From the NCBI GenBank assembly GCA_030410095.1, contig JAUFRC010000004.1, positions 1 through 64,000 of the forward strand: a stretch of 64,000 nucleotides of DNA, in the 5' to 3' direction. Positions 1-64,000 of the stretch are shown here, piece after piece (positions within the stretch are counted from its first letter, which is position 1; the number at the start of each line of letters is the position of its first letter). The notes beneath the pieces were generated by a model. It was given only the letters and a program-made list of their open reading frames with translations. It did no database searches and was not told where the DNA came from. Both the position numbers and the translations under genes were made by a program. This DNA comes from Paracoccus cavernae (GTDB taxonomy: Bacteria > Pseudomonadota > Alphaproteobacteria > Rhodobacterales > Rhodobacteraceae).

Positions 1-17
1 TCAAATGAATCCGTAAA

Positions 18-156
18 CCCGTAGTTTTCGGGTCGCGGGAAATTCAGGGATTGCGGCCTGACCGACCCGATTTCTACGGGATAGCGACCCGATTCCTACG
101 TTTTGAGGCAATATTTCGACCCGTTTCCTACGGGCTTCCGACCCAATAGCTACGCT
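18..156. repeat. Iteron-like repeats, candidate plasmid origin edge
   Basis: Four direct copies of a CGACCCgaTTcCTACGg-type motif start at 63, 85, 117 and 139, with spacings of 22, 32 and 22 bp. An inverted copy lies at 18-35. A 22-bp pitch (two helical turns) is typical of iterons bound by a plasmid Rep protein. No rep gene is inside the window, so it would lie to the left. The origin role is inference; the repeats are directly visible. Confidence 0.6.
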
Positions 157-345
157 TTCGCTGTTTTAAACATTCAATATCAATATGTTGCTGGTGATGA
201 AGTAGAAGAAAAAGAAGAGAAGATTCCGAATTGGGGACATCCATGCCGTCACCTATTTGGTCAGCTATCGATAAAAGCCACTTTTCGCCTTGCAGTGACC
301 AGAACGTAAAGCGAACATCTTAAGGTTGCATGGAGGGCGGTAACG

Positions 346-492
346 ATGATCGAAGAGCTTTTGAGCAAGGGTTATGGGGTAGAAGACATTGCTCTTGAAC
401 GCGGGCTTCCCATCGAAGCGGTCAGGGATATCGTTGCAGCATTGCGAGAGGAAGGCCGTTTGGCCGAGCTTATTCGAAAGGGCAGGGCGTAG
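346..492 (+). CDS. Small HTH-like hypothetical protein
   Basis: A 48-residue ORF starts at an ATG 9 bases after a GGAGG ribosome site. Its content (GYGVEDIALERGLP, then EAVRDIVAALREEGRL) looks like a short helix-turn-helix unit: a helix, a glycine-containing turn and a recognition-like helix. No specific family is recognised. It lies between the iterons and a cold-shock gene remnant, so a link to plasmid copy or gene control is possible but unsupported. Confidence 0.45.
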   Translation: MIEELLSKGYGVEDIALERGLPIEAVRDIVAALREEGRLAELIRKGRA

Positions 493-559
493 AGCAACCC
501 TCCGAGACGAAAAAAGACGGCCCCCAGCGTCAGCCGAGGGCGGAGAATAGAAAGCCATA

Positions 560-718
560 GCTTTGGAAGCTGACCAGGGCGGCGCTGATGTTTTCGTCCA
601 CATTTCTGCGGTTGAACGCGCAGGCCTGACTGGTCTGGATGACAATCAGGCCATTTCCTATGAAGTCGAGACCGGCCGTAACGGAAGAAGCTCTGCCATC
701 GACCTCAAGCTCATCTGA
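560..718 (+). pseudogene. Cold-shock protein, C-terminal remnant
   Basis: The frame from 560 reads ADVFVHISAVERAGL, then LDDNQAISYEVETGRNGR, ending at TGA 716-718. This is the C-terminal two thirds of a CspA-type OB-fold protein, including the RNP-2-like VFVHIS strand. The N-terminal strands with the KGFGFI RNP-1 motif are missing and no start codon is in frame, so this is a 5'-truncated relic. A different, intact csp gene lies at 29013-29219. Confidence 0.75.
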
Positions 719-729
719 TCGTGATGTTT

Positions 730-756
730 AGACCCGCTCAAAGCGGGTCTTTTCTT
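730..756 (+). terminator. Rho-independent terminator
   Basis: A perfect 9-bp stem AGACCCGCT/AGCGGGTCT with a 3-base loop is followed by a T-rich tail. It sits 12 bases after the stop of the csp remnant, as expected for that gene's own terminator. Confidence 0.8.
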
Positions 757-1157
757 CTGTATGGGCGATCAGTCGGGTCGCGACCAGCCGCCAGCAGTGA
801 GTAGATGGGGTCGATTCATAGTGGACTATATTCCACCTCGACTTCGTGCCGACCTTCATGACAACAGGATTGTGAACTCGCCGAGGCAATTCAACTGCAA
901 TAGAAGCTCGACCGTCTGCAGCTGATCGAGCAGGGATCGGTCGTCCGAAGAGGTGGACCTTCAAGTGTCGGCGGTGCGACGTGGTACCTGCCTTCTCGTT
1001 TCTGGTTCGGCCGGATGGGTAGGGGGAGCGCGATGGCGCCGAGAGAAAGCGGGAGGGAGGATGAGCGCTCCTATCGGAGTTTTGCTTTTGCCTCCCGCAA
1101 ACGACCCCGAAAGGGCCGATCGTTACGTATGCCTCGCCGCCTGCCAAAGGCTTCGCC
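757..1157. other. Intergenic stretch without recognised gene
   Basis: Between the csp terminator and the IS3 element I recognise no gene. Short open frames on both strands lack ribosome sites and family-like sequence. The last three bases (GCC, 1155-1157) form the left target duplication of the IS. Confidence 0.4.
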
Positions 1158-2475
1158 TGAACCGCGCCGAGTTTGCCGGAGGCTGATTTGTGTTAGTTAC
1201 GCGGCCATGTCTTCAGTTTCCAGAGCGGCGTAGAAGTTAGCCTCTGCTTCCGCCGGAGGGATGTTCCCGATCGGCTCGAGCAAGCGGCGGTTGTTGAACC
1301 AGTCGACCCATTCGAGGGCGGCATATTCGACGGCCTCGAAGTTGCGCCACGGCCCGCGCCGATGGATGACCTCCGCCTTGAAGAGGCCGTTGATCGTCTC
1401 GGCCAACGCGTTGTCGTAGCTGTCTCCGACGCTGCCCACGGATGGCTCGATGCCGGCCTCACCCAGCCGCTCGGTGTAGCGAATGGACAGGTATTGCGAT
1501 CCGCGGTCGGAATGGTGGACGAGCCCCGCGCCCTTGACCGGGCGGCGATCATGGACAGCCTGTTCAAGAGCATCGAGCACAAAGCCTGCGTGAGCTGTCT
1601 GGCTCGCCCGCCAGCCGACGATCCGGCGTGCGTAGGCGTCGATGACGAAAGCCACATACACGAAGCCCCTCCAAGTGGCGACGTAGGTGAAATCGCTAAC
1701 CCAGAGCATGTTCGGCGCTGGAACCCTGAACTGCCGGTTCACCTTGTCCAAAGGGCATGGAGCCTTTTTATCCGGCACTGTCGTTCTGTGCGGCTTGCCG
1801 CGGATAATGCCTTGAATGCCCATATCCTTCATCAGCCTGGCGACTGTGCAGCGGGCGACATCGAAGCCTTCCCGATCCAGCTGACGCCAAACCTTGCGCA
1901 CGCCGTAGACCCTCCAGTTCTCCTCGAACACGCGCTCGATTTCTGGCCGCAGGACTGCGTCGCGCCGGGTGCGATCCGACAACCGGGCCGGATCGGCACG
2001 CTTCGCCAGGTGATCGTAGTAGGTGGACGGGGCGATCGGCAGAACCCTGCAAATCGGCTCGACCCGTGCTCCCCTCGCTGATCGTCGATGAATCCGACCA
2101 TCACTTCGACCGGAGGTCAGCTCCGCCATCGCAAAATATGCGCTCGCCTTGCGCAAGATCTCATTGGCCTGGCGCAATTCCCGGTTTTCCCGCTCCAGCG
2201 CCTTCAACTTCTCCGCCATGTCGGTCGGGATGCCAGCGCGCTTTCCGCTGTCGACCTCGGCCTTTTTGACCCAGTCGTTCAGCGTCTGGGGCGCACAGCC
2301 AATCTTCGCCGCGATCGACATGACTGACTGCCAGCGCGATCCATGCTGACCTTCATTGTCGAGGACCAAGCGCACCGCACGTTCGCGCACTTCGGGGAAA
2401 ACTTGTTCGTCGTCTTGCTCATGATGCTCCATCCTACTCAGGAGTTGGAGCCTCCGGCAAACTCGGCGCGGTTCA
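1158..2475 (-). mobile_element. Complete IS3-family insertion sequence
   Basis: A 1318-bp element bounded by perfect 27-bp inverted repeats beginning TGAACCGCGCCGAG (1158-1184 and 2449-2475). It is flanked by GCC target duplications at 1155-1157 and 2476-2478. TGA...TCA ends and a 3-bp duplication are typical of IS3. Ends plus transposase make this a potentially active copy. A related left-end fragment lies at 5960-6016. Confidence 0.9.
1197..2432 (-). CDS. IS3-family transposase (OrfAB in one frame)
   Basis: 411 residues. The N-terminal part is an OrfA-like helix-turn-helix plus leucine zipper (residues about 10-95, ending [11 protein letters not shown]). The rest is an OrfB rve/DDE integrase domain: D in WVSDFTYV, D in HHSDRGSQY and E in [14 protein letters not shown]3 elements normally make OrfAB by -1 frameshifting between two ORFs. 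Here both halves share one frame, while the usual OrfB start ([11 protein letters not shown]) is readable in another frame at the junction. The fusion may thus be a local indel pair or a natural variant. Confidence 0.88.
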
Positions 2476-2666
2476 GCCTGCCGGGTTGGCTGTCAGATGA
2501 GCGGGGCTCATGCGATCAGCGCGTAATTTTTTGTGGCGATGATGGATTGCCAGCTCGCGCTCGCCGCACAATTTCACGGGCAGGGTAAAGATCTTCTCGC
2601 GGTCGGCGGTGGCCGATCTCTATACCTTGTTACGCTTAGAGCGCTTCCGTCTCGCTCTGCTTGAGG

Positions 2667-2993
2667 TCACGATCTCGTGGCGCTCATAGAGGAGGTGGAC
2701 AGGTGCGCAGCCTTGCGTAGCGCCTCATTCATGCGCGTTTGCCAACCATCGCCCCCGCGCTTGAACGCTTCGACCACATCAGGGTCGAGTCGCAGGGAAA
2801 CGGCAACCTTCGGATTGGCCGCCTTCGGACGCCCGAGACTCTTACGCGTCTTCTCTGCCGCTTCCGGGAAGGCGGCCACAAAAGGCCGTGCTGTCGAAAG
2901 TTCTGCGTCGGTCAATTCACGGCTGTCCACGGCTTCCCAATCTTCGCGGGTGTAGCCGTGCTCAGTGGCGTGCTTGGGGTCAAATTCCTTCAT
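2667..2993 (-). CDS. brnA: BrnA-family antitoxin
   Basis: 108 residues starting MKEFDPKHATEHGYTREDW, followed by a C-terminal ribbon-helix-helix block (KVAVSLRLDPDVVEAFKRGG, then GWQTRMNEALRKAA). This is the BrnA/COG3514 antitoxin family, which neutralises the BrnT RNase and represses its own promoter. The GGAGA ribosome site lies inside the end of brnT. Because of a 1-base change upstream, the frame is continuous with brnT (see brnT). Confidence 0.85.
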   Translation of the reverse strand: MKEFDPKHATEHGYTREDWEAVDSRELTDAELSTARPFVAAFPEAAEKTRKSLGRPKAANPKVAVSLRLDPDVVEAFKRGGDGWQTRMNEALRKAAHLSTSSMSATRS

Positions 2994-3233
2994 GGATTTG
3001 TCTCTCCTTTTGCTGGCAGAACGAAGCGAGATCACTGACAGGGCCTCAGTGCCAAGCTCCATATAGATCGTCACTACCGTGCCCTTCTTCAACGTGCCGA
3101 TCGCGGCGAGGCGTTCAGAGTGGGCCCGGATGATCGTTGCCGACAGAAAGAACTCAACGGTCAGATCAGAGAAGTCAAAGCCATGTTTCCCGATGTTCGC
3201 CCGACGCTTCGGTTCGTCCCAGGCAATCTTCAT
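2980..3233 (-). CDS. brnT: BrnT-family toxin (ribonuclease)
   Basis: Starts MKIAWDEPKRRANIGKHGFD and continues to GTEALSVISLRSASK, the BrnT RelE-like RNase fold with its typical WDExK opening and late S-x-R-xAS motif. As written, the frame runs without a stop straight into brnA. Adding one A to the run at 3008-3011 (T on the plus strand) gives the family-typical ending SKKERQIHEGI and a stop at 2980-2982 overlapping the brnA start. The coordinates assume that restored end. Real BrnT-BrnA fusion or sequencing error cannot be told apart here. Confidence 0.8.
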
Positions 3234-3260
3234 TTCGTTTGTTCGCTCGCTCTTTAGTTT

Positions 3261-3308
3261 AATGTACATACAAAAAACGAGCGTTTCAACACGTATCTGT
3301 ATATACGT
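3261..3308 (-). promoter_or_regulatory. brnTA promoter with palindromic operator
   Basis: On the minus strand TTGAAA (plus 3284-3289) and TACATT (3261-3266) are separated by exactly 17 bp, giving a good sigma-70 type promoter ahead of brnT. Directly upstream, ACGTAT-6-ATACGT (3291-3308) is a perfect 6-bp-arm palindrome and a likely BrnA/BrnTA autoregulation site. Function is inferred from position. Confidence 0.5.
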
Positions 3309-3507
3309 AAAGCTGAGAGGCGTGCATTTCTCGGAGTTTGGTCGCTGGCATAGGCTTAGCCGATCTCGGCGGCGACAATTGAGGATCTCCGTCCCAACTG
3401 CAGATGACATTTGACGACATTGCCTCTTTGTGCCGCGGCGATCCATAACGGGCATTGCCTGCGCCTCTTGGCAACTCGGTCCTTTCAATCGAAACGGTCG
3501 TTGACGA

Positions 3508-3570
3508 TTAGGACATAATTCGACATAAATAGGACATGGCAGGAAATGCAAATTGTTTACTTAACAAATT
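3508..3570 (+). promoter_or_regulatory. Helically phased repeats upstream of mobC (oriT/operator candidate)
   Basis: GACAT cores recur at 3512, 3522 and 3533 (spacing 10 and 11 bp) within TTAGGACATAATTCG-type sequence. An AT-rich near-palindrome (AATTGTTTACTTAACAAATT region) follows just before the mobC ATG. Phased direct repeats next to mobC and relaxase genes suit a MobC/relaxosome binding site or autoregulatory operator. No nic site is identified. Confidence 0.4.
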
Positions 3571-4131
3571 ATGACGACAGCCAAGCACAGCCGCCTCACC
3601 CCAAACCAGCGCGATGACCTCACTCGGCGCTTGAGAGCTGGTGAGAAAGCAGCGGCGCTCGCGGCAGAGTTCGGGGTGTCGCGATCTGCCGTCAGCCAGA
3701 TCAAAACGCGTGGTGAACGCACCTCCCGAGCGACAACTTCGAAGGGCGCTGTCGTCGCTGTCCGGCTCTCTCCAGCTGAGCTGGATGCCCTGAACCGGTT
3801 GAAGAAAAGCGCAGGAACGGAGACGAATGCGGATGCGATCCGCTCGCTTTTGCGCATGGCGGTCGGTCTTTTGGAGTTTGAACGGGATGACGAAACCCGC
3901 CTCGAAGAGATCCGGACCGAGCTGCACAAGATCGGGGTGAATGTGAACCAGATCGCTTTGGCGGCGAACCGTGGGCGCACCGATCTGCTCCAGCACCAGT
4001 GGAAAGAGCTGAACGAGTTGCGTCGGTCCTTGCCGGAAGTGCGGAGCTACCTGAAGGCGGTGGTTGACGAGCAGCGCCGCAAAGGCATCCGTCTCTACGA
4101 AAAGTTCGGAGAGGGTAGGGGGGATGTCTAA
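3571..4131 (+). CDS. mobC: MobC-like mobilisation accessory protein
   Basis: 186 residues. The N-terminus is a helix-turn-helix (residues about 8-45, AEFGVSRSAVSQIKTR). A ribbon-helix-helix-like strand follows (VVAVRLSPAELDALNRLKK), then the MobC-type segment LHKIGVNVNQIALAANRGR and a helical C-terminus. MobC proteins bind oriT and help the relaxase open the nic site. The stop (4129-4131) overlaps the relaxase start at 4124, a translationally coupled pair. Confidence 0.75.
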   Translation: MTTAKHSRLTPNQRDDLTRRLRAGEKAAALAAEFGVSRSAVSQIKTRGERTSRATTSKGAVVAVRLSPAELDALNRLKKSAGTETNADAIRSLLRMAVGLLEFERDDETRLEEIRTELHKIGVNVNQIALAANRGRTDLLQHQWKELNELRRSLPEVRSYLKAVVDEQRRKGIRLYEKFGEGRGDV

Positions 4132-5969
4132 CTCAATTGCCCGCGATCTGATTGGCGAGATCGAGTTCCGCCGCACCCTGACCGGGCTGCGCGCTCGCTC
4201 ACCGATGTCGGTCGCAAGGCGAGTAGCGCCTTCGGTTTCACTGCGAAAGCCCGCAACCTCTGGCGCATGGCGCAGGGGGCAAACGCAGTTGTCCTCAAGA
4301 AGATCTCGCGTGGAGGCACCCATAGCGCCAAGCAGCTCGGCAACCAGTTCGATTACCTCTTCGGAAAATCGACCTCCCTCTTCGGCAATATGGTCGAGCA
4401 TGATCCGAACGGCCGGTCCTTGAGCAAAGAAGAGCGCAAGGAGATCGTGGAGATGTGGAGCGACGCGTGGAGCGGCGCGCCCAAGAATGGGCAGACCACG
4501 CATTTGCTTTTGTCCTTTCCTGCCGATCTGTCTCCCAAGAAGGCCAAGCTGATTGCCGAGGCCTGGGCATCGGAGATGTTCCAATCGGGTGCCCATGCGG
4601 ATGATGAATGGGCCTATGTCGCGGCGCTGCATACCGATCGGGCCAACCCGCATGTCCATATCGTCGTGAACAATCGCGGGGTCGAGAACGGGACGTGGTT
4701 CTTTATGTCCAAGAGCCATGTCTTCAATCTGGCTATGATGAAGGAGCGGCTTGTCGAGATCGGGGCCGAGGATGGGGTCCATCTGGATGCGACCTCGCGT
4801 CTTGAACGCGGTATCCTGAGCTACGGCCCATCGCGAGCCGAGATCGAGGGAGCCAAGCGTGAGCACCGTCCGGTGCGTGAGCGGATGCGCGAGGGCAGGG
4901 CGCTTCAGGATGCTTTGGCCGAGATCACGGTCAACGCGGCGCTGATGCGCAGGTTGGCGGGTTACGCCGATCAGGTGTTGAAGGCAGAGGTTGCGGCCAA
5001 CTTTATCAAGGCTGCGTCGATCCTCGAGCGCGGCGGGATCATTCTTCCCAAAGACATGGAGATTTCGATGCAAGAGCAGACTGCACAGACCAGCTCCGAT
5101 CTGCGCCAGGAGTTTGCTGGCTGGTTCGAGAATGCTGAAGAACGGATTGCCCAAAAGGATGCCCATAGACGGCAGGATTTGCGTCGCCAGCTTTACGCGG
5201 TCAGCGGCAATATTCTGGCGTCACTGGGCGATGACCGAGGGGCCGAGTTGATGCGGCGCGGTCCGCGTGCCGCAGTCTACCAGACACAGTTGGAAAGCGG
5301 GCAGATCACGCGCGACGGCACAGCCGCATCCGTCTCGCCGATTGCGTCTGCGGAGATGCGGAAGGGCATTCAGGCTGAAGCCGCCAAGATCGGGATTGGA
5401 TCTGAAGAAATCGCACGGCGGATTGAGACCGGCGCGGGCAATGCCTGGCAAGAACGTGAATGGATAAAGGCCGATCTTCTTGCTGTTGCGGAAGCGAAAC
5501 GGTTGGACCTGATACGCGAGAAGGATCGAGGGCTGGCGGCCGAGTTGGTGGACGGGTTCTATTCACAGGCGGCCAAGATTGTGGACCGTGCGCTGGAGCA
5601 TACGCATCACCACACCAACGACAGACTGACCCGCACGCTCCAGAGCATGGCGCAGGGCGTGGCCCAAGGGCAGGATCTGCAGTTCGGGCATGAGGAACAG
5701 GCCGAACGGTTCACCCATGATCTGAGAGAGCGATATGGCAGCGATGTTATTCGCCGGATCGCCAAGGGTGATGATCGCGCGCTTGCAGTTGATTTCCCGA
5801 TGCCGAGAAGCGCAAGGAAGTTGCTCTGTCCATCCTTTCCGCCGCGAAAAGTCATCAGAGCCTCGGCCTGTCCCTGCGCGAGGTCGAGCAGAGCTTCGAG
5901 CGGTTGCAGCAGCGTGAGGGTGCAGTGCAGGATCGCATCAACGAGCGCGATGATGGCTGGAGTGCCTGA
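4124..5969 (+). CDS. MobA/VirD2-family relaxase, frame broken twice
   Basis: The relaxase nicks oriT and is carried into the recipient on the DNA 5' end. The main frame (4267-5790) shows a Tyr region (QFDYLFGK) and the three-His motif III HTDRANPHVHIVV. The start at 4124 (MSNSIARDLIGEIEFRRTLT) joins this frame if one G is added to 4184-4186. The C-terminus (DAEKRKEVALSILSAAKSHQ) needs one C added at 5796-5798. A long helical C-terminal domain follows the nickase domain. The 3' end at about 5960 abuts an IS3 end remnant, so the last residues may be lost. An internal ATG at 4267 is an alternative start. Confidence 0.75.
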
Positions 5970-6016
5970 AGTCATGGTCGCATAACTAACCGAAATCAGC
6001 CTCCGCCAAACTCGGC
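5960..6016 (+). mobile_element. IS3-family terminal remnant
   Basis: AGCCTCCGCCAAACTCGGCG and the bases up to 6016 match the inverted repeat of the complete IS at 1158-2475 with about two differences. The adjoining bases to about 5960 match that element's last transposase codons and stop. Only this end survives; it breaks the relaxase 3' end and the IS5 fragment that follows. Confidence 0.65.
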
Positions 6017-6021
6017 GCGGC

Positions 6022-6357
6022 TCAGTCGGCATCATAGCCTCGGTCGGCCAGCAGCCAGCCCGCTTTCGGCACGCTGTCCAATCGTGCAGCCGCGCCGGTA
6101 TAATCGCTGACCCGGCCGGCCGACATGAAGAACCCGATCGGCAACCCCTTGGCATTGGCGACGGCGTGCAGCATGGTGATCATGCTGCCTTTGGTGCGAC
6201 CGATCTGGAGCCCGCGCCCTCTTTTCACGCACAGGCTCGACGCTGTGCGGTGTGCCTTGGGATACCTGCGCAGGCACACTCGAACACATGGCGTTCGCCC
6301 GCTCATTTTGATCATGATCATCTTGTTCGCGGCGCTCTCATTGGCCAGGCCAACCAT
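6022..6357 (-). pseudogene. IS5-family (IS427-like) transposase fragment
   Basis: The minus-strand frame reads GRTKGSMITMLHAVANAKG, then MSAGRVSDYTGAAA and AGWLLADRGYDAD, the central DDE part of an IS427-group transposase. It stops abruptly at DRGYDAD where the IS3 end remnant begins, and the N-terminal residues look unrelated. A non-functional leftover. Confidence 0.7.
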
Positions 6358-6366
6358 GATCCGGGT

Positions 6367-6446
6367 GAAGCCACCTCGAGAACGGCCGAATGCTTGGTCG
6401 CGCGTAGGATATCGTTGCGTGCTCCGGCGGCTGGACAGTCCTCCTT
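6367..6446 (-). pseudogene. Short IS5 transposase fragment
   Basis: This stretch matches, with few changes, the segment around 33320-33375 of the IS5 element at 33069-34120 (encoding KEDCPAARARNDILRAT). It ends exactly where the next IS5 copy starts at 6447, showing insertion of one IS5 copy into another. Confidence 0.6.
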
Positions 6447-7492
6447 GGCGTTGTTGCAGAACTCGTGGTCATGACGAGTTGCCCCCTTCCCCTGAGAATT
6501 TAGGCGACGCGCTCAATCTCGGCTTGGCCGAGTTCGTTGAAGCGGTTCGTGAGGGCGATGCGGATGTGGGTTTCTGCGGTCTGGCGGTCGGGATCTCGTG
6601 ATGCGATCTCTCCGAAGGACTTGATGCCGCGCATCTTCGCCTCAATCCGACTTCGAACATGATAGCCCGACCAGTTCTTCCAGATCGCGCGCCCAGGTGC
6701 CGTGTGGCGCGCAGGATGTCATTGCGCGCCCTCGCGGCAGGGCAATCCTCCTTCCAGAGGCGCCCGTTCTTGCGGATGGGTATGATGGCGTTGCCACCAC
6801 GATCGAGGATTGCGGCGTGGCAACGGCGGATGTCGAAGGCACCATCTCCGGTCACGGTGCCGATCAGCTGATCCGGGGGATCTGGTCCAGCAGGTCCGGC
6901 AGGATGGGGCTGTCGCCCTCTCGGCTTGAGGTGAATTCCACGGCCCGGATGTCGCCGGTGGCCGTATCCATCGCCAGATGGACCTTGCGGTATTGGCGTC
7001 TGCGAAGGGTGCCATGTTTGCGGGCCGGCCATTCTCCGTCGCCCAGGAACTTGATGCCGGTGCTGTCCACCAGTAGCTTCAGCGGACCTGGCGCCCGGCG
7101 GCTCGATATCCCGACAGAGATACTCTTCTGCCTGCGGCTCAGGGTGGAAAAATCGGGAACCGGCCAAGCCAGTTTTGCCGTCTCCAGGATGCTGGATACC
7201 ATCCCGGTCGTTTGCCGGAGAGGCAGCCAAACAACACCTTCACCATCAGGCAGAACTGTATCGCAGCATCGCTGAACGCCGGCGGACGCCCTGGACGTCC
7301 AGCACTGAGGGTAAGCCAAACCATGTCTCGGTCCAGCCAGACAAGTAGCGAGACGCGCCACTTCAGCGCCTCGTTATATGATTTCCAGTTCTTCGTGCGG
7401 TCGCGGGCTGGTGCAGGCTTCGTCATGCCGAGATGTTAACATACAGGATCGCTTGACGAATCCTGCCGAACGGACAGCTCTGCAACAACGCT
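6447..7492 (-). mobile_element. IS5-family element, copy A
   Basis: About 1046 bp bounded by GGCGTTGTTGCAGAaCT at 6447 and its near-complement ending CAACAACGCT at 7492. The same end sequence bounds copies at 9355 and 33069-34120. It carries one transposase gene with frame breaks. Confidence 0.8.
6500..7426 (-). CDS. IS5-family transposase, frameshifted
   Basis: Begins MTKPAPARDRTKNWKSYNEA and ends AEIERVA with a stop at 6500-6502. It contains the DDE_Tnp_1-type motifs LLVDSTGIKF and TVTGDGAFDIRRCHAA. The frame shifts at FGCLSG (about 7225, expected FGLPLRQTTGM, one C missing from GGCCTG) and again near 6870. The same break at the same codon is present in two other copies (9.6 kb and 18.78 kb). 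Confidence 0.75.
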
Positions 7493-7798
7493 GCGTCGCT
7501 CAGCCAGAAAAAATTGCTGATCGATCAGATTTCTTTGCGGCGACCGAGTCGCGCCAGAAGCCTAGAACCAATGGGCCTGACCCCAAGAGGGATTAACTCC
7601 ACGGGAAGGAAAAATGATGCGTAATATGGATAGCATACAGCCGCCGGTAGGTTTAGGGCATTCATTTGTGCGTGCAAGTTGATGGTTATTGTTGTGCCTA
7701 TAGCAACGAATAATTATCACGCACGAGGGCACTCGAAAGAATGCCTGATAGCACAAACTATAACCAACTTTATGTTGTTAAGCGTTATTAGAGGTCGC

Positions 7799-7933
7799 AT
7801 GGACTTTGTCGAGTTCCAGCCCATGAAGCGTCTGCAGATAACGGTCACTGAGTGGCCTGTGCATTGCAAGCACTTCATGAGGCTGCTTGAAATTGCGAGA
7901 TCGAAATCGCAAAAAGGAAAGCGCGACGCATGA
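7799..7933 (+). CDS. Small hypothetical protein upstream of AraC regulator
   Basis: 44 residues (MDFVEFQPMKRLQITVTEW...). The stop overlaps the ATG of the AraC-type regulator by ATGA (7930-7933), which suggests translational coupling. The region has lower GC than its surroundings, hinting at separate acquisition. No family recognised. Confidence 0.35.
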   Translation: MDFVEFQPMKRLQITVTEWPVHCKHFMRLLEIARSKSQKGKRDA

Positions 7934-8969
7934 TCGAGCAGGAGTGTTTCACGCCCACTCAGCTTCAATATTTTTCAAATAAATTTACTGATAGCGAATC
8001 CTTAGCGGCAAGCATTCCTGGGGAAAGGTGGATTCTCTGCCAACAGGGCATGTTGATTTCCTCGGAAAAGCTAGATTGGTTGAGCTTGGGCACAATATCG
8101 CGCTGCAATCTGCTTGGGCTAACGCTCCGGTTTCTTTTAGAACCGAGTTGGCTAGTGTGGGGGGGCAACTCACTCTTTTTCTTTGTGGGTAACAACGCTG
8201 CAGACCCGCAATCAGCAGTAGATGGTATTCACCTGAGAACTAATGCCGTTCTTATGCGCCGTAGCGGAGATGTTTCGAACCTCAAGACGTCGAGTGCACT
8301 CGATATAGGCGCGGTGTGTATCCCGGATTTGACTCTTCAGCGTGCCTTGTCAGCATTGACGGGCAAAGAAAAATGGCGACGCCGTTAGTTCGAGGTATGT
8401 TGAGAAATGCCGATATGGTTCAGATGGCTAACCTACGTTGCCGATACTCGGACATAATCTCCATGGTCGACGCCGGAAGGTGGGGCACCGCCGCAAATAG
8501 CAGGGCACTGACGGACTTTGCAGGTGATGGAATCATCACCGGTATAGTCAAGCTTCTTGATACAGGCGACTTGAAGATCGATCACTTGGCACATCGACTG
8601 CAAACTGCTTCAATGCGTAGGATCGATCAGCTGATTGATGAGGACAGTGATTGCCTGATCGGATTGCAAGAGCTATGCGAAGGTGCCCGGCTTTCGCTGA
8701 GAACTATCAGATCGATCATTCGCCGCCGTATGGGTATGACCGCGCATTCCTACTTGCAACGGCGTCGTCTTAGCCGTGTGCGCCAGGCTCTGCTGACTCC
8801 CCGCGAGATAAGGACGGTTACCTCTATCGCTATGGATCACGGATTTACACATTTGGGTCGTTTTTCGGCTTTCTATCGACAGATGTACGGCGAATTACCG
8901 TCAGAAACACTGCGCAAGGCTACTGGGAGATTAATCAGTAGTCCTCCTCATGATAAGGGCTGCGAGTAG
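7930..8969 (+). CDS. AraC-family transcriptional regulator, frameshifted
   Basis: An N-terminal sensory half (MIEQECFTPTQLQYFSNKFT...) is followed by an AraC helix-turn-helix pair (LQELCEGARLSLRTIRSIIR, then VTSIAMDHGFTHLGRFSAFY). The two halves lie in different frames and join by adding one A to the run at 8369-8373, giving about 345 residues, normal for AraC-type proteins with a 200-residue N-terminal domain. AAGGAAAG precedes the ATG. The target is unknown; the flanks are IS5 copies. Confidence 0.7.
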
Positions 8970-9006
8970 AACTTCCTCAGCAGAATCGATGAAGACCTCC
9001 TGATAA

Positions 9007-9041
9007 AGAAGAAGAGATTCACTGAATCTCAAATCATGGGA
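9007..9041 (+). pseudogene. IS3 OrfA start remnant
   Basis: The bases encode KKKRFTESQIMG, the first residues of IS3/IS407-type OrfA proteins, after which the resemblance stops. A scar of a lost IS. Confidence 0.5.
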
Positions 9042-9354
9042 AGGATTACCGGGTACAGCATCGGTTTGTCGGAAAGTTCCCTGGGAGCCGATCCGGTGTT
9101 TTCTCGACTGTGCATCGCCGATTGCTCCGGTACAAGGAGCAATCCACATACGAAAAATAGACTATGGCGAGGCGGTATGGTATTGTTCATTTGGTTAGAA
9201 TTGTCCAGATTGGCGATAATGCCGAGCCGCCGTCCTCCATCACGTGCGCAAAATAAGGTGGTCGGTTGACTCGGCAGGTGGATAATCCTCTCTATGATTA
9301 AGGTGCTGCATAAGTAGAGTTTTCTCGTGAGCCGAGCGCTGAGGAGATTCGAAT
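9042..9354. other. Intergenic stretch between IS scars
   Basis: No gene recognised on either strand. The stretch joins the OrfA scar to the left end of the truncated IS5 copy. Confidence 0.35.
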
Positions 9355-9793
9355 GGCGTTGTTGCAGAACTCGTGTCCGGCAGGATTCACCTTGCGAATC
9401 CGGTAGGTTAAGAGGCTTGTCATGAGCAAGCCTGAAGCCGCCCGCTACCGCACGACGAACTGGAAGTCTTACAACGAAGCCCTGAAGCGGCGTGGCTCGC
9501 TGTTGATCTGGCTCGACAAGGACATGGTTTGGCTCGCCGCCAAGGCTGGGCGTCCGGGCCGACCGCCGGTGTTCTCCGATGCTGCGATACAGTTCTGCCT
9601 GATGGTGAAGGTGTTGTTTGGCTGCCTCTCCGGCAGACGATCGGGATGGTATCCAGCATCCTGGAGATGGCAAAACTGGCCTGGCCGGTTCCCGATTTTT
9701 CCACCCTGAGCCGCAGGCAGAAGAGTATCTCTGTCGGGATATCGAGCCGCCGGGCGCCAGGTCCGCTGAAGCTACTGGTGGACAGCACCGGCA
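9355..9793 (+). mobile_element. Truncated IS5-family element, copy B
   Basis: The left end GGCGTTGTTGCAGAACTCG at 9355 is intact. The transposase starts at 9422 (MSKPEAARYRTTNWKSYNEA), shifts frame at FGCLSG near 9622 and stops matching after LLVDSTGI at about 9791, so the 3' half and right end are lost. The next bases (TPAQKLKMAA then stop) are of unknown origin. Confidence 0.75.
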
Positions 9794-10039
9794 TCACACC
9801 CGCCCAGAAACTGAAAATGGCTGCGTGAAGTCTACGGCCAAACCCCGTTAAGACGGGGAGGATTACCAGGTCAGGTTAAGTTTGATCTCGTGCGGAATAT
9901 GGATAGCAAAACTAAGATGGCGTGTTCTGAGATGGTAGACGCCTTTGTCGCTGTCGCTTCTTCCGACCTGTTGGAATAGTCGAAACGTAAAATACGGTTG
10001 GCTCGAAAAAAGACACAAAATGGCAAGATATCCGAGGTT

Positions 10040-10469
10040 CCCGTGACGTCCCCCCTAATATCCAACCTGAGTTTCCTAGCCCAGAAGCCATCTCTGCCTA
10101 CGGCGCCCTTAGCTTTCTTTATATGCACTCTCGCGCCATGCAGAATGGTCCTTACGCGATATTCGCCGGATCGTGCAGCCGCCTGTCGACCTGAAACAGA
10201 CCCGGATTTTATTACGACGGTGTGCCCCGCGCGGCTTGTACTTGGGCGCACCTTAATGACCAGGCCGAGCGTCAGCTTCTGGCCGGGCCTCTCTGAAACC
10301 TGCTCAATGGCGCAGTGGACCGCAGTTATGGCTGATGGAAATCATAGCACCCTATGAACAAGGCACCGGGGCCAACGCCTTTAGAGCATTCATGGAGCAC
10401 ATTCCCGATGGCATCCAAAGCTTCCACTATTTGCGAGTGAGCGCTGCGGCAAAGTGCGGCGCGTCGTGA
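10040..10469 (+). CDS. HlyC-like toxin-activating lysine acyltransferase, frameshifted
   Basis: Joining frames gives AYGALSFLYMHSRAHAEWSL, then DIRRIVQPPVDL, YYDGVPRAACTWAHLNDQAE and QWRSGPQLWLMEIIAPY. This matches the HlyC/RTX-activator family: catalytic His in S-x-x-H-x-x-W, xxYCSWAxL-like strand, W-x-SG-x-x-LW-x-x-x-x-IAP. HlyC enzymes move fatty acids from acyl-ACP to lysines of a secreted protoxin. Breaks lie near 10137, 10208 and 10300. Start unclear (before 10040). The next gene, 70 bp downstream, encodes a Hint-domain protein, a possible substrate. Confidence 0.6.
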
Positions 10470-10538
10470 AGTCGACACGCCTGCGTGATGGCTCGTGGGG
10501 GCAAAAATCATTAGGACTGAAGCTGAAAGGAATTAAGA

Positions 10539-11551
10539 ATGGGTATCAACCTTACGGATACGACCAATAACCCGGCTATCGTACTGTCCCATGGGACTGA
10601 GGAAAGCCCTGGGAACTATGATAATTATACCTACACCATCGACATCAACCAGTTCAGCGACCCCAGCCAGGTGATCACCATCACCGGCGACTGGGGTCGG
10701 TCGGACAACCCCGACCTTGATGGTGACGAAACGACGAACGGCGGCGAATACGTCGCGGCACAGATTCCGAACCCCGGCGGCGGTATGTTCTTCGGAAATC
10801 TCTCCGTCGATCTGCAAACTGGCAATATGAACTGGAGCTTCACTGTCGCCGAGTTGCAGCAATTTGCTGGGCAGAACTATGACGTTTACTTCGTCGGAAA
10901 ATATGCCAACCAGAACAGTGATTCTGACCTGTTGAAGCTGGTCATCACCTGCTTCCTGGACGGTACGATGATCGCCACTCCAGCGGGGAAACCGAAGTTG
11001 AGAAGCTGGCCATCGGCGATCTGATCACGAGTGCAGATGGACGGTCCGTTCCGGTCAAATGGATCGGGCGCAAGTTGATCACAAATCACGTCATGCTGTC
11101 GGACAAGGCCGCGCCAGTTCGCGTTGCAGCGGGGCACTTGGCGGTGGTTTGCCGCACAGCGATCTGCTGCTGTCGGCCGATCACGGGCTGATCGTCGCCG
11201 GTATGGTGGTGAATGCCGGGGCGTTGGTGAACGGGGGCACGATCTGCTTCGTCGATCTAGCTGATATGCCTTCCGAATTCACCTATTACCATATCGAAAC
11301 CGAAGCGCATGACGAAATTCTGGCTAATGGTCTGCGCGCTGAAACCTTGGTCGACTACATCGGTCGCAGGCTTCGACAATTACGCGGAATATCTGGACCT
11401 TTACGGCTGCGATCGAATCATCCCAGAAATGAAGCGTTTGCGTATTGCCTCGCGCCGTCAGCTTCCGAGTGCACTGCGCGACCAGCTGGGGATTGCCGCA
11501 TTCAGCGACGGGGTCGAGGCCCAAATCGAGGCATTTGGCAAGGCAGCCTAA
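10539..11551 (+). CDS. Hint-domain (Hedgehog/intein-type) protein, frameshifted
   Basis: After an AAGGA site, residues 1-135 form an acidic Asp/Asn/Gly-rich region (for example GRSDNPDLDGDETTNGGEY). Next comes a Hint_2 domain beginning CFLDGTMIATPAGE, continuing KLAIGDLITSADGR, SADHGLIVAG and ending near 11551. The initial Cys is the expected autocatalytic nucleophile. Two breaks are repaired by one G each in the runs 10985-10988 and 11131-11134; a third lies near 11368. Such proteins are usually exported surface proteins of Rhodobacteraceae. It sits between an acyltransferase gene and glycosyltransferases, so post-translational decoration is plausible. Confidence 0.75.
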
Positions 11552-11727
11552 GCTCTACGCTTTGTTCGACATCACGGCCGGCCATCTTCAAGGTGGCCGG
11601 CTGCGCCTTAAAGCCTGAATTATCACTTACACAATTACACTATGTTTCGGATTCTGCCCCCATTTGATCACTGGTCCAGAACCGCGGCCAACCCGACCGT
11701 CGCGCCTGAATGCGGGTTGAGCGAACC

Positions 11728-14324
11728 ATGACCTCAACAGCGCAATCACGCTCGTCCGCACCCACACTCTCCGCACCGAGACAGGCTATTGCGCGCTCAT
11801 GAGTTGCGCCAGCAGGGGCGACACGAGCAAAGTATCTTGTGCCTTGAAGATCTTCTGCGCATCTATCCCCGTCATGGGAAAATCTGGTACGGGCTGTCGC
11901 TGTCGCATCGGCTGGCGGGGAATTACGACGACAGCATCAGCTTTGCGATCAGATCCTTGCGGTTCAACCCGGCAATATCGCCGCTTTGGGCGGGCGGGTG
12001 GACACCGCCCTGCGGCTGAACCGCTTATCGCAGGCGCTGGAGTATATGAGCGCTGCATGCGACGCCGCTCCGGATCACCTGCCATTTCAGCTTCGCCGCT
12101 GCGGACTGCTACGGCAGGCTGGGCAGATCGCACGTGCGCAGGATCTAGCGGTAGAGCTGCACCAGCGCCAACCCGATCTGCCCGGTCTTCAGGCCGAACT
12201 AGCCTTCATCGCCCAGGCTGATGGCCGTCCTTTCGACTGTCTGGCGGCCTGTTCGGCGGCACTGGCGCAAACGCCCGGCGATGCGCGGTTGGTGTTGGAG
12301 AAGATCAATGCCTTGACTGCTCTACGCCGTTATAGCGAGGCGCTCGCGCAGGCCGAGGCCTTTCTTGCAGCTACCCGGATCATCCCGCCATCCAGCTACG
12401 CCGGGGCTGCCTGCTTTACCAACTGGGGCGCGCGCAAGAGAGCATCAGGTTTCTGTCAGCCTTGGCGCAGCAGCAGCCGCACAATGCCCATATTCTGCTG
12501 AATTTGGCGCGTGCCTATCGCCATGGGCAGCAGCATGTCGCGAGCCTTGCGATTCTGGACCGATTGTTGGCTCAAGATCCACAACATTGCGGCGCTCTTC
12601 AGGAAAAGCTCGAAACACTTCATCTGGCCGGACATGCCGAAGAACTATCGCGCCTCGTGCAAGAGCTAGCGGATCACTGGGCGGTTGCTGTGCAATCGGC
12701 GCAGCGTCTGGCTTTTGGCAGGTTGCTGTGCCGGGGTCTGGCCCATCTTGCAGATGATCAGGCGGGCGAGCTGCTGCGGCGCAATCGCGATAGGCTGGTC
12801 ACTTTAGGTACTGAACTGTCTGTTGATCTGATTTGGCCGATCTACCGCCGGGCCGATCTTATGGGGCACGGACCGCAGTTTGATGCCTTGGCACGCGCAC
12901 TTATGGATAAAGACAAGATCGGGCTCAGCACGGCTCGAGCTATCCTGCAAGCCAGTTATCGCGCAGGCATACCACATTGGCACCGGATTGGCCTGCATGT
13001 TTCCGATCGTGTCCCGGCCATCGATCGCGCCCGAGTGCTGATGGATCTGGCGGCGTTGTCGGGCTTGCCTGCAAAGGCGCTGGCGCTTCGGCACAAGAGT
13101 CCGGCGCGCGCAGGAGCGGATGCAGGGCTGCAGATTGCGATGCTCTTGCGCCAACAAGGCCGGTCGCGAGTAGCAGCCCGATATCTGGGGCTGGTCTGGC
13201 GGCACAACCCCGACGATCCAACTGTGCTGCGGGAATATATCAGCAGCCTCTGTGGGGCCGGACTGTGCCCGCGCCAAGCAAGTGCTGGCAGCCGCGACCC
13301 TGCGTCAGCCCGAGATGTCGCCCAACTGGCGCCGATCGCACAGGGCTGGGCCGAGTTGATCACTTGTCCCGCGCCACAGATCTTTGGGCCGAAGGCGATG
13401 CGGCAATGATCCCGCATGCCGACTGGTATGTAGCGAATGCGCTGTCGCGAACGGAGGCCAAGGCGCTGAACTTTACGTCAACGCCTATGGGGACAACTCG
13501 CGGCGGCATCTCGCGCCGTCGATACAGGGGTTTCTGCTGGCTGAGGCGGTGCAGCTCGGGGTCCCGGCCTTGACGCCACCGAGACAACCTTACACGCCAT
13601 GGCGGTTGTTGCGCGTTGGACCGAAGGGCCTGAACGCAACCCTGCGCCATACTCCCGACCGGTGCCGCACAGCATCGTGCAGTTCTGGAGTCAGGGCACG
13701 CCACCACCACAGGTCGCCGGAGCCGTAACTTCGTGGCAGGGCGCGGCAGGCTTGCGCATCAGTTGTTTGACCGTGATGCCGCGAAAGATTTCCTGCTGGA
13801 GCGGTTGGGCGCTGACTGGCTACGTGCGTTTGGCCGAGCCGGTTCTGCAACAGAGGAAAGCGATTTCTTCCGCCTGTGTCATCTCGGCTTGCTCGGAGGA
13901 ATCTACGCCGATTGCGATGACTGGCTGACCGGAGATGCTGCCCAACTAGTCTGCGGCCCCTCTTGTCTGACGGTCTTTCGCGAACCGACGGGGGCGGTCG
14001 GCAACAATTTGATCGTCGCTCCGCCTCGGCATCCGGCAATCCTGTGGGCAGCGATCTGCGCGAAGCGCGCGTTGGAGGAGCGACACAATGAAACCATCTG
14101 GGGAAACCGGGCCGGGTCTTCTGACCCGGGCAGTCGCCTGGCACATCCAGAAAGCCGCAGCGTCTGGCAACGCGCCGTCGCTGCGTATTCTGCCCCGCTG
14201 GCAATTGGGACGGATCGTCCAGTTTCACAGCCCGCTGTCGTACAAATCCAGCAAATCCTACTGGAATCGCCAAGATGTGGCAGGTGCACTCAATGGCCTA
14301 GCCGCCCATCTCCCTCCCGTGTAA
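11728..14324 (+). CDS. TPR-glycosyltransferase (DXD sugar-binding type), frameshifted
   Basis: The N-terminal half (about 11789-13350) is built of tetratricopeptide-like helices (RAHELRQQGRHEQSILCLED, ARAYRHGQQHVASLAILDRL). The C-terminal half is a Gly_transf_sug domain: HSIVQFWSQGTPPPQVAGAV, SDFFRLCHLGLLGGIYADCD with the metal-binding DXD-like D-x-D, VGNNLIVAPPRHP, and the family ending GPGLLTRAVAW / SYKSSKSYWN. At least five single-base losses break the frame. Start uncertain (ATG 11728 or 11789). Probably transfers sugars to a surface polymer or to a protein. Confidence 0.65.
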
Positions 14325-14479
14325 GTGGCAAAGACATGACCGCTGACTCAAGCAGCCCGACGGCACGGGAATATGGACGCCAACGATTTGGCCGCAATCA
14401 AAATCACATCACCTTGTCCGCTAGGGTGGTTTCGCTTTTCGCCAGGCCTCATGCTAGGGCTGTTGCAAAGGATTTCGAC

Positions 14480-17400
14480 ATGAACCGCATTATCAGTAAG
14501 CTTCAATTCCGCCGGTCCGAGACAAGCGCCACCCCGCCCGAGATCGCGGGCCATATTGACGGCATCCGTGACCAAGATATCGTCGGCTGGATCCACATGA
14601 ATGGGCGTTCCGAACCGCTGACGATCGATCTTCTGGTAGATGGTCAGGAAGTCGCCTTGACGATTACGGCTGATGATCATCGTTCTGATGTCGAGGCAGC
14701 GGGGTTCGGCGATGGCCGTCACGGCTTCCATTGTACCATGCCCACGACCGATGGTTATGGCCAACCCTGGCAGGATGGCCAGAGCGTGCTTATCGAATTA
14801 CGCCTTGCCGGTACGCCGCAAACACTCATGCAACAGCAAATCACGTTGCGCTCGCCCGAAACAGACGCCACCATATTGGACTGCGATGGCCGCATTGAAA
14901 AGCTAACCGAGACCTACCTGCGTGGTTGGGTGACCAATCGCCAGAATGTCAGCCAGATCTTGCGAGCGGATGTGCTGATCAACGGCACCTTTTTCTGCAA
15001 GGCGCTGAATGATCAACCCCGCGACGATCTTGTGCGTCAGGGTCTGTCCAAGGGGGCCGGCGGCGTGCGGATTTCCCTGCCTCTGCGCCAGCTTGGTAGG
15101 GGGACGCATGAAGTCTCTTTGCAATTTCCCGATGGCAAGCTGATCAGCAAGACCGTCGAAGTCCGAGGCGATCACTATCGACCCGCCCCAACCGCGCGGA
15201 TCGCGCCTGCCGATTGCGCGGTAATTGTGCCGGTCTATAACGCAGCTGAGGACGTGGCGATCTGTTTAGAACGCCTGCGGGCCTATACCCCGCCCGAGGT
15301 CGATATCCTGTTCGTCGACGATGCCTCGCCCGATCCGCAAATTGCTAGGCTGCTGGAGCAGGCTCGAGATATCCCGAATTTGCGCGTACTACGCAATAAC
15401 CACAATCTGGGCTTCACCGGCACTGTAAACAGAGGCATGGCAGAGGTTGGGCGCAAGCATCCGATCTTGCTGAACAGCGATGCTCGCGTAACGCCGAACT
15501 GGATTGCCGGCCTGTTGGCGGCCGCAAGGTCACGCCCGCGGGTCGCTACGGTGACGCCGATGTCGGACCGCGCCGGTGCCTTTTCTGCGCCTGAGTTGGG
15601 CAATGACAACGGCCTGCCACCAGGCGTTGATGAAATCACCTTTGCCCGTGCGTTCCGGCGCCGCGCGCTTGGCCTTTATCCTCAAGTGCCCACCGGCAAC
15701 GGCTTTGCATGTTCATTCATCGCGCCTGTCTGGATGAAGTCGGTGCCTTTGATGTCGCGGCATTTCCTCGCGGCTATGGCGAAGAAAACGATTTTTGTAT
15801 GCGAGCAGGTCGCGCGGGTTGGCTGCATCTGATTGACGATCGTACCTATGTGTTTCATGACCGCTCGAAAAGCTTTGGCAGTGCCAAAGATGGGCTGATG
15901 AAGGCAGGTCGTGCAGTGATCGACGCCCGCTACCCTGAATACAAGAAGGCCATCCGAGTCTTTTCGCATGGGGATGACCTGGCACTGGCCCGGATGCAGG
16001 CGCGCCGCTCACAAGCCGATTGCCTGAACCCACGCGTCTCTCTGCCTCGGACGCTATATGTCGTGGCGACCCAGACGGGCGGCACTCCGCAGACCAATCT
16101 GGATCTAATGGCCGCACTACAAGACAGCCGCGATGCCTGGCTGCTACGCTGCGATCCAAGCATTTAGTGCTGTCACATTTGCAGGATGGCAAGCTGGTCG
16201 AGATTGCCAGTCGTGAACTTAGCGACCCGATCGAACCTATCCGCCATGTCTCGACAGAATATGATGAAACAGTGGCGGGCTGGCTGCAACGCTTTGAATT
16301 CGAAGTCGTTCATATCCGCCATCTGGCCTGGCACAGCCTGAATTTGCCGCAGCTGGCTAAGTTGGCAGGTTGTACGGTGGTGTTCTCGTTCCATGATTTT
16401 TATACGATCTGCCCTCGATCAAGTTGTTGCAGGACGATGGGGTCTTCTACGGCGGTGACCTGCAACAGCTGACCGGCGAGGTTACCCCGAGCTTTGGAAG
16501 CCCGATACCATGCCGCCCGCCGGAATGGGTTGGATCCGCTTCTGGCGCGAACGCTTCGACCGAGCACTGTCGTGCTGCGATGCTTTTGTAACCACTTCGG
16601 ACAGTGCCAGAGCTCGACTTCTGGCGGGACTGCCGGCGATTGAGCCCGCGCGTTTTTCGTCATCCCGCATGGCCGCGATTTCTCTAAATTGCTGCGGCTT
16701 CGGCAGGTGCCCCGACATGGGCAGCCGATCCGCATTCTGGTGCCGGGCAATATAAGCACAGCGAAAGGGCTGGGCGTGATCCGTGCGTTGCTTGAGATAG
16801 ACCGCGAGCACCTGTTGGAGTTTCACGTACTGGGTCGCACAGAGTCTTCGGTGAAGATTAACGACCCCGGCTCATCGGGCATGGCGTCTATAACCGCGAG
16901 GAATTCACCAGCCGTGTCCAGAGCTTGAACATCCATCTGTGCGGTGTTTTCGATATGGGACGAGACCTATTGCCACACATTGACCGAATTGTGGTCAGCG
17001 GGCGTTCCAGCGCTGGTATTTGATTTCCCAACAGTGGCGGGTCGTGTGCGCGCCAGCGGTGCGGGCTGGATTCTTCCACATCAGGATATCGAGCAACTTT
17101 ACCGTAAACTCTTGAAATTGCGTTTGATACTGCTGAACAGAATCGCGCTGATCTGGCGGTTGCAGCCTGGCAGAGCGGGCCAGGAATGGCGGAATCGACC
17201 GGGCTTATGGCTGCGCGCTATCTGAACCTGTACCGCAGGGCACAGGGACAAAATACCCTGCCGGTGGTCGGCGTTGTGTCGGCGTCCGAGGATAAGGCAC
17301 TGTCAGCAGGAGGTGGCGTCTGGCAACAGGTGGACCCGACCACACAAGACGAGTGCATTTGTGTTGCTATGTCGGCACAAGCACTGTTGGCCAATCTGGA

Positions 17401-17547
17401 GATTGGCAGTCTAGACGGCGCTCTGGTGCAGATCGACGCCGTGCCTGTCACCTTGGCTGCTAACTTACTAGAAACGCTACAGCAGGCGAGGATCCTCACC
17501 GTATTACCAAGCCTGAGCACTCCGAACACATTGACGCTTCCGCATAG
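14480..17547 (+). CDS. Multidomain glycosyltransferase (GT2 plus GT4-like), frameshifted
   Basis: Starts MNRIISKLQFRRSETS. Residues about 20-230 form two beta-rich modules. A GT-A fold GT2 domain follows: CAVIVPVYNAAEDVAICLER, VDILFVDDASPD, NHNLGFTGTVNRGM and LLNSDAR (the DXD position). Then comes a GT-B (GT4-like) part: TLYVVATQTGGTPQTNLDLM, VVFSFHDFYTICP, LVPGNISTAKGLGVI and YCHTLTELWSAGVPAL. Breaks occur near 15715, 16160, 16420, 16640 and 17100-17500. The frame with TAG at 17545-17547 ends just before a terminator hairpin, so I end the gene there. Likely surface glycan assembly. Confidence 0.65.
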
Positions 17548-17552
17548 TATAT

Positions 17553-17583
17553 CGGGTGCCGTCGCGTCTTGTGACGGCACCCG
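17553..17583. terminator. Terminator hairpin between convergent genes
   Basis: A perfect 11-bp stem CGGGTGCCGTC/GACGGCACCCG with a 9-base loop lies six bases after the presumed glycosyltransferase stop and before the end of the convergent acyltransferase gene. The T-run is weak. Confidence 0.65.
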
Positions 17584-17654
17584 ATTGATCTTTAACTATA
17601 ATATTCAGACAGTGAAAGCTTCACTGCACAATGAATTTTCTCTACATGCGCAAT

Positions 17655-18383
17655 CTATACCGCACTCACGATTTCTGGATGATACTGAGGCGCATTGTCT
17701 GCATTCATCTTTTCAACCGCCTCAATCGCGGCGTTTATATCAGAAAAAACGATATGGCGCATTTGCCAAGGGGCATAGCGCCACCACTTTAACGCCAGCA
17801 GCTTCTTGGTTTTTTCATCAAAGCGCTCGCCTATCTTTCGGGCAGGAACACCGCCAACAATGTCATAGGGGGCCACATCTTTTGTTACCACAGCTCCTGC
17901 GCCAATGATAGCTCCATCCCCAACATTAACGCCCGCAATGATAATCGCGTTGTTTCCGATCCAGACATCATTCCCGATGACCGTACGGCGCAATACCTCG
18001 GCATGTGCCTTCCTAGTCAGTTGCGGGTCAACTGCATCGGTCTGATAGTCCGTTCTGTTACTCCATTTTTTGGCTTCATTCATATTAAAGCGATAGCTTT
18101 GTTGATATTGGAATGGGCTTGTCGAGAGCCACTTGGTGGGGTGATTTGGCTGCCCAATTACAATTCCTGCTGCAATAGAGCAGTAACGGCCAATATCAGT
18201 TGTATATACCCGACCATCCGCAAGATAGGTAAATGCACCCAGCCAGCACTTTCCGCTGAATGAGGCACGATTGCTGCGGGCCGGAGGCTCGAATGAAAGA
18301 GACCCCAGAGAGTTAATGCTGCGAATATTCACATCAAGCCCTCTGGCTTTCAGTTCCGTAAGATCAAGACGATCAACAGGCAT
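17655..18383 (-). CDS. CatB-like hexapeptide-repeat O-acyltransferase
   Basis: 242 residues, intact. It has the left-handed beta-helix of the xenobiotic/CatB acyltransferase family: [20 protein letters not shown], then [40 protein letters not shown] and GGVPARKIG. The His in GQPNHP fits the catalytic site. It probably acetylates a sugar using acetyl-CoA. It is convergent with the glycosyltransferase genes, so polysaccharide O-acetylation is the simplest role. Confidence 0.8.
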
Positions 18384-18510
18384 CGGGTCCTCGGTTTGTA
18401 TAATATTTGCAATTATCTACTTGAAGCGGCAGTAAGTAGATAGACTGTACCGCAAACCTATCGAGCTCAGTTCGGTGTGCACAGAGGTCGACGCTACTTT
18501 CGCTTCAGGA

Positions 18511-19558
18511 GGGCCTTGTTGCGCAAATCCGGGGGATTCATCTCGTGAATCCAGCATGCTAGCTGGGCAGCATGAGCAAACCTTCGAAGCCGACCTACAA
18601 GACCACCAACTGGCAAGCGTATAATCGGGCGCTGAGGCAGCGCGGGTCGCTGACTGTCTGGTTCGATCCCTCGATGCAGTGGGAAGCCATTCCGTCGGGG
18701 CGTCGCGGCCGTCAGCAGGCCTATAGCGACGCGGCGATCCAGGCCTGCCTCACCCTCAAGGTCTTCCTCGGCTGCCGCTCCGCCAAGCGACCGGTTTCGT
18801 GGCGAGCCTGCTCGAACTGTCCGGGCTCGGCTGGTCCGTGCCGGACTTCAGCACTCTGTCACGCCGCCAGAAAACATTGAACGTGACCATCCCGTATCGC
18901 GGCTCCAAGGGGCCGCTGCACCTGCTCGTGGACAGCACCGGCATCAAGGTTGAAGGCGAAGGCGAGTGGCACACGCGCAAGCATGGCGGCTCGAAACGGC
19001 GCGTGTGGCGCAAGATCCACCTCGGAATCGACGAGGAAACATTGGAGGTTCGGGCCGTCGAGGTCACGTCCAGCAATGTCGGTGATGCGCCGATGCTGCC
19101 GGACCTGCTTGCCCAGATCCCGGCGGAGGAGGAGATCGCCAGCGTCACCGCCGACGGTGCCTATGACACCCGCGCCTGCCATGACGCCATCGCCGCCCGC
19201 GATGCTGCAGCTATCATCCCGCCGAGACGGAATGCGAGGCCATGGAAGCCGGACACAGCCGGAGCCCGGGCGCGCAACGAGATCCTGCGAGCATCGAAGC
19301 ACTTGGGCCGGGCGCTCTGGCGGAACTGGAGCGGGTATCACCGCCGCAGCCGGGTCGAAACGAAAATGAACTGCGTGAAGCTGCTCGGCCAGCGGCTGAT
19401 GTCGCGGGACTTCGACCGCCAGGTGGCAGAGGTCCAGATCCGCGCGGCGGTCCTCAACCGCTTCACGGCACTCGGTATCCCCATGACCGTGGCCGCACGA
19501 TAAGTGTATCCGGGGAAAGGGGAAGTGCGGTCATCAGCTGATTTGCGCAACAGCGCCC
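18511..19558 (+). mobile_element. IS5-family element, second type
   Basis: About 1048 bp, ends GGGCCTTGTTGCGCAAATC (18511) and GATTTGCGCAACAGCGCCC (to 19558), imperfect inverted repeats of about 19 bp. Sequence and ends differ from copies A-C, so this is another IS5 member. An antisense fragment of the same type lies at 32883-33068. Confidence 0.85.
18572..19503 (+). CDS. IS5-family transposase, frameshifted
   Basis: Starts MSKPSKPTYKTTNWQAYNRA. One C appears missing at VFLGCRS near 18775 (expected VFLGLPLRQATGFVASL). After that the frame is intact to GIPMTVAAR. DDE-type motifs: LLVDSTGIKVEGEG, SVTADGAYDTRACHDA and RSRVETKMNC. Confidence 0.85.
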
Positions 19559-19569
19559 GTGGAAATGGG

Positions 19570-19946
19570 TCATGCCTCGGCCTCCGAAACGGAAGGCAGA
19601 ACCTCGAACGAGGCGAACAGTGGGACCGCCCAATTGACCGCACTGGCAAGCATGGCGATGCGCGGGGCAATCGCATGAGCATGGTCGCGCGGCAGGCGGT
19701 AGCGCAGCACGACACGGGCATCAGGGGCGACGGGGCATTCCCCACCCTTCCACGCATAGGCAACGCCGGTGCGGTAAGCAGGCGCGGCTAAATCGGCCAG
19801 CGCGTCGATCATCGCCGAAACCTTATCGGCGCGGTCGATCCAGTAGGCGCGGCCCTCGGCATCGCCTTTGCGGCTTGCTTCGCGGGCCATAGCGCGGGCG
19901 TGGATCTCATCGGCAATCAGGCCGGTTCTGTCGGGGTGTCGAACAT
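19570..19946 (-). CDS. Phage-type hypothetical protein, frameshifted
   Basis: Reads MFDTPTEPA from ATG 19946 after a GGGAGA site. With one C added near 19921 it continues LIADEIHARAMAREASRKGD, then YWIDRADKVSAMIDALADLA. About 125 residues, helical N-terminus, no known function. Its upstream region holds a copy of the repressor-operator-like sequence (20011), so it may be an early phage gene under S24 repressor control. Confidence 0.55.
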
Positions 19947-20010
19947 TGCATTCTCCCGGTGAAAATGGGGTTCAGCAGGCTCGGGTTCGTCGCTGCTGAT
20001 GGGGAGGAAA

Positions 20011-20024
20011 ATGCATTAATACAT
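20011..20024. promoter_or_regulatory. Isolated phage-operator-like site
   Basis: ATGCATTAATACAT closely resembles the operator copies at 24281-24345 and lies upstream of the minus-strand gene ending at 19570. It suggests a second promoter in the same repressor regulon. Confidence 0.4.
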
Positions 20025-20152
20025 ATTTTTGCGTAGCCAAAATGCACATTCTGCCCCGCCCTAACCGGCGCCCACCGATCGGACAGCAAAAAGCCCGTCG
20101 GTGAATGAGCAGGATCACTCCGACATGGGGTGTAAAATTTCCCGTAATCGTG

Positions 20153-20205
20153 TATGATCAGTAATCCGTTCGGTATGCCCGTTCGGTGCTATTGGAGGAC
20201 CAAAC
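20153..20205 (+). promoter_or_regulatory. Promoter-leader repeat 1
   Basis: A TATGAT -10-like box (20153-20158) is followed by a leader with two direct copies of CCGTTCGGT (20166-20174 and 20179-20187), then GCTATTGGAGGACC and the ATG at 20206. The same order occurs in leaders 2 and 3. Confidence 0.55.
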
Positions 20206-20449
20206 ATGGTCCGCGAACGAGAAGAGCGCGCGAGAGAGAGCGATGTTGCGCCGCGCAAGCGAGGCGCTGAAACCATCGCCCTCAGATATCGAACTCGATG
20301 AGCGCGCATCACGAACATTGGATGAGATGGAGCGCAGGGATGAGTTTGCAGCACGAGCTGTAGTGCGCCGTGAGAGCGATCGCATCGCCAAAAGGCGAAA
20401 CGGGAAGAAGCTACGCGAGATCTTGCATGGCGAGGCATCCACGATCTGA
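20206..20449 (+). CDS. Small cassette protein 1 (paralogue of 20560 and 20937 genes)
   Basis: The ATG at 20206 sits where the paralogues start, but its own frame stops after about 31 codons. The neighbouring frame gives LRRASEALKPSPSDIELDER then SRTLDEMERRDEFAAR and SDRIAKRRNGKKLREIL, aligning with the C-terminal halves of the two following genes. A single indel near 20209 or an internal ATG at 20244 would explain it. Charged, helical, no known family. Confidence 0.5.
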
Positions 20450-20501
20450 GCAAGGTGCGCTGATATCGCGTCTTATTTGGTTGTGGGTAAATTCGGGTCG
20501 T

Positions 20502-20559
20502 TATGATAGTTTAGGCTATCCCGACGGTATGCCCGCTGGGTGTTATGGAGGGCCTGCTT
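20502..20559 (+). promoter_or_regulatory. Promoter-leader repeat 2
   Basis: TATGAT (20502-20507), then CCGACGGTATGCCCGCTGGG and TGTTATGGAGGGCCTGCTT before ATG 20560. Same spacing and order as leaders 1 and 3. Confidence 0.55.
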
Positions 20560-20778
20560 ATGGGCCAAAATCCAAGAGATGGTCGGCGACGCTACTCCGC
20601 CTTGCAACCGTCCGCAGATGAGATCGACAACCTCAGAACGAACAAACAAGTTGATCAGGCATTTAAAGATGCAGTCGACAAACTTGATCGGGATGAGGTC
20701 AGCGCAATGCAAGTAAAGCTTGAAGAAGACCGTATATCGACTTGGAAACGCCATTTCGATGCGCTTGGCGGATCATAG
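20560..20778 (+). CDS. Small cassette protein 2
   Basis: 72 residues starting MGQNPRDGRRRYSALQPS, then a charged helical part (DQAFKDAVDKLDRDEVSAM, ISTWKRHFDALGGS). GGAGG precedes the ATG and a strong terminator follows. The N-terminal MGxNPRxG and the C-terminal KRHxD pattern are shared with the next gene. Not recognised in any family. Confidence 0.6.
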   Translation: MGQNPRDGRRRYSALQPSADEIDNLRTNKQVDQAFKDAVDKLDRDEVSAMQVKLEEDRISTWKRHFDALGGS

Positions 20779-20788
20779 CCTGCATCTA

Positions 20789-20820
20789 GAAAGGCGGCGA
20801 GGAGCGCCTCGCCGCCTTTC
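20789..20820 (+). terminator. Rho-independent terminator after cassette 2
   Basis: A perfect 14-bp stem GAAAGGCGGCGAGG/CCTCGCCGCCTTTC with a 4-base loop, 11 bases after the stop. Confidence 0.85.
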
Positions 20821-20881
20821 GATAGCACAAAATTTCCGCCGGTTATGCCAATACATCTCACTCAAATTCGTCTTTATATGC

Positions 20882-20936
20882 TATAATCGATACATCCGCG
20901 CGGTATCGCTACGCGGTGCTATGGAAAGGCCTGCAC
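20882..20936 (+). promoter_or_regulatory. Promoter-leader repeat 3
   Basis: TATAAT (20882-20887), then CCGCGCGGTATCGCTACGCG and GTGCTATGGAAAGGCCTGC before ATG 20937. The -10 to ATG distance is 55 bp (53 and 58 bp in the other two). Confidence 0.55.
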
Positions 20937-21167
20937 ATGGGTCACAATCCGAGAAGCGGCAAGCATAGGGATGGTAGCCAGATCCCGGCCGCTAGTTACC
21001 TGAGCCACAAAATGACAGCCCTAGAGGCTGACATTGCCTACCAACGCGCCATCGATAGGCTGGATCTATCAATCAACGTTGCCGAACAGCATATAATCGA
21101 CCACTCAGCGGTAGCTATAGCCAAGCGCCACAGTGATGTGTTGATGTGGCTGGGTTTGGTAGGTTGA
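20937..21167 (+). CDS. Small cassette protein 3
   Basis: 76 residues starting MGHNPRSGKHRDGSQIPA, then ALEADIAYQRAIDRLDLSIN and AVAIAKRHSDVLMWLGL. Paralogue of the 20560 gene by start motif, spacing and C-terminal pattern. The in-frame ATG at 20916 is less likely because it would swallow the leader ribosome site. Confidence 0.6.
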   Translation: MGHNPRSGKHRDGSQIPAASYLSHKMTALEADIAYQRAIDRLDLSINVAEQHIIDHSAVAIAKRHSDVLMWLGLVG

Positions 21168-21175
21168 AGCAGTTT

Positions 21176-21200
21176 GCGGCGAGGAAACCTCGCCGCTTTT
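21176..21200 (+). terminator. Rho-independent terminator after cassette 3
   Basis: A 9-bp stem GCGGCGAGG/CCTCGCCGC with loop AAA and TTTT tail, directly after the cassette 3 stop. The stem sequence matches part of the cassette 2 terminator. Confidence 0.85.
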
Positions 21201-21261
21201 CAATTGCGCACCAAAAAGCCCGCCGGTTAGGGCAAGCTGTTGGACAGGCGAATTTTATTTA

Positions 21262-21465
21262 TCAGGCAGAAAGGTGGTCGGCGCCCTCTATCTCTTGGGC
21301 CTGCCTTATGCGCTCGGCAATTTCTCCATACTTCCCGAAGCTGACGCCGCAGCTGTTGCAGTGCGCCATGGTGTCATCATTCCAACCATCTGGAAGCGTG
21401 ATTTTCGCAGGGCTGTCACCACAGGAGGGGCAGGGAAAGCTCAGTACTGGCGTATGTTCGCTCAA
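21262..21465 (-). CDS. Small zinc-ribbon protein
   Basis: 67 residues with two CxxC pairs (FPCPSCGD and HCNSCGVSFG) spaced like a treble-clef zinc ribbon. Such proteins are common among phage early genes. It lies with other minus-strand small phage-type genes downstream of the S24 repressor. Confidence 0.55.
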   Translation of the reverse strand: MSEHTPVLSFPCPSCGDSPAKITLPDGWNDDTMAHCNSCGVSFGKYGEIAERIRQAQEIEGADHLSA

Positions 21466-21572
21466 TGCAGATCTCCTTACTTAAGAGGGTTTTATAGGCA
21501 AGGAGGGAAAAATAAGAACCCCGCCAAAGGGCGGGGTGGTTGGGGCATGTGTCCACTACAACCCCGATGCCG

Positions 21573-21767
21573 TCAACTGTTCCGGATCAGCTTCGCCGCC
21601 TTCAGCAGGACCTCCGCCACTGCAGGGTGTACCGCGTGAGCAGCTGCCTCATAGTGCCTCGCCAGATCCTGCCAGCGCCCTGGGGCATGTTGAGGTGGAT
21701 TAAGCAGGAAATCGAGTAGGAAGGCCTCGATTGCCTCCTTATCTGTTGGTTTCGACACCTCAGTCAT
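21573..21767 (-). CDS. Phage-type hypothetical protein
   Basis: 64 residues (MTEVSKPTDKEAIEAFLLDF ... AVAEVLLKAAKLIRNS), mostly helical. Its ATG (21765-21767) overlaps the stop of the preceding minus-strand gene (21760-21762), indicating an operon. No known function. Confidence 0.5.
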   Translation of the reverse strand: MTEVSKPTDKEAIEAFLLDFLLNPPQHAPGRWQDLARHYEAAAHAVHPAVAEVLLKAAKLIRNS

Positions 21768-21986
21768 CCCATTCCGTCGTTGGCCGCGTCAGCCTCACCG
21801 ACCAAGCCTCCAGCAGCCGCGCGGCCCCGAAGTCGCCATGCTTCACGCGCTCGTCAGCTGCCATCTGAAGGAGGGCAGGGAGCTCCTCGATGTCGACCGC
21901 CCCGGCTGCTCAGTCTGGAGCCGAAGCAGCCCGAGAATGACGCGGGTTGCCGCCGACCACTGGTCGGGATGCTCGGGGTAATCCAT
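21760..21986 (-). CDS. Phage-type hypothetical protein, frameshifted, IS abuts its start
   Basis: Reads MDYPEHPDQWSAATRVILGL and, with one base added to the C-run 21900-21903, continues AVDIEELPALLQMAADERVK and LLEAWSVRLTRPTTEWDD. About 75 residues. The IS3 copy begins at 21992, five bases upstream of the start, so its native promoter and ribosome site are displaced. Confidence 0.5.
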
Positions 21987-22009
21987 CAGATTGAATAGCC
22001 CCGAGTTTC

Positions 22010-22920
22010 TTAGACACCTTCGCGTCTCATCATCTGCTGCCGCTCGAACTCGGCAGGCGACAGCATTCCGTTCCTCACATGCTTGCGCTTCGGATTGTAG
22101 AACATCTCGATGTAATCGAACACGTCCTGCCTTGCGTCTTCGCGGGTCCGGTAGGTCCTGCGCCTGATCCGCTCGCGCTTGAGGAGGTTGAAGAAGCTTT
22201 CGGCGACTGCGTTGTCGTGGCAGTTGCCGCGGCGGCTCATCGAATGCTCAAGGTTGTGGGCGCGTGAGGCAACGCAGCCCAATCCATGCTGGTGAACTGG
22301 CTGCCCTGATCGGAGTGGATCAGCACCTTTCCCTTCGGCTTTCGCCGCCAGACAGCCATGAGCAGAGCTTGCAAGACGACATCCGTTGTTTGCCTGCTTT
22401 GCATCGACCAACCAATCACGCGCCGGGAATAGAGGTCGATGACCACCGCGAGGTAGGCAAAGCCCTCCTGCGTCCGGATGTAGGTGATGTCCGTCACCCA
22501 CACCCTGTCTGGCGCAGCGACGTCGAACTGCCGGTCGAGAGTATTGTCGACCACGACCGATGGCTTGCCACCATAGCTGCCAGGGCGGCGCTTATAGCCG
22601 ATCTCCGCCTTGATCCCCGCAAGCTGGGCTAATCTGGCCACCCGGTTCGGACAGATGCTTTCGCCCTGCTCAACCAGATCGTCATGCAGCTTGCGATATC
22701 CGTAGACTTTCCCACTCTCCGTCCAGGCGCTCCGCAGCAGTTCAGTCTGGCGCCTGTCTTCTTGAGCTCGCGCACTCATCGGGGCCTGTAGCCAAGCATA
22801 GAATCCGCTCGGCTGGATGCGCAAACACCGGCACATGGCTCGGACAGAAACCTGCCCCGATGCTCGGCCACGAACGCCGTCGCCATTGGGCTTGAACCAA
22901 TGGCGCTCCAATGGCTCCAC
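22010..22920 (-). CDS. IS3-family transposase OrfB, frameshifted
   Basis: Contains CRCLRIQPSGFYAWLQAPMS, the HTH_21-like segment, then the rve DDE core: VWVTDITYIRTQEGFAYLAV (D), VLIHSDQGSQFTS (D) and, after a break near 22260, NAVAESFFNLLKRERIR (E). The end FNPKRKHVRNGMLSPAEFE is typical for IS3 OrfB. Confidence 0.8.
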
Positions 22921-22934
22921 TCACTTTGCATACC

Positions 22935-23228
22935 GAGCGAAATACGCGCTCGCCACTGTCCTCGGACCGATGGCGGACAATGGCTCGCCTTTTTTAGGAT
23001 ATCGCGCTCCTCGGAAACCCGTGCCAGTTCCCGCTTCAGCAGGCGGATCTCGGCATCCTTCTCGGTCTCACCTGATGCCGTCTTCGCGAACTTGCGCTTC
23101 CAGGCATAGAGCGAGTGCTTGCTCACCCCGAGCCTTTCAGAAACCTCGCTGACCGGGTAGCCCTGCTCCGTGATCTGAGCGACCGCATCGCGCTTGAAGT
23201 CGTCGCTGAAAGTGGCTGTGCCCATCAT
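22935..23228 (-). CDS. IS3-family transposase OrfA
   Basis: Helix-turn-helix (AVAQITEQGYPVSEVSERLG VSK) plus leucine-zipper region (LLKRELARVSEERDILKKAS). After LKKAS an extra stretch of about 35 bases, flanked by GGCGAG on both sides, interrupts the expected AYFARYAK ending, so the frameshift window is altered. Confidence 0.7.
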
Positions 23229-23311
23229 GGCCTCCTTGCCTCAAAATTAGCAAAGAAGGCGTCCACGAAACATGGGGCTATTCAGATCCGTTCCTTCTTG
23301 TGCCGCATCCG

Positions 23312-23498
23312 TTAAACAGCGTGAGGCAGCGTGCTCTTGGCAACCCTGGCTGCATCGTCTGCCCACTTCATGAGAAGCTGACCAGCTAGGTGATCGCCAT
23401 TCCTTTCGCTCTTGCGCGGCGACGGTGAGCCATTTCTCTAAATCGACGGGCTTGATCAGCCCAGGATTTTGAGTGGTCAAATAGATGATTTGAAGCAA
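23312..23498 (-). CDS. Hypothetical protein, frameshifted
   Basis: Begins MLQIIYLTTQNPGLIKPVDL and, after a break near 23405, ends NGDHLAGQLLMKWADDAARV ... LPHAV with stop 23312-23314. About 60 residues. It lies between the IS3 element and the S24 repressor on the repressor strand. No known family. Confidence 0.4.
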
Positions 23499-23601
23499 GT
23501 GGTTCGCAGCTGCGTCGAACTGATCGTTTTCCAGACTCTATTCCTTGACTATCTGCGTCATGACTACAGTCGCTCCACCTTACTGACCGACAGTGCCAGA
23601 A

Positions 23602-24269
23602 TTAAACCTTCTTCCCCAGCCAGATCACCTTGCCGACTACATGAATATCCGTTCGGGCCATCTTGCTTGGCGGATAGGCCGAGTTGTCGGAGATAATCAT
23701 CACGTCACCATCTGACGCGCGCCCCACGCGCTTGACGTGCAGCGCATCCCCGAAGCGCAGGACGAACAGCCCGTCGTAATCAAGGCTCGTCTTCGACGTG
23801 TCGAGCATGACCACATCGTCATCCTTGATTGTCGGATCCATGCTTTCGCCCTTCACCCCGATCACTTTAAGGAAGCGCGGGTGCGTCTTGGTGACCCTCT
23901 CGAGGTATCCAAGCGGGAACGAAATCCGGTCGATTACATCCTCTGCCTCGACTATCGCGCCGTGGCTGGCGCTCGCGCGCACATCGTGTACGTCAACCAT
24001 CGCGGAGCCGTTGTTGTCGTCGCCGTCGCGTGCTGGCGCGCTGACTATGGTTCCCGAAGCTCCCGGCATGAATGGCAGGTAAGGAACCCCCGTCGCGGTC
24101 TGTATCTTGTCGAGCGTCCTTCTGGACAGGTCGAACTTGTGATCGGGACTATTGAGGGGCGCGTCAGGGTCGTGGAGGAAACGCCAGCCGCAGCCGCCAG
24201 CGAGGTGGCATTCATGCCGCACTCGCTCATGACGTGGGTGATGTAATTCAGGGTCCAATTATCAGGCAT
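23602..24269 (-). CDS. S24-family phage repressor (CI/LexA-like), frameshifted
   Basis: The N-terminus is a Cro/CI-type helix-turn-helix (NYITHVMSECGMNATSLAAA AGVSSTTL). The C-terminus is an S24 peptidase domain with catalytic Ser in VKGESMDPTIKDDDVVMLD and Lys in LHVKRVGR. One C added to the run at 24156-24159 joins the halves, giving about 222 residues. Such repressors hold lysogeny and self-cleave after DNA damage. The divergent gene at 24355 and the three operators between them reproduce a lambda-like switch. Confidence 0.8.
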
Positions 24270-24280
24270 ATCTGCACTCT

Positions 24281-24345
24281 ATGTGCAAACATGCATCAAC
24301 GTCACGCTGCATTAATGCATTGACGGCAGATGTGCAGTAATACAT
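24281..24345. promoter_or_regulatory. Tripartite phage operator region
   Basis: Three related palindromes: ATGTGCAAACATGCAT (24281-24296), TGCATTAATGCA (24308-24319) and ATGTGCAGTAATACAT (24330-24345). Their centres are about 25 and 24 bp apart, between the divergent repressor and Cro-like genes. This is the expected layout of a CI/Cro operator. Confidence 0.7.
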
Positions 24346-24354
24346 ATTCTGTGC

Positions 24355-24570
24355 ATGGAGGCTCAATCTATGCACATCATCCACCCCGACAACATTCCAG
24401 AGATGGAGATTGCCCTCGCGAAGCGGGGCATTCCGGTCGCTGAAATGTGCCGCATGGCCTCGGTCGCCGAAACGACTTGGGGCCGCTGGAAGCGCAAGGA
24501 GGTTAGCCCGACCTTTCGCTCTTGGGATCCGGTCGCGACCGCCTTTCTCCAACAGAGGTGGTTCGGTTGA
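24355..24570 (+). CDS. Cro-like phage DNA-binding protein, 3' truncated
   Basis: Reads MHIIHPDNIPEMEIALAKRG from 24370 (or MEAQS from 24355), then PVAEMCRMASVAETTWGRWK, a helix-turn-helix with recognition helix near residue 40. Divergent from the S24 repressor across the operators, as expected for a Cro-type regulator. The C-terminus changes character after about 24555 where the IS3 fragment begins. Confidence 0.55.
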   Translation: MEAQSMHIIHPDNIPEMEIALAKRGIPVAEMCRMASVAETTWGRWKRKEVSPTFRSWDPVATAFLQQRWFG

Positions 24571-24615
24571 TCTGAACAGTTCCCGGGCGTTTTCTAAGTG
24601 GTTTTCCGCCTCAGT

Positions 24616-24920
24616 TATGCCGCCACCGCATCGGGCATCGGCTGGTTGAAGTAGGCCTGATCGGGGTTTTCCCGTCAAGCGATGAATGCGGCCGGCGGCT
24701 GTTGTAAAAGCCGAGATAGCGGCCGATCCCGGCGCGGGCCTCGGCCACGCTGGCATAGGCGCGCAGGTAGACCTCCTCGTATTTGACGGTCCGCCACAAG
24801 CGCTCGATGAAGACGTTGTCCCGCCATGCGCCCTTGCCATCCATGCTGATCTTGATCTCGCGGGCGGCCAGCACCTTGATGAAGTTGGTGGAGGTGAACT
24901 GGCTTCCCTGGACGCCTTCT
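24616..24920 (-). pseudogene. IS3-family OrfB C-terminal fragment
   Basis: Encodes GSQFTSTNFIKVLAAREIKI, then GAWRDNVFIERLWRTVKYEE (with the DDE Glu), YASVAEARAGIGRYLGFYNS RRPHSSL. One base added to the run 24663-24666 gives the usual ending TPDQAYFNQP. The 5' part, including the first two catalytic Asp residues, is missing at the junction near 24920. Confidence 0.75.
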
Positions 24921-24925
24921 AAGCG

Positions 24926-25845
24926 TCAAGACGCAATTTGGGTTCGGTTGATCTCTTTGCTCCGGCTTTGAATGATGCCGTAAACCTCGCGGGCGATGTA
25001 GCGCTTGAGGCAGCGGATCGCTTCCATCTTCAGTGCTGCCAGTCGCGATCCGCTTTCGAAAATAGGCCTTCGTGGTCTCGTCTAAACACAGGCGTCCAAC
25101 CGCGATAATGTGGAGGGCGCTATTGGCAGCGCGATCACCTCCGCGGTTCAGGCGATGCCTAGTGGTCTTGCCAGATGATGCAGGCACTGGACTGACACCG
25201 CAAAGGGCCGCGAGGCCCGCCTCAGAGGAGAGGCGCTCGGGGTTGTCGCCGGACGTCAGCAGGAGTTGCGCGGCGCTGTTGACCCCGACCGCAGGTCTCG
25301 CAGGCAACTCAGGTGCCAGATCCTTGACGATTGCCTCGCACATGACGTCCAGATCCGCGATTTCATCATGGAGTTCGAGATAACGGCGTGCCAGTGATCG
25401 CAAGGATATCCGATAAGCCTCTTCGACCTGCCGATAACCCGTCATGTCCGGTCGCGAGGCTGCGAGCGTGCGGATCAACTGCATGCGGGTCATGCTCCGC
25501 AATTGATCGCGCAGTTTGTCTGGCGCACAGACGATAGTGGTCTGGATGATCTGCAGTGCAATCCGGCGCGCCTGCGGGGCCGTCTTTCGGCAAACTCTTA
25601 GAACTCTGAGGCTTTCCACCAGAACATCCCGGCTGCGGGGTGTCACCGTGCGGCGCTCCGCATAGGCCGCATGAGCCGCGCTCTCTGCATCGAATGTATC
25701 GTTTTTACCCCGACGCCTGCGTGCGAGCCTGTCCGGTCCCGTCACTTCAAGAACCTCCAGAGATGCAGCTCGCAGGTAACGCAGGAGACCCGCGCCGTAG
25801 CTGCCCGAGCATTCAACGGCAAGCCGATCCGACTTGGCGCGAGCA
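24926..25845 (-). pseudogene. IS110-family transposase, N-terminally truncated
   Basis: Reads SDRLAVECSGSYGAGLLRYL, then RRRRGKNDTFDAESAAHAAY (DEDD-type RuvC-like region) and the Transposase_20 signature GLAALCGVSPVPASSGKTTR HRLNRGGDR. After a break near 25040 it ends EVYGIIQSRSKEINRTQIAS with stop 24926-24928. The first DEDD motif is lost at about 25845 against a phage gene. Confidence 0.75.
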
Positions 25846-26224
25846 GATGCTCAAAGCGATGGGCGTTGGTCCTGACGGGATTGTCGGACCCTCCCGCTTC
25901 ATCGGTGCCGTAGCCGACATGACAACTGCAAGGCAGTGGGCAAGCGACCTCAACCTCGATCGCCCCACCATCCTCGCAGTGCTGGCCGAAACTATCGCGG
26001 GAAAGAGGGACGGGCCGCCCAGGTCCTTCCGGTACTTCACCCCAGTCATGCAGCGCACAGCCGCCGAGCTTCAAGCGCCACCGCTCCAGCCCACCGAAAT
26101 AGAAGGACCACGCCATGAACGCCCATTTGCCAGTAATCGCAGCGAAGCTGCCGCCGATGAGCGCCATCGACACATCATCCTTGCCGCCGCAACAGCTCGC
26201 TCACCATCGGGCCCAGCTTTCTGA
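25846..26224 (+). pseudogene. Phage hypothetical gene, 5' truncated by IS110
   Basis: Reads EQMLKAMGVGPDGIVGPSRF, then MTTARQWASDLNLDRPTILA and PRSFRYFTPVMQRTAAELQA, typical of a small phage replication-region protein. The start is lost at the IS110 junction. The true stop may lie near 26101 in another frame, before the next gene at 26115. Confidence 0.45.
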
Positions 26225-26588
26225 GGTGATCGAGACGGTCCTGCACGGCTACTGGCGTGACGAGATGGCCGACCGGACCCGCGCCATGATCCTCGCCGAC
26301 TGGTGCGACGAGATGGAAGGCTGGACCGTCGAGCAAGTCCGGTGGGCGCTGCGCAAGCACCGCGAGGACCAGCCCAACCGCAAGCCGAACCCGGGCCATG
26401 TTTTGGCGATCCTGAAAGAGGGCTGGGGCAAGCGGAATGCCGAGGCGGTCAAGGCTGCCATCGCACCGCCGGCAGAAGCCCCGCGCGCCCGCATGTCGGA
26501 CGAAGCTCGCAGGGCGATCCTCGCCGAAGTCGGCATTCGCGACCCGCTCGCCGTCAGAACGATCGACGGCATCCAGCCCACCGCCTGA
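26115..26588 (+). CDS. Phage replication-region hypothetical protein
   Basis: 157 residues with AAGGA before the ATG. The core YWRDEMADRTRAMILADWCD and VEQVRWALRKHREDQPNRKP NPGHVLAIL resembles helical phage proteins next to helicase-loader genes. The exact role is unknown. First of a tightly packed set of four plus-strand genes. Confidence 0.55.
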   Translation: MNAHLPVIAAKLPPMSAIDTSSLPPQQLAHHRAQLSEVIETVLHGYWRDEMADRTRAMILADWCDEMEGWTVEQVRWALRKHREDQPNRKPNPGHVLAILKEGWGKRNAEAVKAAIAPPAEAPRARMSDEARRAILAEVGIRDPLAVRTIDGIQPTA

Positions 26589-26616
26589 ACCACGAAAAAC
26601 ACGAACGAGGGACGCC

Positions 26617-26898
26617 ATGACCCTCGCAGACCCGCAGATCATCAGAATGCGCAACCTCTGGCACTCAGCCCTCTCCGGCCTTCTGCTAGAGTGGCGCAAG
26701 GAATGGGTGAAATACCCCTCGGCGTGATCGCGTCGAGTAGGAGGTCAAGACCTATCTCGCCAGCCGCGACGGGCGCGAGGTCGTGGGCCTCTGCGGCTGG
26801 GAATTCGGCCCCGCGAGATCGATCGGGCCGCGGCAGCCATTGCCGCGCCCAAGGGCGGCAGCGAGCTGGATATAGGCAAGAGGAGGGCAGCGGCATGA
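26617..26898 (+). CDS. Phage hypothetical protein, frameshifted
   Basis: Starts MTLADPQIIRMRNLWHSALS, then after breaks near 26715 and in the C-run 26809-26812 reads VKTYLASRDGREVVGLCGWE and EIDRAAAAIAAPKGGSELD. About 93 residues. The stop overlaps the next ATG (ATGA, 26895-26898). Confidence 0.5.
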
Positions 26899-27161
26899 GC
26901 ATTCACCCCGGAACGTTTCACCCGCTCGACGCGGAGAGCATCGCGGCCATGTGCGAAGGAAAGGGCGCATTCGCGAGCGCCAAGCAGGCGCACAAGGTTG
27001 CCAAGCGCCGCAAGTGGGCCTGCGACGTCTACCGCTGCCAGTCGTGCGGGCATTTCCATCTCGGAACACCGTCCGCTCGCGCGACCAAAGGTCACCCGCT
27101 GAGCGGCAACCGCCGCGGCGTGGCGATCACCAACGCCGGCAAGAAAAGGTCGCTGAAATGA
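26895..27161 (+). CDS. Small phage protein with CxxC motif
   Basis: 88 residues (MSIHPGTFHPLDAESIAAMC ...). The central CDVYRCQSCGHFHLG looks like half of a zinc-binding knuckle, followed by a basic tail (GKKRSLK). It overlaps both neighbours by ATGA, so it is part of one operon. Confidence 0.55.
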   Translation: MSIHPGTFHPLDAESIAAMCEGKGAFASAKQAHKVAKRRKWACDVYRCQSCGHFHLGTPSARATKGHPLSGNRRGVAITNAGKKRSLK

Positions 27162-27823
27162 GCATGATCCGCCCGATCAACATGGGCCAGCGCGTGCCGT
27201 ACCGCGCGCCCGAGCGCCTGAGCATCGAGCAGGCCTTGCAATGGACATTCGTCAACGAATGCGCGGGCATCGACTTTGACCAGTTCGGGGCCTGCGAGTT
27301 CGATCGCGTGGGCATCGATCCGCTGTGGCGCGCCGCGAAGATGAAGATCCTCGGGACGATGGTCCAGGGCGGCGGCTCGAACCCGCCCGCGCATGACGCC
27401 CAGATCATCGCCTCGTATGTCGAGACGCTGCCCGACGAGTTCGGCGGGCGCCGCATGGCGTTGCAGGTCGTCGAGCTGACCCGCGCGCGGAAAGCGCCGG
27501 AGTGGGGGCAGGGTGTTCGCATGGCCTGCGTGCCCGCTGAGGGCTTCGAGATGGACGAACGCGATCTGTTCTTGATGGGTAAGGTTCGCGAGGACGGCAG
27601 TGTCTGGCACTGGACCGACGAGCGTTACCGCAAGCGCCAGAGGCGCGGGGAGTTCTGCTCCGTCACCTACACCGGGACCGCAGCCAGCATCAGCGCCACA
27701 CGCCAAAATTACCAAGGATGGGTAAAGGCGCTGATTTACTTGCAAGCGCACCTGTCGCGCGCGCTCTGCATCCAGATCACCGACGAATTGCCCGATTTCA
27801 GCCCTTGGGAGGCTTCGGCGTGA
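27158..27823 (+). CDS. Phage hypothetical protein
   Basis: 221 residues from ATG 27158 (overlapping the previous stop). Contains VPYRAPERLSIEQALQWTF, FGACEFDRVGIDPLWRAAKM and YRKRQRRGEFCSVTYTGTAA. Intact frame, no family recognised. Last clear gene of the phage operon. Confidence 0.55.
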   Translation: MSMIRPINMGQRVPYRAPERLSIEQALQWTFVNECAGIDFDQFGACEFDRVGIDPLWRAAKMKILGTMVQGGGSNPPAHDAQIIASYVETLPDEFGGRRMALQVVELTRARKAPEWGQGVRMACVPAEGFEMDERDLFLMGKVREDGSVWHWTDERYRKRQRRGEFCSVTYTGTAASISATRQNYQGWVKALIYLQAHLSRALCIQITDELPDFSPWEASA

Positions 27824-27825
27824 CC

Positions 27826-27992
27826 TGCGCAGCTTCCTGGCGGGCGACCTCAGCCTCAGCGGCATCTCGGATGAAAGCGGCCACGTTCCCCTTGCCCGCT
27901 ACGGCAACCGGCGCGTCCCAAAGAAAGCTAAAATCGGCACAAAGGACGAAGCGGCAGGATATGATCCTACCGCTTCGCCTCTCGGCTACTAA
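27826..27992 (+). CDS. Uncertain phage ORF tail with internal hairpin
   Basis: A frame with no usual start reads DLRSFLAGDLSLSGISDESG HVPLARYGNRRVPKK ... ASPLGY, stop 27990-27992. It may extend the preceding gene by a frameshift or be a separate small gene. An inverted repeat at 27947-27977 (14-bp arms with one mismatch, loop ATG) lies inside and could end transcription. Confidence 0.3.
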
Positions 27993-28110
27993 ACATTGGC
28001 AGTGCCAGCTGCAGCCCGGCGGGACTCAGCCTTGTCCACACAACTTCGCCAAGAAAGCGTGGCTACGGTCAAGACCGTCTACCACGACTGATACCTAAGC
28101 AATCTAAGGC

Positions 28111-28275
28111 TTAGGAACGCTGGCTGCTTTTGCCTTTATCCGCATCGGCTTGATGCTTTTGCCCTTGCGCAGGGTCGTCAGCCTGCTGAGGGGATTTGTC
28201 GCGTTCCTGAGCTTGTTGCGGCTGTTTAGCGGCGCTTTGGTCAGATTTTTGACCTTGCTTGTCGTCGGGGCCCAT
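28111..28275 (-). CDS. Small Gln/Lys/Asp-rich hypothetical protein
   Basis: 54 residues (MGPDDKQGQKSDQSAAKQPQ ...). GGAGG lies 7 bases before the ATG. Low-complexity, hydrophilic and probably disordered. Similar small proteins accompany stress genes in alphaproteobacteria, and it lies just upstream of a csp/DUF892/TspO set. Confidence 0.5.
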   Translation of the reverse strand: MGPDDKQGQKSDQSAAKQPQQAQERDKSPQQADDPAQGQKHQADADKGKSSQRS

Positions 28276-29012
28276 AAGGGATCCTCCATAAATCCGCGTC
28301 GGGATACGCCGCGGATTAACTTGATATAGTGGTCTGCTCGCCTGCCGCCTAACGGAAGCGCGAAACTATCTTCCACAGTCCTGTTATCAAACGAAACAAA
28401 ATTCGCAAAATTTATCCATTGTGAAGCCGCTGCCCCACAGCAACCAAGGGCACGCCCACGATCCAAGACGCATGGGATCGCATCGAAGACCACATACGAA
28501 TTCGCCTATGCATAAGCGGCGGAGAGGAGCGCAGGTGCTCATAGGTAGATTTGCCCATGCCTTTTAGACAAGCAACCCGCGCGAGCCTTTGGCGTTATCC
28601 ACCCGTAACCAGTTTGCGTGGTGATTGTAACGAGTGCGAGAGTTCAGTGACCGTGCAGCCTTTGGCTCGCCGGTCGCTACGCATTAACGCCCCTAGTCCT
28701 TGATCCAGCTGGGCGTCGTGTCATCCACCTCAACGATCATGTTCTTCGCGCCCAGTTTCCTGCACCATGCGCAATGGCAGCTGGCCCAACGGCAATGCAG
28801 ACGAACTGACTGCAAATTCTTTATAGCAATAACAATGGCTAAGCGCTGGCGACCCGGATCTGTCGACTCGCTCGTAGCAAATCAACGCGGATTACCCTAT
28901 ATAGATCATGCATCTTATGTTTCTCGGACCTGTTCCTTTCGGCTCAGCTTTCGACCGTCAGCTCTGCCAAGCCGTCGCATTTTGCGGGCGGCGCTTATAA
29001 AGGAATATCACG
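28276..29012. other. Gene-poor stretch with one orphan coding tail
   Basis: No full gene. On the minus strand 28693-28758 reads KLGAKNMIVEVDDTTPSWIK D then stop, which looks like a genuine C-terminus without its gene. The last 200 bases before 29013 form a long csp 5' region, a common feature of cold-shock genes. Confidence 0.35.
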
Positions 29013-29219
29013 ATGGCCAATGGCACCGTGAAATGGTTCAACTCCACCAAAGGCTTCGGCTTTATTGCACCGGAAAATGGTCAGCGGGACGTATTCGTCC
29101 ACATCTCCGCTTTGGAGCGTGCCAACATCCGAGGTCTCGACGATGGTCAGGCTGTAACCTTTGATCTCGAGTCCGATCGCAATGGCCGGGAATCCGCGAC
29201 CAACCTCGCTCTCGCGTAA
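29013..29219 (+). CDS. Cold-shock protein (CspA family)
   Basis: 68 residues, intact: MANGTVKWFNSTKGFGFIAP with RNP-1 KGFGFI and RNP-2 VFVHIS. A single OB fold that binds single-stranded RNA/DNA and acts as an RNA chaperone. AAGGA precedes the ATG. The remnant at 560-718 is a different, more diverged copy. Confidence 0.92.
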   Translation: MANGTVKWFNSTKGFGFIAPENGQRDVFVHISALERANIRGLDDGQAVTFDLESDRNGRESATNLALA

Positions 29220-29330
29220 GATCCAGGCCAAAATACTGAAAGCGGGATCGGCTGGACGCCGGACCCGTTTTCTCAGGAACGGTAGAGATGCGATTGGCAT
29301 CACCCTCCGCGTCTTAAGAAAGATTTCTGA

Positions 29331-29611
29331 TTGATCGAAATTAACTGGGGGCAACCCCATTTTTAGTTACGTCTCCTCAGGGGGATGTACAAAAGTTCAG
29401 TACCATCGAGAAAGTAAAGTACTGGTTACAGAAAAGATGGCCGATCGCGGACGAAGCGCGCTCAAGCGCCTTGAAGCAGGTAGAAGCTGCGATGGATTGT
29501 GTTGCGCCAGTTGAAATGGCTAGACGAGCCTTCGTCACTGCAGCCATTACGGCCGGCTTCATTTCAAATAGCGTTGAAGACGATCAGGATCGTAGCCTGT
29601 CATGGGAGTGA
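29331..29611 (+). CDS. DUF982-domain protein, TTG start, frameshifted
   Basis: From TTG 29331: LIEINWGQPHF; one T added to the run 29360-29364 continues LVTSPQGDVQKFSTIEKVKY WLQKRWP, then MDCVAPVEMARRAFVTAAIT AGF. This matches the DUF982 family of about 90 residues found in Rhizobiales and Rhodobacterales. Function unknown. Confidence 0.6.
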
Positions 29612-29832
29612 CGTTGTTTTGGGCACTTTTGAGCCGTCGCGGACCGCAGAAATATCCCACAACGTGCGTCCGGTGCTAGAATGAAAGCAACTTTGTCATT
29701 CGCTTGGCCGATCTCCGGCGCAGTGAACCAGAGGCGTAAGAATGCTTCTAGGCGCTCTAACACACATTTCTCAACAAAGGATCTCTCTTCACGACTGAGT
29801 TAGAACATTTTTCTGACAGACGAAGGAAAAAC

Positions 29833-30030
29833 ATGTCTGGTACAAAAAGCAATGCGTGGCAGGCTGCGGAGACAGCTTTCAACAGGACGCAACTTCAGCC
29901 CCTAGACCGAACCCGAGCAATGCAGGAGTGGGATGCTGAGGCCTCAGAACGTGTTGAAAAGACCCGAAGATTAAGAGCCGCACGCCTCGAAAGGGAAGAG
30001 GCAGGAAGAGCCGCAGGGCGAAGAGCCTGA
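29833..30030 (+). CDS. Small charged hypothetical protein
   Basis: 65 residues (MSGTKSNAWQAAETAFNRTQ ... REEAGRAAGRRA), helical and Arg/Glu-rich. A GAAGGAAA site precedes the ATG. Not recognised. Confidence 0.5.
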   Translation: MSGTKSNAWQAAETAFNRTQLQPLDRTRAMQEWDAEASERVEKTRRLRAARLEREEAGRAAGRRA

Positions 30031-30322
30031 GGTCGCCTCAGCAAGTAGTAGCGATGTGCCGTTAGGCCGTCAAAACTCCTGCAATTGGCCTGAGTATGGG
30101 GATGGCAGGTCACATCTTCGACCGTCCGAACGGTGGTCAGATGCTCACCAGTTTCTCTCGTCACGCGCGGTGAGGGATTAGCGAAGTATCGGCTGGAAAA
30201 TTCAGAGAAGCGCGCCCACGGCCAAGAAGCCGTTGACACCCCACAACGGATCTTGCATTGTTGCCAGAAGGATTATTGCGCCCGGACGAGAGATCGTCGC
30301 GGGCGCTTTGCGTTTCAGGATA

Positions 30323-30811
30323 TCACTTCTTCTTAGAGCCAGCTTCATTGATAGCTGTAACTGCAAGGGCTGTCAGTTTTGAGTTGGCAGCCTTTTCCTC
30401 GTCCAAAATCGACGACAGCAACGTGTGCGCTTCTTCATATCCCAGCGTCTTGGCCCATTCGCGTAAGGTGCCGTAGCGCGCAATTTCGTAATGTTCTACC
30501 GCCTGAGCGGCTCCGATCATTGCAACATCCAAAGCGTGCCCTGACGCCTCTGAAATAATGCCATCCGCTTCTTTCAGAAGACCATCCATCGCATCGCATT
30601 TTTCTCCCCGAGCCTCTTGCCCTAAGGATTTAAACACGGCCTCCAGGGTTTTCACATGACCCTTTGTTTCCTTCAGATGTTCATCGATAGCTGCCTTAAG
30701 CTCGGCACTACTCACCGATTTCGATACCTTCGGAAGTGCTTTGGTTAAGGCATTCTCAGCCCAGTAGATGTCTTGGAGTGTATGTTCAAAAGCGTCATTA
30801 AGGGTCTTCAT
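30323..30811 (-). CDS. DUF892 ferritin-like protein (YciF/YciE type)
   Basis: 162 residues starting MKTLNDAFEHTLQDIYWAEN. The four-helix bundle carries the spaced Glu/His ligands of this family (AENAL, DEHLKETKGHV, AVEHYEIARYGTL, LDEEKAANSKL), fitting a di-iron site. Linked to oxidative/osmotic stress in related bacteria. AGGAAG lies before the ATG; an upstream in-frame ATG is less likely. Confidence 0.85.
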   Translation of the reverse strand: MKTLNDAFEHTLQDIYWAENALTKALPKVSKSVSSAELKAAIDEHLKETKGHVKTLEAVFKSLGQEARGEKCDAMDGLLKEADGIISEASGHALDVAMIGAAQAVEHYEIARYGTLREWAKTLGYEEAHTLLSSILDEEKAANSKLTALAVTAINEAGSKKK

Positions 30812-31014
30812 TTCGGATTCCTTCCTGTTTGATGTCCTCAGGGCCGTCGCGTTGTCAACGTGACCGAGATAGCGCGAGTTCCCAGAGACCAAATGCTACC
30901 CCATCCGCTCGCCTCCCGAGCGGGGAGGACGTGGCCCCGATCCAATCGGCGCGGCCCTCCGAAATCACCCGAGCGAAGTGAAGATCTTGCAGGTTGCTCC
31001 CCCGATGGCTCCTC

Positions 31015-31467
31015 TCAGTTGAGCGAGACAATCGCACCATTGAGCAGGGACGCAAACGCAACCCATGCTGCATAGGGTAGGAACATCAGCGCGGACACGG
31101 GGTCCACCATCCGCGCTCGCGCGATGAAGAGAGTGATCACCGCCAGAAGGGGAAGAATGACCAACAACCCAAGAGCGGGCTTTTGCGCCCCGAAGAAGGC
31201 TGGTGACCACAAAAAGTTGAGAACCATTTGTGCTATCCAAAGCGCCTTCAGATCGGACCTTTGCACTATATACCACGTCCGCCAGCCCACAACTGCGATC
31301 AGCACATAGAGGATTGTCCAGACGGGTGCGAAGATCCAATTGGGCGGATTGAACCACGGTTTACTCAGCCCTGCATACCATTCGCCTGGGACGTTCAGAT
31401 ATCCGATCAGTAGACCGATCCCGACGACAGAAAGAATGAAAAGATCCAAGGACCTCGGGCGAGACAT
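31015..31467 (-). CDS. tspO: TspO/MBR-family membrane protein
   Basis: 150 residues with five hydrophobic segments. The family motif is visible: GLSKPWFNPPNWIFAPVWTI LY, then MVLNFLWSPAFFG and YAAWVAFASLLNG. TspO binds porphyrins/tetrapyrroles and is stress-responsive in Rhodobacterales. Intact. Confidence 0.88.
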   Translation of the reverse strand: MSRPRSLDLFILSVVGIGLLIGYLNVPGEWYAGLSKPWFNPPNWIFAPVWTILYVLIAVVGWRTWYIVQRSDLKALWIAQMVLNFLWSPAFFGAQKPALGLLVILPLLAVITLFIARARMVDPVSALMFLPYAAWVAFASLLNGAIVSLN

Positions 31468-31584
31468 ATGTGCGTTCCTCCATGAGACTGGCCATCGCTA
31501 CACTCAACTGCGAGGCGTGTTGAACCGTTCCTAGTCCTAAGCTGCGGCGGCTAATGCTGGGAGGGTCGGCGCAGAGCATTGACG

Positions 31585-31781
31585 CTACCAGCCTTTCAGG
31601 CGCTCTCGTACTGACTTCTCGTCAGCGCCTGTCGTAATGCCGTGGGTCGTTCCGTCTTGGTGAATGAGGGTCACGCGGCACCCCCAATCCCGCACTTAAG
31701 CTTCTTCAAGCGCCAGGGTGGACTGCTGAACAGCAACGTGCGGCGAGTCTCAGCGTCCGTGATCGCGATGGATTTCCCCAT
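31585..31781 (-). CDS. Small hypothetical protein, frameshifted
   Basis: Starts MGKSIAITDAETRRTLLFSS, and with one A added near 31697 continues VRDWGCRVTLIHQDGTTHGI TTGADEKSVRERLKGW. About 65 residues. GGAGG precedes the ATG. No family recognised. Confidence 0.45.
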
Positions 31782-31871
31782 TAAATACTCCTCCTAACCT
31801 GCTGCCATGCGGCGCTTATTCCAAAGCCATGGCAAGCAGAAAGTTGCGGAGGCATCACCAAGGGCCACGAT

Positions 31872-32102
31872 ATGGCGAAGGAACTAACCGTCCCGCGCGA
31901 GTTGACGTACAAGCAGGCGCTGTTCGTGGTGCATTACCTGCGCACGATGGAGGCCAAGCAGGCCGCGCTGGATGCGGGCTACAGCCCCGGAAACGCGGCC
32001 AAATACGGGCATGAGCTGATGCAGCTGCACCATGTCAAAGCCGCGATCGATGCGGCCATGAGCGAACGGATCGAGCGCACGAAAATCGATGCGGATTGGG
32101 TT
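31872..32102 (+). pseudogene. Phage terminase small subunit, 3' truncated
   Basis: Reads LTYKQALFVVHYLRTMEAKQ AALDAGYSPGNAAKYGHELM and ERIERTKIDADWVL, the Terminase_2 DNA-binding start. It ends abruptly at DADWV where an IS21 istB fragment takes over. A remnant of the same or another prophage. Confidence 0.75.
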
Positions 32103-32476
32103 CTTCTCGACCATCGAATTGGTCAACGCCCGTGAGCAGAAAAAGACGAAGGAAAGGCAGGCCAGCTTGCCGAGACCCTCGTGCGCCTCGACCTCGTGGT
32201 CCTCGACGAGCTGGGTTACCTGCCGTTCAGCGCCTCAGGCGGCGCACTGCTCTTCCATCTGCTGAGCAAGCTTTACGGACGCACCAGTGTCATCATCACC
32301 ACAAATCTCAGCTTCAGCGAATGGGCCACGGTCTTTGGCGACGCCAAGATGACCACGGCGCTGCTCGATCGGCTTACTCACCGTTGTCATATCTTGAAAC
32401 CGGTAACGACAGCTTCCGCTTCAAAGCCAGCACTGTAGTAGCAGCCCGAAAGAAGAAGGAGGCTGCGATGACTTGA
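32103..32476 (+). pseudogene. IS21 helper ATPase (IstB) C-terminal fragment
   Basis: After a break near 32145 it reads [20 protein letters not shown] (Walker B DELGYLP), then [33 protein letters not shown] and the usual end [13 protein letters not shown]. The Walker A half and istA are absent. Confidence 0.8.
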
Positions 32477-32574
32477 CCCAAACATGACCCGCTTCGCATA
32501 CTCTAAAGGTGGGTTAGTTCTCGGTGGAAAAGCCGGGGTGCGGACGAAAAGTTGGACTATCTTGGAGATAGTTC

Positions 32575-32875
32575 ATGTATTCTTACGAAGAATGGATGCT
32601 GGCGGTCGCCCTCTATATCGAGCTCGGCAAGCGCGTGGATGCGACGATCCGCGAATAGGGATATCCATCGAAGAATGCCCTGAGGGGCTGCTATCGCGAG
32701 TATGTGGGCCATTAGAGTTTTCTGATCGCATCAGCGCCGCGACCGCCCAAATTCTCTGAGGAGCAAAAGCAAGTCGCTCTCGACCATTTTTTCATCCAAG
32801 GGCGCTGCATTTCATGGACGATGCGTGCCTTGGGGTATTCGGGGCGTGCCCCGCTGACGGCTTGGGTGCACGAGG
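32575..32875 (+). pseudogene. IS3-family OrfA fragment
   Basis: Reads MYSYEEWMLAVALYIELGKR VDATIRE, then in other frames GYPSKNAL, KFSEEQKQVALDHFF and SWTMRALGYSGRAPLTAWV, the OrfA helix-turn-helix region of an IS3 subgroup. Several breaks. It is cut at about 32876 by an IS5 piece. Confidence 0.65.
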
Positions 32876-32882
32876 TTTGGCT

Positions 32883-33068
32883 ATGTTACGCAAAGCAGGT
32901 GGAGTTCGGACTTCCTTATCCCGGACGCACTTATACTGCGGGCTTTATGACAGGTATACCGAGCGCCGTGCAACCGTTCAGGACGGCGGCTCGGATCTGG
33001 AGTCGGCGGCCTGGAGACCGAAGTCGCTTGCCATGAGGCTCTGCTCCAGCAGCTTTACGCAATGCATC
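32883..33068 (-). pseudogene. Antisense fragment of the 18.5-kb IS5 type
   Basis: The bases around 32925-33040 match, in opposite orientation, the 3' part of the IS5 at 18511-19558 (coding for the ALGIP and RDFDRQVAE region). ATGTTACGCAAAGCAG resembles that element's end. It is cut at 33069 by a complete IS5 copy. Confidence 0.6.
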
Positions 33069-34120
33069 GGCGTTGTTGCAGAATTCCGCGCGGGTTCGGA
33101 ATTCCCCTTTCCCGAACGGGTTTAAGTTACGCGCTCAATCTCGGCAGTGCCGAGGGCATTGAAGCGGTTCATCAGTGCGATGCGGATGTGGATTTCGGCG
33201 GTCTGACGATCGGGATCGCGTGAGGCGATGCGCTCGCCGAAGGATTTGAGGCACCGCATCTTCGCCTCGAACCGGCTTCGGAGATGATAGCCCGCCCATT
33301 GCTTCCAAGTGGACCGGCCGAAGCGCTTGGTCGCGCGCAGGATATCGTTACGTGCTCTGGCGGCTGGACAGTCCTCCTTCCACAGGCGACCGTTTCTGCT
33401 GATGGGTATGATCGCCGTGCCGCCACGATCCAGAATTGCGGTGTGGCAGCGCCGTGTGTCGAAGGCACCGTCGCCCGTCACGGTCCCGATGTCCTCATCT
33501 GGCGGGATATGGTCCAGAAGCTCAGGCAGAACCGGGCTGTCACCTTCGCGGCTCGAGGTAAACTCCACCGCCCGAATATCGCCGGTAGCCGTATCCATAG
33601 CCAAATGGACTTTGCGATACTGGCGGCGACGATGCGTGCCATGCTTGCGCGCCAGCCATTCACCATCGCCGAGAAACTTGATCCCTGTGCTGTCGACCAG
33701 CAGGTTCAGGGGTCCTGGGCCGCGGCGGTTTGTGATCTGGACCGTGATCTTCCCCGTCTGCGGCTCAGGGTTGAGAAGTCTGGCACCGGCCAGTCGAGAT
33801 CAGCCAGCTTCAAGATGCTGGCAACCATCCCTGTCGTTTGCCGAAGTGGAAGACCAAACAGGACCTTTACCATGAGACAGAATTGCACCGCGGCATCGCT
33901 GAACACCGGCGGACGCCCCGGACGTCCAGCCCTGGGGGCAAGCCAAACCATGTCCCGGTCCAGCCAGACAAGTAGCGAGCCACGCCGCTTCAGCGCCTCG
34001 TTATATGATTTCCAGTTCTTCGTCCGGTAGCGGGCTGGTGCGGGCTTCGTCATACCGAGATGTTAACATACAGAATTCGCTTGGTGAATCCTGCGGAGAG
34101 GACAGTTCTGCAACAACGCC
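33069..34120 (-). mobile_element. Complete IS5-family element, copy C
   Basis: 1052 bp with ends GGCGTTGTTGCAGAATTC (33069) and ...TTCTGCAACAACGCC (to 34120). Same type as copies A and B. Its right end lies six bases before the YdcZ gene start. Confidence 0.85.
33122..34053 (-). CDS. IS5-family transposase, one frame break
   Basis: MTKPAPARYRTKNWKSYNEA to AEIERVT. Unlike copies A and B, it keeps FGLPLRQTTGM intact. A single break lies near 33765 after TLSRR (one base missing before TGKITVQI). DDE motifs: LLVDSTGIKF and TVTGDGAFDTRRCHTA. Confidence 0.85.
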
Positions 34121-34126
34121 AACCAG

Positions 34127-34593
34127 ATGCAGTCCATACCTTTCATCATTGCCGCCGCCGCCGCCGTCGCCGGCGCTCTCGTTCCGTTTCAAGGTGGAGC
34201 GAATGCTGCACTAGGTCGGGCATTAGGGCATCCCCTGTGGGCAACACTCATCTCACTCGCCATCAGTGCTGCCTGCCTCATTCCGGTGATGATCGTCACC
34301 AAGGTGCCCCTTCCGGCGCTTGGCAACTTGGCGGAGCAGCCGAGGTGGGTGTGGATTGGCGGGATCGCAGGCGTAATCTACATCACCGCCGCGATCCTCC
34401 TGATGCCAAGGCTGGGGCTGCTGGCTTCATGACTGCCGTCATCGCTGGTCAAGCCATTGCCTCATTGATCATCGACCAGTTTGGCGGGGTCGGACTGAAG
34501 GCGCGGCCTGTCGATCCAGTGCGGCTGATCGGTGTGATGATGGTCATCCTCGGTGCTGCGGCCACCCAATGGAATGCATTGATGCGGGGTTGA
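34127..34593 (+). CDS. YdcZ/DMT-family membrane transporter, frameshifted
   Basis: Starts MQSIPFIIAAAAAVAGALVP with FQGGANAALGRALG, characteristic of the DMT/YdcZ family. Five hydrophobic segments. One G added to 34414-34417 joins GVIYITAAILLMPRLG to AAGFMTAVIAGQAIASLIID. About 155 residues. The IS5 end only 6 bp upstream has removed the native promoter, so expression would depend on the IS. Confidence 0.75.
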
Positions 34594-34681
34594 CGCAGCC
34601 CATCAAGTCAACGACCGCAACCCGATCAGCAGGTGCAACGAGTAGCATAAATTACGCCAGATCCTGTCCAAAAGATGGGGT

Positions 34682-34729
34682 GTTGATTTCGTCGAGACGT
34701 GACCCGGTCACGTCTCGACGGAAATCAAC
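34682..34729. terminator. Long inverted repeat between convergent genes
   Basis: Arms GTTGATTTCGTCGAGACGTG AC (34682-34703) and its complement (34707-34729) pair over about 22 bp with one bulge and a 3-base loop. It lies between the YdcZ gene and the minus-strand regulator gene, covering the latter's stop. A bidirectional terminator is the simplest reading, although the arms are unusually long and lack a T-run. Confidence 0.55.
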
Positions 34730-35279
34730 AGATTAGGCTCTTCATACTCCGGTCGATGCGCTCGCTCGATCGTGGCAGGATTGATCTCACGCATCGTTAG
34801 AAGGGCATTCACCCTGCGCGCAGCAGGTCCCGCGCGAAACCATTTTAATGCCGAGTTCAAATTGAAGCGAGGGCGGCGCTGGCCCTCCTTCGGCTTGGAC
34901 GCCTCCATCACCACTTCGATCATCTCATCAATGCGGTAAAGGCCACCAGCAACGGGAGAGGCATCTTGCGCTGCTGGAGCGCCTGACGCTTTACTTCGAG
35001 CTTTTCCGCAACATCAGCGAGACTCACCAAGTCCGGCCGGACCTCGCGCAGAAGAGTTCCTACAGGTAGTGCCTTGATCAACGTTCGCGCCGTATCGAGG
35101 ATCGCGCTCTCGGCATCATCTCCGACGGCTTCCAGCTCTACACCCAACAGACCAGCTTGACCGGTTCCCACGAGGGCATCCTCAAAGCCTGCCTCGAACA
35201 CGGCATCGGACAGCGCAAATGCATCATGCTCACCTTCGGGAAGTGCGAAAACCAGTTCGAATTCGAATTCTTCAGCCAT
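34708..35279 (-). CDS. Antitoxin-like HTH protein, frameshifted
   Basis: MAEEFEFELVFALPEGEHDA ... LADVAEKLEVKRQALQQRKM PLP, then after a break near 34955 VAGGLYRIDEMIEVVMEASK and ATIERAHRPEYEEPNLLISV. About 190 residues with a central helix-turn-helix (DVAEKLEVKRQALQQR). Its start overlaps the end of the HicA-like gene (35272), an operon typical of toxin-antitoxin pairs. The antitoxin role is inference. Confidence 0.5.
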
Positions 35280-35540
35280 CGGCTTCTCCTTCGCCTTTAT
35301 TTTCAAGCCTCACGCAGGCTAGAGCCTTTTGTCGGACTTTCTTCGCGAACTGCTGCGGGTTCTTGGGCGTCGACCACACGGACATCTGGCAGAACTCACC
35401 GCAGCGGCACTCCTTATCGTTAGCGGGGCAACGAAGGATCCCCACGCGTGCCCCTTGCCTTCGATAAGATCCCATCCCAGCTCTTCGAGCTCTTGGATGA
35501 CGGCTTCAATTTCCTTCGACGTGTGCTTCTTCCTTGGCAA
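35272..35540 (-). CDS. HicA-like small protein (candidate toxin), frameshifted
   Basis: From TTG 35540: LPRKKHTSKEIEAVIQELEE LGWDLIEGKGHAWGS, then after a break near 35440 RCPANDKECRCGEFCQMSVW STPKNPQQFAKKVRQKALA. About 90 residues. The opening helix, GW and K-G-H strand resemble the dsRBD-like fold of HicA RNases, but the Cys-rich middle is unusual. First gene of a two-gene operon with a palindromic operator. Confidence 0.5.
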
Positions 35541-35542
35541 AG

Positions 35543-35580
35543 AAGATACTCCGCGCTCTTAAATTGTCAATCGACAATTT
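35543..35580 (-). promoter_or_regulatory. Promoter and palindromic operator of the HicA-like operon
   Basis: AAATTGTC-AATC-GACAATTT (35561-35580) is a perfect 8-bp-arm palindrome. It overlaps TTGACA (minus strand, plus 35565-35570), with TATCTT 16 bp further (35543-35548). The start codon follows almost directly, so the transcript may be nearly leaderless. Expected autoregulatory site. Confidence 0.5.
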
Positions 35581-35710
35581 ATATAAATAACTGAGACAGT
35601 GCTGTAAGGCTACCACCAGAAGAGGGGCATACAGGTCCGGATATCAACGTCAACACTGCGGCTGTTCCGTCTCTTCTCCGATAACCCTGCGCCACTAGTC
35701 GTAGTCCTGT

Positions 35711-36918
35711 TGACCTGCCCCCGGGAGCGTCCCTCGGTTTAATGTAGAGTTTGCTTCACTGACCTGCCACGGGATTTTTCCTCCATCTGCGACTAGAGTC
35801 CGCCCCAACCAGAGGACGGACCATGAAGCGAACGAGATACAGCGAAGAGCAGATCATATCGATGCCGAAGGCCTTCGCTTTGGGATCAGGTTTGGTACGC
35901 ATCCTTTCTCTCCGTTTGGTGGTGGTATCCCCGATGCTACGCTGGGGCGCGGGGCGGGCCATCCCATTAGTGGTGACGCCCGCTGTGAAGCGCGAGGCTG
36001 TCGCGCATCTGAAGGCCCTGCTTGGGCTGTCGGAGCGGCGGGCGTGTCGGATTGCCGGGGTGGACCGAAAGACGGTGCGCTATCGGTCACAGCGGGCGCC
36101 GGATACGGCGCTGCGGGGCCGATTGCGGGATCTGGCCAACGAACGACGCAGGTTCGGCTACCGGCGGCTTTTCGTTCTGCTGCACCGTGAAGGCGAGCCA
36201 TCGGGGATCAACCGCATCTACCGGCTCTATCGCGAAGAGGGGTTAACCGTTCGTAAACGCCGCGCGCGCCGCAAGGCGATCGGCACCCGCGCACCGATCC
36301 TGATCGAGGCACGGGCCAATGCTCGCTGGTCGCTGGATTTCGTCCATGACCAGTTTGCCTGCGGCCGCCGGTTCCGCATCCTGAACATTGTCGACGATGT
36401 GACCCGCGAATGCCTGGCGGCGATTCCGGATACATCGATTTCCGGCCGCCGCGTTGCGCGGGAACTGACGGCGCTGATCGAACGGCGCGGTAGGCCGGGC
36501 ATGATTGTCAGTGATAATGGGACGGAACTGACCTCGAACGCGATCCTGAAGTGGTGCGCCGAGAACCGGATCGAATGGCACTACATTGCGCCGGGAAAGC
36601 CGATGCAGAACGGCTTCGTGGAGAGTTTCAACGGCCGCATGCGGGACGAGTTTCTCAATGAGACCCTGTTCCGCAACCTCGTGCATGCCCGCGATCAGAT
36701 CGATGCCTGGGTGAGTGATTACAACACCACACGGCCCCATTCATCGCTTGGATACCAGACACCTGCAGGCTTCGCCCTGAACATGATCAACGCAATCGCC
36801 CGCCTCGCTGCGCGAGATGATAGCTCCGCGCGCCGGGCGATTGCTCAACCCGCGCCAATCGGCGTAAATAACCACAGGGCTCCGGTCGTGACTGGATGAA
36901 AGTTCAGGGGCAGGTCAA
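35711..36918 (+). mobile_element. IS3-family element with damaged OrfA
   Basis: Ends TGACCTGCCCCC (35711) and GGGGCAGGTCA (to 36918). A second TGACCTGCC copy at 35760 makes the exact left end ambiguous. OrfA is reduced to its first residues, OrfB is complete. Confidence 0.7.
35823..36899 (+). CDS. IS3-family transposase, OrfA start joined to OrfB
   Basis: Opens [12 protein letters not shown] (OrfA start), then about 35 unrelated residues. A full OrfB follows from [23 protein letters not shown]_21 region, then DDE in [29 protein letters not shown] and [19 protein letters not shown]. The loss of most of OrfA probably makes it inactive alone. Confidence 0.8.
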
Positions 36919-37124
36919 TCCAGCAGTTCGTTGGAAATTGTCATCGTCAGTGCTCCCTTCAGGAAGCATGGACCGGTTCAGCGATACACAGAAGACCGGA
37001 CACTCTCCTGCTGTGCAGTGCGCCGCTGCATAGTTCGCAGTCGACGCAAGATGTGCAGGGCAGGGCACCTGGTAATCCTCGCCGATCAATCGACGAGAAT
37101 TACCGCCGCTCACCAAGACCGTTG

Positions 37125-37947
37125 TTAGCGCGCCAAGTTGCGCGCGCGCAGCCATTCGACCGATGGCGGGATGCCCGACTTGTGGCGCAGTTCAAGGATC
37201 AGGCGCGGGTTCGAGCTTAGCTCTCCCAGCGCGCGGAAGACGGCGTGCCACATGATGTTGCCCTCTCCGATAGTCCAGTGGCGGTCGGCATAGCCGTCAG
37301 CGTCCTGAAGGTGGATATGCTGCAGCGTATTGCCCGCGCGGCGGACGAAATAGTCGACGGGCGGCGCTCCGGTCGAGCCATAGGCGTAATGCGCGTGGCC
37401 GGTGTCGATCGAGACGGCCATCGCGGGCGAGTGGAAATCCTCGACCAAAATGCGGCGGATGTCGGGGTCCTTGTCCATGATGTTCTCGACTACCATGGTC
37501 ACCCCCAAATCCTCGGCGCGCTTGACCGCCGCGTCCATAGTCGCATGGGTGTTGTCGAGCACGTTCTGATAGGCTTTGCGTCCGGCGAAATTGTCGAGGT
37601 TATGATAGTCCCAAGTGATGTAGGGCGAATGGATCACCATCTGCGTCGCACCTAGATACTCGCAAACCTCCAACCCCTGTATCATTCGGCGCGTGACGAC
37701 CTTTTGATCTCGGCGTCGGGACTGGCGATGTGCAGCCCCAGAACGGCCCGTGGATACCAAGGCGGCCCTGATAGCCCGAAAGCAATTGCTTGGCGCGGTC
37801 GGCGACTAGCTTCCAGTCGCGATCCAGCGCGCCGATCTCGCAGAAATCTTGCAGCTCGAGATCGCGGTTTTCGGACAGGATGAAGTCCTGAAGCGTTTCC
37901 AGTTCAGGCACGGTCATCGCTGCGCCCAGCAAGGGAAGATTGGTCAT
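37125..37947 (-). CDS. Xylose-isomerase-like TIM-barrel protein, frameshifted
   Basis: MTNLPLLGAAMTVPELETLQ ..., break near 37735, then QGLEVCEYLGATQMVIHSPY, VTMVVENIMDKDPDIRRILV and VSIDTGHAHYAYGS with HIHLQDADGYADRHWTIGEG. The Glu, Asp-His and His residues match metal ligands of the sugar-phosphate isomerase/epimerase family (AP_endonuc_2). About 270 residues. Last gene of the ABC-GDPD-HAD operon; it may convert the freed sugar. Confidence 0.7.
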
Positions 37948-37948
37948 T

Positions 37949-38627
37949 TTAGGCGTCCTCAAGGGTTTCGATCGTCAGAAATTTCAAGAGTGCGTGGAAC
38001 TGCTCCATGCCGTGAACGACATGATTCGCTCCGGCAGCGCGCAGTGTCGCGGCGTGGCCCGTCCGGTTCTCGGAGGGCGCGATAAAGCCGACGGCGAGGC
38101 AGCCTGCGGCTCTTGCGCAGTGGATGCCGTGGATGTTGTCGTCGATGAAGAGGGCCCGAGAAGGGGACGCCAAGCCTCGCGCAGGCGTAAAGCGCCAGAT
38201 CAGCGGCAGGCTTGGGGCGGGCCACATGCTCGGCCGAATAGATATTCGGGCCAAATCGCGGTGCGAGGGACGTCCGGTGGACCGACCGTTTCAGCCGCTC
38301 GATTGAGGCGTTCGAGCAGATCGCCATCGGCACGGAAAACCCTGACATGATCCGCTCGATGCCGGGGATCAGCGGGACGTGCTGGTCGAACTGCTCGAAC
38401 AAAAGCCGGTCGCTTTCTCGGACAATCTCGTCTGCCAACAGTCCCCGAGCCGCCATCCAGTCGCGGCTGTCATGCGCCGCGTTGCCCGAGAACACGGCTC
38501 GCGCCTCGTCGATGGTCATCGGATAGCCTGCGGCAGTCAATGCCTGGGCAAGAGCGCCGCAGCCCATTGGCTCGCTGTCCAGCAGGACGCCGTCGCAGTC
38601 GAAAAGAATGGCCTCGATATGCCTCAT
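37949..38627 (-). CDS. HAD-family sugar phosphatase (AccG-like), frameshifted
   Basis: Motif I DCDGVLLDSEP opens the protein (MRHIEAILFDCDGVLLDSEP), motif II-like MAICSNASIERLK, motif III K in HVARPKPAADLALYACARLG, then after a break near 38170 motif IV LFIDDNIHGIHCARAAGCLA. About 225 residues, the beta-PGM-like HAD subclass. Overlaps the GDPD gene by ATGA. By position it equals the arabinose-phosphate phosphatase AccG of the acc operon. Confidence 0.75.
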
Positions 38628-39383
38628 GCGGGCACGCCTTCGGCCATCAGCGCTTTCAGCTGCACAGGGTCGTCCGAGACGAGGAAGCCGGGAGCGCGCG
38701 TGATCCAGTGCTGCATCAGCTGCGGCGTATTGATCGTCCAGACCGAAGCGTGGTTCAGACCGATGGTGTCCGCGATCAGATCGTATTCGGCCTCGAACAG
38801 CTCGTGATGGATGCCGACGACATCGGCCAGATTGCCGACCCGATCGAGAAATGCGGCCATCCCTCCATGCGCCTTGGCCGTGCGGGCGTCGACCGAGACC
38901 AGACGCAGCAGGTCAGGGGCAACGTCGCGGACCTGCTCGACCACCGAGATGTCAAAGCTGTGTAGTGCCGAGCGTTCGTCCAGACCGGTGGCGTTGATCG
39001 CGGCGGCGGCTTTCTCGACCAGCCCGGTGTAGGGTATGCCATCCGCGTCGGATTTCAGCTCGATCCACAATTCAATCGAGGGGGCCGTGGCGAACAGCGC
39101 TAGCACGTCTTCCAGCAGCGGTGGGCATTCGTCGATCACCGCGCCGTCCGGCCCCTTGAGCCGCAGCGCGGCGCGCCTCGGGCGTCAAAGCGCGGACAGG
39201 TCCGCTGCCGGTCGTGGTGCGGTCGAGCGTTGCGTCGTGGATCACCACCATCTCGCCCGCGTCGGTCAGATGGACGTCGAACTCGACGGCATCAAAGCCG
39301 TGCGGCAGGATGTTGCGGAACCCCAGCATCGAGTTCTCGGCCCAAAGATTGCGGGCACCGCGATGTGCCATGATACGAGACAT
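38624..39383 (-). CDS. Glycerophosphodiester phosphodiesterase (AccF-like), frameshifted
   Basis: MSRIMAHRGARNLWAENSML with catalytic His in HRGARN, then AVEFDVHLTDAGEMVVIHDA (Glu-x-Asp metal ligands and second His). After a break near 39180: DVLALFATAPSIELWIELKS D and the barrel end WTINTPQLMQHWITRAPGFL VSDDP. About 252 residues, GDPD family. Cleaves phosphodiesters to an alcohol/sugar plus a sugar phosphate, which the overlapping HAD phosphatase could process. Confidence 0.78.
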
Positions 39384-39401
39384 GTCAGTCAGCTTTCTGT
39401 G

Positions 39402-40277
39402 TTAGCGGATGGTTGGGTCGAGCCAGTCGCGCAGCCAGTCACCCAGCAGCGAAATGGACAGCGTGGTCAGCACGATGATCACCGACGGGGCGAGCATGAT
39501 CCAAGGCGCTCGGGTCATGTATTCGCGGCCAAAGCCGACCATGTTGCCCAACGACGTCTCGGGCGGTTGAACGCCGAGGCCGAGGAAGCTGAGGCCGGAC
39601 TCCATCAGGATGATCTCGGGGAAGGTCAGCGTCATCGACACGATCAGCGTCGAGGCGACGTTCGGCAGGATGTGCCGCAGGTAAACGCGCCAGGGCTTTG
39701 CGCCGAGCTGCACCACTGCTCCGGCGTAGCCCTGCGCGCTGGCAGAAATCGCGAGACCGCGCGCGATGCGGGCGTAACGCTCCCAGCCGTAAAAGCCCAT
39801 CAGGCAGACGATCAGCACCATTGACGTGCCGAAAAACGCCAGCACGGCGAGCGACATGATCAGAAACGGCAGCGCGGCCTGGAAATCGGCCAGCGCCATG
39901 ACGACCTGCTCGACCCAGCCGCGAAATTGCCCCGCTAGAAAGCCGAGCGTCGTGCCGAACACGGCCGACAGTATCGTGGCGCCAAAGGCGATGACTAACG
40001 ACACGCGGACGGACTGAAGCAGCCGAGACAGAACATCGCGTCCCAGATCGTCGGTCCCCAGCCAGTGGCCGGGCGTGCCGGGCGGGGCCAAGCGCGCCGA
40101 GAGGTCCATCTTGGTGATCTCATAAGGCCGTAGCACGTCGGCAAAGATTGCAACGGCAACCATGGCGATGAGCCATAGCCCCGATAACCGGATCAGGAAC
40201 GGCACCTTCGCGCGGATGCGAGACAGGATCCGGGGCTTTGCGAAGGTCTCGGCTGTAATTGCGGATTGGTCGGTCAT
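39402..40277 (-). CDS. ABC transporter permease (DppC/OppC-like)
   Basis: 291 residues, intact. An N-terminal helix, then the conserved GTDDLGRDVLSRLLQSVRVS L entry, five more hydrophobic segments and the EAA loop LGAKPWRVYLRHILPN that docks with the ATPase. The second inner-membrane subunit of a peptide/opine-type importer. Starts 16 bp after dppB. Confidence 0.85.
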   Translation of the reverse strand: MTDQSAITAETFAKPRILSRIRAKVPFLIRLSGLWLIAMVAVAIFADVLRPYEITKMDLSARLAPPGTPGHWLGTDDLGRDVLSRLLQSVRVSLVIAFGATILSAVFGTTLGFLAGQFRGWVEQVVMALADFQAALPFLIMSLAVLAFFGTSMVLIVCLMGFYGWERYARIARGLAISASAQGYAGAVVQLGAKPWRVYLRHILPNVASTLIVSMTLTFPEIILMESGLSFLGLGVQPPETSLGNMVGFGREYMTRAPWIMLAPSVIIVLTTLSISLLGDWLRDWLDPTIR

Positions 40278-40293
40278 TTGGGATCCCTCGCGC

Positions 40294-41223
40294 TCAATGC
40301 GCGGCGGTTTTGGCGCGCAGGCGCGGGTCGAGCAGCCCGTAGGTCAGATCTACAAGAAAATTGGCGATGATCATCGACGCTGCGATCACTAGAAGGATGG
40401 TCTGCACGACTGCCAGATCGCGGTTGGCGACCGAGGTGACAATCAAGCGACCGATGCCGGGCCATGAGAAGATGCTTTCGACTACCGCCGCTCCGGCGAT
40501 GAGCGAGCCGAGCATGAAGCCGATCAGCGTGACGATCGGCACCGCCGCGTTGGGCAGCGCGTGTTTCCACACCACACCGCGCCAGCTCAGCCCCTTGGCC
40601 ATCGCAGTGCGGACATAGGGCTGTCCCAGCACCTCGATCATCGCCGAGCGTGAGAACCGCGCCATGATCCCGATCCCGCCGACGGACAGGGTGACGATGG
40701 GAAGGATCGCGTGTCTCCAGCTGTCTTGGCCGCCCGAGGGTAGCCAGCCGAGCGATACCGAGAAGATCAGCACCAGCAGCAGACCCATGACGAAGGACGG
40801 GATGGTGAAGCCAAAGATCGACAGCCCTATCACGCTGCGATCCGCCACGGATTGGCGATGCAGCGCGGCATAAACGCCGGCAGGAATGCCGATGCCGACC
40901 TTGAGGATCAGCGCGGGCAGGGTGATCGCCAGCGTTGCGGGGATGCGCGAAAGGACCAGATCAATCGCGGGAACCTGATCGCGCATGGACACGCCGAAAT
41001 CGAACTGGGCGAGTTGCAGCAGGTAGGCAAGATATTGCTGCCACAGCGGGTCGTTGAGGCCCCAGCGTTCGCGGAATGCGTCGATGGAGTCCTGCGGGGC
41101 GTCTGGGCCGAGCAGGATCACCGCCGGATCGCCGGACAGGCGCAGGACGAAGAACGCGAAGGTCATCACCAGCAGCAGGGTCAGGAGGGCGCGCAGCAAG
41201 CGGGTCAGGATGAAATATACCAT
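40294..41223 (-). CDS. ABC transporter permease (DppB/OppB-like)
   Basis: 309 residues, intact. MVYFILTRLLRALLTLLLVM start, periplasmic loop GDPAVILLGPDAP, and EAA loop LSWRGVVWKHALPNAAVPI. Six hydrophobic segments. Pairs with the following DppC-like permease. Starts 9 bp after the ATPase stop. Confidence 0.87.
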   Translation of the reverse strand: MVYFILTRLLRALLTLLLVMTFAFFVLRLSGDPAVILLGPDAPQDSIDAFRERWGLNDPLWQQYLAYLLQLAQFDFGVSMRDQVPAIDLVLSRIPATLAITLPALILKVGIGIPAGVYAALHRQSVADRSVIGLSIFGFTIPSFVMGLLLVLIFSVSLGWLPSGGQDSWRHAILPIVTLSVGGIGIMARFSRSAMIEVLGQPYVRTAMAKGLSWRGVVWKHALPNAAVPIVTLIGFMLGSLIAGAAVVESIFSWPGIGRLIVTSVANRDLAVVQTILLVIAASMIIANFLVDLTYGLLDPRLRAKTAAH

Positions 41224-41230
41224 GGGTCGA

Positions 41231-42208
41231 TCAAGTCAGCTCTGGTGCCGCCGCCGCTTGCAGCTTGAGACAGGCCGTCAGCCTGCCGCGATATAGGGTC
41301 AGCGCTGGCACCTCACTGCGGCACGCCGCGTCGGCCAGCGGACAGCGCGGATGGAATGCGCAGCCGGAAGGACGCCGGGCGGGGTTCGGAGGCTCTCCTG
41401 CAGGATGATCCGCTCACCGATGCCCTTGCCCGGACGCGGCACGGATGAGACTAGCGCTCGCGTGTAGGGGTGCTGGGGATTGCCGAAGATCTTATCCGCT
41501 GAGCCTTGCTCGACGACCCGGCCCAGATACATGACCGCGACCCGGTCGCAGAGATTGCGGACGACTTTGAGGTCGTGGCTGATGAACACCATCGTCAGGC
41601 CTTGTTCCTCTTGCAGGTCGCGCAGCAGGTTCACCACCTGCGCCTGAATCGAGACGTCGAGCGCCGAGACCGGCTCGTCGCAGACCAGAAACTTGGGCGA
41701 CATCGCCAGCGCCCGCGCAATCACGACGCGCTGGCGCTGGCCGCCGGACAGCTCGTGCGGATAGCGTCCCGCCTGATCTGCGCGCAGCCCGACTTTGCGC
41801 ATCAGCTCGGCCGCCCGCTCGCGGATCGCATCGGGACCGGCGAGGCGGTGGATGATCAGCGGCTCGGCGATCTGGTCGGCGATGGTCATGCGGCGGTCCA
41901 GCGCGGCCAGCGGATCCTGAAAGATCAGCTGCATCTCACGGCGCAGGGCACGCCATTCGGCCGTCTTGGGGTGCGGCATTGGCTTGCCCTGAAAGGTCAC
42001 GCTGCCGGACCACGGTGCCTCGATCCCCAGAAGCATCCGCCCCAAAGTGGATTTGCCCGAGCCGGACTCTCCGACGACGCCCAGAATCTCACGCTCGTGG
42101 ACTTCGAGGTTGATGCCGTCAACTGCCCTGACCATCGAGGGCGCGCAGCAGCGATTTTCCTGTGGCGTAGTGCTGGAAGAGGTCGGTGGCCTTGAGGATC
42201 GTGGTCAT
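41231..42208 (-). CDS. ABC transporter ATPase (DppF/OppF-like), frameshifted
   Basis: Starts [21 protein letters not shown]. Then Walker [16 protein letters not shown]-loop [10 protein letters not shown], signature [15 protein letters not shown], Walker [13 protein letters not shown] and H-loop VFISHD. C-terminal oligopeptide extension [17 protein letters not shown] with the four-Cys pattern. Breaks near 42135 and 41395. Stop 41231-41233; the start overlaps the previous stop by ATGA. Confidence 0.8.
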
Positions 42209-43200
42209 TGCGCCCACTCCGGCATTGCGGCGGCTTGGCGCAGCTTGGCGGCAGGGGCCGGGGCGGGGTGAAAGCAGGCGAGTTCTCCGCCTGCTGCCTG
42301 CGGCAGCAAACGGGGCGTTCCGCGCGGCAAAAATTGCTGGCTCTGCTGCAACGGGGCGAGAAAGAGCAGCCCGCGGGCAGGTGCCGCGGGTCGGGCACAG
42401 TGCCTTCGATGGGCAAAAGGCGCTGACGCGGCCCGTCGAGTTCAGGCAGCGCCTCGAAGAGGCCCACCGTGTAGGGGTGGCGGGGCGCGTCGAACAGCGT
42501 CGCGATGTCGTTCTCCTCGACGATGCGGCCCGCATACATGACGGCGGCGCGGTCGCAGACGGCCGAGACGGCGGCCAGATCGTGGCTGATGAAGACGACG
42601 GCCATGCCCGCCTCGCGCCGGATGCGGGCGAGCAGGTCGAGGATCTGGGCCTGAATGGTCGCGTCGAGCGCGGTTGTCGGCTCGTCGGCGACCAGAAGAT
42701 CAGGCTCTCCGGCCAAGGCCATGGCGATCATGATGCGCTGGCACTGACCGCCCGAGAACTCATGCGGATAGAGGTCGATGCGGGTCGCGGCAGAGGGGAT
42801 TCCGACCATATCCAGCAGACGATCGCCTCGGTCCGCGCCTCAGCTCCTTTGAGGCCGCGATGCAGCCGGATGCTTTCCATGATCTGCTTGCCGACTCGCT
42901 GCACGGGGTTCAGCGACGACGAAGGGTCCTGAAAGATCATCGCGATCCGCGCGCCGCGAACGCTTTCCAGCGTGCGAGCGGGCGCTTTGACAAGCTGTGT
43001 GCCGGCGATGGTCACGGAGCCGGACACCTTCGCCTTGGACGGAGCAGCCCCAGCGCGGCAAGCCAGGTCACGGATTTGCCGCAGCCACTTTCTCCGACGA
43101 GGCCGATTGCCTCGCCCTTTGATATTTCAAGGTCGATGCCGTGCAGCACCTGCACATCATCAAATGAAACGCGGAGGTCTTTGATCGATATGAACGACAC
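42205..43200 (-). CDS. ABC transporter ATPase (DppD/OppD-like), frameshifted
   Basis: GTG start 43200: SFISIKDLRVSFDDVQVLHG, Walker A GESGCGKSVTWLAALG, Q-loop MIFQDPSSSLNPVQRVGKQI, signature FSGGQCQRIMIAMAL, Walker B LLVADEPTTALDATIQAQIL and H-loop VVFISHDLAAV. C-terminal CSFSPRC block, then [14 protein letters not shown] by a frame change. Breaks near 43030, 42825 and 42300. Confidence 0.78.
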
Positions 43201-43269
43201 CAGCCCATCCTTTCATTTCGTGTGGATCGAAATGGGGCGGCCGCCGCGAGCCGCCCCGAGGGAGGAGGA

Positions 43270-44904
43270 TCAGACCGGCCAGTTTTCGGTGCGGAAATCC
43301 ATGGCAAAGGCCGGAGCGGCTTTCCATTTCAGGTCAGACTTCATGCCGGTGAACACCGCGTTCTGATGCAGAAGCGTGTACATCGGGTCCTCGCGCTCGG
43401 CGATTTCCAGCATCCGCGCGAATGCCTTGCGGCGCGTGGCGTGGTCGGTCGAGCTTTCCAGAACTACCGACAGCTGGTTTAGCTCGGCGTTGGTGAACTC
43501 GTGGTTCTGCTGGGCCTGACCGTTCGGGCCGAACTGGTTAACCATCGGCGTGACCGGATCATTGACGTGGTTCGATGCCGACCAGTCGCGGACGCCGCGC
43601 TCGCCCTCGCCGGCGAAGATCTGGCTCCAGTTTTCCTTCATCTGGATCTGGACGTTCAGGCCGACCTGCTGCCACATTTCTGTGATGATCTGACCGGTTG
43701 CGGTTTGGTTAGTGTAGTAGTTGTTCAGTAGGAAGTAGGGGATCTCGTCGCCCTTGTAGTTCGCTTGCTTCAACAGATCACGAGCGAGTTCGGGGTTGAA
43801 TTCCGGCACCGTCCAATCCGCGATCAGCATGTTTGAGGCAGCATAGCTGTCGAACTGCAGCCCCTTCGGCACGACGGTTTTGCCGGCCCACAAAGCGTCC
43901 ACAATCGCCTGACGATCCAGCGCATGCGTCATGGCGCGACGGACCAGCGGGTTGGCGACGATCTCGTTCTGGGTGTTGAACACCGAGATGCGGTGGTTCC
44001 AGATCGTCGACGACTGGACCTCGAGACCTGGCACGGCGGCCACGGTGTCGATTTGATCCGGCGGCAGGTCGCAGGCGAAGTCATATTCGCCCGAGATCAG
44101 ACCGTTCACGCGGCTGGCAACCTCGGGGACTTCGACGAAGCGTATGCGTTCCAGCGGTGGTTGGCCGCCCCAGTATTCGTCATGGGCAACCAGCGTCAGC
44201 GAGACGTCGGGTTTGTATTCCTCGACCTTATAGGCGCCCGTGGTAATTGGTTTGCGCGCCCAATCGGCGTAGGTCGGAGCTTCGTCCCAAGCACGCTTAG
44301 AGGTGATCTGCGATCCGGCCGAATAGAAGCGGCCAACCAGCGTGACGTCCGGCGTGGCATTGTGGAAACGGACCGTATATTTGTCGACAGCCACGACGCC
44401 GCGCAGTCCAGGCCACGTCCGGCGAGCGGTGCCAGGGATCGCGGCGGGCAGCTCTTTCGCGGATTGCGGCTTGAAGTTCTCCGGATAGAGCGTCTTGCCA
44501 CCAGCGGGCTCGGTGCCGGCAAATAGGCGTTCGTCCGAGAACGAGAACACCACATCCTCGGCGGTCATTTCGTCACCGTTGTGGAATTTGACGCCCGGAC
44601 GGAGCTTTAACTCCATCGTGGTTTCGTCGATCATCTTCCACTCGGTTGCGAGACCCTGAACCGGACCTTGATCGCCCATCCAGTTGCGGTCGATCAGCCC
44701 TTCCCAGAGGTTCGGATAGAAGATGCGTTCACCCACGTTCGACTGTTCGTCCCAGTTGTCGAGCGTATTGTTGTTCGAGATTTTCTGCACCGCGATCGTG
44801 ATCGAACGACGCGAGCCCTGAGCACGCAGAGAGCGCGGCAAGATCAGCGTGCTGGCCCCGGCAGCAGCGAGAAAGCTGAGAGATTGGCGGCGAGTGAATT
44901 GCAT
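43270..44904 (-). CDS. ABC transporter substrate-binding protein (SBP_bac_5)
   Basis: About 544 residues, intact. The ATG at 44904 gives MQFTRRQSLSFLAAAGAS, a twin-arginine signal peptide, so the protein is exported folded. Family marks: KLRPGVKFHNGDEMTAEDVV FSF and REDPMYTLLHQNAVF near the C-terminus. First gene of the operon; it defines the imported substrate (peptide, opine or sugar phosphodiester). Confidence 0.85.
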   Translation of the reverse strand: MQFTRRQSLSFLAAAGASTLILPRSLRAQGSRRSITIAVQKISNNNTLDNWDEQSNVGERIFYPNLWEGLIDRNWMGDQGPVQGLATEWKMIDETTMELKLRPGVKFHNGDEMTAEDVVFSFSDERLFAGTEPAGGKTLYPENFKPQSAKELPAAIPGTARRTWPGLRGVVAVDKYTVRFHNATPDVTLVGRFYSAGSQITSKRAWDEAPTYADWARKPITTGAYKVEEYKPDVSLTLVAHDEYWGGQPPLERIRFVEVPEVASRVNGLISGEYDFACDLPPDQIDTVAAVPGLEVQSSTIWNHRISVFNTQNEIVANPLVRRAMTHALDRQAIVDALWAGKTVVPKGLQFDSYAASNMLIADWTVPEFNPELARDLLKQANYKGDEIPYFLLNNYYTNQTATGQIITEMWQQVGLNVQIQMKENWSQIFAGEGERGVRDWSASNHVNDPVTPMVNQFGPNGQAQQNHEFTNAELNQLSVVLESSTDHATRRKAFARMLEIAEREDPMYTLLHQNAVFTGMKSDLKWKAAPAFAMDFRTENWPV

Positions 44905-44925
44905 ATCGGCCTCGTTTGATTTCAC

Positions 44926-45269
44926 CGAAGGCAGCTCCGGTTCGATGAGTAGGCGAATAGAGTGCCGCTACGACGGATTGATTGCGGAGCTGTGACGGTT
45001 GTGAGAAACATTTTCCGAGAAAGCGCACCATGTCCGAGTTATCGCTACTTTGATCGTCGGCACCGGCTTCCGCACGAGCAAGGCCAGCGGCCGGTCGTGA
45101 AAGCTAACATGTTGCAGCTGCACCGCGATCGGGGACCGGGTTCTGGAAGATCGCAAAACTGTCGGTTGTGTCCCCCATCGTCGCGCTTTCGTCCGTCAAG
45201 AGTTCAGGGAAGACGAAAGCCGGCGACAGAATCTATTCTCTTTTGGGAGGGTTTGGGATCACTCAAACA
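44926..45269. other. Region upstream of the ABC operon
   Basis: No gene recognised. It should hold the operon promoter. No AccR/LacI-type regulator gene is visible next to it, unlike the Ti-plasmid acc operon. Confidence 0.35.
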
Positions 45270-45539
45270 TCACGAGCTGCAGGGCTCTTTCCAATAACCG
45301 CGCCGGCGTTTGGCGGCCTCGATTGCAGTGAGCGCGGCCATCGCCTCGGCCTCGGTGGCAAACCAGGCGATGCGGCTCTGTCCGCTGGTGCCGATGCGGC
45401 CCCAGGCGCGGATCAGGCTCCATTCGCCAAAGAGGTTCGGGGTCGCCTCGAGCCGGTAGTAGCGGGCGAGGTTCTTGGCGGGGATGCGCTTTTCGAGATA
45501 GCTCTGGCTCACAGATGGAACCTCCGGGCGATCCGTCAC
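45270..45539 (-). CDS. WGR-domain protein
   Basis: 89 residues. Core ARYYRLEATPNLFGEWSLIR AWGRIGTSGQSRIAWFATEA contains the W-G-R-x-G motif of the WGR fold, often DNA-binding (PARP, plasmid proteins). C-terminal helix EAMAALTAIEAAKRRRGY. Intact stand-alone domain, frequent on alphaproteobacterial plasmids. Confidence 0.8.
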   Translation of the reverse strand: MTDRPEVPSVSQSYLEKRIPAKNLARYYRLEATPNLFGEWSLIRAWGRIGTSGQSRIAWFATEAEAMAALTAIEAAKRRRGYWKEPCSS

Positions 45540-46047
45540 CCAGCCGCCCCGAGCCTGCGGGGCTGCGAGCTAAATGGTCGCGGCCGCCGGTGAGGGCGGA
45601 CGCACGGACCGGAGGATGCGCGGCCGGTTTGCGCTTGGTGCTTCCAGCCGCGCGTTCAGGCGTTTGCAGGGCAAAGGGCGGCGCCCGTGCCTACCCGCCG
45701 GCAACCAGAAGCATCAACCGCCGCCCGTCCGAGGCAACCAGTTCAAGCCCGTCGACACCGGTTCTGGCCGCTGCAACCTGAGGGGGCATGGCGACATGCA
45801 GGGAGCGTCGACGTGTTCGGCCCATAGCTGCATAGTCGAAAGCTGCCGCTCAGGTTTGCCCCCGAATGCGGCGCGAAGGTTTGCTATGTGGGAAGCCTGC
45901 CGTTTGCAGGTGCAGGAGGAAGTCTGCCTGAACCATCCCGTGATCGTCCAGTTGAGTGTATGCGGCCTATCGAGCAGGCCGCGGCGCGAAAGCCAGCGCT
46001 GCTGAGGGCAGGAATGAGCCGGCATTTACGCCGACCCACAAGCCTTT
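45540..46047. other. Region between WGR gene and esterase
   Basis: No complete gene. A minus-strand stretch near 45710-45790 reads VAAARTGVDGLELVASDGRR LMLLVAGG then stop and may be the tail of a lost gene. I cannot assign it. Confidence 0.3.
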
Positions 46048-47220
46048 CTATTCGAGTAAAGACGAACATGCCTTTTCTTCAAAACTAAGATAGCTCCCAA
46101 ACGATGCTGAGTCCCCGAACGGTAGGATCTGCGTCGCCCAAAAGCCGCCAAGGCCGTTCTTCCGGTCGATCCAGTAGAAGAGGTTCGCCAGCCCCGCCCA
46201 GCCCAGAGCCCCTGCCGGACGACCGGTCGGAGCGTCCTCGTCGTTTACCATGAAACCATAGGACCAGGACTTCGACTGACCAGGAAGAAATCGGCAGCAT
46301 TCGAGAGCGTCGATATCACCCCCGGCAGCGGGGTGACTTTGAGATCGCCAAGGTGGTTTTGCTCGGCCATGGCCACCGTTTCAGGGCGCAGCACCTGACC
46401 ATGATCGCCCCGACCATCATTCAGCCACATGCGGATGAAGCGCATGTAATCGCCCACCGTGCCGTAAAGCCCGTGGCCGCCCATATGGACTTCGGGATCG
46501 GCAGGAAGCTCGAAATCAATGGCCTCAAGCGTGCCGTCTGCCCCGCGTTGATGCATCCCTGCCAGACGCGCACGCATGGCATCGGTCAGCTCGAACCCCG
46601 TCTCGGTCATGCCGAGGGTTCGAAGATCCGCTTTGAAAAACCGCGCCCAAACGCTCGCCTGTGATCCCCTCGATCACCTGACCCAGCCAGTCGATGTTCG
46701 AGCCATATTCCCATTTTTCACCCGGATCGAACAGAAGCGGGGTCATCAGTGCGGCTTTTGAGGCCGTGATGATGCTCGGCTGGTCCTTTTCTTCGGCGAG
46801 GCGCTTGTAGGTTTCGTTGAAGAAATCATAGCCGAACCCCGCGCGGTGCAGCAGCAGATCCTTGGCGGTGATCTGGCGCTTGGGGGCACGCAGGCGCGGT
46901 TCGCCATCTGCCTCGAACCCGTCGATGACCTGCAACTGGGCAATCTCGGGCGCATAGCAGGCAGCGGGCGCGTCGAGATCGAGTTTGCCAGCCTCGACAA
47001 GCTGAAGGGCCGCCGTGCTGGTGATCGCCTTGGTGGTCGAGAACAGGGCGAAGACGCTGTCCGTGGTCATCGGGTTCGGGCGATCAAGGCGCCGCAGACC
47101 CGCCGCGCCCTCATAGAGGTTACCGTTCCGGTCGGTCACCATCGCGACGACGCCCGGTACAGCCGGCGTGGCAGAAACGCTCTGGCTCAGGACATCATCG
47201 GTATTGAAAATCTTGTTCAT
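46048..47220 (-). CDS. Class C beta-lactamase-like serine esterase, frameshifted
   Basis: [25 protein letters not shown], then the nucleophile motif S-x-x-K in [21 protein letters not shown]-x-N-like [17 protein letters not shown] and, after breaks near 46625 and 46270, [22 protein letters not shown]. About 390 residues, beta-lactamase/EstB family. The gene follows a Baeyer-Villiger monooxygenase by 60 bp, so it probably hydrolyses the ester or lactone that enzyme makes. Confidence 0.78.
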
Positions 47221-47280
47221 CTTGGGCTCCTGAATAGGGGATGATCGCTCCACCGCGTCAACCGGCGGAGCTGGCCTAGA

Positions 47281-48952
47281 TCAGCTGGGTTGTTCGATAT
47301 TGCTGCGGCCAAGGGCGAAACCGGCATAACCGTTCGTCGCCGCCTCGCTGCATTTCGCGCGATAGGTGCCGACGCCGCCGGTATAGGACAGGACGCGGCG
47401 CGGTTTTCCCGGCACATTTGAGCCGGTGTACCACGAGTTCGTGCGCGAGATCAGGTTGGCATTGGCGGTTTCGTCATGATGTTCGACCCAGGCATTCTCG
47501 CCCTCAAGCGTAGGCTCGATCAAGCCCTGATCGCTTCCTTCCAGATGCCGGATACAATCGCTGATCCATTCGGTCTGCTGCTGCAGGCAGGTCGTCATAT
47601 TGCAAAGCGCGGCTGAAGGCGCCAGCGGTGCGCCAGTCATGAAGAGGTTAGGAAGCCGTACTTCATCATCCCGAAGGTGGTGCGAATGTCCTTGGCCCAT
47701 TCCTCGCGCAGCGAGAGGCCGTTCCGACCACGAATATCGATCCGGCAAAGCGCGCCCGAACCTGCATCGAAACCTACCGCCATGATGATGATGTCGAGCG
47801 GATAGACCGTGCCATCCTCGAGCCTAATGCCCTCGGGGACAATTTCGGCGATGCCATTGTCGCGCAGGCTGACGGCGGTGACATTCTCGCGGTGGTAAAC
47901 CTCGAGATAGTTGGTCTCCAACGGAACGCGATGCGTTCCGAACCCATAATCGCCGGGCTTCGGGACCAGAATGTCGATCAGCTTTGGGTCCTTCAGCCGA
48001 TCCCGCATCTTTTGGCGCACGAATTCCGAGATTTCCTCGCTGACATCCTCGTCAAAGAACATCTCTGCGAATGACGACAACCACAGCTTCAGCGAGCCGT
48101 CGGCATGGATCTCCTCCAGCACCGCGAGGCGCTCAGCGGGCGTAAGGTCATGCCATTTATGTTCGAAATCATATTCGAAGCCAGTGAAGGTATGGGGCAG
48201 GTTCTGACGCAATTCGTTCAGCCGCGCCTTATACCATGCGGCCTCATCTGGCCCGTATTTCGGGTTCTTCATCGGCAGCACATATTGAGGTGTGCGGACG
48301 AAAACATGCAGCGAACCGACCTCGGCGGCGATGGTCTGGATTACTTGAATCCCGGTCGCTCCGGTGCCGATCACCCCCACGCGCTTGCCCGCAAGATCAA
48401 GCCCCCACGCGGATAGCGCGCCGTGTGCAGGATCTTGCCCTTGAAGCTCGCTTGCCCCGGGAAACGATCCTCAAGCGGGGCTGATAGCATACCGGTACAG
48501 CCAATCAGGAAGCGCGTCTCGATGACCTCGCCTTGATTGGTGGTGACGCGCCAGATCTGGCGGGTCTCGTCGAACTTGGCTGCTGTGACCGTGGTCGAAA
48601 AGCTGATGTCGCGGCGCAGGTCCAGCTTGTCGGCGATGTAGTGCATCCAGCGCTCGATCTCGGGCTGGGCCGGGAAACGCTCGCTCCAGGTCCAGCCTTT
48701 GTAGAGGTCTTCGTCAAAGAGATATTGATAGATATAGGCTTCGCTGTCGAATTTGGCGCCTGGATAGCGGTTCCAATACCAGGTCCCGCCGACGTCGCTG
48801 GCGGTATCGCAAGCATGGGCTTTCAGTCCCTGTGCCCGCAATTGGTAAAGCTGATAAAGTCCTGCGACGCCGGCCCCGATGACCAAAGCATCCAGCGTTT
48901 CGGGAATGGGGTTCCGGTCCGCCACTGGGGCGGGTTGACGTGAGTCCAGCAT
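47281..48952 (-). CDS. Baeyer-Villiger monooxygenase (flavin), frameshifted
   Basis: N-terminal FAD Rossmann motif GAGVAGLYQLYQL with DVGGTWYWNRYPGAKFDSEA (family signature), the BVMO fingerprint FKGKILHTARYP, then the NADPH Rossmann GTGATGIQVIQTIA and C-terminal NLFMTGAPLAPSAALCNM. Breaks near 48400 and 47640. About 555 residues, like phenylacetone or cyclohexanone monooxygenases. Converts ketones to esters with O2 and NADPH. Confidence 0.85.
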
Positions 48953-49104
48953 GAGATCCTCCTAGATGACCGCTCATTGCGGTCGACGTCAGGCGTTTGC
49001 GCGGGACCTCCCAATCCCGATGCGCATCGCCCGTGACCATCAGCCTAGCGCGCCATCCGGTTCGGTCTTGAAGATCCGAGAGGGATTTTTTGAATGATCC
49101 ATAG

Positions 49105-49992
49105 TTAGGAGGCGGATTTGCGCAGCTGGGCAGGCGTCGTGCCGAGTGCCTTGCGAAGCGCCCGCGTCATATGGGCCTGATCCGAAAAGCCGCAGGCCAC
49201 CGCGATGGCCTTAATCGGCATATCGCTTTTGCACAACAGATCCGAGGCCTGCGCCACCCGCTTTTCCTGTACATAGGCGTAAGGCGATTTGCCGATTGTC
49301 TGGCGCAGCCGCAGGTTCAATGCCCAGACGCCTAGTCCAAGGCTTCCGGCAAGTTGTTCCAGCGTCAGCCCGACGGCCAGCTCGGCGTCGATAAACTCAT
49401 CGAGCCGCTTCATCTCGCTTTGCGAAAAGCCGTGCCTGCGTTCGCAGGGTTTCTGGGTGATCGAGGCATAGTGGCGCAGCAGATGAACGGCCATCTGGAT
49501 GCTGAGCGCCTCGGCATAGAGCGCACCCGCCGCCCCGCCTTGCGCCGCCTCCAGCGTCAGTTGATCGGCGATATGGCCGATTACCGGATCATTGCCCTGA
49601 AGCACATCGTGGAGGCAGACGACCCCGATCTCACCGTCGCAGATGTCGCGGGCAACCCGCGCCATCAGGTCATTGCTGAGGTAGATATGCGCGACATGCA
49701 GCCCCTCAGTCCAACTCCAATGGGATTGCATCGCGCGCGACAGCAGGGAGAAATCACCCGGCCCGCATTGCGTCCGGGTCCAGCGCCCGTCGAATTCCCG
49801 GTCCATCGGCGTCAGCCCCTGCCGATATTGAACGATCATGAAGTCATCCATCGGCGGGATCAGAACGTCCTGACCTTTATAGAGAAAGCTGCGCTGCGAA
49901 ACGCCCGCCCAACCAAGCCCCTTACTTTCCACAAGCGTTTCGCCCGGCACCCAAACCGGCAGTTCATCGGCAGGGATCAGAAGGTCGGTCAC
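49105..49992 (-). CDS. AraC-family regulator of the BVMO-esterase genes
   Basis: 295 residues, intact. Residues 1-185 form the sensory domain. Two helix-turn-helices follow: LTLEQLAGSLGLGVWALNLR LRQTIG and IKAIAVACGFSDQAHMTRAL RKALGTTPAQLRK. It lies upstream on the same strand as the monooxygenase and esterase genes, so it probably activates them in response to the substrate. Confidence 0.82.
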   Translation of the reverse strand: MTDLLIPADELPVWVPGETLVESKGLGWAGVSQRSFLYKGQDVLIPPMDDFMIVQYRQGLTPMDREFDGRWTRTQCGPGDFSLLSRAMQSHWSWTEGLHVAHIYLSNDLMARVARDICDGEIGVVCLHDVLQGNDPVIGHIADQLTLEAAQGGAAGALYAEALSIQMAVHLLRHYASITQKPCERRHGFSQSEMKRLDEFIDAELAVGLTLEQLAGSLGLGVWALNLRLRQTIGKSPYAYVQEKRVAQASDLLCKSDMPIKAIAVACGFSDQAHMTRALRKALGTTPAQLRKSAS

Positions 49993-50539
49993 CGAATTCC
50001 CTCCAGCTCAAGAAGACCTAAGACTACGGTAAACGTTGGCATACGCCGTTCGAGTGAAAGTGCCACGGGAATACAAATAACCAACCGATTCTAGTGCCAG
50101 ACAAAATAGCATCAATCGGACTTTCGTCCTGATCGTTTGCGTTTCAGGCCTTTTTAACTGCTGTTGCGCATAGAATATGGGGCCGTTCATTTCCGCCCGG
50201 TTGCCGATCAGATTTGGCAAGACCATCCGCTCACGGCTCTGTTTTTTGCTGCGGGAGCGAGGAGTCCTGCTTCTCTGCGGTTTGCCCAAATGTCTCTTGA
50301 GGGCTCGGAGTGACCAAACGGCCATGGATGATCAGGTCGTTTCGATGCGTTGCCCAAACGTCCGGTTCGGCACTCCGCCGGTGTTTCCAAGCCGACTTGC
50401 CTCCGACCGCTCTCCGCCCTTCGGATCGACCATGCTGACGATTGTATTGACCCAGCGGAATCTGCTCAGGTTAAGCCGCCATCCTTGCCGGCCCGACTGC
50501 TCGAAAAGCATATCGCTTGCGTTCCGAAACTGTGCTTCA
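49993..50539. other. Region between virD4 end and AraC gene
   Basis: No gene I can support. A minus-strand open stretch continuing from virD4 (FRWVNTIVSMVDPKGGERSE) has no start or family match. This marks the border between the transfer region and the accessory load. Confidence 0.3.
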
Positions 50540-52625
50540 TCATCCAGCCACAGCTGCGTCGAATTCTTCGAACTGTTTGCGGATCTCGTCATCAGAGGGC
50601 CGCGTTGCGGCAATGATCGCTCGGAAGTCCATGCTTTTCTGCCCCAGCGTTTTTGAAGGAGTGCTGGGGAGGATGCGGTAGTTCTTTGCACTGTTGTTGC
50701 AACCTCGGCAGTTTCCTCCACCGCCTCGGCAATCGCTACTTGCTGTTCGGTAAGCTCCACTTTCTCTGGCTCGCTGTCCGCACCCGCAGGCGGCGGTCCG
50801 TCCGGCTTCGACTCCACCTTTGCGGGCGCATCCGGCTCCGAACCGTCATTACCCTTCGTCACCTCATAGTCGATCACCCGCATTTTCGAGAGCTTCGCGA
50901 CTTGACCCATCAGGGCCTGAACCTGCTGGCTCAGCGCCCCGATTTCTCGGTGGGCCTGTGACGGGTAGGGCAGGGGCCGGTCTGGGCGGCCATGATCTTC
51001 TGGAAGAACGGATCTTCATAATAGACGATGCGTTGCGCGATGATCGGCTGCTGACGCTCGGGGATCAGAATGACCTTGTCGCGATCAAGACGGGTGATTT
51101 CGTCAGGCGAGAGCAGCGCGCGCTCTTCGTTGCGCCGAGAGATTGACCGATGCAGAACGCCGCTCTTGTTCGGCGAATAGCTGTCGCTGACCGACAGCCG
51201 CGTGGTCTTTCCAAGCGATCCGAGATCTCTTGCGCGGTCATTTTGTCATTGGCGGCAAGATAGAGCTTCATGCCACAGGCGGATCGATCGAAAGGCGGTC
51301 CTCCTTGCCGTAGATCTTTTCCAGGCCCGGAATGGATTGGGTGATGATCGAGACCCGCGCGCCGTGGCCGGCGAGCTGTTTGAGGGCCTGAACCACGATT
51401 TTCATATGCCCGAGCTGGTCGAACTCATCGAGGATCATCTTGACCGGCCAAGGCTCGCGGGCAGGATCAGGCATGGTCGCGCGCAGCGTGGCAATCAACT
51501 CCCCGAAGAAGAGGCGGATCAGGGGGCCAGCGTCTGGATCGCATCAGAATTGACGACGAGATAGACCGCCATCGGCTTGCGGCGCAGATCCGAGAAAGAA
51601 AAGTCATTCTCGCTGGTGGCGAAGTCGATCGCAGGGTTGTTCCAGAGCGCCATACCGGCTCCGCCCAGAACAGAGGCGTGCGAGGACAGAACTTTGCTGT
51701 CATAGGCCGAGAATTTGCGGAAAGTCTCTGCGGCACTCGGATGCATGACCTCAAGGGCATGGGCGGCATAGACCTTCTGGTCTGCGCCTTGCCCAAAGAG
51801 GATACGGTTGATCTCTCCAATGGTGGGGTGGCCGCGCTCGATCGCGAGCAGGCCGGCCGCGACAAAGAGCTGGCGGCCTTCCGACAGAAAGTCACCAGCG
51901 TTTCCGCGCTCCGAGACGGCGAGGAAATAATCGGCGATCTTCGCCAGCTCCGTATAGCGTTCTGCAGGATGTTCGATCTTCGCTACGCGCTCCAGCGGGT
52001 TATAGCGGTGGCTGGAATGCTCGAAATCAAACGGCGCGAAGCGGAAGACCTCATCGCCAAGCGAGACCCGCTGGCGCGAGGTGGCCTCAAAAATCTCGCC
52101 CTTCACATCGAGAATGACCACGCTGCCCGGAAACAGAAGGACGTTCGGGTTAACGTAACCCACGCCCTTACCGGCGCGGGTCGGAGCCACGACAAGGCAA
52201 TGTGGGAATAAGTCATAGGTCGCCGAGATGAAGCGGCCTTTCAGGAAGCGGCGGCCGAGCGGGCCGAAGCGGTAGAGCTTGCCAAAGACCAAGCCGCGCC
52301 CGATCGGTTCAAGCAGAGCGTTGCGCCGCATTTCCGTCCGGCTCTGGAAGTGGGCCTGACCATATTGCGTCAGTTTGTGACCAAAGCTGATGACCCCCGC
52401 GACCAGCCCGAAGGCCGCAGAGACGAGAAGCACAATGGTATAGGCAAAGCGCCATGGGGCGGTTTGCGCCGCACCAAATCCGGGAAAGTCGGTCAGAAGC
52501 AGGAACGGATTGGCGGAATTCATGTTCTGGCCGAGATGCCACGCCAGCCACATGCTGCCGAGAACCGCGCCCAGGACCGCGCCGCAGATCAGACCAAAGG
52601 GAACAGCAAGAAGGATGCGTTTCAT
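50540..52625 (-). CDS. virD4: VirD4 type IV coupling protein, frameshifted
   Basis: MKRILLAVPFGLICGAVLGA starts an N-terminal membrane region with two hydrophobic segments. Walker A is in VVAPTRAGKGVGYVNPNVLL, Walker B in VKMILDEFDQLGHM, then RVSIITQSIPGLEKIYG. The acidic C-terminal tail (EVTKGNDGSEPDAPAKVESK, AEAVEETAEVATTV) ends EEFDAAVAG at stop 50540-50542. Breaks near 51525, 51270, 51200, 50960 and 50640. About 695 residues. Links the relaxosome to the VirB channel. Confidence 0.82.
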
Positions 52626-52637
52626 GTCAGCGGCCCT

Positions 52638-53106
52638 TCAAAGATCGAGCCCGTGATCGCTGTCGCGATCATGGGTTTGGGTTTGGTCCTGCTCACGGGT
52701 CTGACCGCGCAGAACGGCATGACTTTCTGCGACCATGCGCAGGGCCGCACCCTTGATCGTGACGCGGAAGGGTCGGGCTCGTCACGGAGAGATCCGTGCT
52801 GTCGCCCGCGCGCAAACGCTCCATCGCCCCCGCGCCATAGCGGGTCTCGAAGTCCTGCAGAAAAGCCATTGCCTGTTCGTCGCTCCGGAAACGCGGGCGC
52901 TCGCCCGCGATCACCGCATCGGCCATCTCGGAAAGCGCAGTATCAATGCGGGCCGCGCGCGCTTCTTCAATAATCTCGCGTTTCTCCAGCTCCACGGCCT
53001 TTGCCGTGGCAGCCATCACATGCCGGTTCTGCGTGAGCCCGGAGCGCATCCTGTCTTCAACCGCATCCATGGCGCGGGCGATGAGCGATTTTTGGTCTTC
53101 AGCCAT
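52638..53106 (-). CDS. Conjugal-transfer associated hypothetical protein, frameshifted
   Basis: MAEDQKSLIARAMDAVEDRM then VELEKREIIEEARAARIDTA and AMAFLQDFETRYGAGAMERL. After a break near 52758 it reads VTIKGAALRMVAESHAVLRG QTREQDQ. About 155 residues, helical, no signal peptide. It sits directly before virD4 in the operon; no known function. Confidence 0.5.
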
Positions 53107-53127
53107 ATCCAGTCCTCCAATGTGCGT

Positions 53128-53289
53128 TCAGTAGCCAAGCCAGCCGATCAGTTCCGCGGTGGTGATGAAGTTCTCGAGGCCCAATTCTTCGCGGGCCTCC
53201 TGCGGATCGAGGCCATGAGCGCGCACCAGATCTTCGGCCTCGGCCTCGGTGAGTTGCGGATGCGCGGCGGCATAATCCCAGCTCGTCAT
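53128..53289 (-). CDS. Small conserved-looking transfer-region protein
   Basis: 53 residues: MTSWDYAAAHPQLTEAEAED LVRAHGLDPQEAREELGLEN FITTAELIGWLGY. The ATG overlaps the virB11 stop by ATGA, so it is translated in the virB operon. No family recognised. Confidence 0.55.
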   Translation of the reverse strand: MTSWDYAAAHPQLTEAEAEDLVRAHGLDPQEAREELGLENFITTAELIGWLGY

Positions 53290-54300
53290 GGCGCAACCGC
53301 CTCGGGATCAAACCCGTCCAATGCCGGCATCCAGATTTCCATGACGCCGCGCCGGTCGCCCGCGCGACCAACCTGGATCACCACGTCGATCGCGCCGCGC
53401 ACATAGCGCTGGATCTCACCGTAGCTCATACCGAGACCGCCCTTGGCGACCATGAAGGCCAGACGGTCGAGCGCTTTGCGTGCCGATTGGGCATGAATGG
53501 TCGTGAACGAGCCTTCATGGCCGGTGTTGATCGCCTCCAAAGGTGATCGCCTCGATGCCGCGCAACTCGCCAAGAATGATGCGGTCGGGACGAAGACGCA
53601 AAGTGGCCTCCAGCAGCCGTTCGGCCGAGCGCACGGAGCTTTCTTTACGGTCGGCAATCAGGCTCACGACATTCGGAAGATCCGGCAGCAGCTCGTTGGC
53701 ATCCTGAATAAGCACAAGGCGCTGATCGGGCTCGACCATCCAGAGCAGGCGGCGCGAGAGTTCGGTTTTCCCGCCAGAGGTAATCCCCGAGATCAAGACA
53801 TTCAGACGCTTGCTCACCACTTCGCGGCAGAAAGCATCGAACGCCTCCTCCGAGCCAAGCGACAGCTCGGCCTTGAGCCGTCCGAGCGTGGCCGCGCGCT
53901 CTTCCTCCATCGAGCGCTTCACATCACGCAAAAGGCCGAAGCGATGGGGTTCCGCCCCGAAGGTCGGGGCCGGAAGAGGCGCAGCGCGATCACCGTGCCC
54001 TGCGCCGAAGCCGGCGGCACGATCGCCTGACAGCGCAAATTGACCCTCGAAGGAGACCGAGGCCGAAATCATCGGCGCGGTCTCGTTGAGCGAGAGCGAT
54101 TGGTCGTTGGCGATTTGCTTGGCAAGGTCGCGGGCAAAATCCGCATCGAGACCCGGAACCTGAATTTCCCGCATCACCGCCTCGCCAGCCCATTCGGCCC
54201 AGATCCGGCCGTCGCCGTTCAGCGCAACCTCGATCATGGCGGGATCGCGGATCAGCGGGCCGATCTTGTCGAGATAGGCGTGGAGATAGCCTTGCATCAC
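53286..54300 (-). CDS. virB11: VirB11 secretion ATPase, frameshifted
   Basis: MQGYLHAYLDKIGPLIRDPA then the N-terminal domain; Walker A GITSGGKTELSRRLL, Asp box LVLIQDANELL, Walker B-like RPDRIILGELRGIEAI and His box EAINTGHEGSFTTIHA. Breaks near 53540 and in the segment 53930-54020. About 335 residues. Hexameric ATPase at the inner membrane powering pilus assembly and DNA transfer. Confidence 0.85.
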
Positions 54301-55654
54301 AGCATCTCCACATCGGCATTGACCTGCACCATCACCACCGCGCCCTGATCAATGCTGATCGTGGTCGGCATATCGAGATAGCCCTGCATGACGTCGCTCA
54401 AAGCCCCCGTGGCGCTCTGGCTCACATCCGAGGCCGCATCGGACCATGCGCTCCGCGTATTGCCGCGACCGCTGTCGCTCTCGTTTTCAAGGGCAGCCGA
54501 GATGATCGAGGGCAGGCCGCCGATGATCGAGACCGCGCCAGCACCGACAAAGCGGGCAAGGGTGTGATTGCGCACCTTGCCCGTCAGGCCGGAGCGCCCG
54601 ATCCGGTCGGTGCCGTAAGCCGCCAGATCCGCCGATTGCCCGTCCGGCGTCACCACCCGATCCCAAGCCACCAGCACCCGACGCTGGCCGCGACCAATAT
54701 CCGAGCTGTAGCGCCCGAAGAGTTTTGATCCGCGCGGGATCACCACATTGCTCATATCCATCGAATAGACGTCATAGCTGACCGTCGCGATGACATTGCC
54801 CTCAAGGCTCGACTGGATCGCGGTCTGAAGCGTGGCTTCAATCAGCGTGCCTTGCACCACAGTCTTCGAGGGGTTGGCGATGACCTGTGCATGGGTCACT
54901 TCCGCGCGCGTGGCACCTGCGCGCACGAATGCCTCATCGCCCTCATATCGCTGACCGCCTTCACCTTGGCCTTGCGCAGAAGATGATCCGCCCCCGGCGC
55001 GATAGGCCACCATGGGCGAGCTATTCTGGGCGGCCCGCTGCGCCTCGGCCGCCGCGCGGCGCGCGTCCAGCTCCGCGAGCCGCTGCGCCTCGCCATTATC
55101 GTCCGGGGAATGGGAAGACCGAGCAGGCTTTGCGTGCCAAGCTGCGTTTGTAACCGGAGGTTTTCCCGCTCAAGCTCGGCATAGGCCGTCTCCTGATCCA
55201 TGGCCTGCGCGCGCAGGTTTTCCATATCGGCCTGAAGCGCCGCCAGTTCGGGCGGGATTTCTGCAGGCTGGTTCTTGAGCGCATCCATCTGGGCCTGCAT
55301 CTCGGCCAGAGCCGTGCGCAGCGCCTCGGCCTCGGGGTCAGAAACCGGCGTCACGATAATCTGCGCGGGCGCGGGATCTGCGGGCGGGACTGTCTCGGCC
55401 GGTTGCGCGCGCGGAACCCGCGTCGTGAGGCCCGACAGCCCCAACTCCTCTTGAAACTCCGCCGCATCAGAGGTGCGCACCGCAGGCTTTTGCTCCGCCT
55501 CGCTCGGGATCGAGGCGACATAGCCGCCGATCCCGAGGCCCACGGCCAAAGCCGCAGCATAGGGGCCATAGGTTTTCAACGGCGAGGGCTTGGGCGGCAG
55601 CTTGCGCAGACCGTCAAGGCGTTCCTGCACGCGAGTTGTGGTGTCTTGGGCCAT
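54297..55654 (-). CDS. virB10: VirB10 channel protein, frameshifted
   Basis: MAQDTTTRVQERLDGLRKLP, one membrane helix (YGPYAAALAVGLGIGGYVAS I), then a coiled-coil/Pro-rich periplasmic linker. After a break near 55095 comes the TrbI/VirB10 domain: VVQGTLIEATLQTAIQSSLE GNVIA, VVIPRGSKLFGRYSSDIGRG QRRVLVAWDRVVTPDGQS. About 450 residues. Spans both membranes in the T4SS core. The stop overlaps the virB11 start. Confidence 0.85.
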
Positions 55655-55658
55655 GGCG

Positions 55659-56359
55659 TCACTTTCCCTCGATGCAGGCATGATCGTCGCCGTAGCGCAC
55701 GACCCAGCGATCCGAGCGGCCGGCCACGACAATGACCGAGCCGTTCATCGTGCTGTTGACCGCGTATTCCAGCCCTTTGGCATCGACGCGGAAGACAATC
55801 GGGGTGGCGGCACCTTGCGGGATCTGGAAATAGGTCTTCGCCCCATCATCCGAGATCGCGATCGGCGCAAAGCGCGCGCCCTTGGTTTTGCTCAGCACGC
55901 GGTAGCGCATTTGGGGCAGGGGGCTTCGGGCACGGTTGCGATGGTCGAACGGCGGCTGGCCGCGCCCGACCCCGGCACGGTAATTTTCATCGACCATGCG
56001 GGGGCGCGTTTGCCCTCGACCACATTGAGGAAATAGAAGCGGCGGTTGGTCTCGACCGTGACGTTGGTTTGCGCCCCGTCGATCACCGGCTTGATGGTGA
56101 AGACGTTGTTGCCTTCGAGCTTTTCCACCTGAAAGCTTTCCGTGTCGCCCGCCGCGATCGAGCGGATGGTTTCTCCATCGCCAAGCTCGATCATGGTGAT
56201 GTTGCGCACGCGGGTCGCAACCGTATAGACCTGCCCCTCCTGATAGGTGGCATAGGTGATGCGTCCGTCGCGCGAGCCCGAACGCGGGGCCACTTCGGCT
56301 TGGGCAAGAGCGGGCAGGGTCATGGCGGCAAGCACAGCCGCTATCAGCGCCTTGTTCAT
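55659..56359 (-). CDS. virB9: VirB9 outer-membrane core protein, frameshifted
   Basis: Signal peptide MNKALIAAVLAAMTLPALAQ A, then GRITYATYQEGQVYTVATRV RNITMIELGDGETI (CagX/VirB9 start), and after a break near 55915 YRVLSKTKGARFAPIAISDD GAKTYFQIP with RVDAKGLEYAVNSTMNGSVI VV. About 232 residues. Forms the core ring with VirB7 and VirB10. Start overlaps the virB8 stop. Confidence 0.85.
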
Positions 56360-57026
56360 TCCTGATCCTCCAGAGATTCCGCCGTGATGCGGTAATTGCT
56401 GACGATGAAGCCAAGGGGTTTTGCCAGACCAGCTCAACCGCGCTTTCGGTCGAGGGCTGGAAGTCATAGGTGACGGTGGCGTAGAATTTGCCCACGCGAT
56501 CATCCTCGCCGGCTTGCGAGAAGGTCTTGGTAAAGCGCACCGTGGCGGTGTTCTCGTTCACCTCGCTGATGCTCTGGACCTTGATCGCGACCTTGCCGGA
56601 AGCGCCGTAAAGCGTTGGCGGATAGTTCGGATTGGTGGGGTTCCACAGGCTGCGCAGCTTGTTTTGCTCCAGGAGGCTCGACATGCGGAACACCTTGAGC
56701 AGGCGGTTCTCGTTGTCACTTTCGTCATAGGTCTCGCGGTCCATGACGTAGTTGAAGAGCAGCCCTTTGCGCACGGCCTCGGCCTCGGCCATGCCCGCAG
56801 GCTCGACCTGGACGATCCGGCTCGCCATGCCGGTGTCCTTGTCCACCATCACCACGAAAGCTTCGGTCTCTTTCAAGGGCAGGACGGAAAGGGCTGCACC
56901 AACGCCACCAGCCGCGATCACCAGCCCCAATGTCCCGATGATGAAGCCGAGCCGTTCGCGGCGTTTTCCTTCAAGAAAGAGTTCGCTTTCGAGAATCGTT
57001 CTCTGTTCAGACACACGGTCTGTCAT
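56356..57026 (-). CDS. virB8: VirB8 assembly protein, frameshifted
   Basis: MTDRVSEQRTILESELFLEG cytoplasmic start, one membrane helix (LGFIIGTLGLVIAAGGVGAA L), then a periplasmic NTF2-like domain: NPNYPPTLYGASGKVAIKVQ S and KTFSQAGEDDRVGKFYATVT YDF. One base added near 56417 gives the proper end GFIVSNYRITAESLEDQE. About 223 residues. Confidence 0.85.
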
Positions 57027-57078
57027 GGCATTCCTCGGAATTGAATGGTTCAGCGCAGAGGCCGGTCAGACCGAGCGA

Positions 57079-58080
57079 TCAGCGCAGGATTTGTGCGTTG
57101 CGGATTTTTTCGGAGATCCGGCTGGCACCACGTCCGGCAGCCTTGGTGATGTTGCCACCATGCTCGGCCCATACCCGATCCTGTCGCGCGGCCGCCTGCT
57201 CGGGCGTCTTGCCGGTCATCAGACCGGACCGGAAGGCTGCGCCGCGCTGACCGCCCGATGCCATATGCATCGCTTGGGGTGCAAAGGAGGCAAGATGGAT
57301 GTGCCCCGAGAGATGGGAAGCGGCTTGCGGGATGGTCAGCAAGGCCTTGATGCCGACCAGCGCCACGACCAGAAAGCCCAAGAGATCCGACACGACATTG
57401 ACGTTTTCCTGTGGTGCGAACTGCGCTTCCGCCACCATTGCAATAGTGGAGATCAGGGCCGCCGCAGCAACCGGATAGAGCAGATAGCCGACGAAGGCCG
57501 AGAGCCAGGCCTCGAACTGCCCTTTGGTGCGCTCGAACATGGTCAAGACCATAGCGAGCGGCGCGACCCCGAGCAGGAAGGCGATCATGATTTTGGCAAA
57601 ACCGACCACCAGCACATAGGCGGCCATGAGGCCGGCCAGAACCAGATAGAGAACCGCGCCCAAAACACCGCGCGCAATCGCGCCCCGCGAGGTCAGGACG
57701 GTATCGGCCGTATTCCCCATCTGGGTCGCAAACGCGTCCATCGCCGCGCCCGGAGAGCGCGGGCCGCCACCGGCAATATCAAAAAAGCTCATCGCCAGAT
57801 TGGCCGCCCCGTCCGAGAGCGCCACATAAAGGGTCCCGAAGTTGCGCCAGCTCAACGCAAAGGTAAAAATCAGGACAATGCGCCAGATCAGCCGCATGGA
57901 ATCCTGTATTGTCAGGGCATAGGCACCAATCGCCACATTCAGGCCGACAGCGATGACAAGAATGGTGGCAAGCAGTGCCGCAACCGGCCCCATGGCCTGG
58001 GCGGTCGATTCAAAGAACTGCCCGCCCGTGGATTGGATCGCCTGGTCGATCGAGGCGAGAATACTGCTGACAATCCCCAT
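57079..58080 (-). CDS. virB6: VirB6 inner-membrane channel protein
   Basis: 333 residues, intact; ATG 58080 overlaps the previous stop (TGATG). At least six hydrophobic segments, with the conserved MRLIWRIVLIFTFALSW and AFVGYLLYPVAAAALISTIA regions of TrbL/VirB6. Polytopic inner-membrane T4SS component. Confidence 0.85.
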   Translation of the reverse strand: MGIVSSILASIDQAIQSTGGQFFESTAQAMGPVAALLATILVIAVGLNVAIGAYALTIQDSMRLIWRIVLIFTFALSWRNFGTLYVALSDGAANLAMSFFDIAGGGPRSPGAAMDAFATQMGNTADTVLTSRGAIARGVLGAVLYLVLAGLMAAYVLVVGFAKIMIAFLLGVAPLAMVLTMFERTKGQFEAWLSAFVGYLLYPVAAAALISTIAMVAEAQFAPQENVNVVSDLLGFLVVALVGIKALLTIPQAASHLSGHIHLASFAPQAMHMASGGQRGAAFRSGLMTGKTPEQAAARQDRVWAEHGGNITKAAGRGASRISEKIRNAQILR

Positions 58081-58619
58081 CAGAACGGTCTCCCGCACAT
58101 CTCTTCGGCTTGATCGAACAAGCCATGGGTCTCCGTCAGCAGTGCGCCGGTCTCATGCGTGAGCTTTTCGACACCGTGGATCTCTTTCAGCTCTTCTTCA
58201 AAAGCGAGAATGGCGCTGGCCGGAACGAGTTTGCCGGTGCAGGTACAATCTTTCGTCGCCAGAACATTGGTGAGTCGGAGATAGCGATCAATGTTGCGAC
58301 GAACGACAAAATTCTCGTCGCCTTTTTTGCCGAGAACCTCGACAAGATCGGCGGGTTTTTCGCAGGCAATATAGCGCACATTGCCCGCGTTTTTCAGCGG
58401 CTCGATTTCAGCCACCGACGCGTCGTCCTTGCCCATATCAATGCGCAGGAAGTCATCCTCGGCATCGAGCTCCGCCTCGGTCAGCGCCGGTGCGCCCGTG
58501 ATGTCGACCAGCGGATCGGCCGCGTTTTGCGGGAAGGAAAAGAAGGCCGCGCTCGCCGCAAGCGCTCCGACCAGAGCTCCGACCAGAGCTCCGATGGAGA
58601 GGTAAACCAATTTATTCAT
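58080..58619 (-). CDS. T4SS-linked exported hypothetical protein
   Basis: 179 residues, intact. A Gly/Ala-rich N-terminal hydrophobic segment (YLSIGALVGALVGALAASAA F) is followed by an acidic, periplasmic-looking domain with a CTC pair (ATKDCTCTGKLVPASAI) and Cys residues at RYIACEKPADL and EEMCGRPF. It lies between virB5 and virB6. Possibly an entry-exclusion or pilus-associated protein; this is inference. Confidence 0.55.
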   Translation of the reverse strand: MNKLVYLSIGALVGALVGALAASAAFFSFPQNAADPLVDITGAPALTEAELDAEDDFLRIDMGKDDASVAEIEPLKNAGNVRYIACEKPADLVEVLGKKGDENFVVRRNIDRYLRLTNVLATKDCTCTGKLVPASAILAFEEELKEIHGVEKLTHETGALLTETHGLFDQAEEMCGRPF

Positions 58620-58622
58620 TTC

Positions 58623-59401
58623 TCACTCCTCCATCTTGATTTGCAAGAATTTTTCTTCCTCAGCGGCCGTCGCGGCATCCATCACGCCAGCCTCGCCCAT
58701 GCCAACCGTCTGGACCGCTTCCATCGCCCAGAGATTGGCAAGCGCGATGCCCAATTCGGCGGTGACGCGGGTGTTGAGGTCGATCGCCTGTTTGAGGTTT
58801 TCGCTCTCCTCGATCTTGCCGACCAAACCGTCGATGCGGATCAGGCTTTCCTTGGCCTGCTGCGACGAGCTTTCCGCAGCCGCCGACATGAAGGCATTGA
58901 CGTTGGCCGCCGTCCCGATCCGTGCCGTGGCCGCATTCTCGCTTTCCGTCAGCGTTTTCACCTGCTCGCGGCTCATGCCGGCCGAGGCAAAGGTGCGATC
59001 GACATGGGCCGCAACCGTGCCGCCGCCGAGCGTGCCGCCTGCAAGAGCACGCTCCCAATTGCCGGATTTGGCGGCATCGAGCGAGCGCGTGAGATCGGCA
59101 AATTGCGGCAAAATATCCTTGAGGAATGAGGCAGGGTCAAAACCGAGATCGGCCAGCGAGAAGCCTTCTTTCAGCGCCGCGATCTGACTTTGAAGAAGCG
59201 CGATCTGCTCGATCATCTTCAGCGTCTGGTCATCCAGCTTGAGGTTCGCGGCGATCTGCTCCTTGAGCTGGAGACGCGCTTCCGCCAATTGGTCGGTCAG
59301 CTTCGCCAGACTGGTCACGTCAATCGTCGGCACCCTTGCGCTCCGGCCTGAAGGCCCAAGGTGAGCGCGAGTGTTGCCGCTGCAAAAAACTGCTTCATCA
59401 T
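58623..59401 (-). CDS. virB5: VirB5 minor pilin, frameshifted
   Basis: Signal peptide MKQFFAAATLALTLGLQAGA Q, then with one G added near 59333 VPTIDVTSLAKLTDQLAEAR LQLKEQI, long helices, and the end ATAAEEEKFLQIKMEE. Length about 255 and helical content match VirB5/TraC pilus-tip adhesins. Starts within TAATG of the upstream gene's stop. Confidence 0.75.
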
Positions 59402-60524
59402 TAATCCTCCATCGACACGCGCAAAAAGACCTCGTCCTCGGCATAGGCTTGCAGCAAGAGCGCGTAGCGCGCGGCATCAATGCGTTGCCGGACCGCTTTC
59501 AGACGGGTTTGAATAATCGCCATGCGCGTGACCTCGGCCCGCGCATAGGTATTGAGATCCATGGCTTCCTTGACGGAACCCGTGCCTTCGATCTGCGTCA
59601 CAATCGAGCGCAGACGGGTGGCCGCCCCTCCATGGTATCCATGGAATGTGCCGCATAATGCCAACCAGCGTCCGCGACATTCGAGCTTTCCGCAATCACC
59701 ATATCCTTGGGATCAAGCGTGCCGAGATCATCGGCACCACTCACCCGCCCCGCATAGGCCTGGTAATAGCCGCGGATGCGCACGACATAGCCCTGCGTCT
59801 CTTTATAGGGCGGGATGCCGTTATACTTCTGGACCGCGCCGGGACCGGCGTTATAGGCGGCCAGCGCCAACTCCATCGAGCCGAACCTGTTGAGCTGTTG
59901 CAGAAGATAGCGCGCGCCACCGTCCAGTTGGGCGCGGGGATCATCGTAATAGGCCGGATAGACCCCGAGCTCTTTGGCGGTTCCCGGCATGATCTGGGTC
60001 AGGCCGAAGGCCGCGACCGGACTTTTGGCCCCGATCGAGAAGTTGGATTCCGCCTTCACCAGCCCTTGGAACCAGCAGCGGAACTCGACCGCATTGATCC
60101 CCGCCTTCGCCAGAGCCGGATGATTGCTGTATTTGACCACGGTTTGCGCGATCATCTGCTCGATCGTGGCCGGCGCATCGCCAAACAGCCGCTCGGCATA
60201 GGGATTGTCGTCATCAATGGCATAGACCGCCTCGCTGGCGTAAGCCGCGCCGGTTTCCAGATCGGGGATGAAGGCACTGGTGCCGGTCAGAAGCTTCAGC
60301 GTCTCGTCCAGAGCGGCAGTCTGATCGGCCTGATAGCGCGCAATCTCCGCGCGCTTGGCATTCTCGTCCACTTCCGCACTGGTCTTTGCACGCTCGGCGT
60401 CGATCATCATGATCTCCAGCGCGACTTTCTTCATGTCCACAGCCGGAACGCCCTGAGACCACAGAGCCACCGGCAAGGCCGTCAGGGCAAGCGAGCTGCC
60501 GAGAAGGAGGGGCTTGAGACCCAT
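59401..60524 (-). CDS. Lytic transglycosylase with VirB5-like C-terminal tail, frameshifted
   Basis: MGLKPLLLGSSLALTALPVA L is an export signal. Residues about 125-245 form an SLT domain: catalytic Glu in GLVKAESNFSIGAKSPVAAF GLTQIMP and [26 protein letters not shown]. The C-terminal about 110 residues (after one base added to the run 59625-59628: AATRLRSIVTQIEGTGSVKE) are helical and end AEDEVFLRVSMED, echoing the VirB5 end. A second transglycosylase besides virB1. Confidence 0.72.
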
Positions 60525-60534
60525 GCGCCCGCCC

Positions 60535-60669
60535 TCAACGCTGCGCTGCGCAATCGCGCGTTTCGACAAAACTCATGGCGGACCAGCAATTGGCCTTCTT
60601 GATCGGAGCCTCACTGGCGCAGGCCGACAGGAGCGGGAGAAGGGCAAGCAGCAAAAGGGCCTTACGCAT
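60535..60669 (-). CDS. virB7: VirB7-like lipoprotein
   Basis: 44 residues: MRKALLLLALLPLLSACASE with lipobox LSAC, then KKANCWSAMSFVETRDC with two more Cys. Size and lipobox fit VirB7/TrwH, which anchors VirB9 to the outer membrane. GGAGA precedes the ATG. As written it is in frame with virB4, probably due to a shortened A-run (see virB4). Confidence 0.75.
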   Translation of the reverse strand: MRKALLLLALLPLLSACASEAPIKKANCWSAMSFVETRDCAAQR

Positions 60670-63014
60670 GGTCTGTTCTCCAAAAAACGGTTTGCTTTCA
60701 AAATCGGTGCCGAAGGCCGCGCGGCCTGCCTCGCCACCGCCAAGCGCGGTCAGAAGCGGGCCGAGGGTCGAGAGATCGACGTCGAGAAGCGTCTGGCCGT
60801 TATGGCTGCGCAAAAGCGCCTGACGGGCGCCGGTCCGTCCGGCCAAAAGAAAGTCGGTCTCGTTATCCGTGAGGCCGAAGCCCTCGTAATCGGCGGGCTG
60901 TGCGCGCCGGTTCGGAAAGAGGATCTGGGTCGGCAATCCTTCGAGGATCGAGCGGGATTTGCTGTTCCTGATCTGCGACGGGAACTGCGTCAGCAGCACC
61001 ACGACCACATTCATCTTGCGCACCGTGACCAGCCATTTGGGGAGCCAGCGCGCAAAGAACGCATCGTCAAAAACCGTCGATGCCTCGTCAATCACCAGCA
61101 GCATCGGCTGGCGGGCCTCGAACATCAGCTCCAATCGGCGGAAGATATAGGACAGAAGCGCCGAGCGTTCGGTCGGCAGACCGAGGATTTCTGTGAGATC
61201 GATGCCGAGCACATCGAGTCCGTCAAAATCCACCACAGGCGCTTCTGCCTGACCGAAGACCCAATTATAGCGCCCCTGCGGTCCCCATTCCGCAATCCGC
61301 GCCGCCAGCGCGCGATCATCACGCGCATCACCGATCAGGGTCGCAAAATGCGCGAAGCGGCGCAGATCCGGAGCGGCCTGCCCGTTCTGGCGCACCGCAT
61401 TCTTGAGCGCATCAGCCTGATGTGGGGTCATAACCTCGTGGTCACGCTCGACCAGAGTTGCCAGCCAATCCATCAGCCATGCTTCGCCACGCGGGCCGTT
61501 CTCGGTCGCGAGCGGATTGAGCCCCGTGGGCTGACCGGCCTTGATCTCGGCATAGCGCCCGCCGAGGGCCGCGACCGCCATGCGCAAGCCTTGGTCCTTG
61601 TCGAAGAGCACCATGCGCGCCGGTCCGCGCGCTTGCGCCGCCAGAAAAGCCAAGGTCGCGGTTTTGCCGCTGTTCGAGGGGCCAAGAATGAGCGTGTGAC
61701 CGATGGTCGGCTCGGCTTTGGGATCACCCGCATCATGGAAGGAAAAGCGGTGCGCGGCGCCCGTCACGCTTTGGAAGACCGTGATCGGGGATTTCCACGG
61801 CAGGCGCGAAGCGGGCGTGCCGCTATCAGTCATATGCAGGCTGCATAGATCCGCGAAGGTGATCGAGCTGACGATGGTTTCCCATGCCTGATAGTCGCGA
61901 TTGCCGGGATGGTTGGCGAAAAACGTCGCCTCCATGGTGGAGGTGAGCCGTGTCAGGCGCAGCTTGGCTTGCTCGGCCACCCCGCGCACCTGCGAGACCC
62001 GCTGCTCCAGCGCATCGGGGCTATCTGCAAAAACCGTGATGGTAAACTGGTGCTCGCCGAAGCCGAGACGGCCGCTTTCCACATCGTCATAGGTCGCGCC
62101 AAGCTGATCCTCGATCGAGCCCGCCGCATCATCGGCCGCGCGCATCTGCTGGATGCGCAGCTTGGCGAGATCCGCGATCTTCTGGCGCGCGATCGGGGTA
62201 TAGCTATGGGTCAAAAGCGTATCCATGCCGGTATCGAGGGCATCGAGCATCCCCGGCTCGGTCATGGTCGGATAGTTTTTGACGGCGAGCACGGCCGCGT
62301 AGCGAGGCTGGTCCAGACCCTCTTCGAGGGTGATCACGCGGCCTTGAAGCGCAGCCCGACATTGCTCACATCCTCGGCAATCAGGCTCAGATCGCCGCGA
62401 AACTCGGGGCGAAGAATTCCGGAGTTGATCGCGCTGTAGAAACCCAGAAGCGAGCCGTCGCTGATGTTCAGCCGACGCGTTCCGACCGGCAGGCTGGTTT
62501 CCAAAATGGCGACCACCTCACGCAATTCGGCATGGCGCGCAGCGGTGTCACCATCAAAGATCTGCTTGGCCTTGCGGGCAAGGAACGGGAGCTTGAGCGG
62601 GGCTTGCAGGTTACGCACCACCGTCAGCACCACCACGAAGTCGCGCAGCTTCTGGGCCTCGAGATGGGCGTTCCAGCGCTGGTCGAGATCCGCCTCGAAG
62701 CTCTCGCCGTAGATCGGCGTGAGGCCGAGGGCAGCGGGCTTCATCATGCGGTGGACATAGAAGCTGAACCGCTCGTCCAGCCCGTCAAGGATCGAGGCAA
62801 AGCCGCGGCGCAGGTCTTCAAGGTCGCGATCGGCCGAGGTGAAGCCGTCCTTGCCCGAGATCTCCAGCGACATCATCAGGGCATTGTCGCGCGTGCGCAC
62901 CGTGTAATCGTCCACGTCGAGCACATAGGGCATGTGCGGATAGAGCTGCGGCACCTTGGGCCGCACGGCCCCTGCGCGCGCACTGACATGGCGATCGTGT
63001 TTTGCATCAAACAA
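60662..63014 (-). CDS. virB4: VirB4 secretion ATPase, frameshifted
   Basis: TTG start 63014 (LFDAKHDRHVSARAGAVRPK). CagE/TrbE-type N-domain, then Walker A TLILGPSNSGKTATLAFLAA and Walker B PMLLVIDEASTVFDDAFFAR WLP. Two frames join near 62337. Adding one base to the A-run 60682-60687 gives the end KPFFWRTDHA and stop 60662-60664; unmodified, the frame runs into virB7. About 785 residues. The largest T4SS ATPase. Confidence 0.85.
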
Positions 63015-63281
63015 ACCGGCGACCCTCTTTTCTTTTTCTGCGCGAAAGGGAGGGCGGGGTCCGGCGCAGGACCACCGCGAGAGCCTTATGGCCGTTGGGG
63101 TTCACCGCGACGGCAATGCGCGCCGCGATGTACCAGACCGGACCGGTCAGCACCCAAGGGATGAACTGCGTCCAGAAAAAGGCAGGGCTGTCAGAGCGCC
63201 GACACCGAGCATGTAGGGCATCGGCAATCCCATCAAACGCGCCTGCCGTGACAGCCCGAGGATGACGGCGCTCCGTTCCAT
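63007..63281 (-). CDS. virB3: VirB3 membrane protein, frameshifted
   Basis: MERSAVILGLSRQARLMGLP MPYMLGVGALTALPF, and with one base added to the run 63176-63180 FWTQFIPWVLTGPVWYIAAR IAVAVNPN. About 91 residues with two hydrophobic segments. Stop overlaps the virB4 TTG start; ATG overlaps the virB2 stop. Confidence 0.78.
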
Positions 63282-63598
63282 CAGGTCAGCGCCGATTTCA
63301 TCTGGGTCACAAGAGACGAGCCGCCGAAGACGAAGAAGCCGCCCACGAAGATCATCACGACCCACCACCAGCTGATCCGGTTCATCGCCGCCATGAAGCC
63401 GCAGATGATGAAGGCGCCGGTGAAGATGGCGATAGCAATGTTGCCCTTGAGCCAGGTGATGAATCCTGTGCCGACCTTATCGACCTTGGAAAAATCCACC
63501 GTGCCGCTCGCTTGGGCCAGCACTTCACTTGCGTTGAGGGTGAGCAAAGCCACCGCCAGAACCGCAAGAGCGGTCTGGACGTACGTCCTGTTCATCAA
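63281..63598 (-). CDS. virB2: VirB2 major pilin
   Basis: 105 residues, intact. Long signal peptide (TALAVLAVALLTLNASEVLA QA), then two hydrophobic helices (IAIAIFTGAFIICGFMAAM and WWVVMIFVGGFFVFGGSSL) joined by a short polar loop, the VirB2/TrbC prepilin layout. Start MMNRT at 63598 or one codon later. Confidence 0.88.
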   Translation of the reverse strand: MMNRTYVQTALAVLAVALLTLNASEVLAQASGTVDFSKVDKVGTGFITWLKGNIAIAIFTGAFIICGFMAAMNRISWWWVVMIFVGGFFVFGGSSLVTQMKSALT

Positions 63599-63613
63599 AT
63601 TCTCCTGAATTTG

Positions 63614-64000
63614 TTAGTGGGAGAGGAGCCTGTCTCGTTCCACGGTAATTCGTTTTATGTAATCTTGAGTCTCGCGATACGGCGGAACGCCACCGTATTT
63701 CTGCACCGCACCCGGCCCCGCATTATAAGCCGCGAGCGCGAGTGACGGATTTCCGAACCGCTGCATCTGCGTCAGCAGATACCGCGCCCCCGTCGAGGTT
63801 ATCCATGGGATCATGAGGATTGACGCCCAGCATCTTCGCAGTTCTGGGCATCAATTGCGCCAGTCCGACCGCTCCTTTGGGGCTCAGCGCGCGCATTGAA
63901 CCGCGATTCCTGCCAGACTAGAGCCTCGAAGGTCGCGATCCACTGCTTCTGCGTCAGGCCGGCTTTCTTGATTGCCGGATGGTTTTGATAGCGGAGCGCG
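63614..64000 (-). CDS. virB1: VirB1 lytic transglycosylase, partial and frameshifted
   Basis: Cut by the window edge. Joined frames give [45 protein letters not shown] (catalytic Glu in WQESRF), then [45 protein letters not shown]. Breaks near 63890 and 63795. Opens peptidoglycan for T4SS assembly. First virB gene on the minus strand here. Confidence 0.8.

Follow-up and report, generated by a model that had tools for sequence, protein, structure and literature searches.

Three tandem small genes in the window (the whole stretch of DNA analysed, 64,000 nt from Paracoccus cavernae) are each preceded by the same short leader. This repetition raises the question of whether the leader is a binding site for a shared regulator, an element acting as RNA, or part of a self-contained cassette that has undergone serial duplication. 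All three options were named in the original prediction, made from the sequence of the window, and that interpretation is, taken as a whole, partly supported by the comparisons described below.

The cassette array

The recurring series of box, leader and ATG described at 20153, 20502 and 20882 is real. The -10-like boxes are TATGAT (nt 20153–20158), TATGAT (20502–20507) and TATAAT (20882–20887), all on the forward strand, and the ATG follows at a distance from the box of 53 bp in cassette 1, 58 bp in cassette 2 and 55 bp in cassette 3; a consensus scan of nt 20000–21300 found no full sigma-70 promoter. The whole leaders occupy nt 20164–20208, 20518–20562 and 20894–20939 (forward strand), and their core is a 29-nt direct repeat starting at 20164, 20518 and 20894, the second and third copies being 79% and 72% alike to the first. 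A loose leader pattern, composed only after the leaders had been seen, matched four times in the window (the three cassettes and a reverse-strand site at 28316); 100 block-shuffled windows gave 0.06 matches on average.

The leader is predicted to form two hairpins, P1 and, over the start codon, P2. Three covariance models were used: R1, built from the three cassette leaders (W1, W2, W3) and L039; R2, from 26 leaders; and R3, from 41. In leader 1, P1 (nt 20164–20186, from covariation) has arms at 20166–20173 and 20179–20186 around the loop TATGC (20174–20178), the Shine-Dalgarno sequence GGAGG lies at 20194–20198, and P2 (20197–20212) pairs 20197–20202 with 20207–20212, taking in the final two letters of the ATG at 20206–20208; R1 matches nt 20161–20200 and R2 20161–20201. 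Leader 2 has P1 at 20518–20540 (arms 20520–20527 and 20533–20540, loop TATGC), its Shine-Dalgarno sequence at 20547–20551 and P2 at 20551–20566 (20551–20555 with 20562–20566), and is matched by R1 and R2 at 20515–20554 with 50.7 and 49.4 bits. In leader 3, which both models match at 20891–20930, P1 lies at 20894–20916 (arms 20896–20903 and 20909–20916, loop TATCG), while P2 (20928–20943; 20928–20932 with 20939–20943) is seen in the local fold but is absent when the whole leader is folded. The two CCGnnCGGT units of the original prediction are present in these leaders, but as the two arms of the single hairpin P1 and not as separate units, since the arms change jointly and remain complementary.

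A fourth leader, outside the array, lies on the reverse strand at nt 28273–28316. Its P1 (28316–28292) has the stem ATCCGCGGCG/CGACGCGGAT and the loop TATCC, its Shine-Dalgarno sequence is at 28287–28283, and its folded P2 is weak (28280–28278 with 28273–28271). It scores 29.4 bits with R1 (28319–28280, reverse) and 45.2 bits with R2, and behind it is a small protein of 54 aa (MGPDDKQGQKSDQ..., nt 28111–28275, reverse) of the kind termed class I below. Close to this leader is a TspO gene with a Shine-Dalgarno sequence, CTCATGGAGG, like that of the leaders directly upstream of its ORF (31468–31490, reverse); no P1 was seen by eye upstream of that ORF.

Diverged paralogues starting with MGxNPRxG had been predicted in all three cassettes, and this holds for the second and third. 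Small protein 2 (72 aa, MGQNPRDG..., nt 20560–20778, part of ORF 20545–20778) and small protein 3 (76 aa, MGHNPRSG..., nt 20937–21167, part of ORF 20916–21167), both class II and on the forward strand, are paralogues with 33% identity (E = 7e-6); proteins similar to protein 2 are present in loci L064 and L076. The predicted start fails in gene 1, where the leader ATG (20206) opens a frame of 31 codons only. The frame that resembles protein 2 (20186–20449, forward, starting at GTG 20186 or ATG 20243) is out of frame with that ATG, and none of 500 shuffles scored equally well. The three assembled copies of gene 1 conflict at 20231 and 20239, which indicates that the gene is either misassembled or broken. 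Matching terminators had also been claimed for the last two genes. The palindromes are indeed related, the terminator-like hairpin behind gene 3 (21176–21196) having CGGCGAGG/CCTCGCCG in common with the palindrome behind gene 2 (20789–20820, a possible terminator with 14 nt of inverted repeat, 100% complementary), but the consensus terminator scan flags the former and is silent on the latter. The same scan reports a terminator-like site behind gene 1 (20452–20474). As each cassette has its own -10-like box, leader, ORF and palindrome behind it, we propose, in line with the earlier suggestion, that the array arose by serial duplication of a single self-contained unit (promoter, leader, small ORF and palindrome) in a mobile accessory region.

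Plasmid context and assembly

Contig C4 (135,251 bases) is terminally redundant: nt 1–40333 recur at 94883–135251 (99.66% identity, 87 gap openings), and contig C5 is a second assembly of much of the same molecule. The molecule carrying the window is circular, a plasmid of roughly 94.9 kb whose assembly ran past closure and contains indel errors. Given the terminal redundancy of C4 and the repeat in C5, the tri-cassette, though present three times in the assembly, counts once, and biological amplification of the array is ruled out. Because of the many indels between assembled copies, reading frames across the window are unreliable. For the VirB-type genes the match is a plasmid of Paracoccus tegillarcae, at 79.7% identity with 65% covered. 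An S24-type phage repressor gene (23602–24258, reverse), with transposase genes nearby, and a small HTH-like ORF (24355–24570, forward) without a PHROG match lie between one group of leaders and the other; this stretch is perhaps a decayed prophage immunity region. An ALIL pseudoknot (RF01497), a frameshift signal of IS3-type elements, is found at 2028–2142 (reverse, 85.5 bits).

Hairpin P1 and the conserved strand

Two alignments were examined. The first, A5, used 26 of 44 matches; 15 were judged by sequence and downstream frame to be chance (L058, L060–L063, L066–L068, L070–L072, L086, L089, L090, L093), and three were duplicates of kept rows (L064, L080, L088). The second, A7, holds 41 distinct leaders from 53 matches; nine repeats were dropped (L106, L125, L126, L143, L127 twice, L131, L133, L135), as were L140 and L144, judged chance, and L073, which lacks a proper ORF, may be a decayed copy and had been included in A5.

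The covariation analysis that the original prediction had called for gives a clear result for P1. In A7, 87.3% of cells are paired compared with 67.8% in shuffles, and 60 pair cells are changed on both sides compared with 21.7, a number not reached in any of 500 shuffles; such double changes occur in seven of the eight pairs. When the 3' side is slid by 1–3 columns, doubly changed cells number at most 15. A measure counting further pair types is weaker, being reached by 31 of the 500 shuffles, and the earlier alignment of 26 leaders gave a similar picture. These figures lean upward: A7 was fitted to the covariance model, and common ancestry among the leaders means that the counted changes are not independent of one another. 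Even so, the slid versions fall short by a large margin. Compensating changes keep the predicted stem P1 across the aligned leaders.

The hairpin is 8–10 bp long with a loop UAUYC. Its A is present in 40 of 41 leaders and is among the most constant features; the others are CC and GG at the foot of the stem and, before and within the Shine-Dalgarno sequence, AU and GGA (41/41). The latter belong to a nearly invariant strand between P1 and P2, YYAUGGAGG, although the invariance of AUGGAGG is in part a product of the search seed and of how the set was gathered. Counted from the first base of the box, the ATCC of P1 begins after 11, 16 and 12 bp in cassettes 1–3 (6, 11 and 7 nt past the box end), a spacing which, judged from these -10-like boxes, would put P1 at or near the 5' end of the transcript. 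Folded singly, none of eight leaders was clearly better than dinucleotide shuffles (z from -1.16 to 0.28). In seven whole-leader folds P1 was absent from W2, W3 and L078, and P2 from W3 and L078, so that a switch between folds is possible in these models. A pseudoknot between the loop and the Shine-Dalgarno sequence was considered and discarded on inspection.

Hairpin P2 over the start codon

P2 lay outside the covariance models and was found by folding the region from the Shine-Dalgarno sequence to about codon 7. It is present in most leaders, its 5' arm being formed by the end of GGAGG plus the spacer and its 3' arm beginning with the G of the start codon or next to it. The arms are GGACC/GGTCC in leader 1 and elsewhere GGACCC/GGGT, GGGCC/GGGCC, GGGC/GCCC or GGGTTTCC/GGAAAACCC, altered jointly. 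Against plain letter shuffles, the mean z-score of this region is -1.82 in 41 leaders, whereas 204 ordinary start regions drawn from these loci average +0.23 (Mann-Whitney p = 6e-18). A value of p < 0.05 is reached by 25 of the 41 leaders and by 4 of the 204 ordinary regions, and the mean minimum free energies are -9.3 and -4.1 kcal/mol, respectively. When the 3' arms of 29 distinct leaders were permuted, a set that retained L138 and L141, whose start was probably wrong, 0 of 20000 permutations were as low as the cognate energy. The cognate arrangement was better in 303 of 370 pairs differing in both arms, and the own partner was the single best one for only 4 of the 29 left arms. Weak arms (above -5 kcal/mol) occur in L074 (two), L075:9205, L079, L138, L141 and window leaders 3 and 4. 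Compensating changes likewise maintain the putative hairpin P2. The leaders are conserved beyond what a ribosome site needs, as had been thought.

In several class I genes later codons (GGT ACC GAC; residues MGTD or MGAD) likewise pair with GGAGG, and this pairing may be the reason for the recurrence of MGTD and MGAD in otherwise unlike proteins. Predicted exposure of the Shine-Dalgarno sequence is cut only in part (median 0.35 unpaired).

Distribution of the leader

The leader extends beyond the three cassettes, to the fourth copy and to other genomes. Five of 80 other members of the genus contain its 3' half, GGTGYTATGGAGG-N-ATG, with a hairpin ahead and small ORFs behind that are unlike those of the window; L036 and L038 have almost the same leader. 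R1 recovered the known leaders, the fourth window leader and further ones across the genus. With R2, matches at E ≤ 1e-3 occurred in 19 of 125 Paracoccus genomes, one of them the own genome, and matches at E ≤ 0.05 in 33 of 125, the latter count including several chance matches and seven uninspected ones with E of 0.017–0.047 (G114:C1:4140189, G003:C6, G024, G064, G084, G115, G074:C16). R3, applied to 394 genomes from 393 genera of the family, matched four genomes other than the own one (E ≤ 0.003). One match (G245), with a 481-aa ORF behind it, was counted as chance, and a leader with a small ORF was found in 3 of 392 other genera (G226, G392, G484); G392 has two R3 matches, the ORF of the stronger one starting with TTG. 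Both genome-wide model searches used strict filters, with which weak matches are lost. The own genome contributes nothing to the R2 and R3 matches beyond the four plasmid leaders, each counted three times.

The exact leader pattern, in 394 genomes of the family, and the first leader pattern, in 61 relatives, returned the own genome only. A strict pattern gave 14 loci among 84,980 species; true loci came from Paracoccus (five), Tabrizicola rongguiensis (one) and Fuscovulum blasticum (one) (L094, L095, L099, L102, L103, L105, L106), while L096, L097, L098, L100, L101, L104 and L107 were chance by eye. As to the phages and plasmids in which a search had been suggested, the strict pattern found three loci in viral contigs, all true, and the first pattern four, one true (L035); similarity searches of the cassette region against plasmids and phages, and of the L083 and L134 leader regions against plasmids, returned nothing. 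A single 58-base match of the L083 leader region in a phage capsid gene was taken as chance. Loss of leader similarity in homologous loci would have spoken against a shared element; the opposite was seen, the leader persisting where the proteins differ.

At gathering scores, the covariance models of Rfam 15 matched only ALIL in the whole window and nothing at the leaders, nor was there a match at the leader in nine 3-kb leader loci, which agrees with the earlier statement that no known system matches. A sub-threshold SpF03 match (31.8 bits, gathering score 50) overlaps leader 3 at its first bases, on the opposite strand. The leader was not found in searches of the open-licence literature; other Rhodobacterales RNAs on record are SAM/SAH, HRC-8-4 and uORFC-8-2 (PMC2864571, PMC8632094). 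The leaders seem to form a structured RNA family not described before; its general type, a structured leader at a ribosome site, is known.

Genes behind the leader and their neighbours

The ORFs behind the leaders are short and of two kinds. Class I (28 leaders) comprises proteins mostly of 43–66 aa (the L079 frame has 89), rich in Q, P, K, D and E and starting with MG[AT]D, MSAP and similar. Their promoters have GATGTA at the -35 place in 17 of 28 cases and many CCC[CT]AT-type -10 boxes (CCCCATATCT), which we take to resemble those of sigma-32. In L139 and L132:1352 a TTG stands in the start position. Class II (13 leaders, including the three cassette genes of the window) has proteins of 48–76 aa with a V/F-D-x-L-D helix core, and boxes that are mostly TATGAT, TGTGCTACAAG or TATAAT, those of L076:9949 and L082:7336 being class-I-like. 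The two classes occur side by side in the window, L076, L082 and L091. Ratios of dN/dS are 0.10–0.20 in five listed class II pairs among L083, L084, L087 and L130, and 0.12–0.57 in class I pairs (one undefined); these values indicate that both classes are real proteins, class II being the more constrained.

None of the small proteins scanned against Pfam, NCBIfam (n = 10) and PHROGs exceeded a curated cut-off or reached E < 0.001. Similarity searches found no relatives of proteins 2 and 3 among viral contigs or of protein 2 in 100 host relatives, and there was no match for one class I protein against plasmids, one class II protein against phages and one class II protein against plasmids. Weak matches were to a CrpP-related family (class II protein L083:7429–7614, forward, E = 0.031, with an AWxxGYxAL end), to an H-NS N-terminal domain (E = 0.0027, under its cut-off) and, for protein 2, to a cyclase model (E = 0.0032). 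The predicted structure of protein 2 is a single long helix (mean pLDDT 69, pTM 0.32).

Neighbouring genes, read in selected loci without a background count, include phage-type genes for lysozyme or N-acetylmuramidase (L074, L088), Erf (L083, L130) and RusA (L083), and stress-type genes for CsbD (L081), DUF892 (L076), cold-shock proteins (L079, L092), a Na+/H+ antiporter with DUF308 (L132) and, near the fourth window leader, TspO; other loci, such as L077, have neither type. In a prophage-like region of L087, a BstA abortive-infection gene (4471–5391, reverse; PADLOC, E = 2.9e-120) lies just past the class II leader gene, and in L130 a match to the candidate defence family PDC-M04A (4946–5647, forward, E = 1.7e-33) adjoins the class II leader gene.

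Alternative explanations

The leader could be a passive expression module, in which P1 is a 5'-terminal stabilising stem-loop that yields a long-lived mRNA with a strong Shine-Dalgarno sequence, without regulation. This would suit the short distance from box to P1 and account for the free change of the stem sequence, and PMC3997798 cites works in which 5'-terminal hairpins stabilise E. coli mRNA; like the ompA/papA-type stem-loops, the leader would have a hairpin at its 5' end ahead of the ribosome site. Unlike them it has a second conserved hairpin at the start codon, and a covarying, folding start site is left unexplained by mere stabilisation, as are the constant loop A and the AU ahead of GGAG in YYAUGGAGG, so that a purely passive role is rather unlikely. 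An RNA thermometer, whose P2 would melt on warming and free the start site, is more improbable still. In its favour are a hairpin over the end of the Shine-Dalgarno sequence and the start codon, shared with the short ROSE-type thermometers and giving partial occlusion in folds, the many heat-shock-sigma-like -10 boxes of class I, and surroundings that are partly stress genes (CsbD, DUF892, cold-shock, TspO). However, predicted median exposure of the Shine-Dalgarno sequence is nearly flat between 20 C (0.35) and 60 C (0.39) in silico, in folds run without a positive-control thermometer, and the leader differs from the ROSE type in pairing with coding codons, in the extra 5' hairpin with its conserved loop and in lacking an Rfam match. 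No heat-shock family was recognised among the scanned small proteins (Pfam; NCBIfam, n = 10), and window cassettes 1–3 carry other boxes. The 17 class I leaders with GATGTA at the -35 place are without TTG, which a few leaders do have (for instance Tabrizicola L095), and according to PMC3441632 TTG at -35 is important for both R. sphaeroides RpoH factors.

A DNA operator, with tandem CCGnnCGG sites after the -10 box bound by a repressor such as the S24 protein, was among the original suggestions. The sites do lie directly after the -10 box, with near-palindromic units in leader 1, and the S24 gene is about 2.4 kb from leader 3, but a conserved site sequence is not what was found: the arms vary with complementarity kept, which is unfavourable for a sequence-specific protein, and the leader stands under different promoters. 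This reading is very improbable, as is a metabolite riboswitch of the smallest, preQ1- or SAM/SAH-like kind. A small leader working at the ribosome site is compatible with the latter, and a small SAM/SAH RNA (RF01727, limited to Rhodobacterales, with an overlapping host range) precedes metK (PMC2864571); the leader has no match to that or any other Rfam model, has small uncharacterised ORFs where metK would be expected, and is conserved only in a short loop. The mRNAs of type I toxins on plasmids and prophages share with the leader genes short ORFs, tandem copies, a mobile setting and a folded start; unlike their short hydrophobic toxins, the leader proteins look hydrophilic on reading their sequences, and one leader is common to different proteins.

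A candidate translational control element

That one leader type precedes two kinds of protein under differing promoters, with arms that change freely, most likely means that it acts as RNA, one of the options offered at the outset. We consider it fairly probable that the leader is a new structured 5' UTR RNA controlling translation initiation of accessory genes through P1, YYAUGGAGG and P2. The element would consist of about 45 nt of structured 5' UTR plus the first codons. P1 would guard the 5' end of the mRNA and position the initiation site, while P2 would keep the initiation region shut or slow until opened by the ribosome, an RNA-binding protein or a small RNA acting on YYAUGGAGG, the strand between the hairpins being the likely contact for such an opening factor. 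YAUGGAGG resembles CANGGANG, which we take to be the CsrA/RsmA motif. CsrA (PF02599) was found over its cut-off in 0 of 125 Paracoccus genomes, with positive controls in E. coli, B. subtilis and T. maritima, and on this absence CsrA is ruled out as the reader of the leader; the sole sub-threshold match was in G016 (E = 9.6e-4).

A wider model is more tentative and, on balance, somewhat doubtful: the leader may represent a portable class of two-hairpin cis-acting translational control RNAs in Rhodobacteraceae, spread across plasmids, prophages and stress islands together with fast-evolving accessory small genes, in which a single host factor reads P1 and YYAUGGAGG and the N-terminal codons of the client genes (MG[TA]D, MV, NPR) are forced. 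In this well-studied genus the compensatory changes are strong evidence for an apparently undescribed RNA family. Pairing at the start codon is suggested to constrain N-terminal protein residues, and a set of anonymous small ORFs becomes a candidate regulon, with the leader as a marker by which more of its members may be found.
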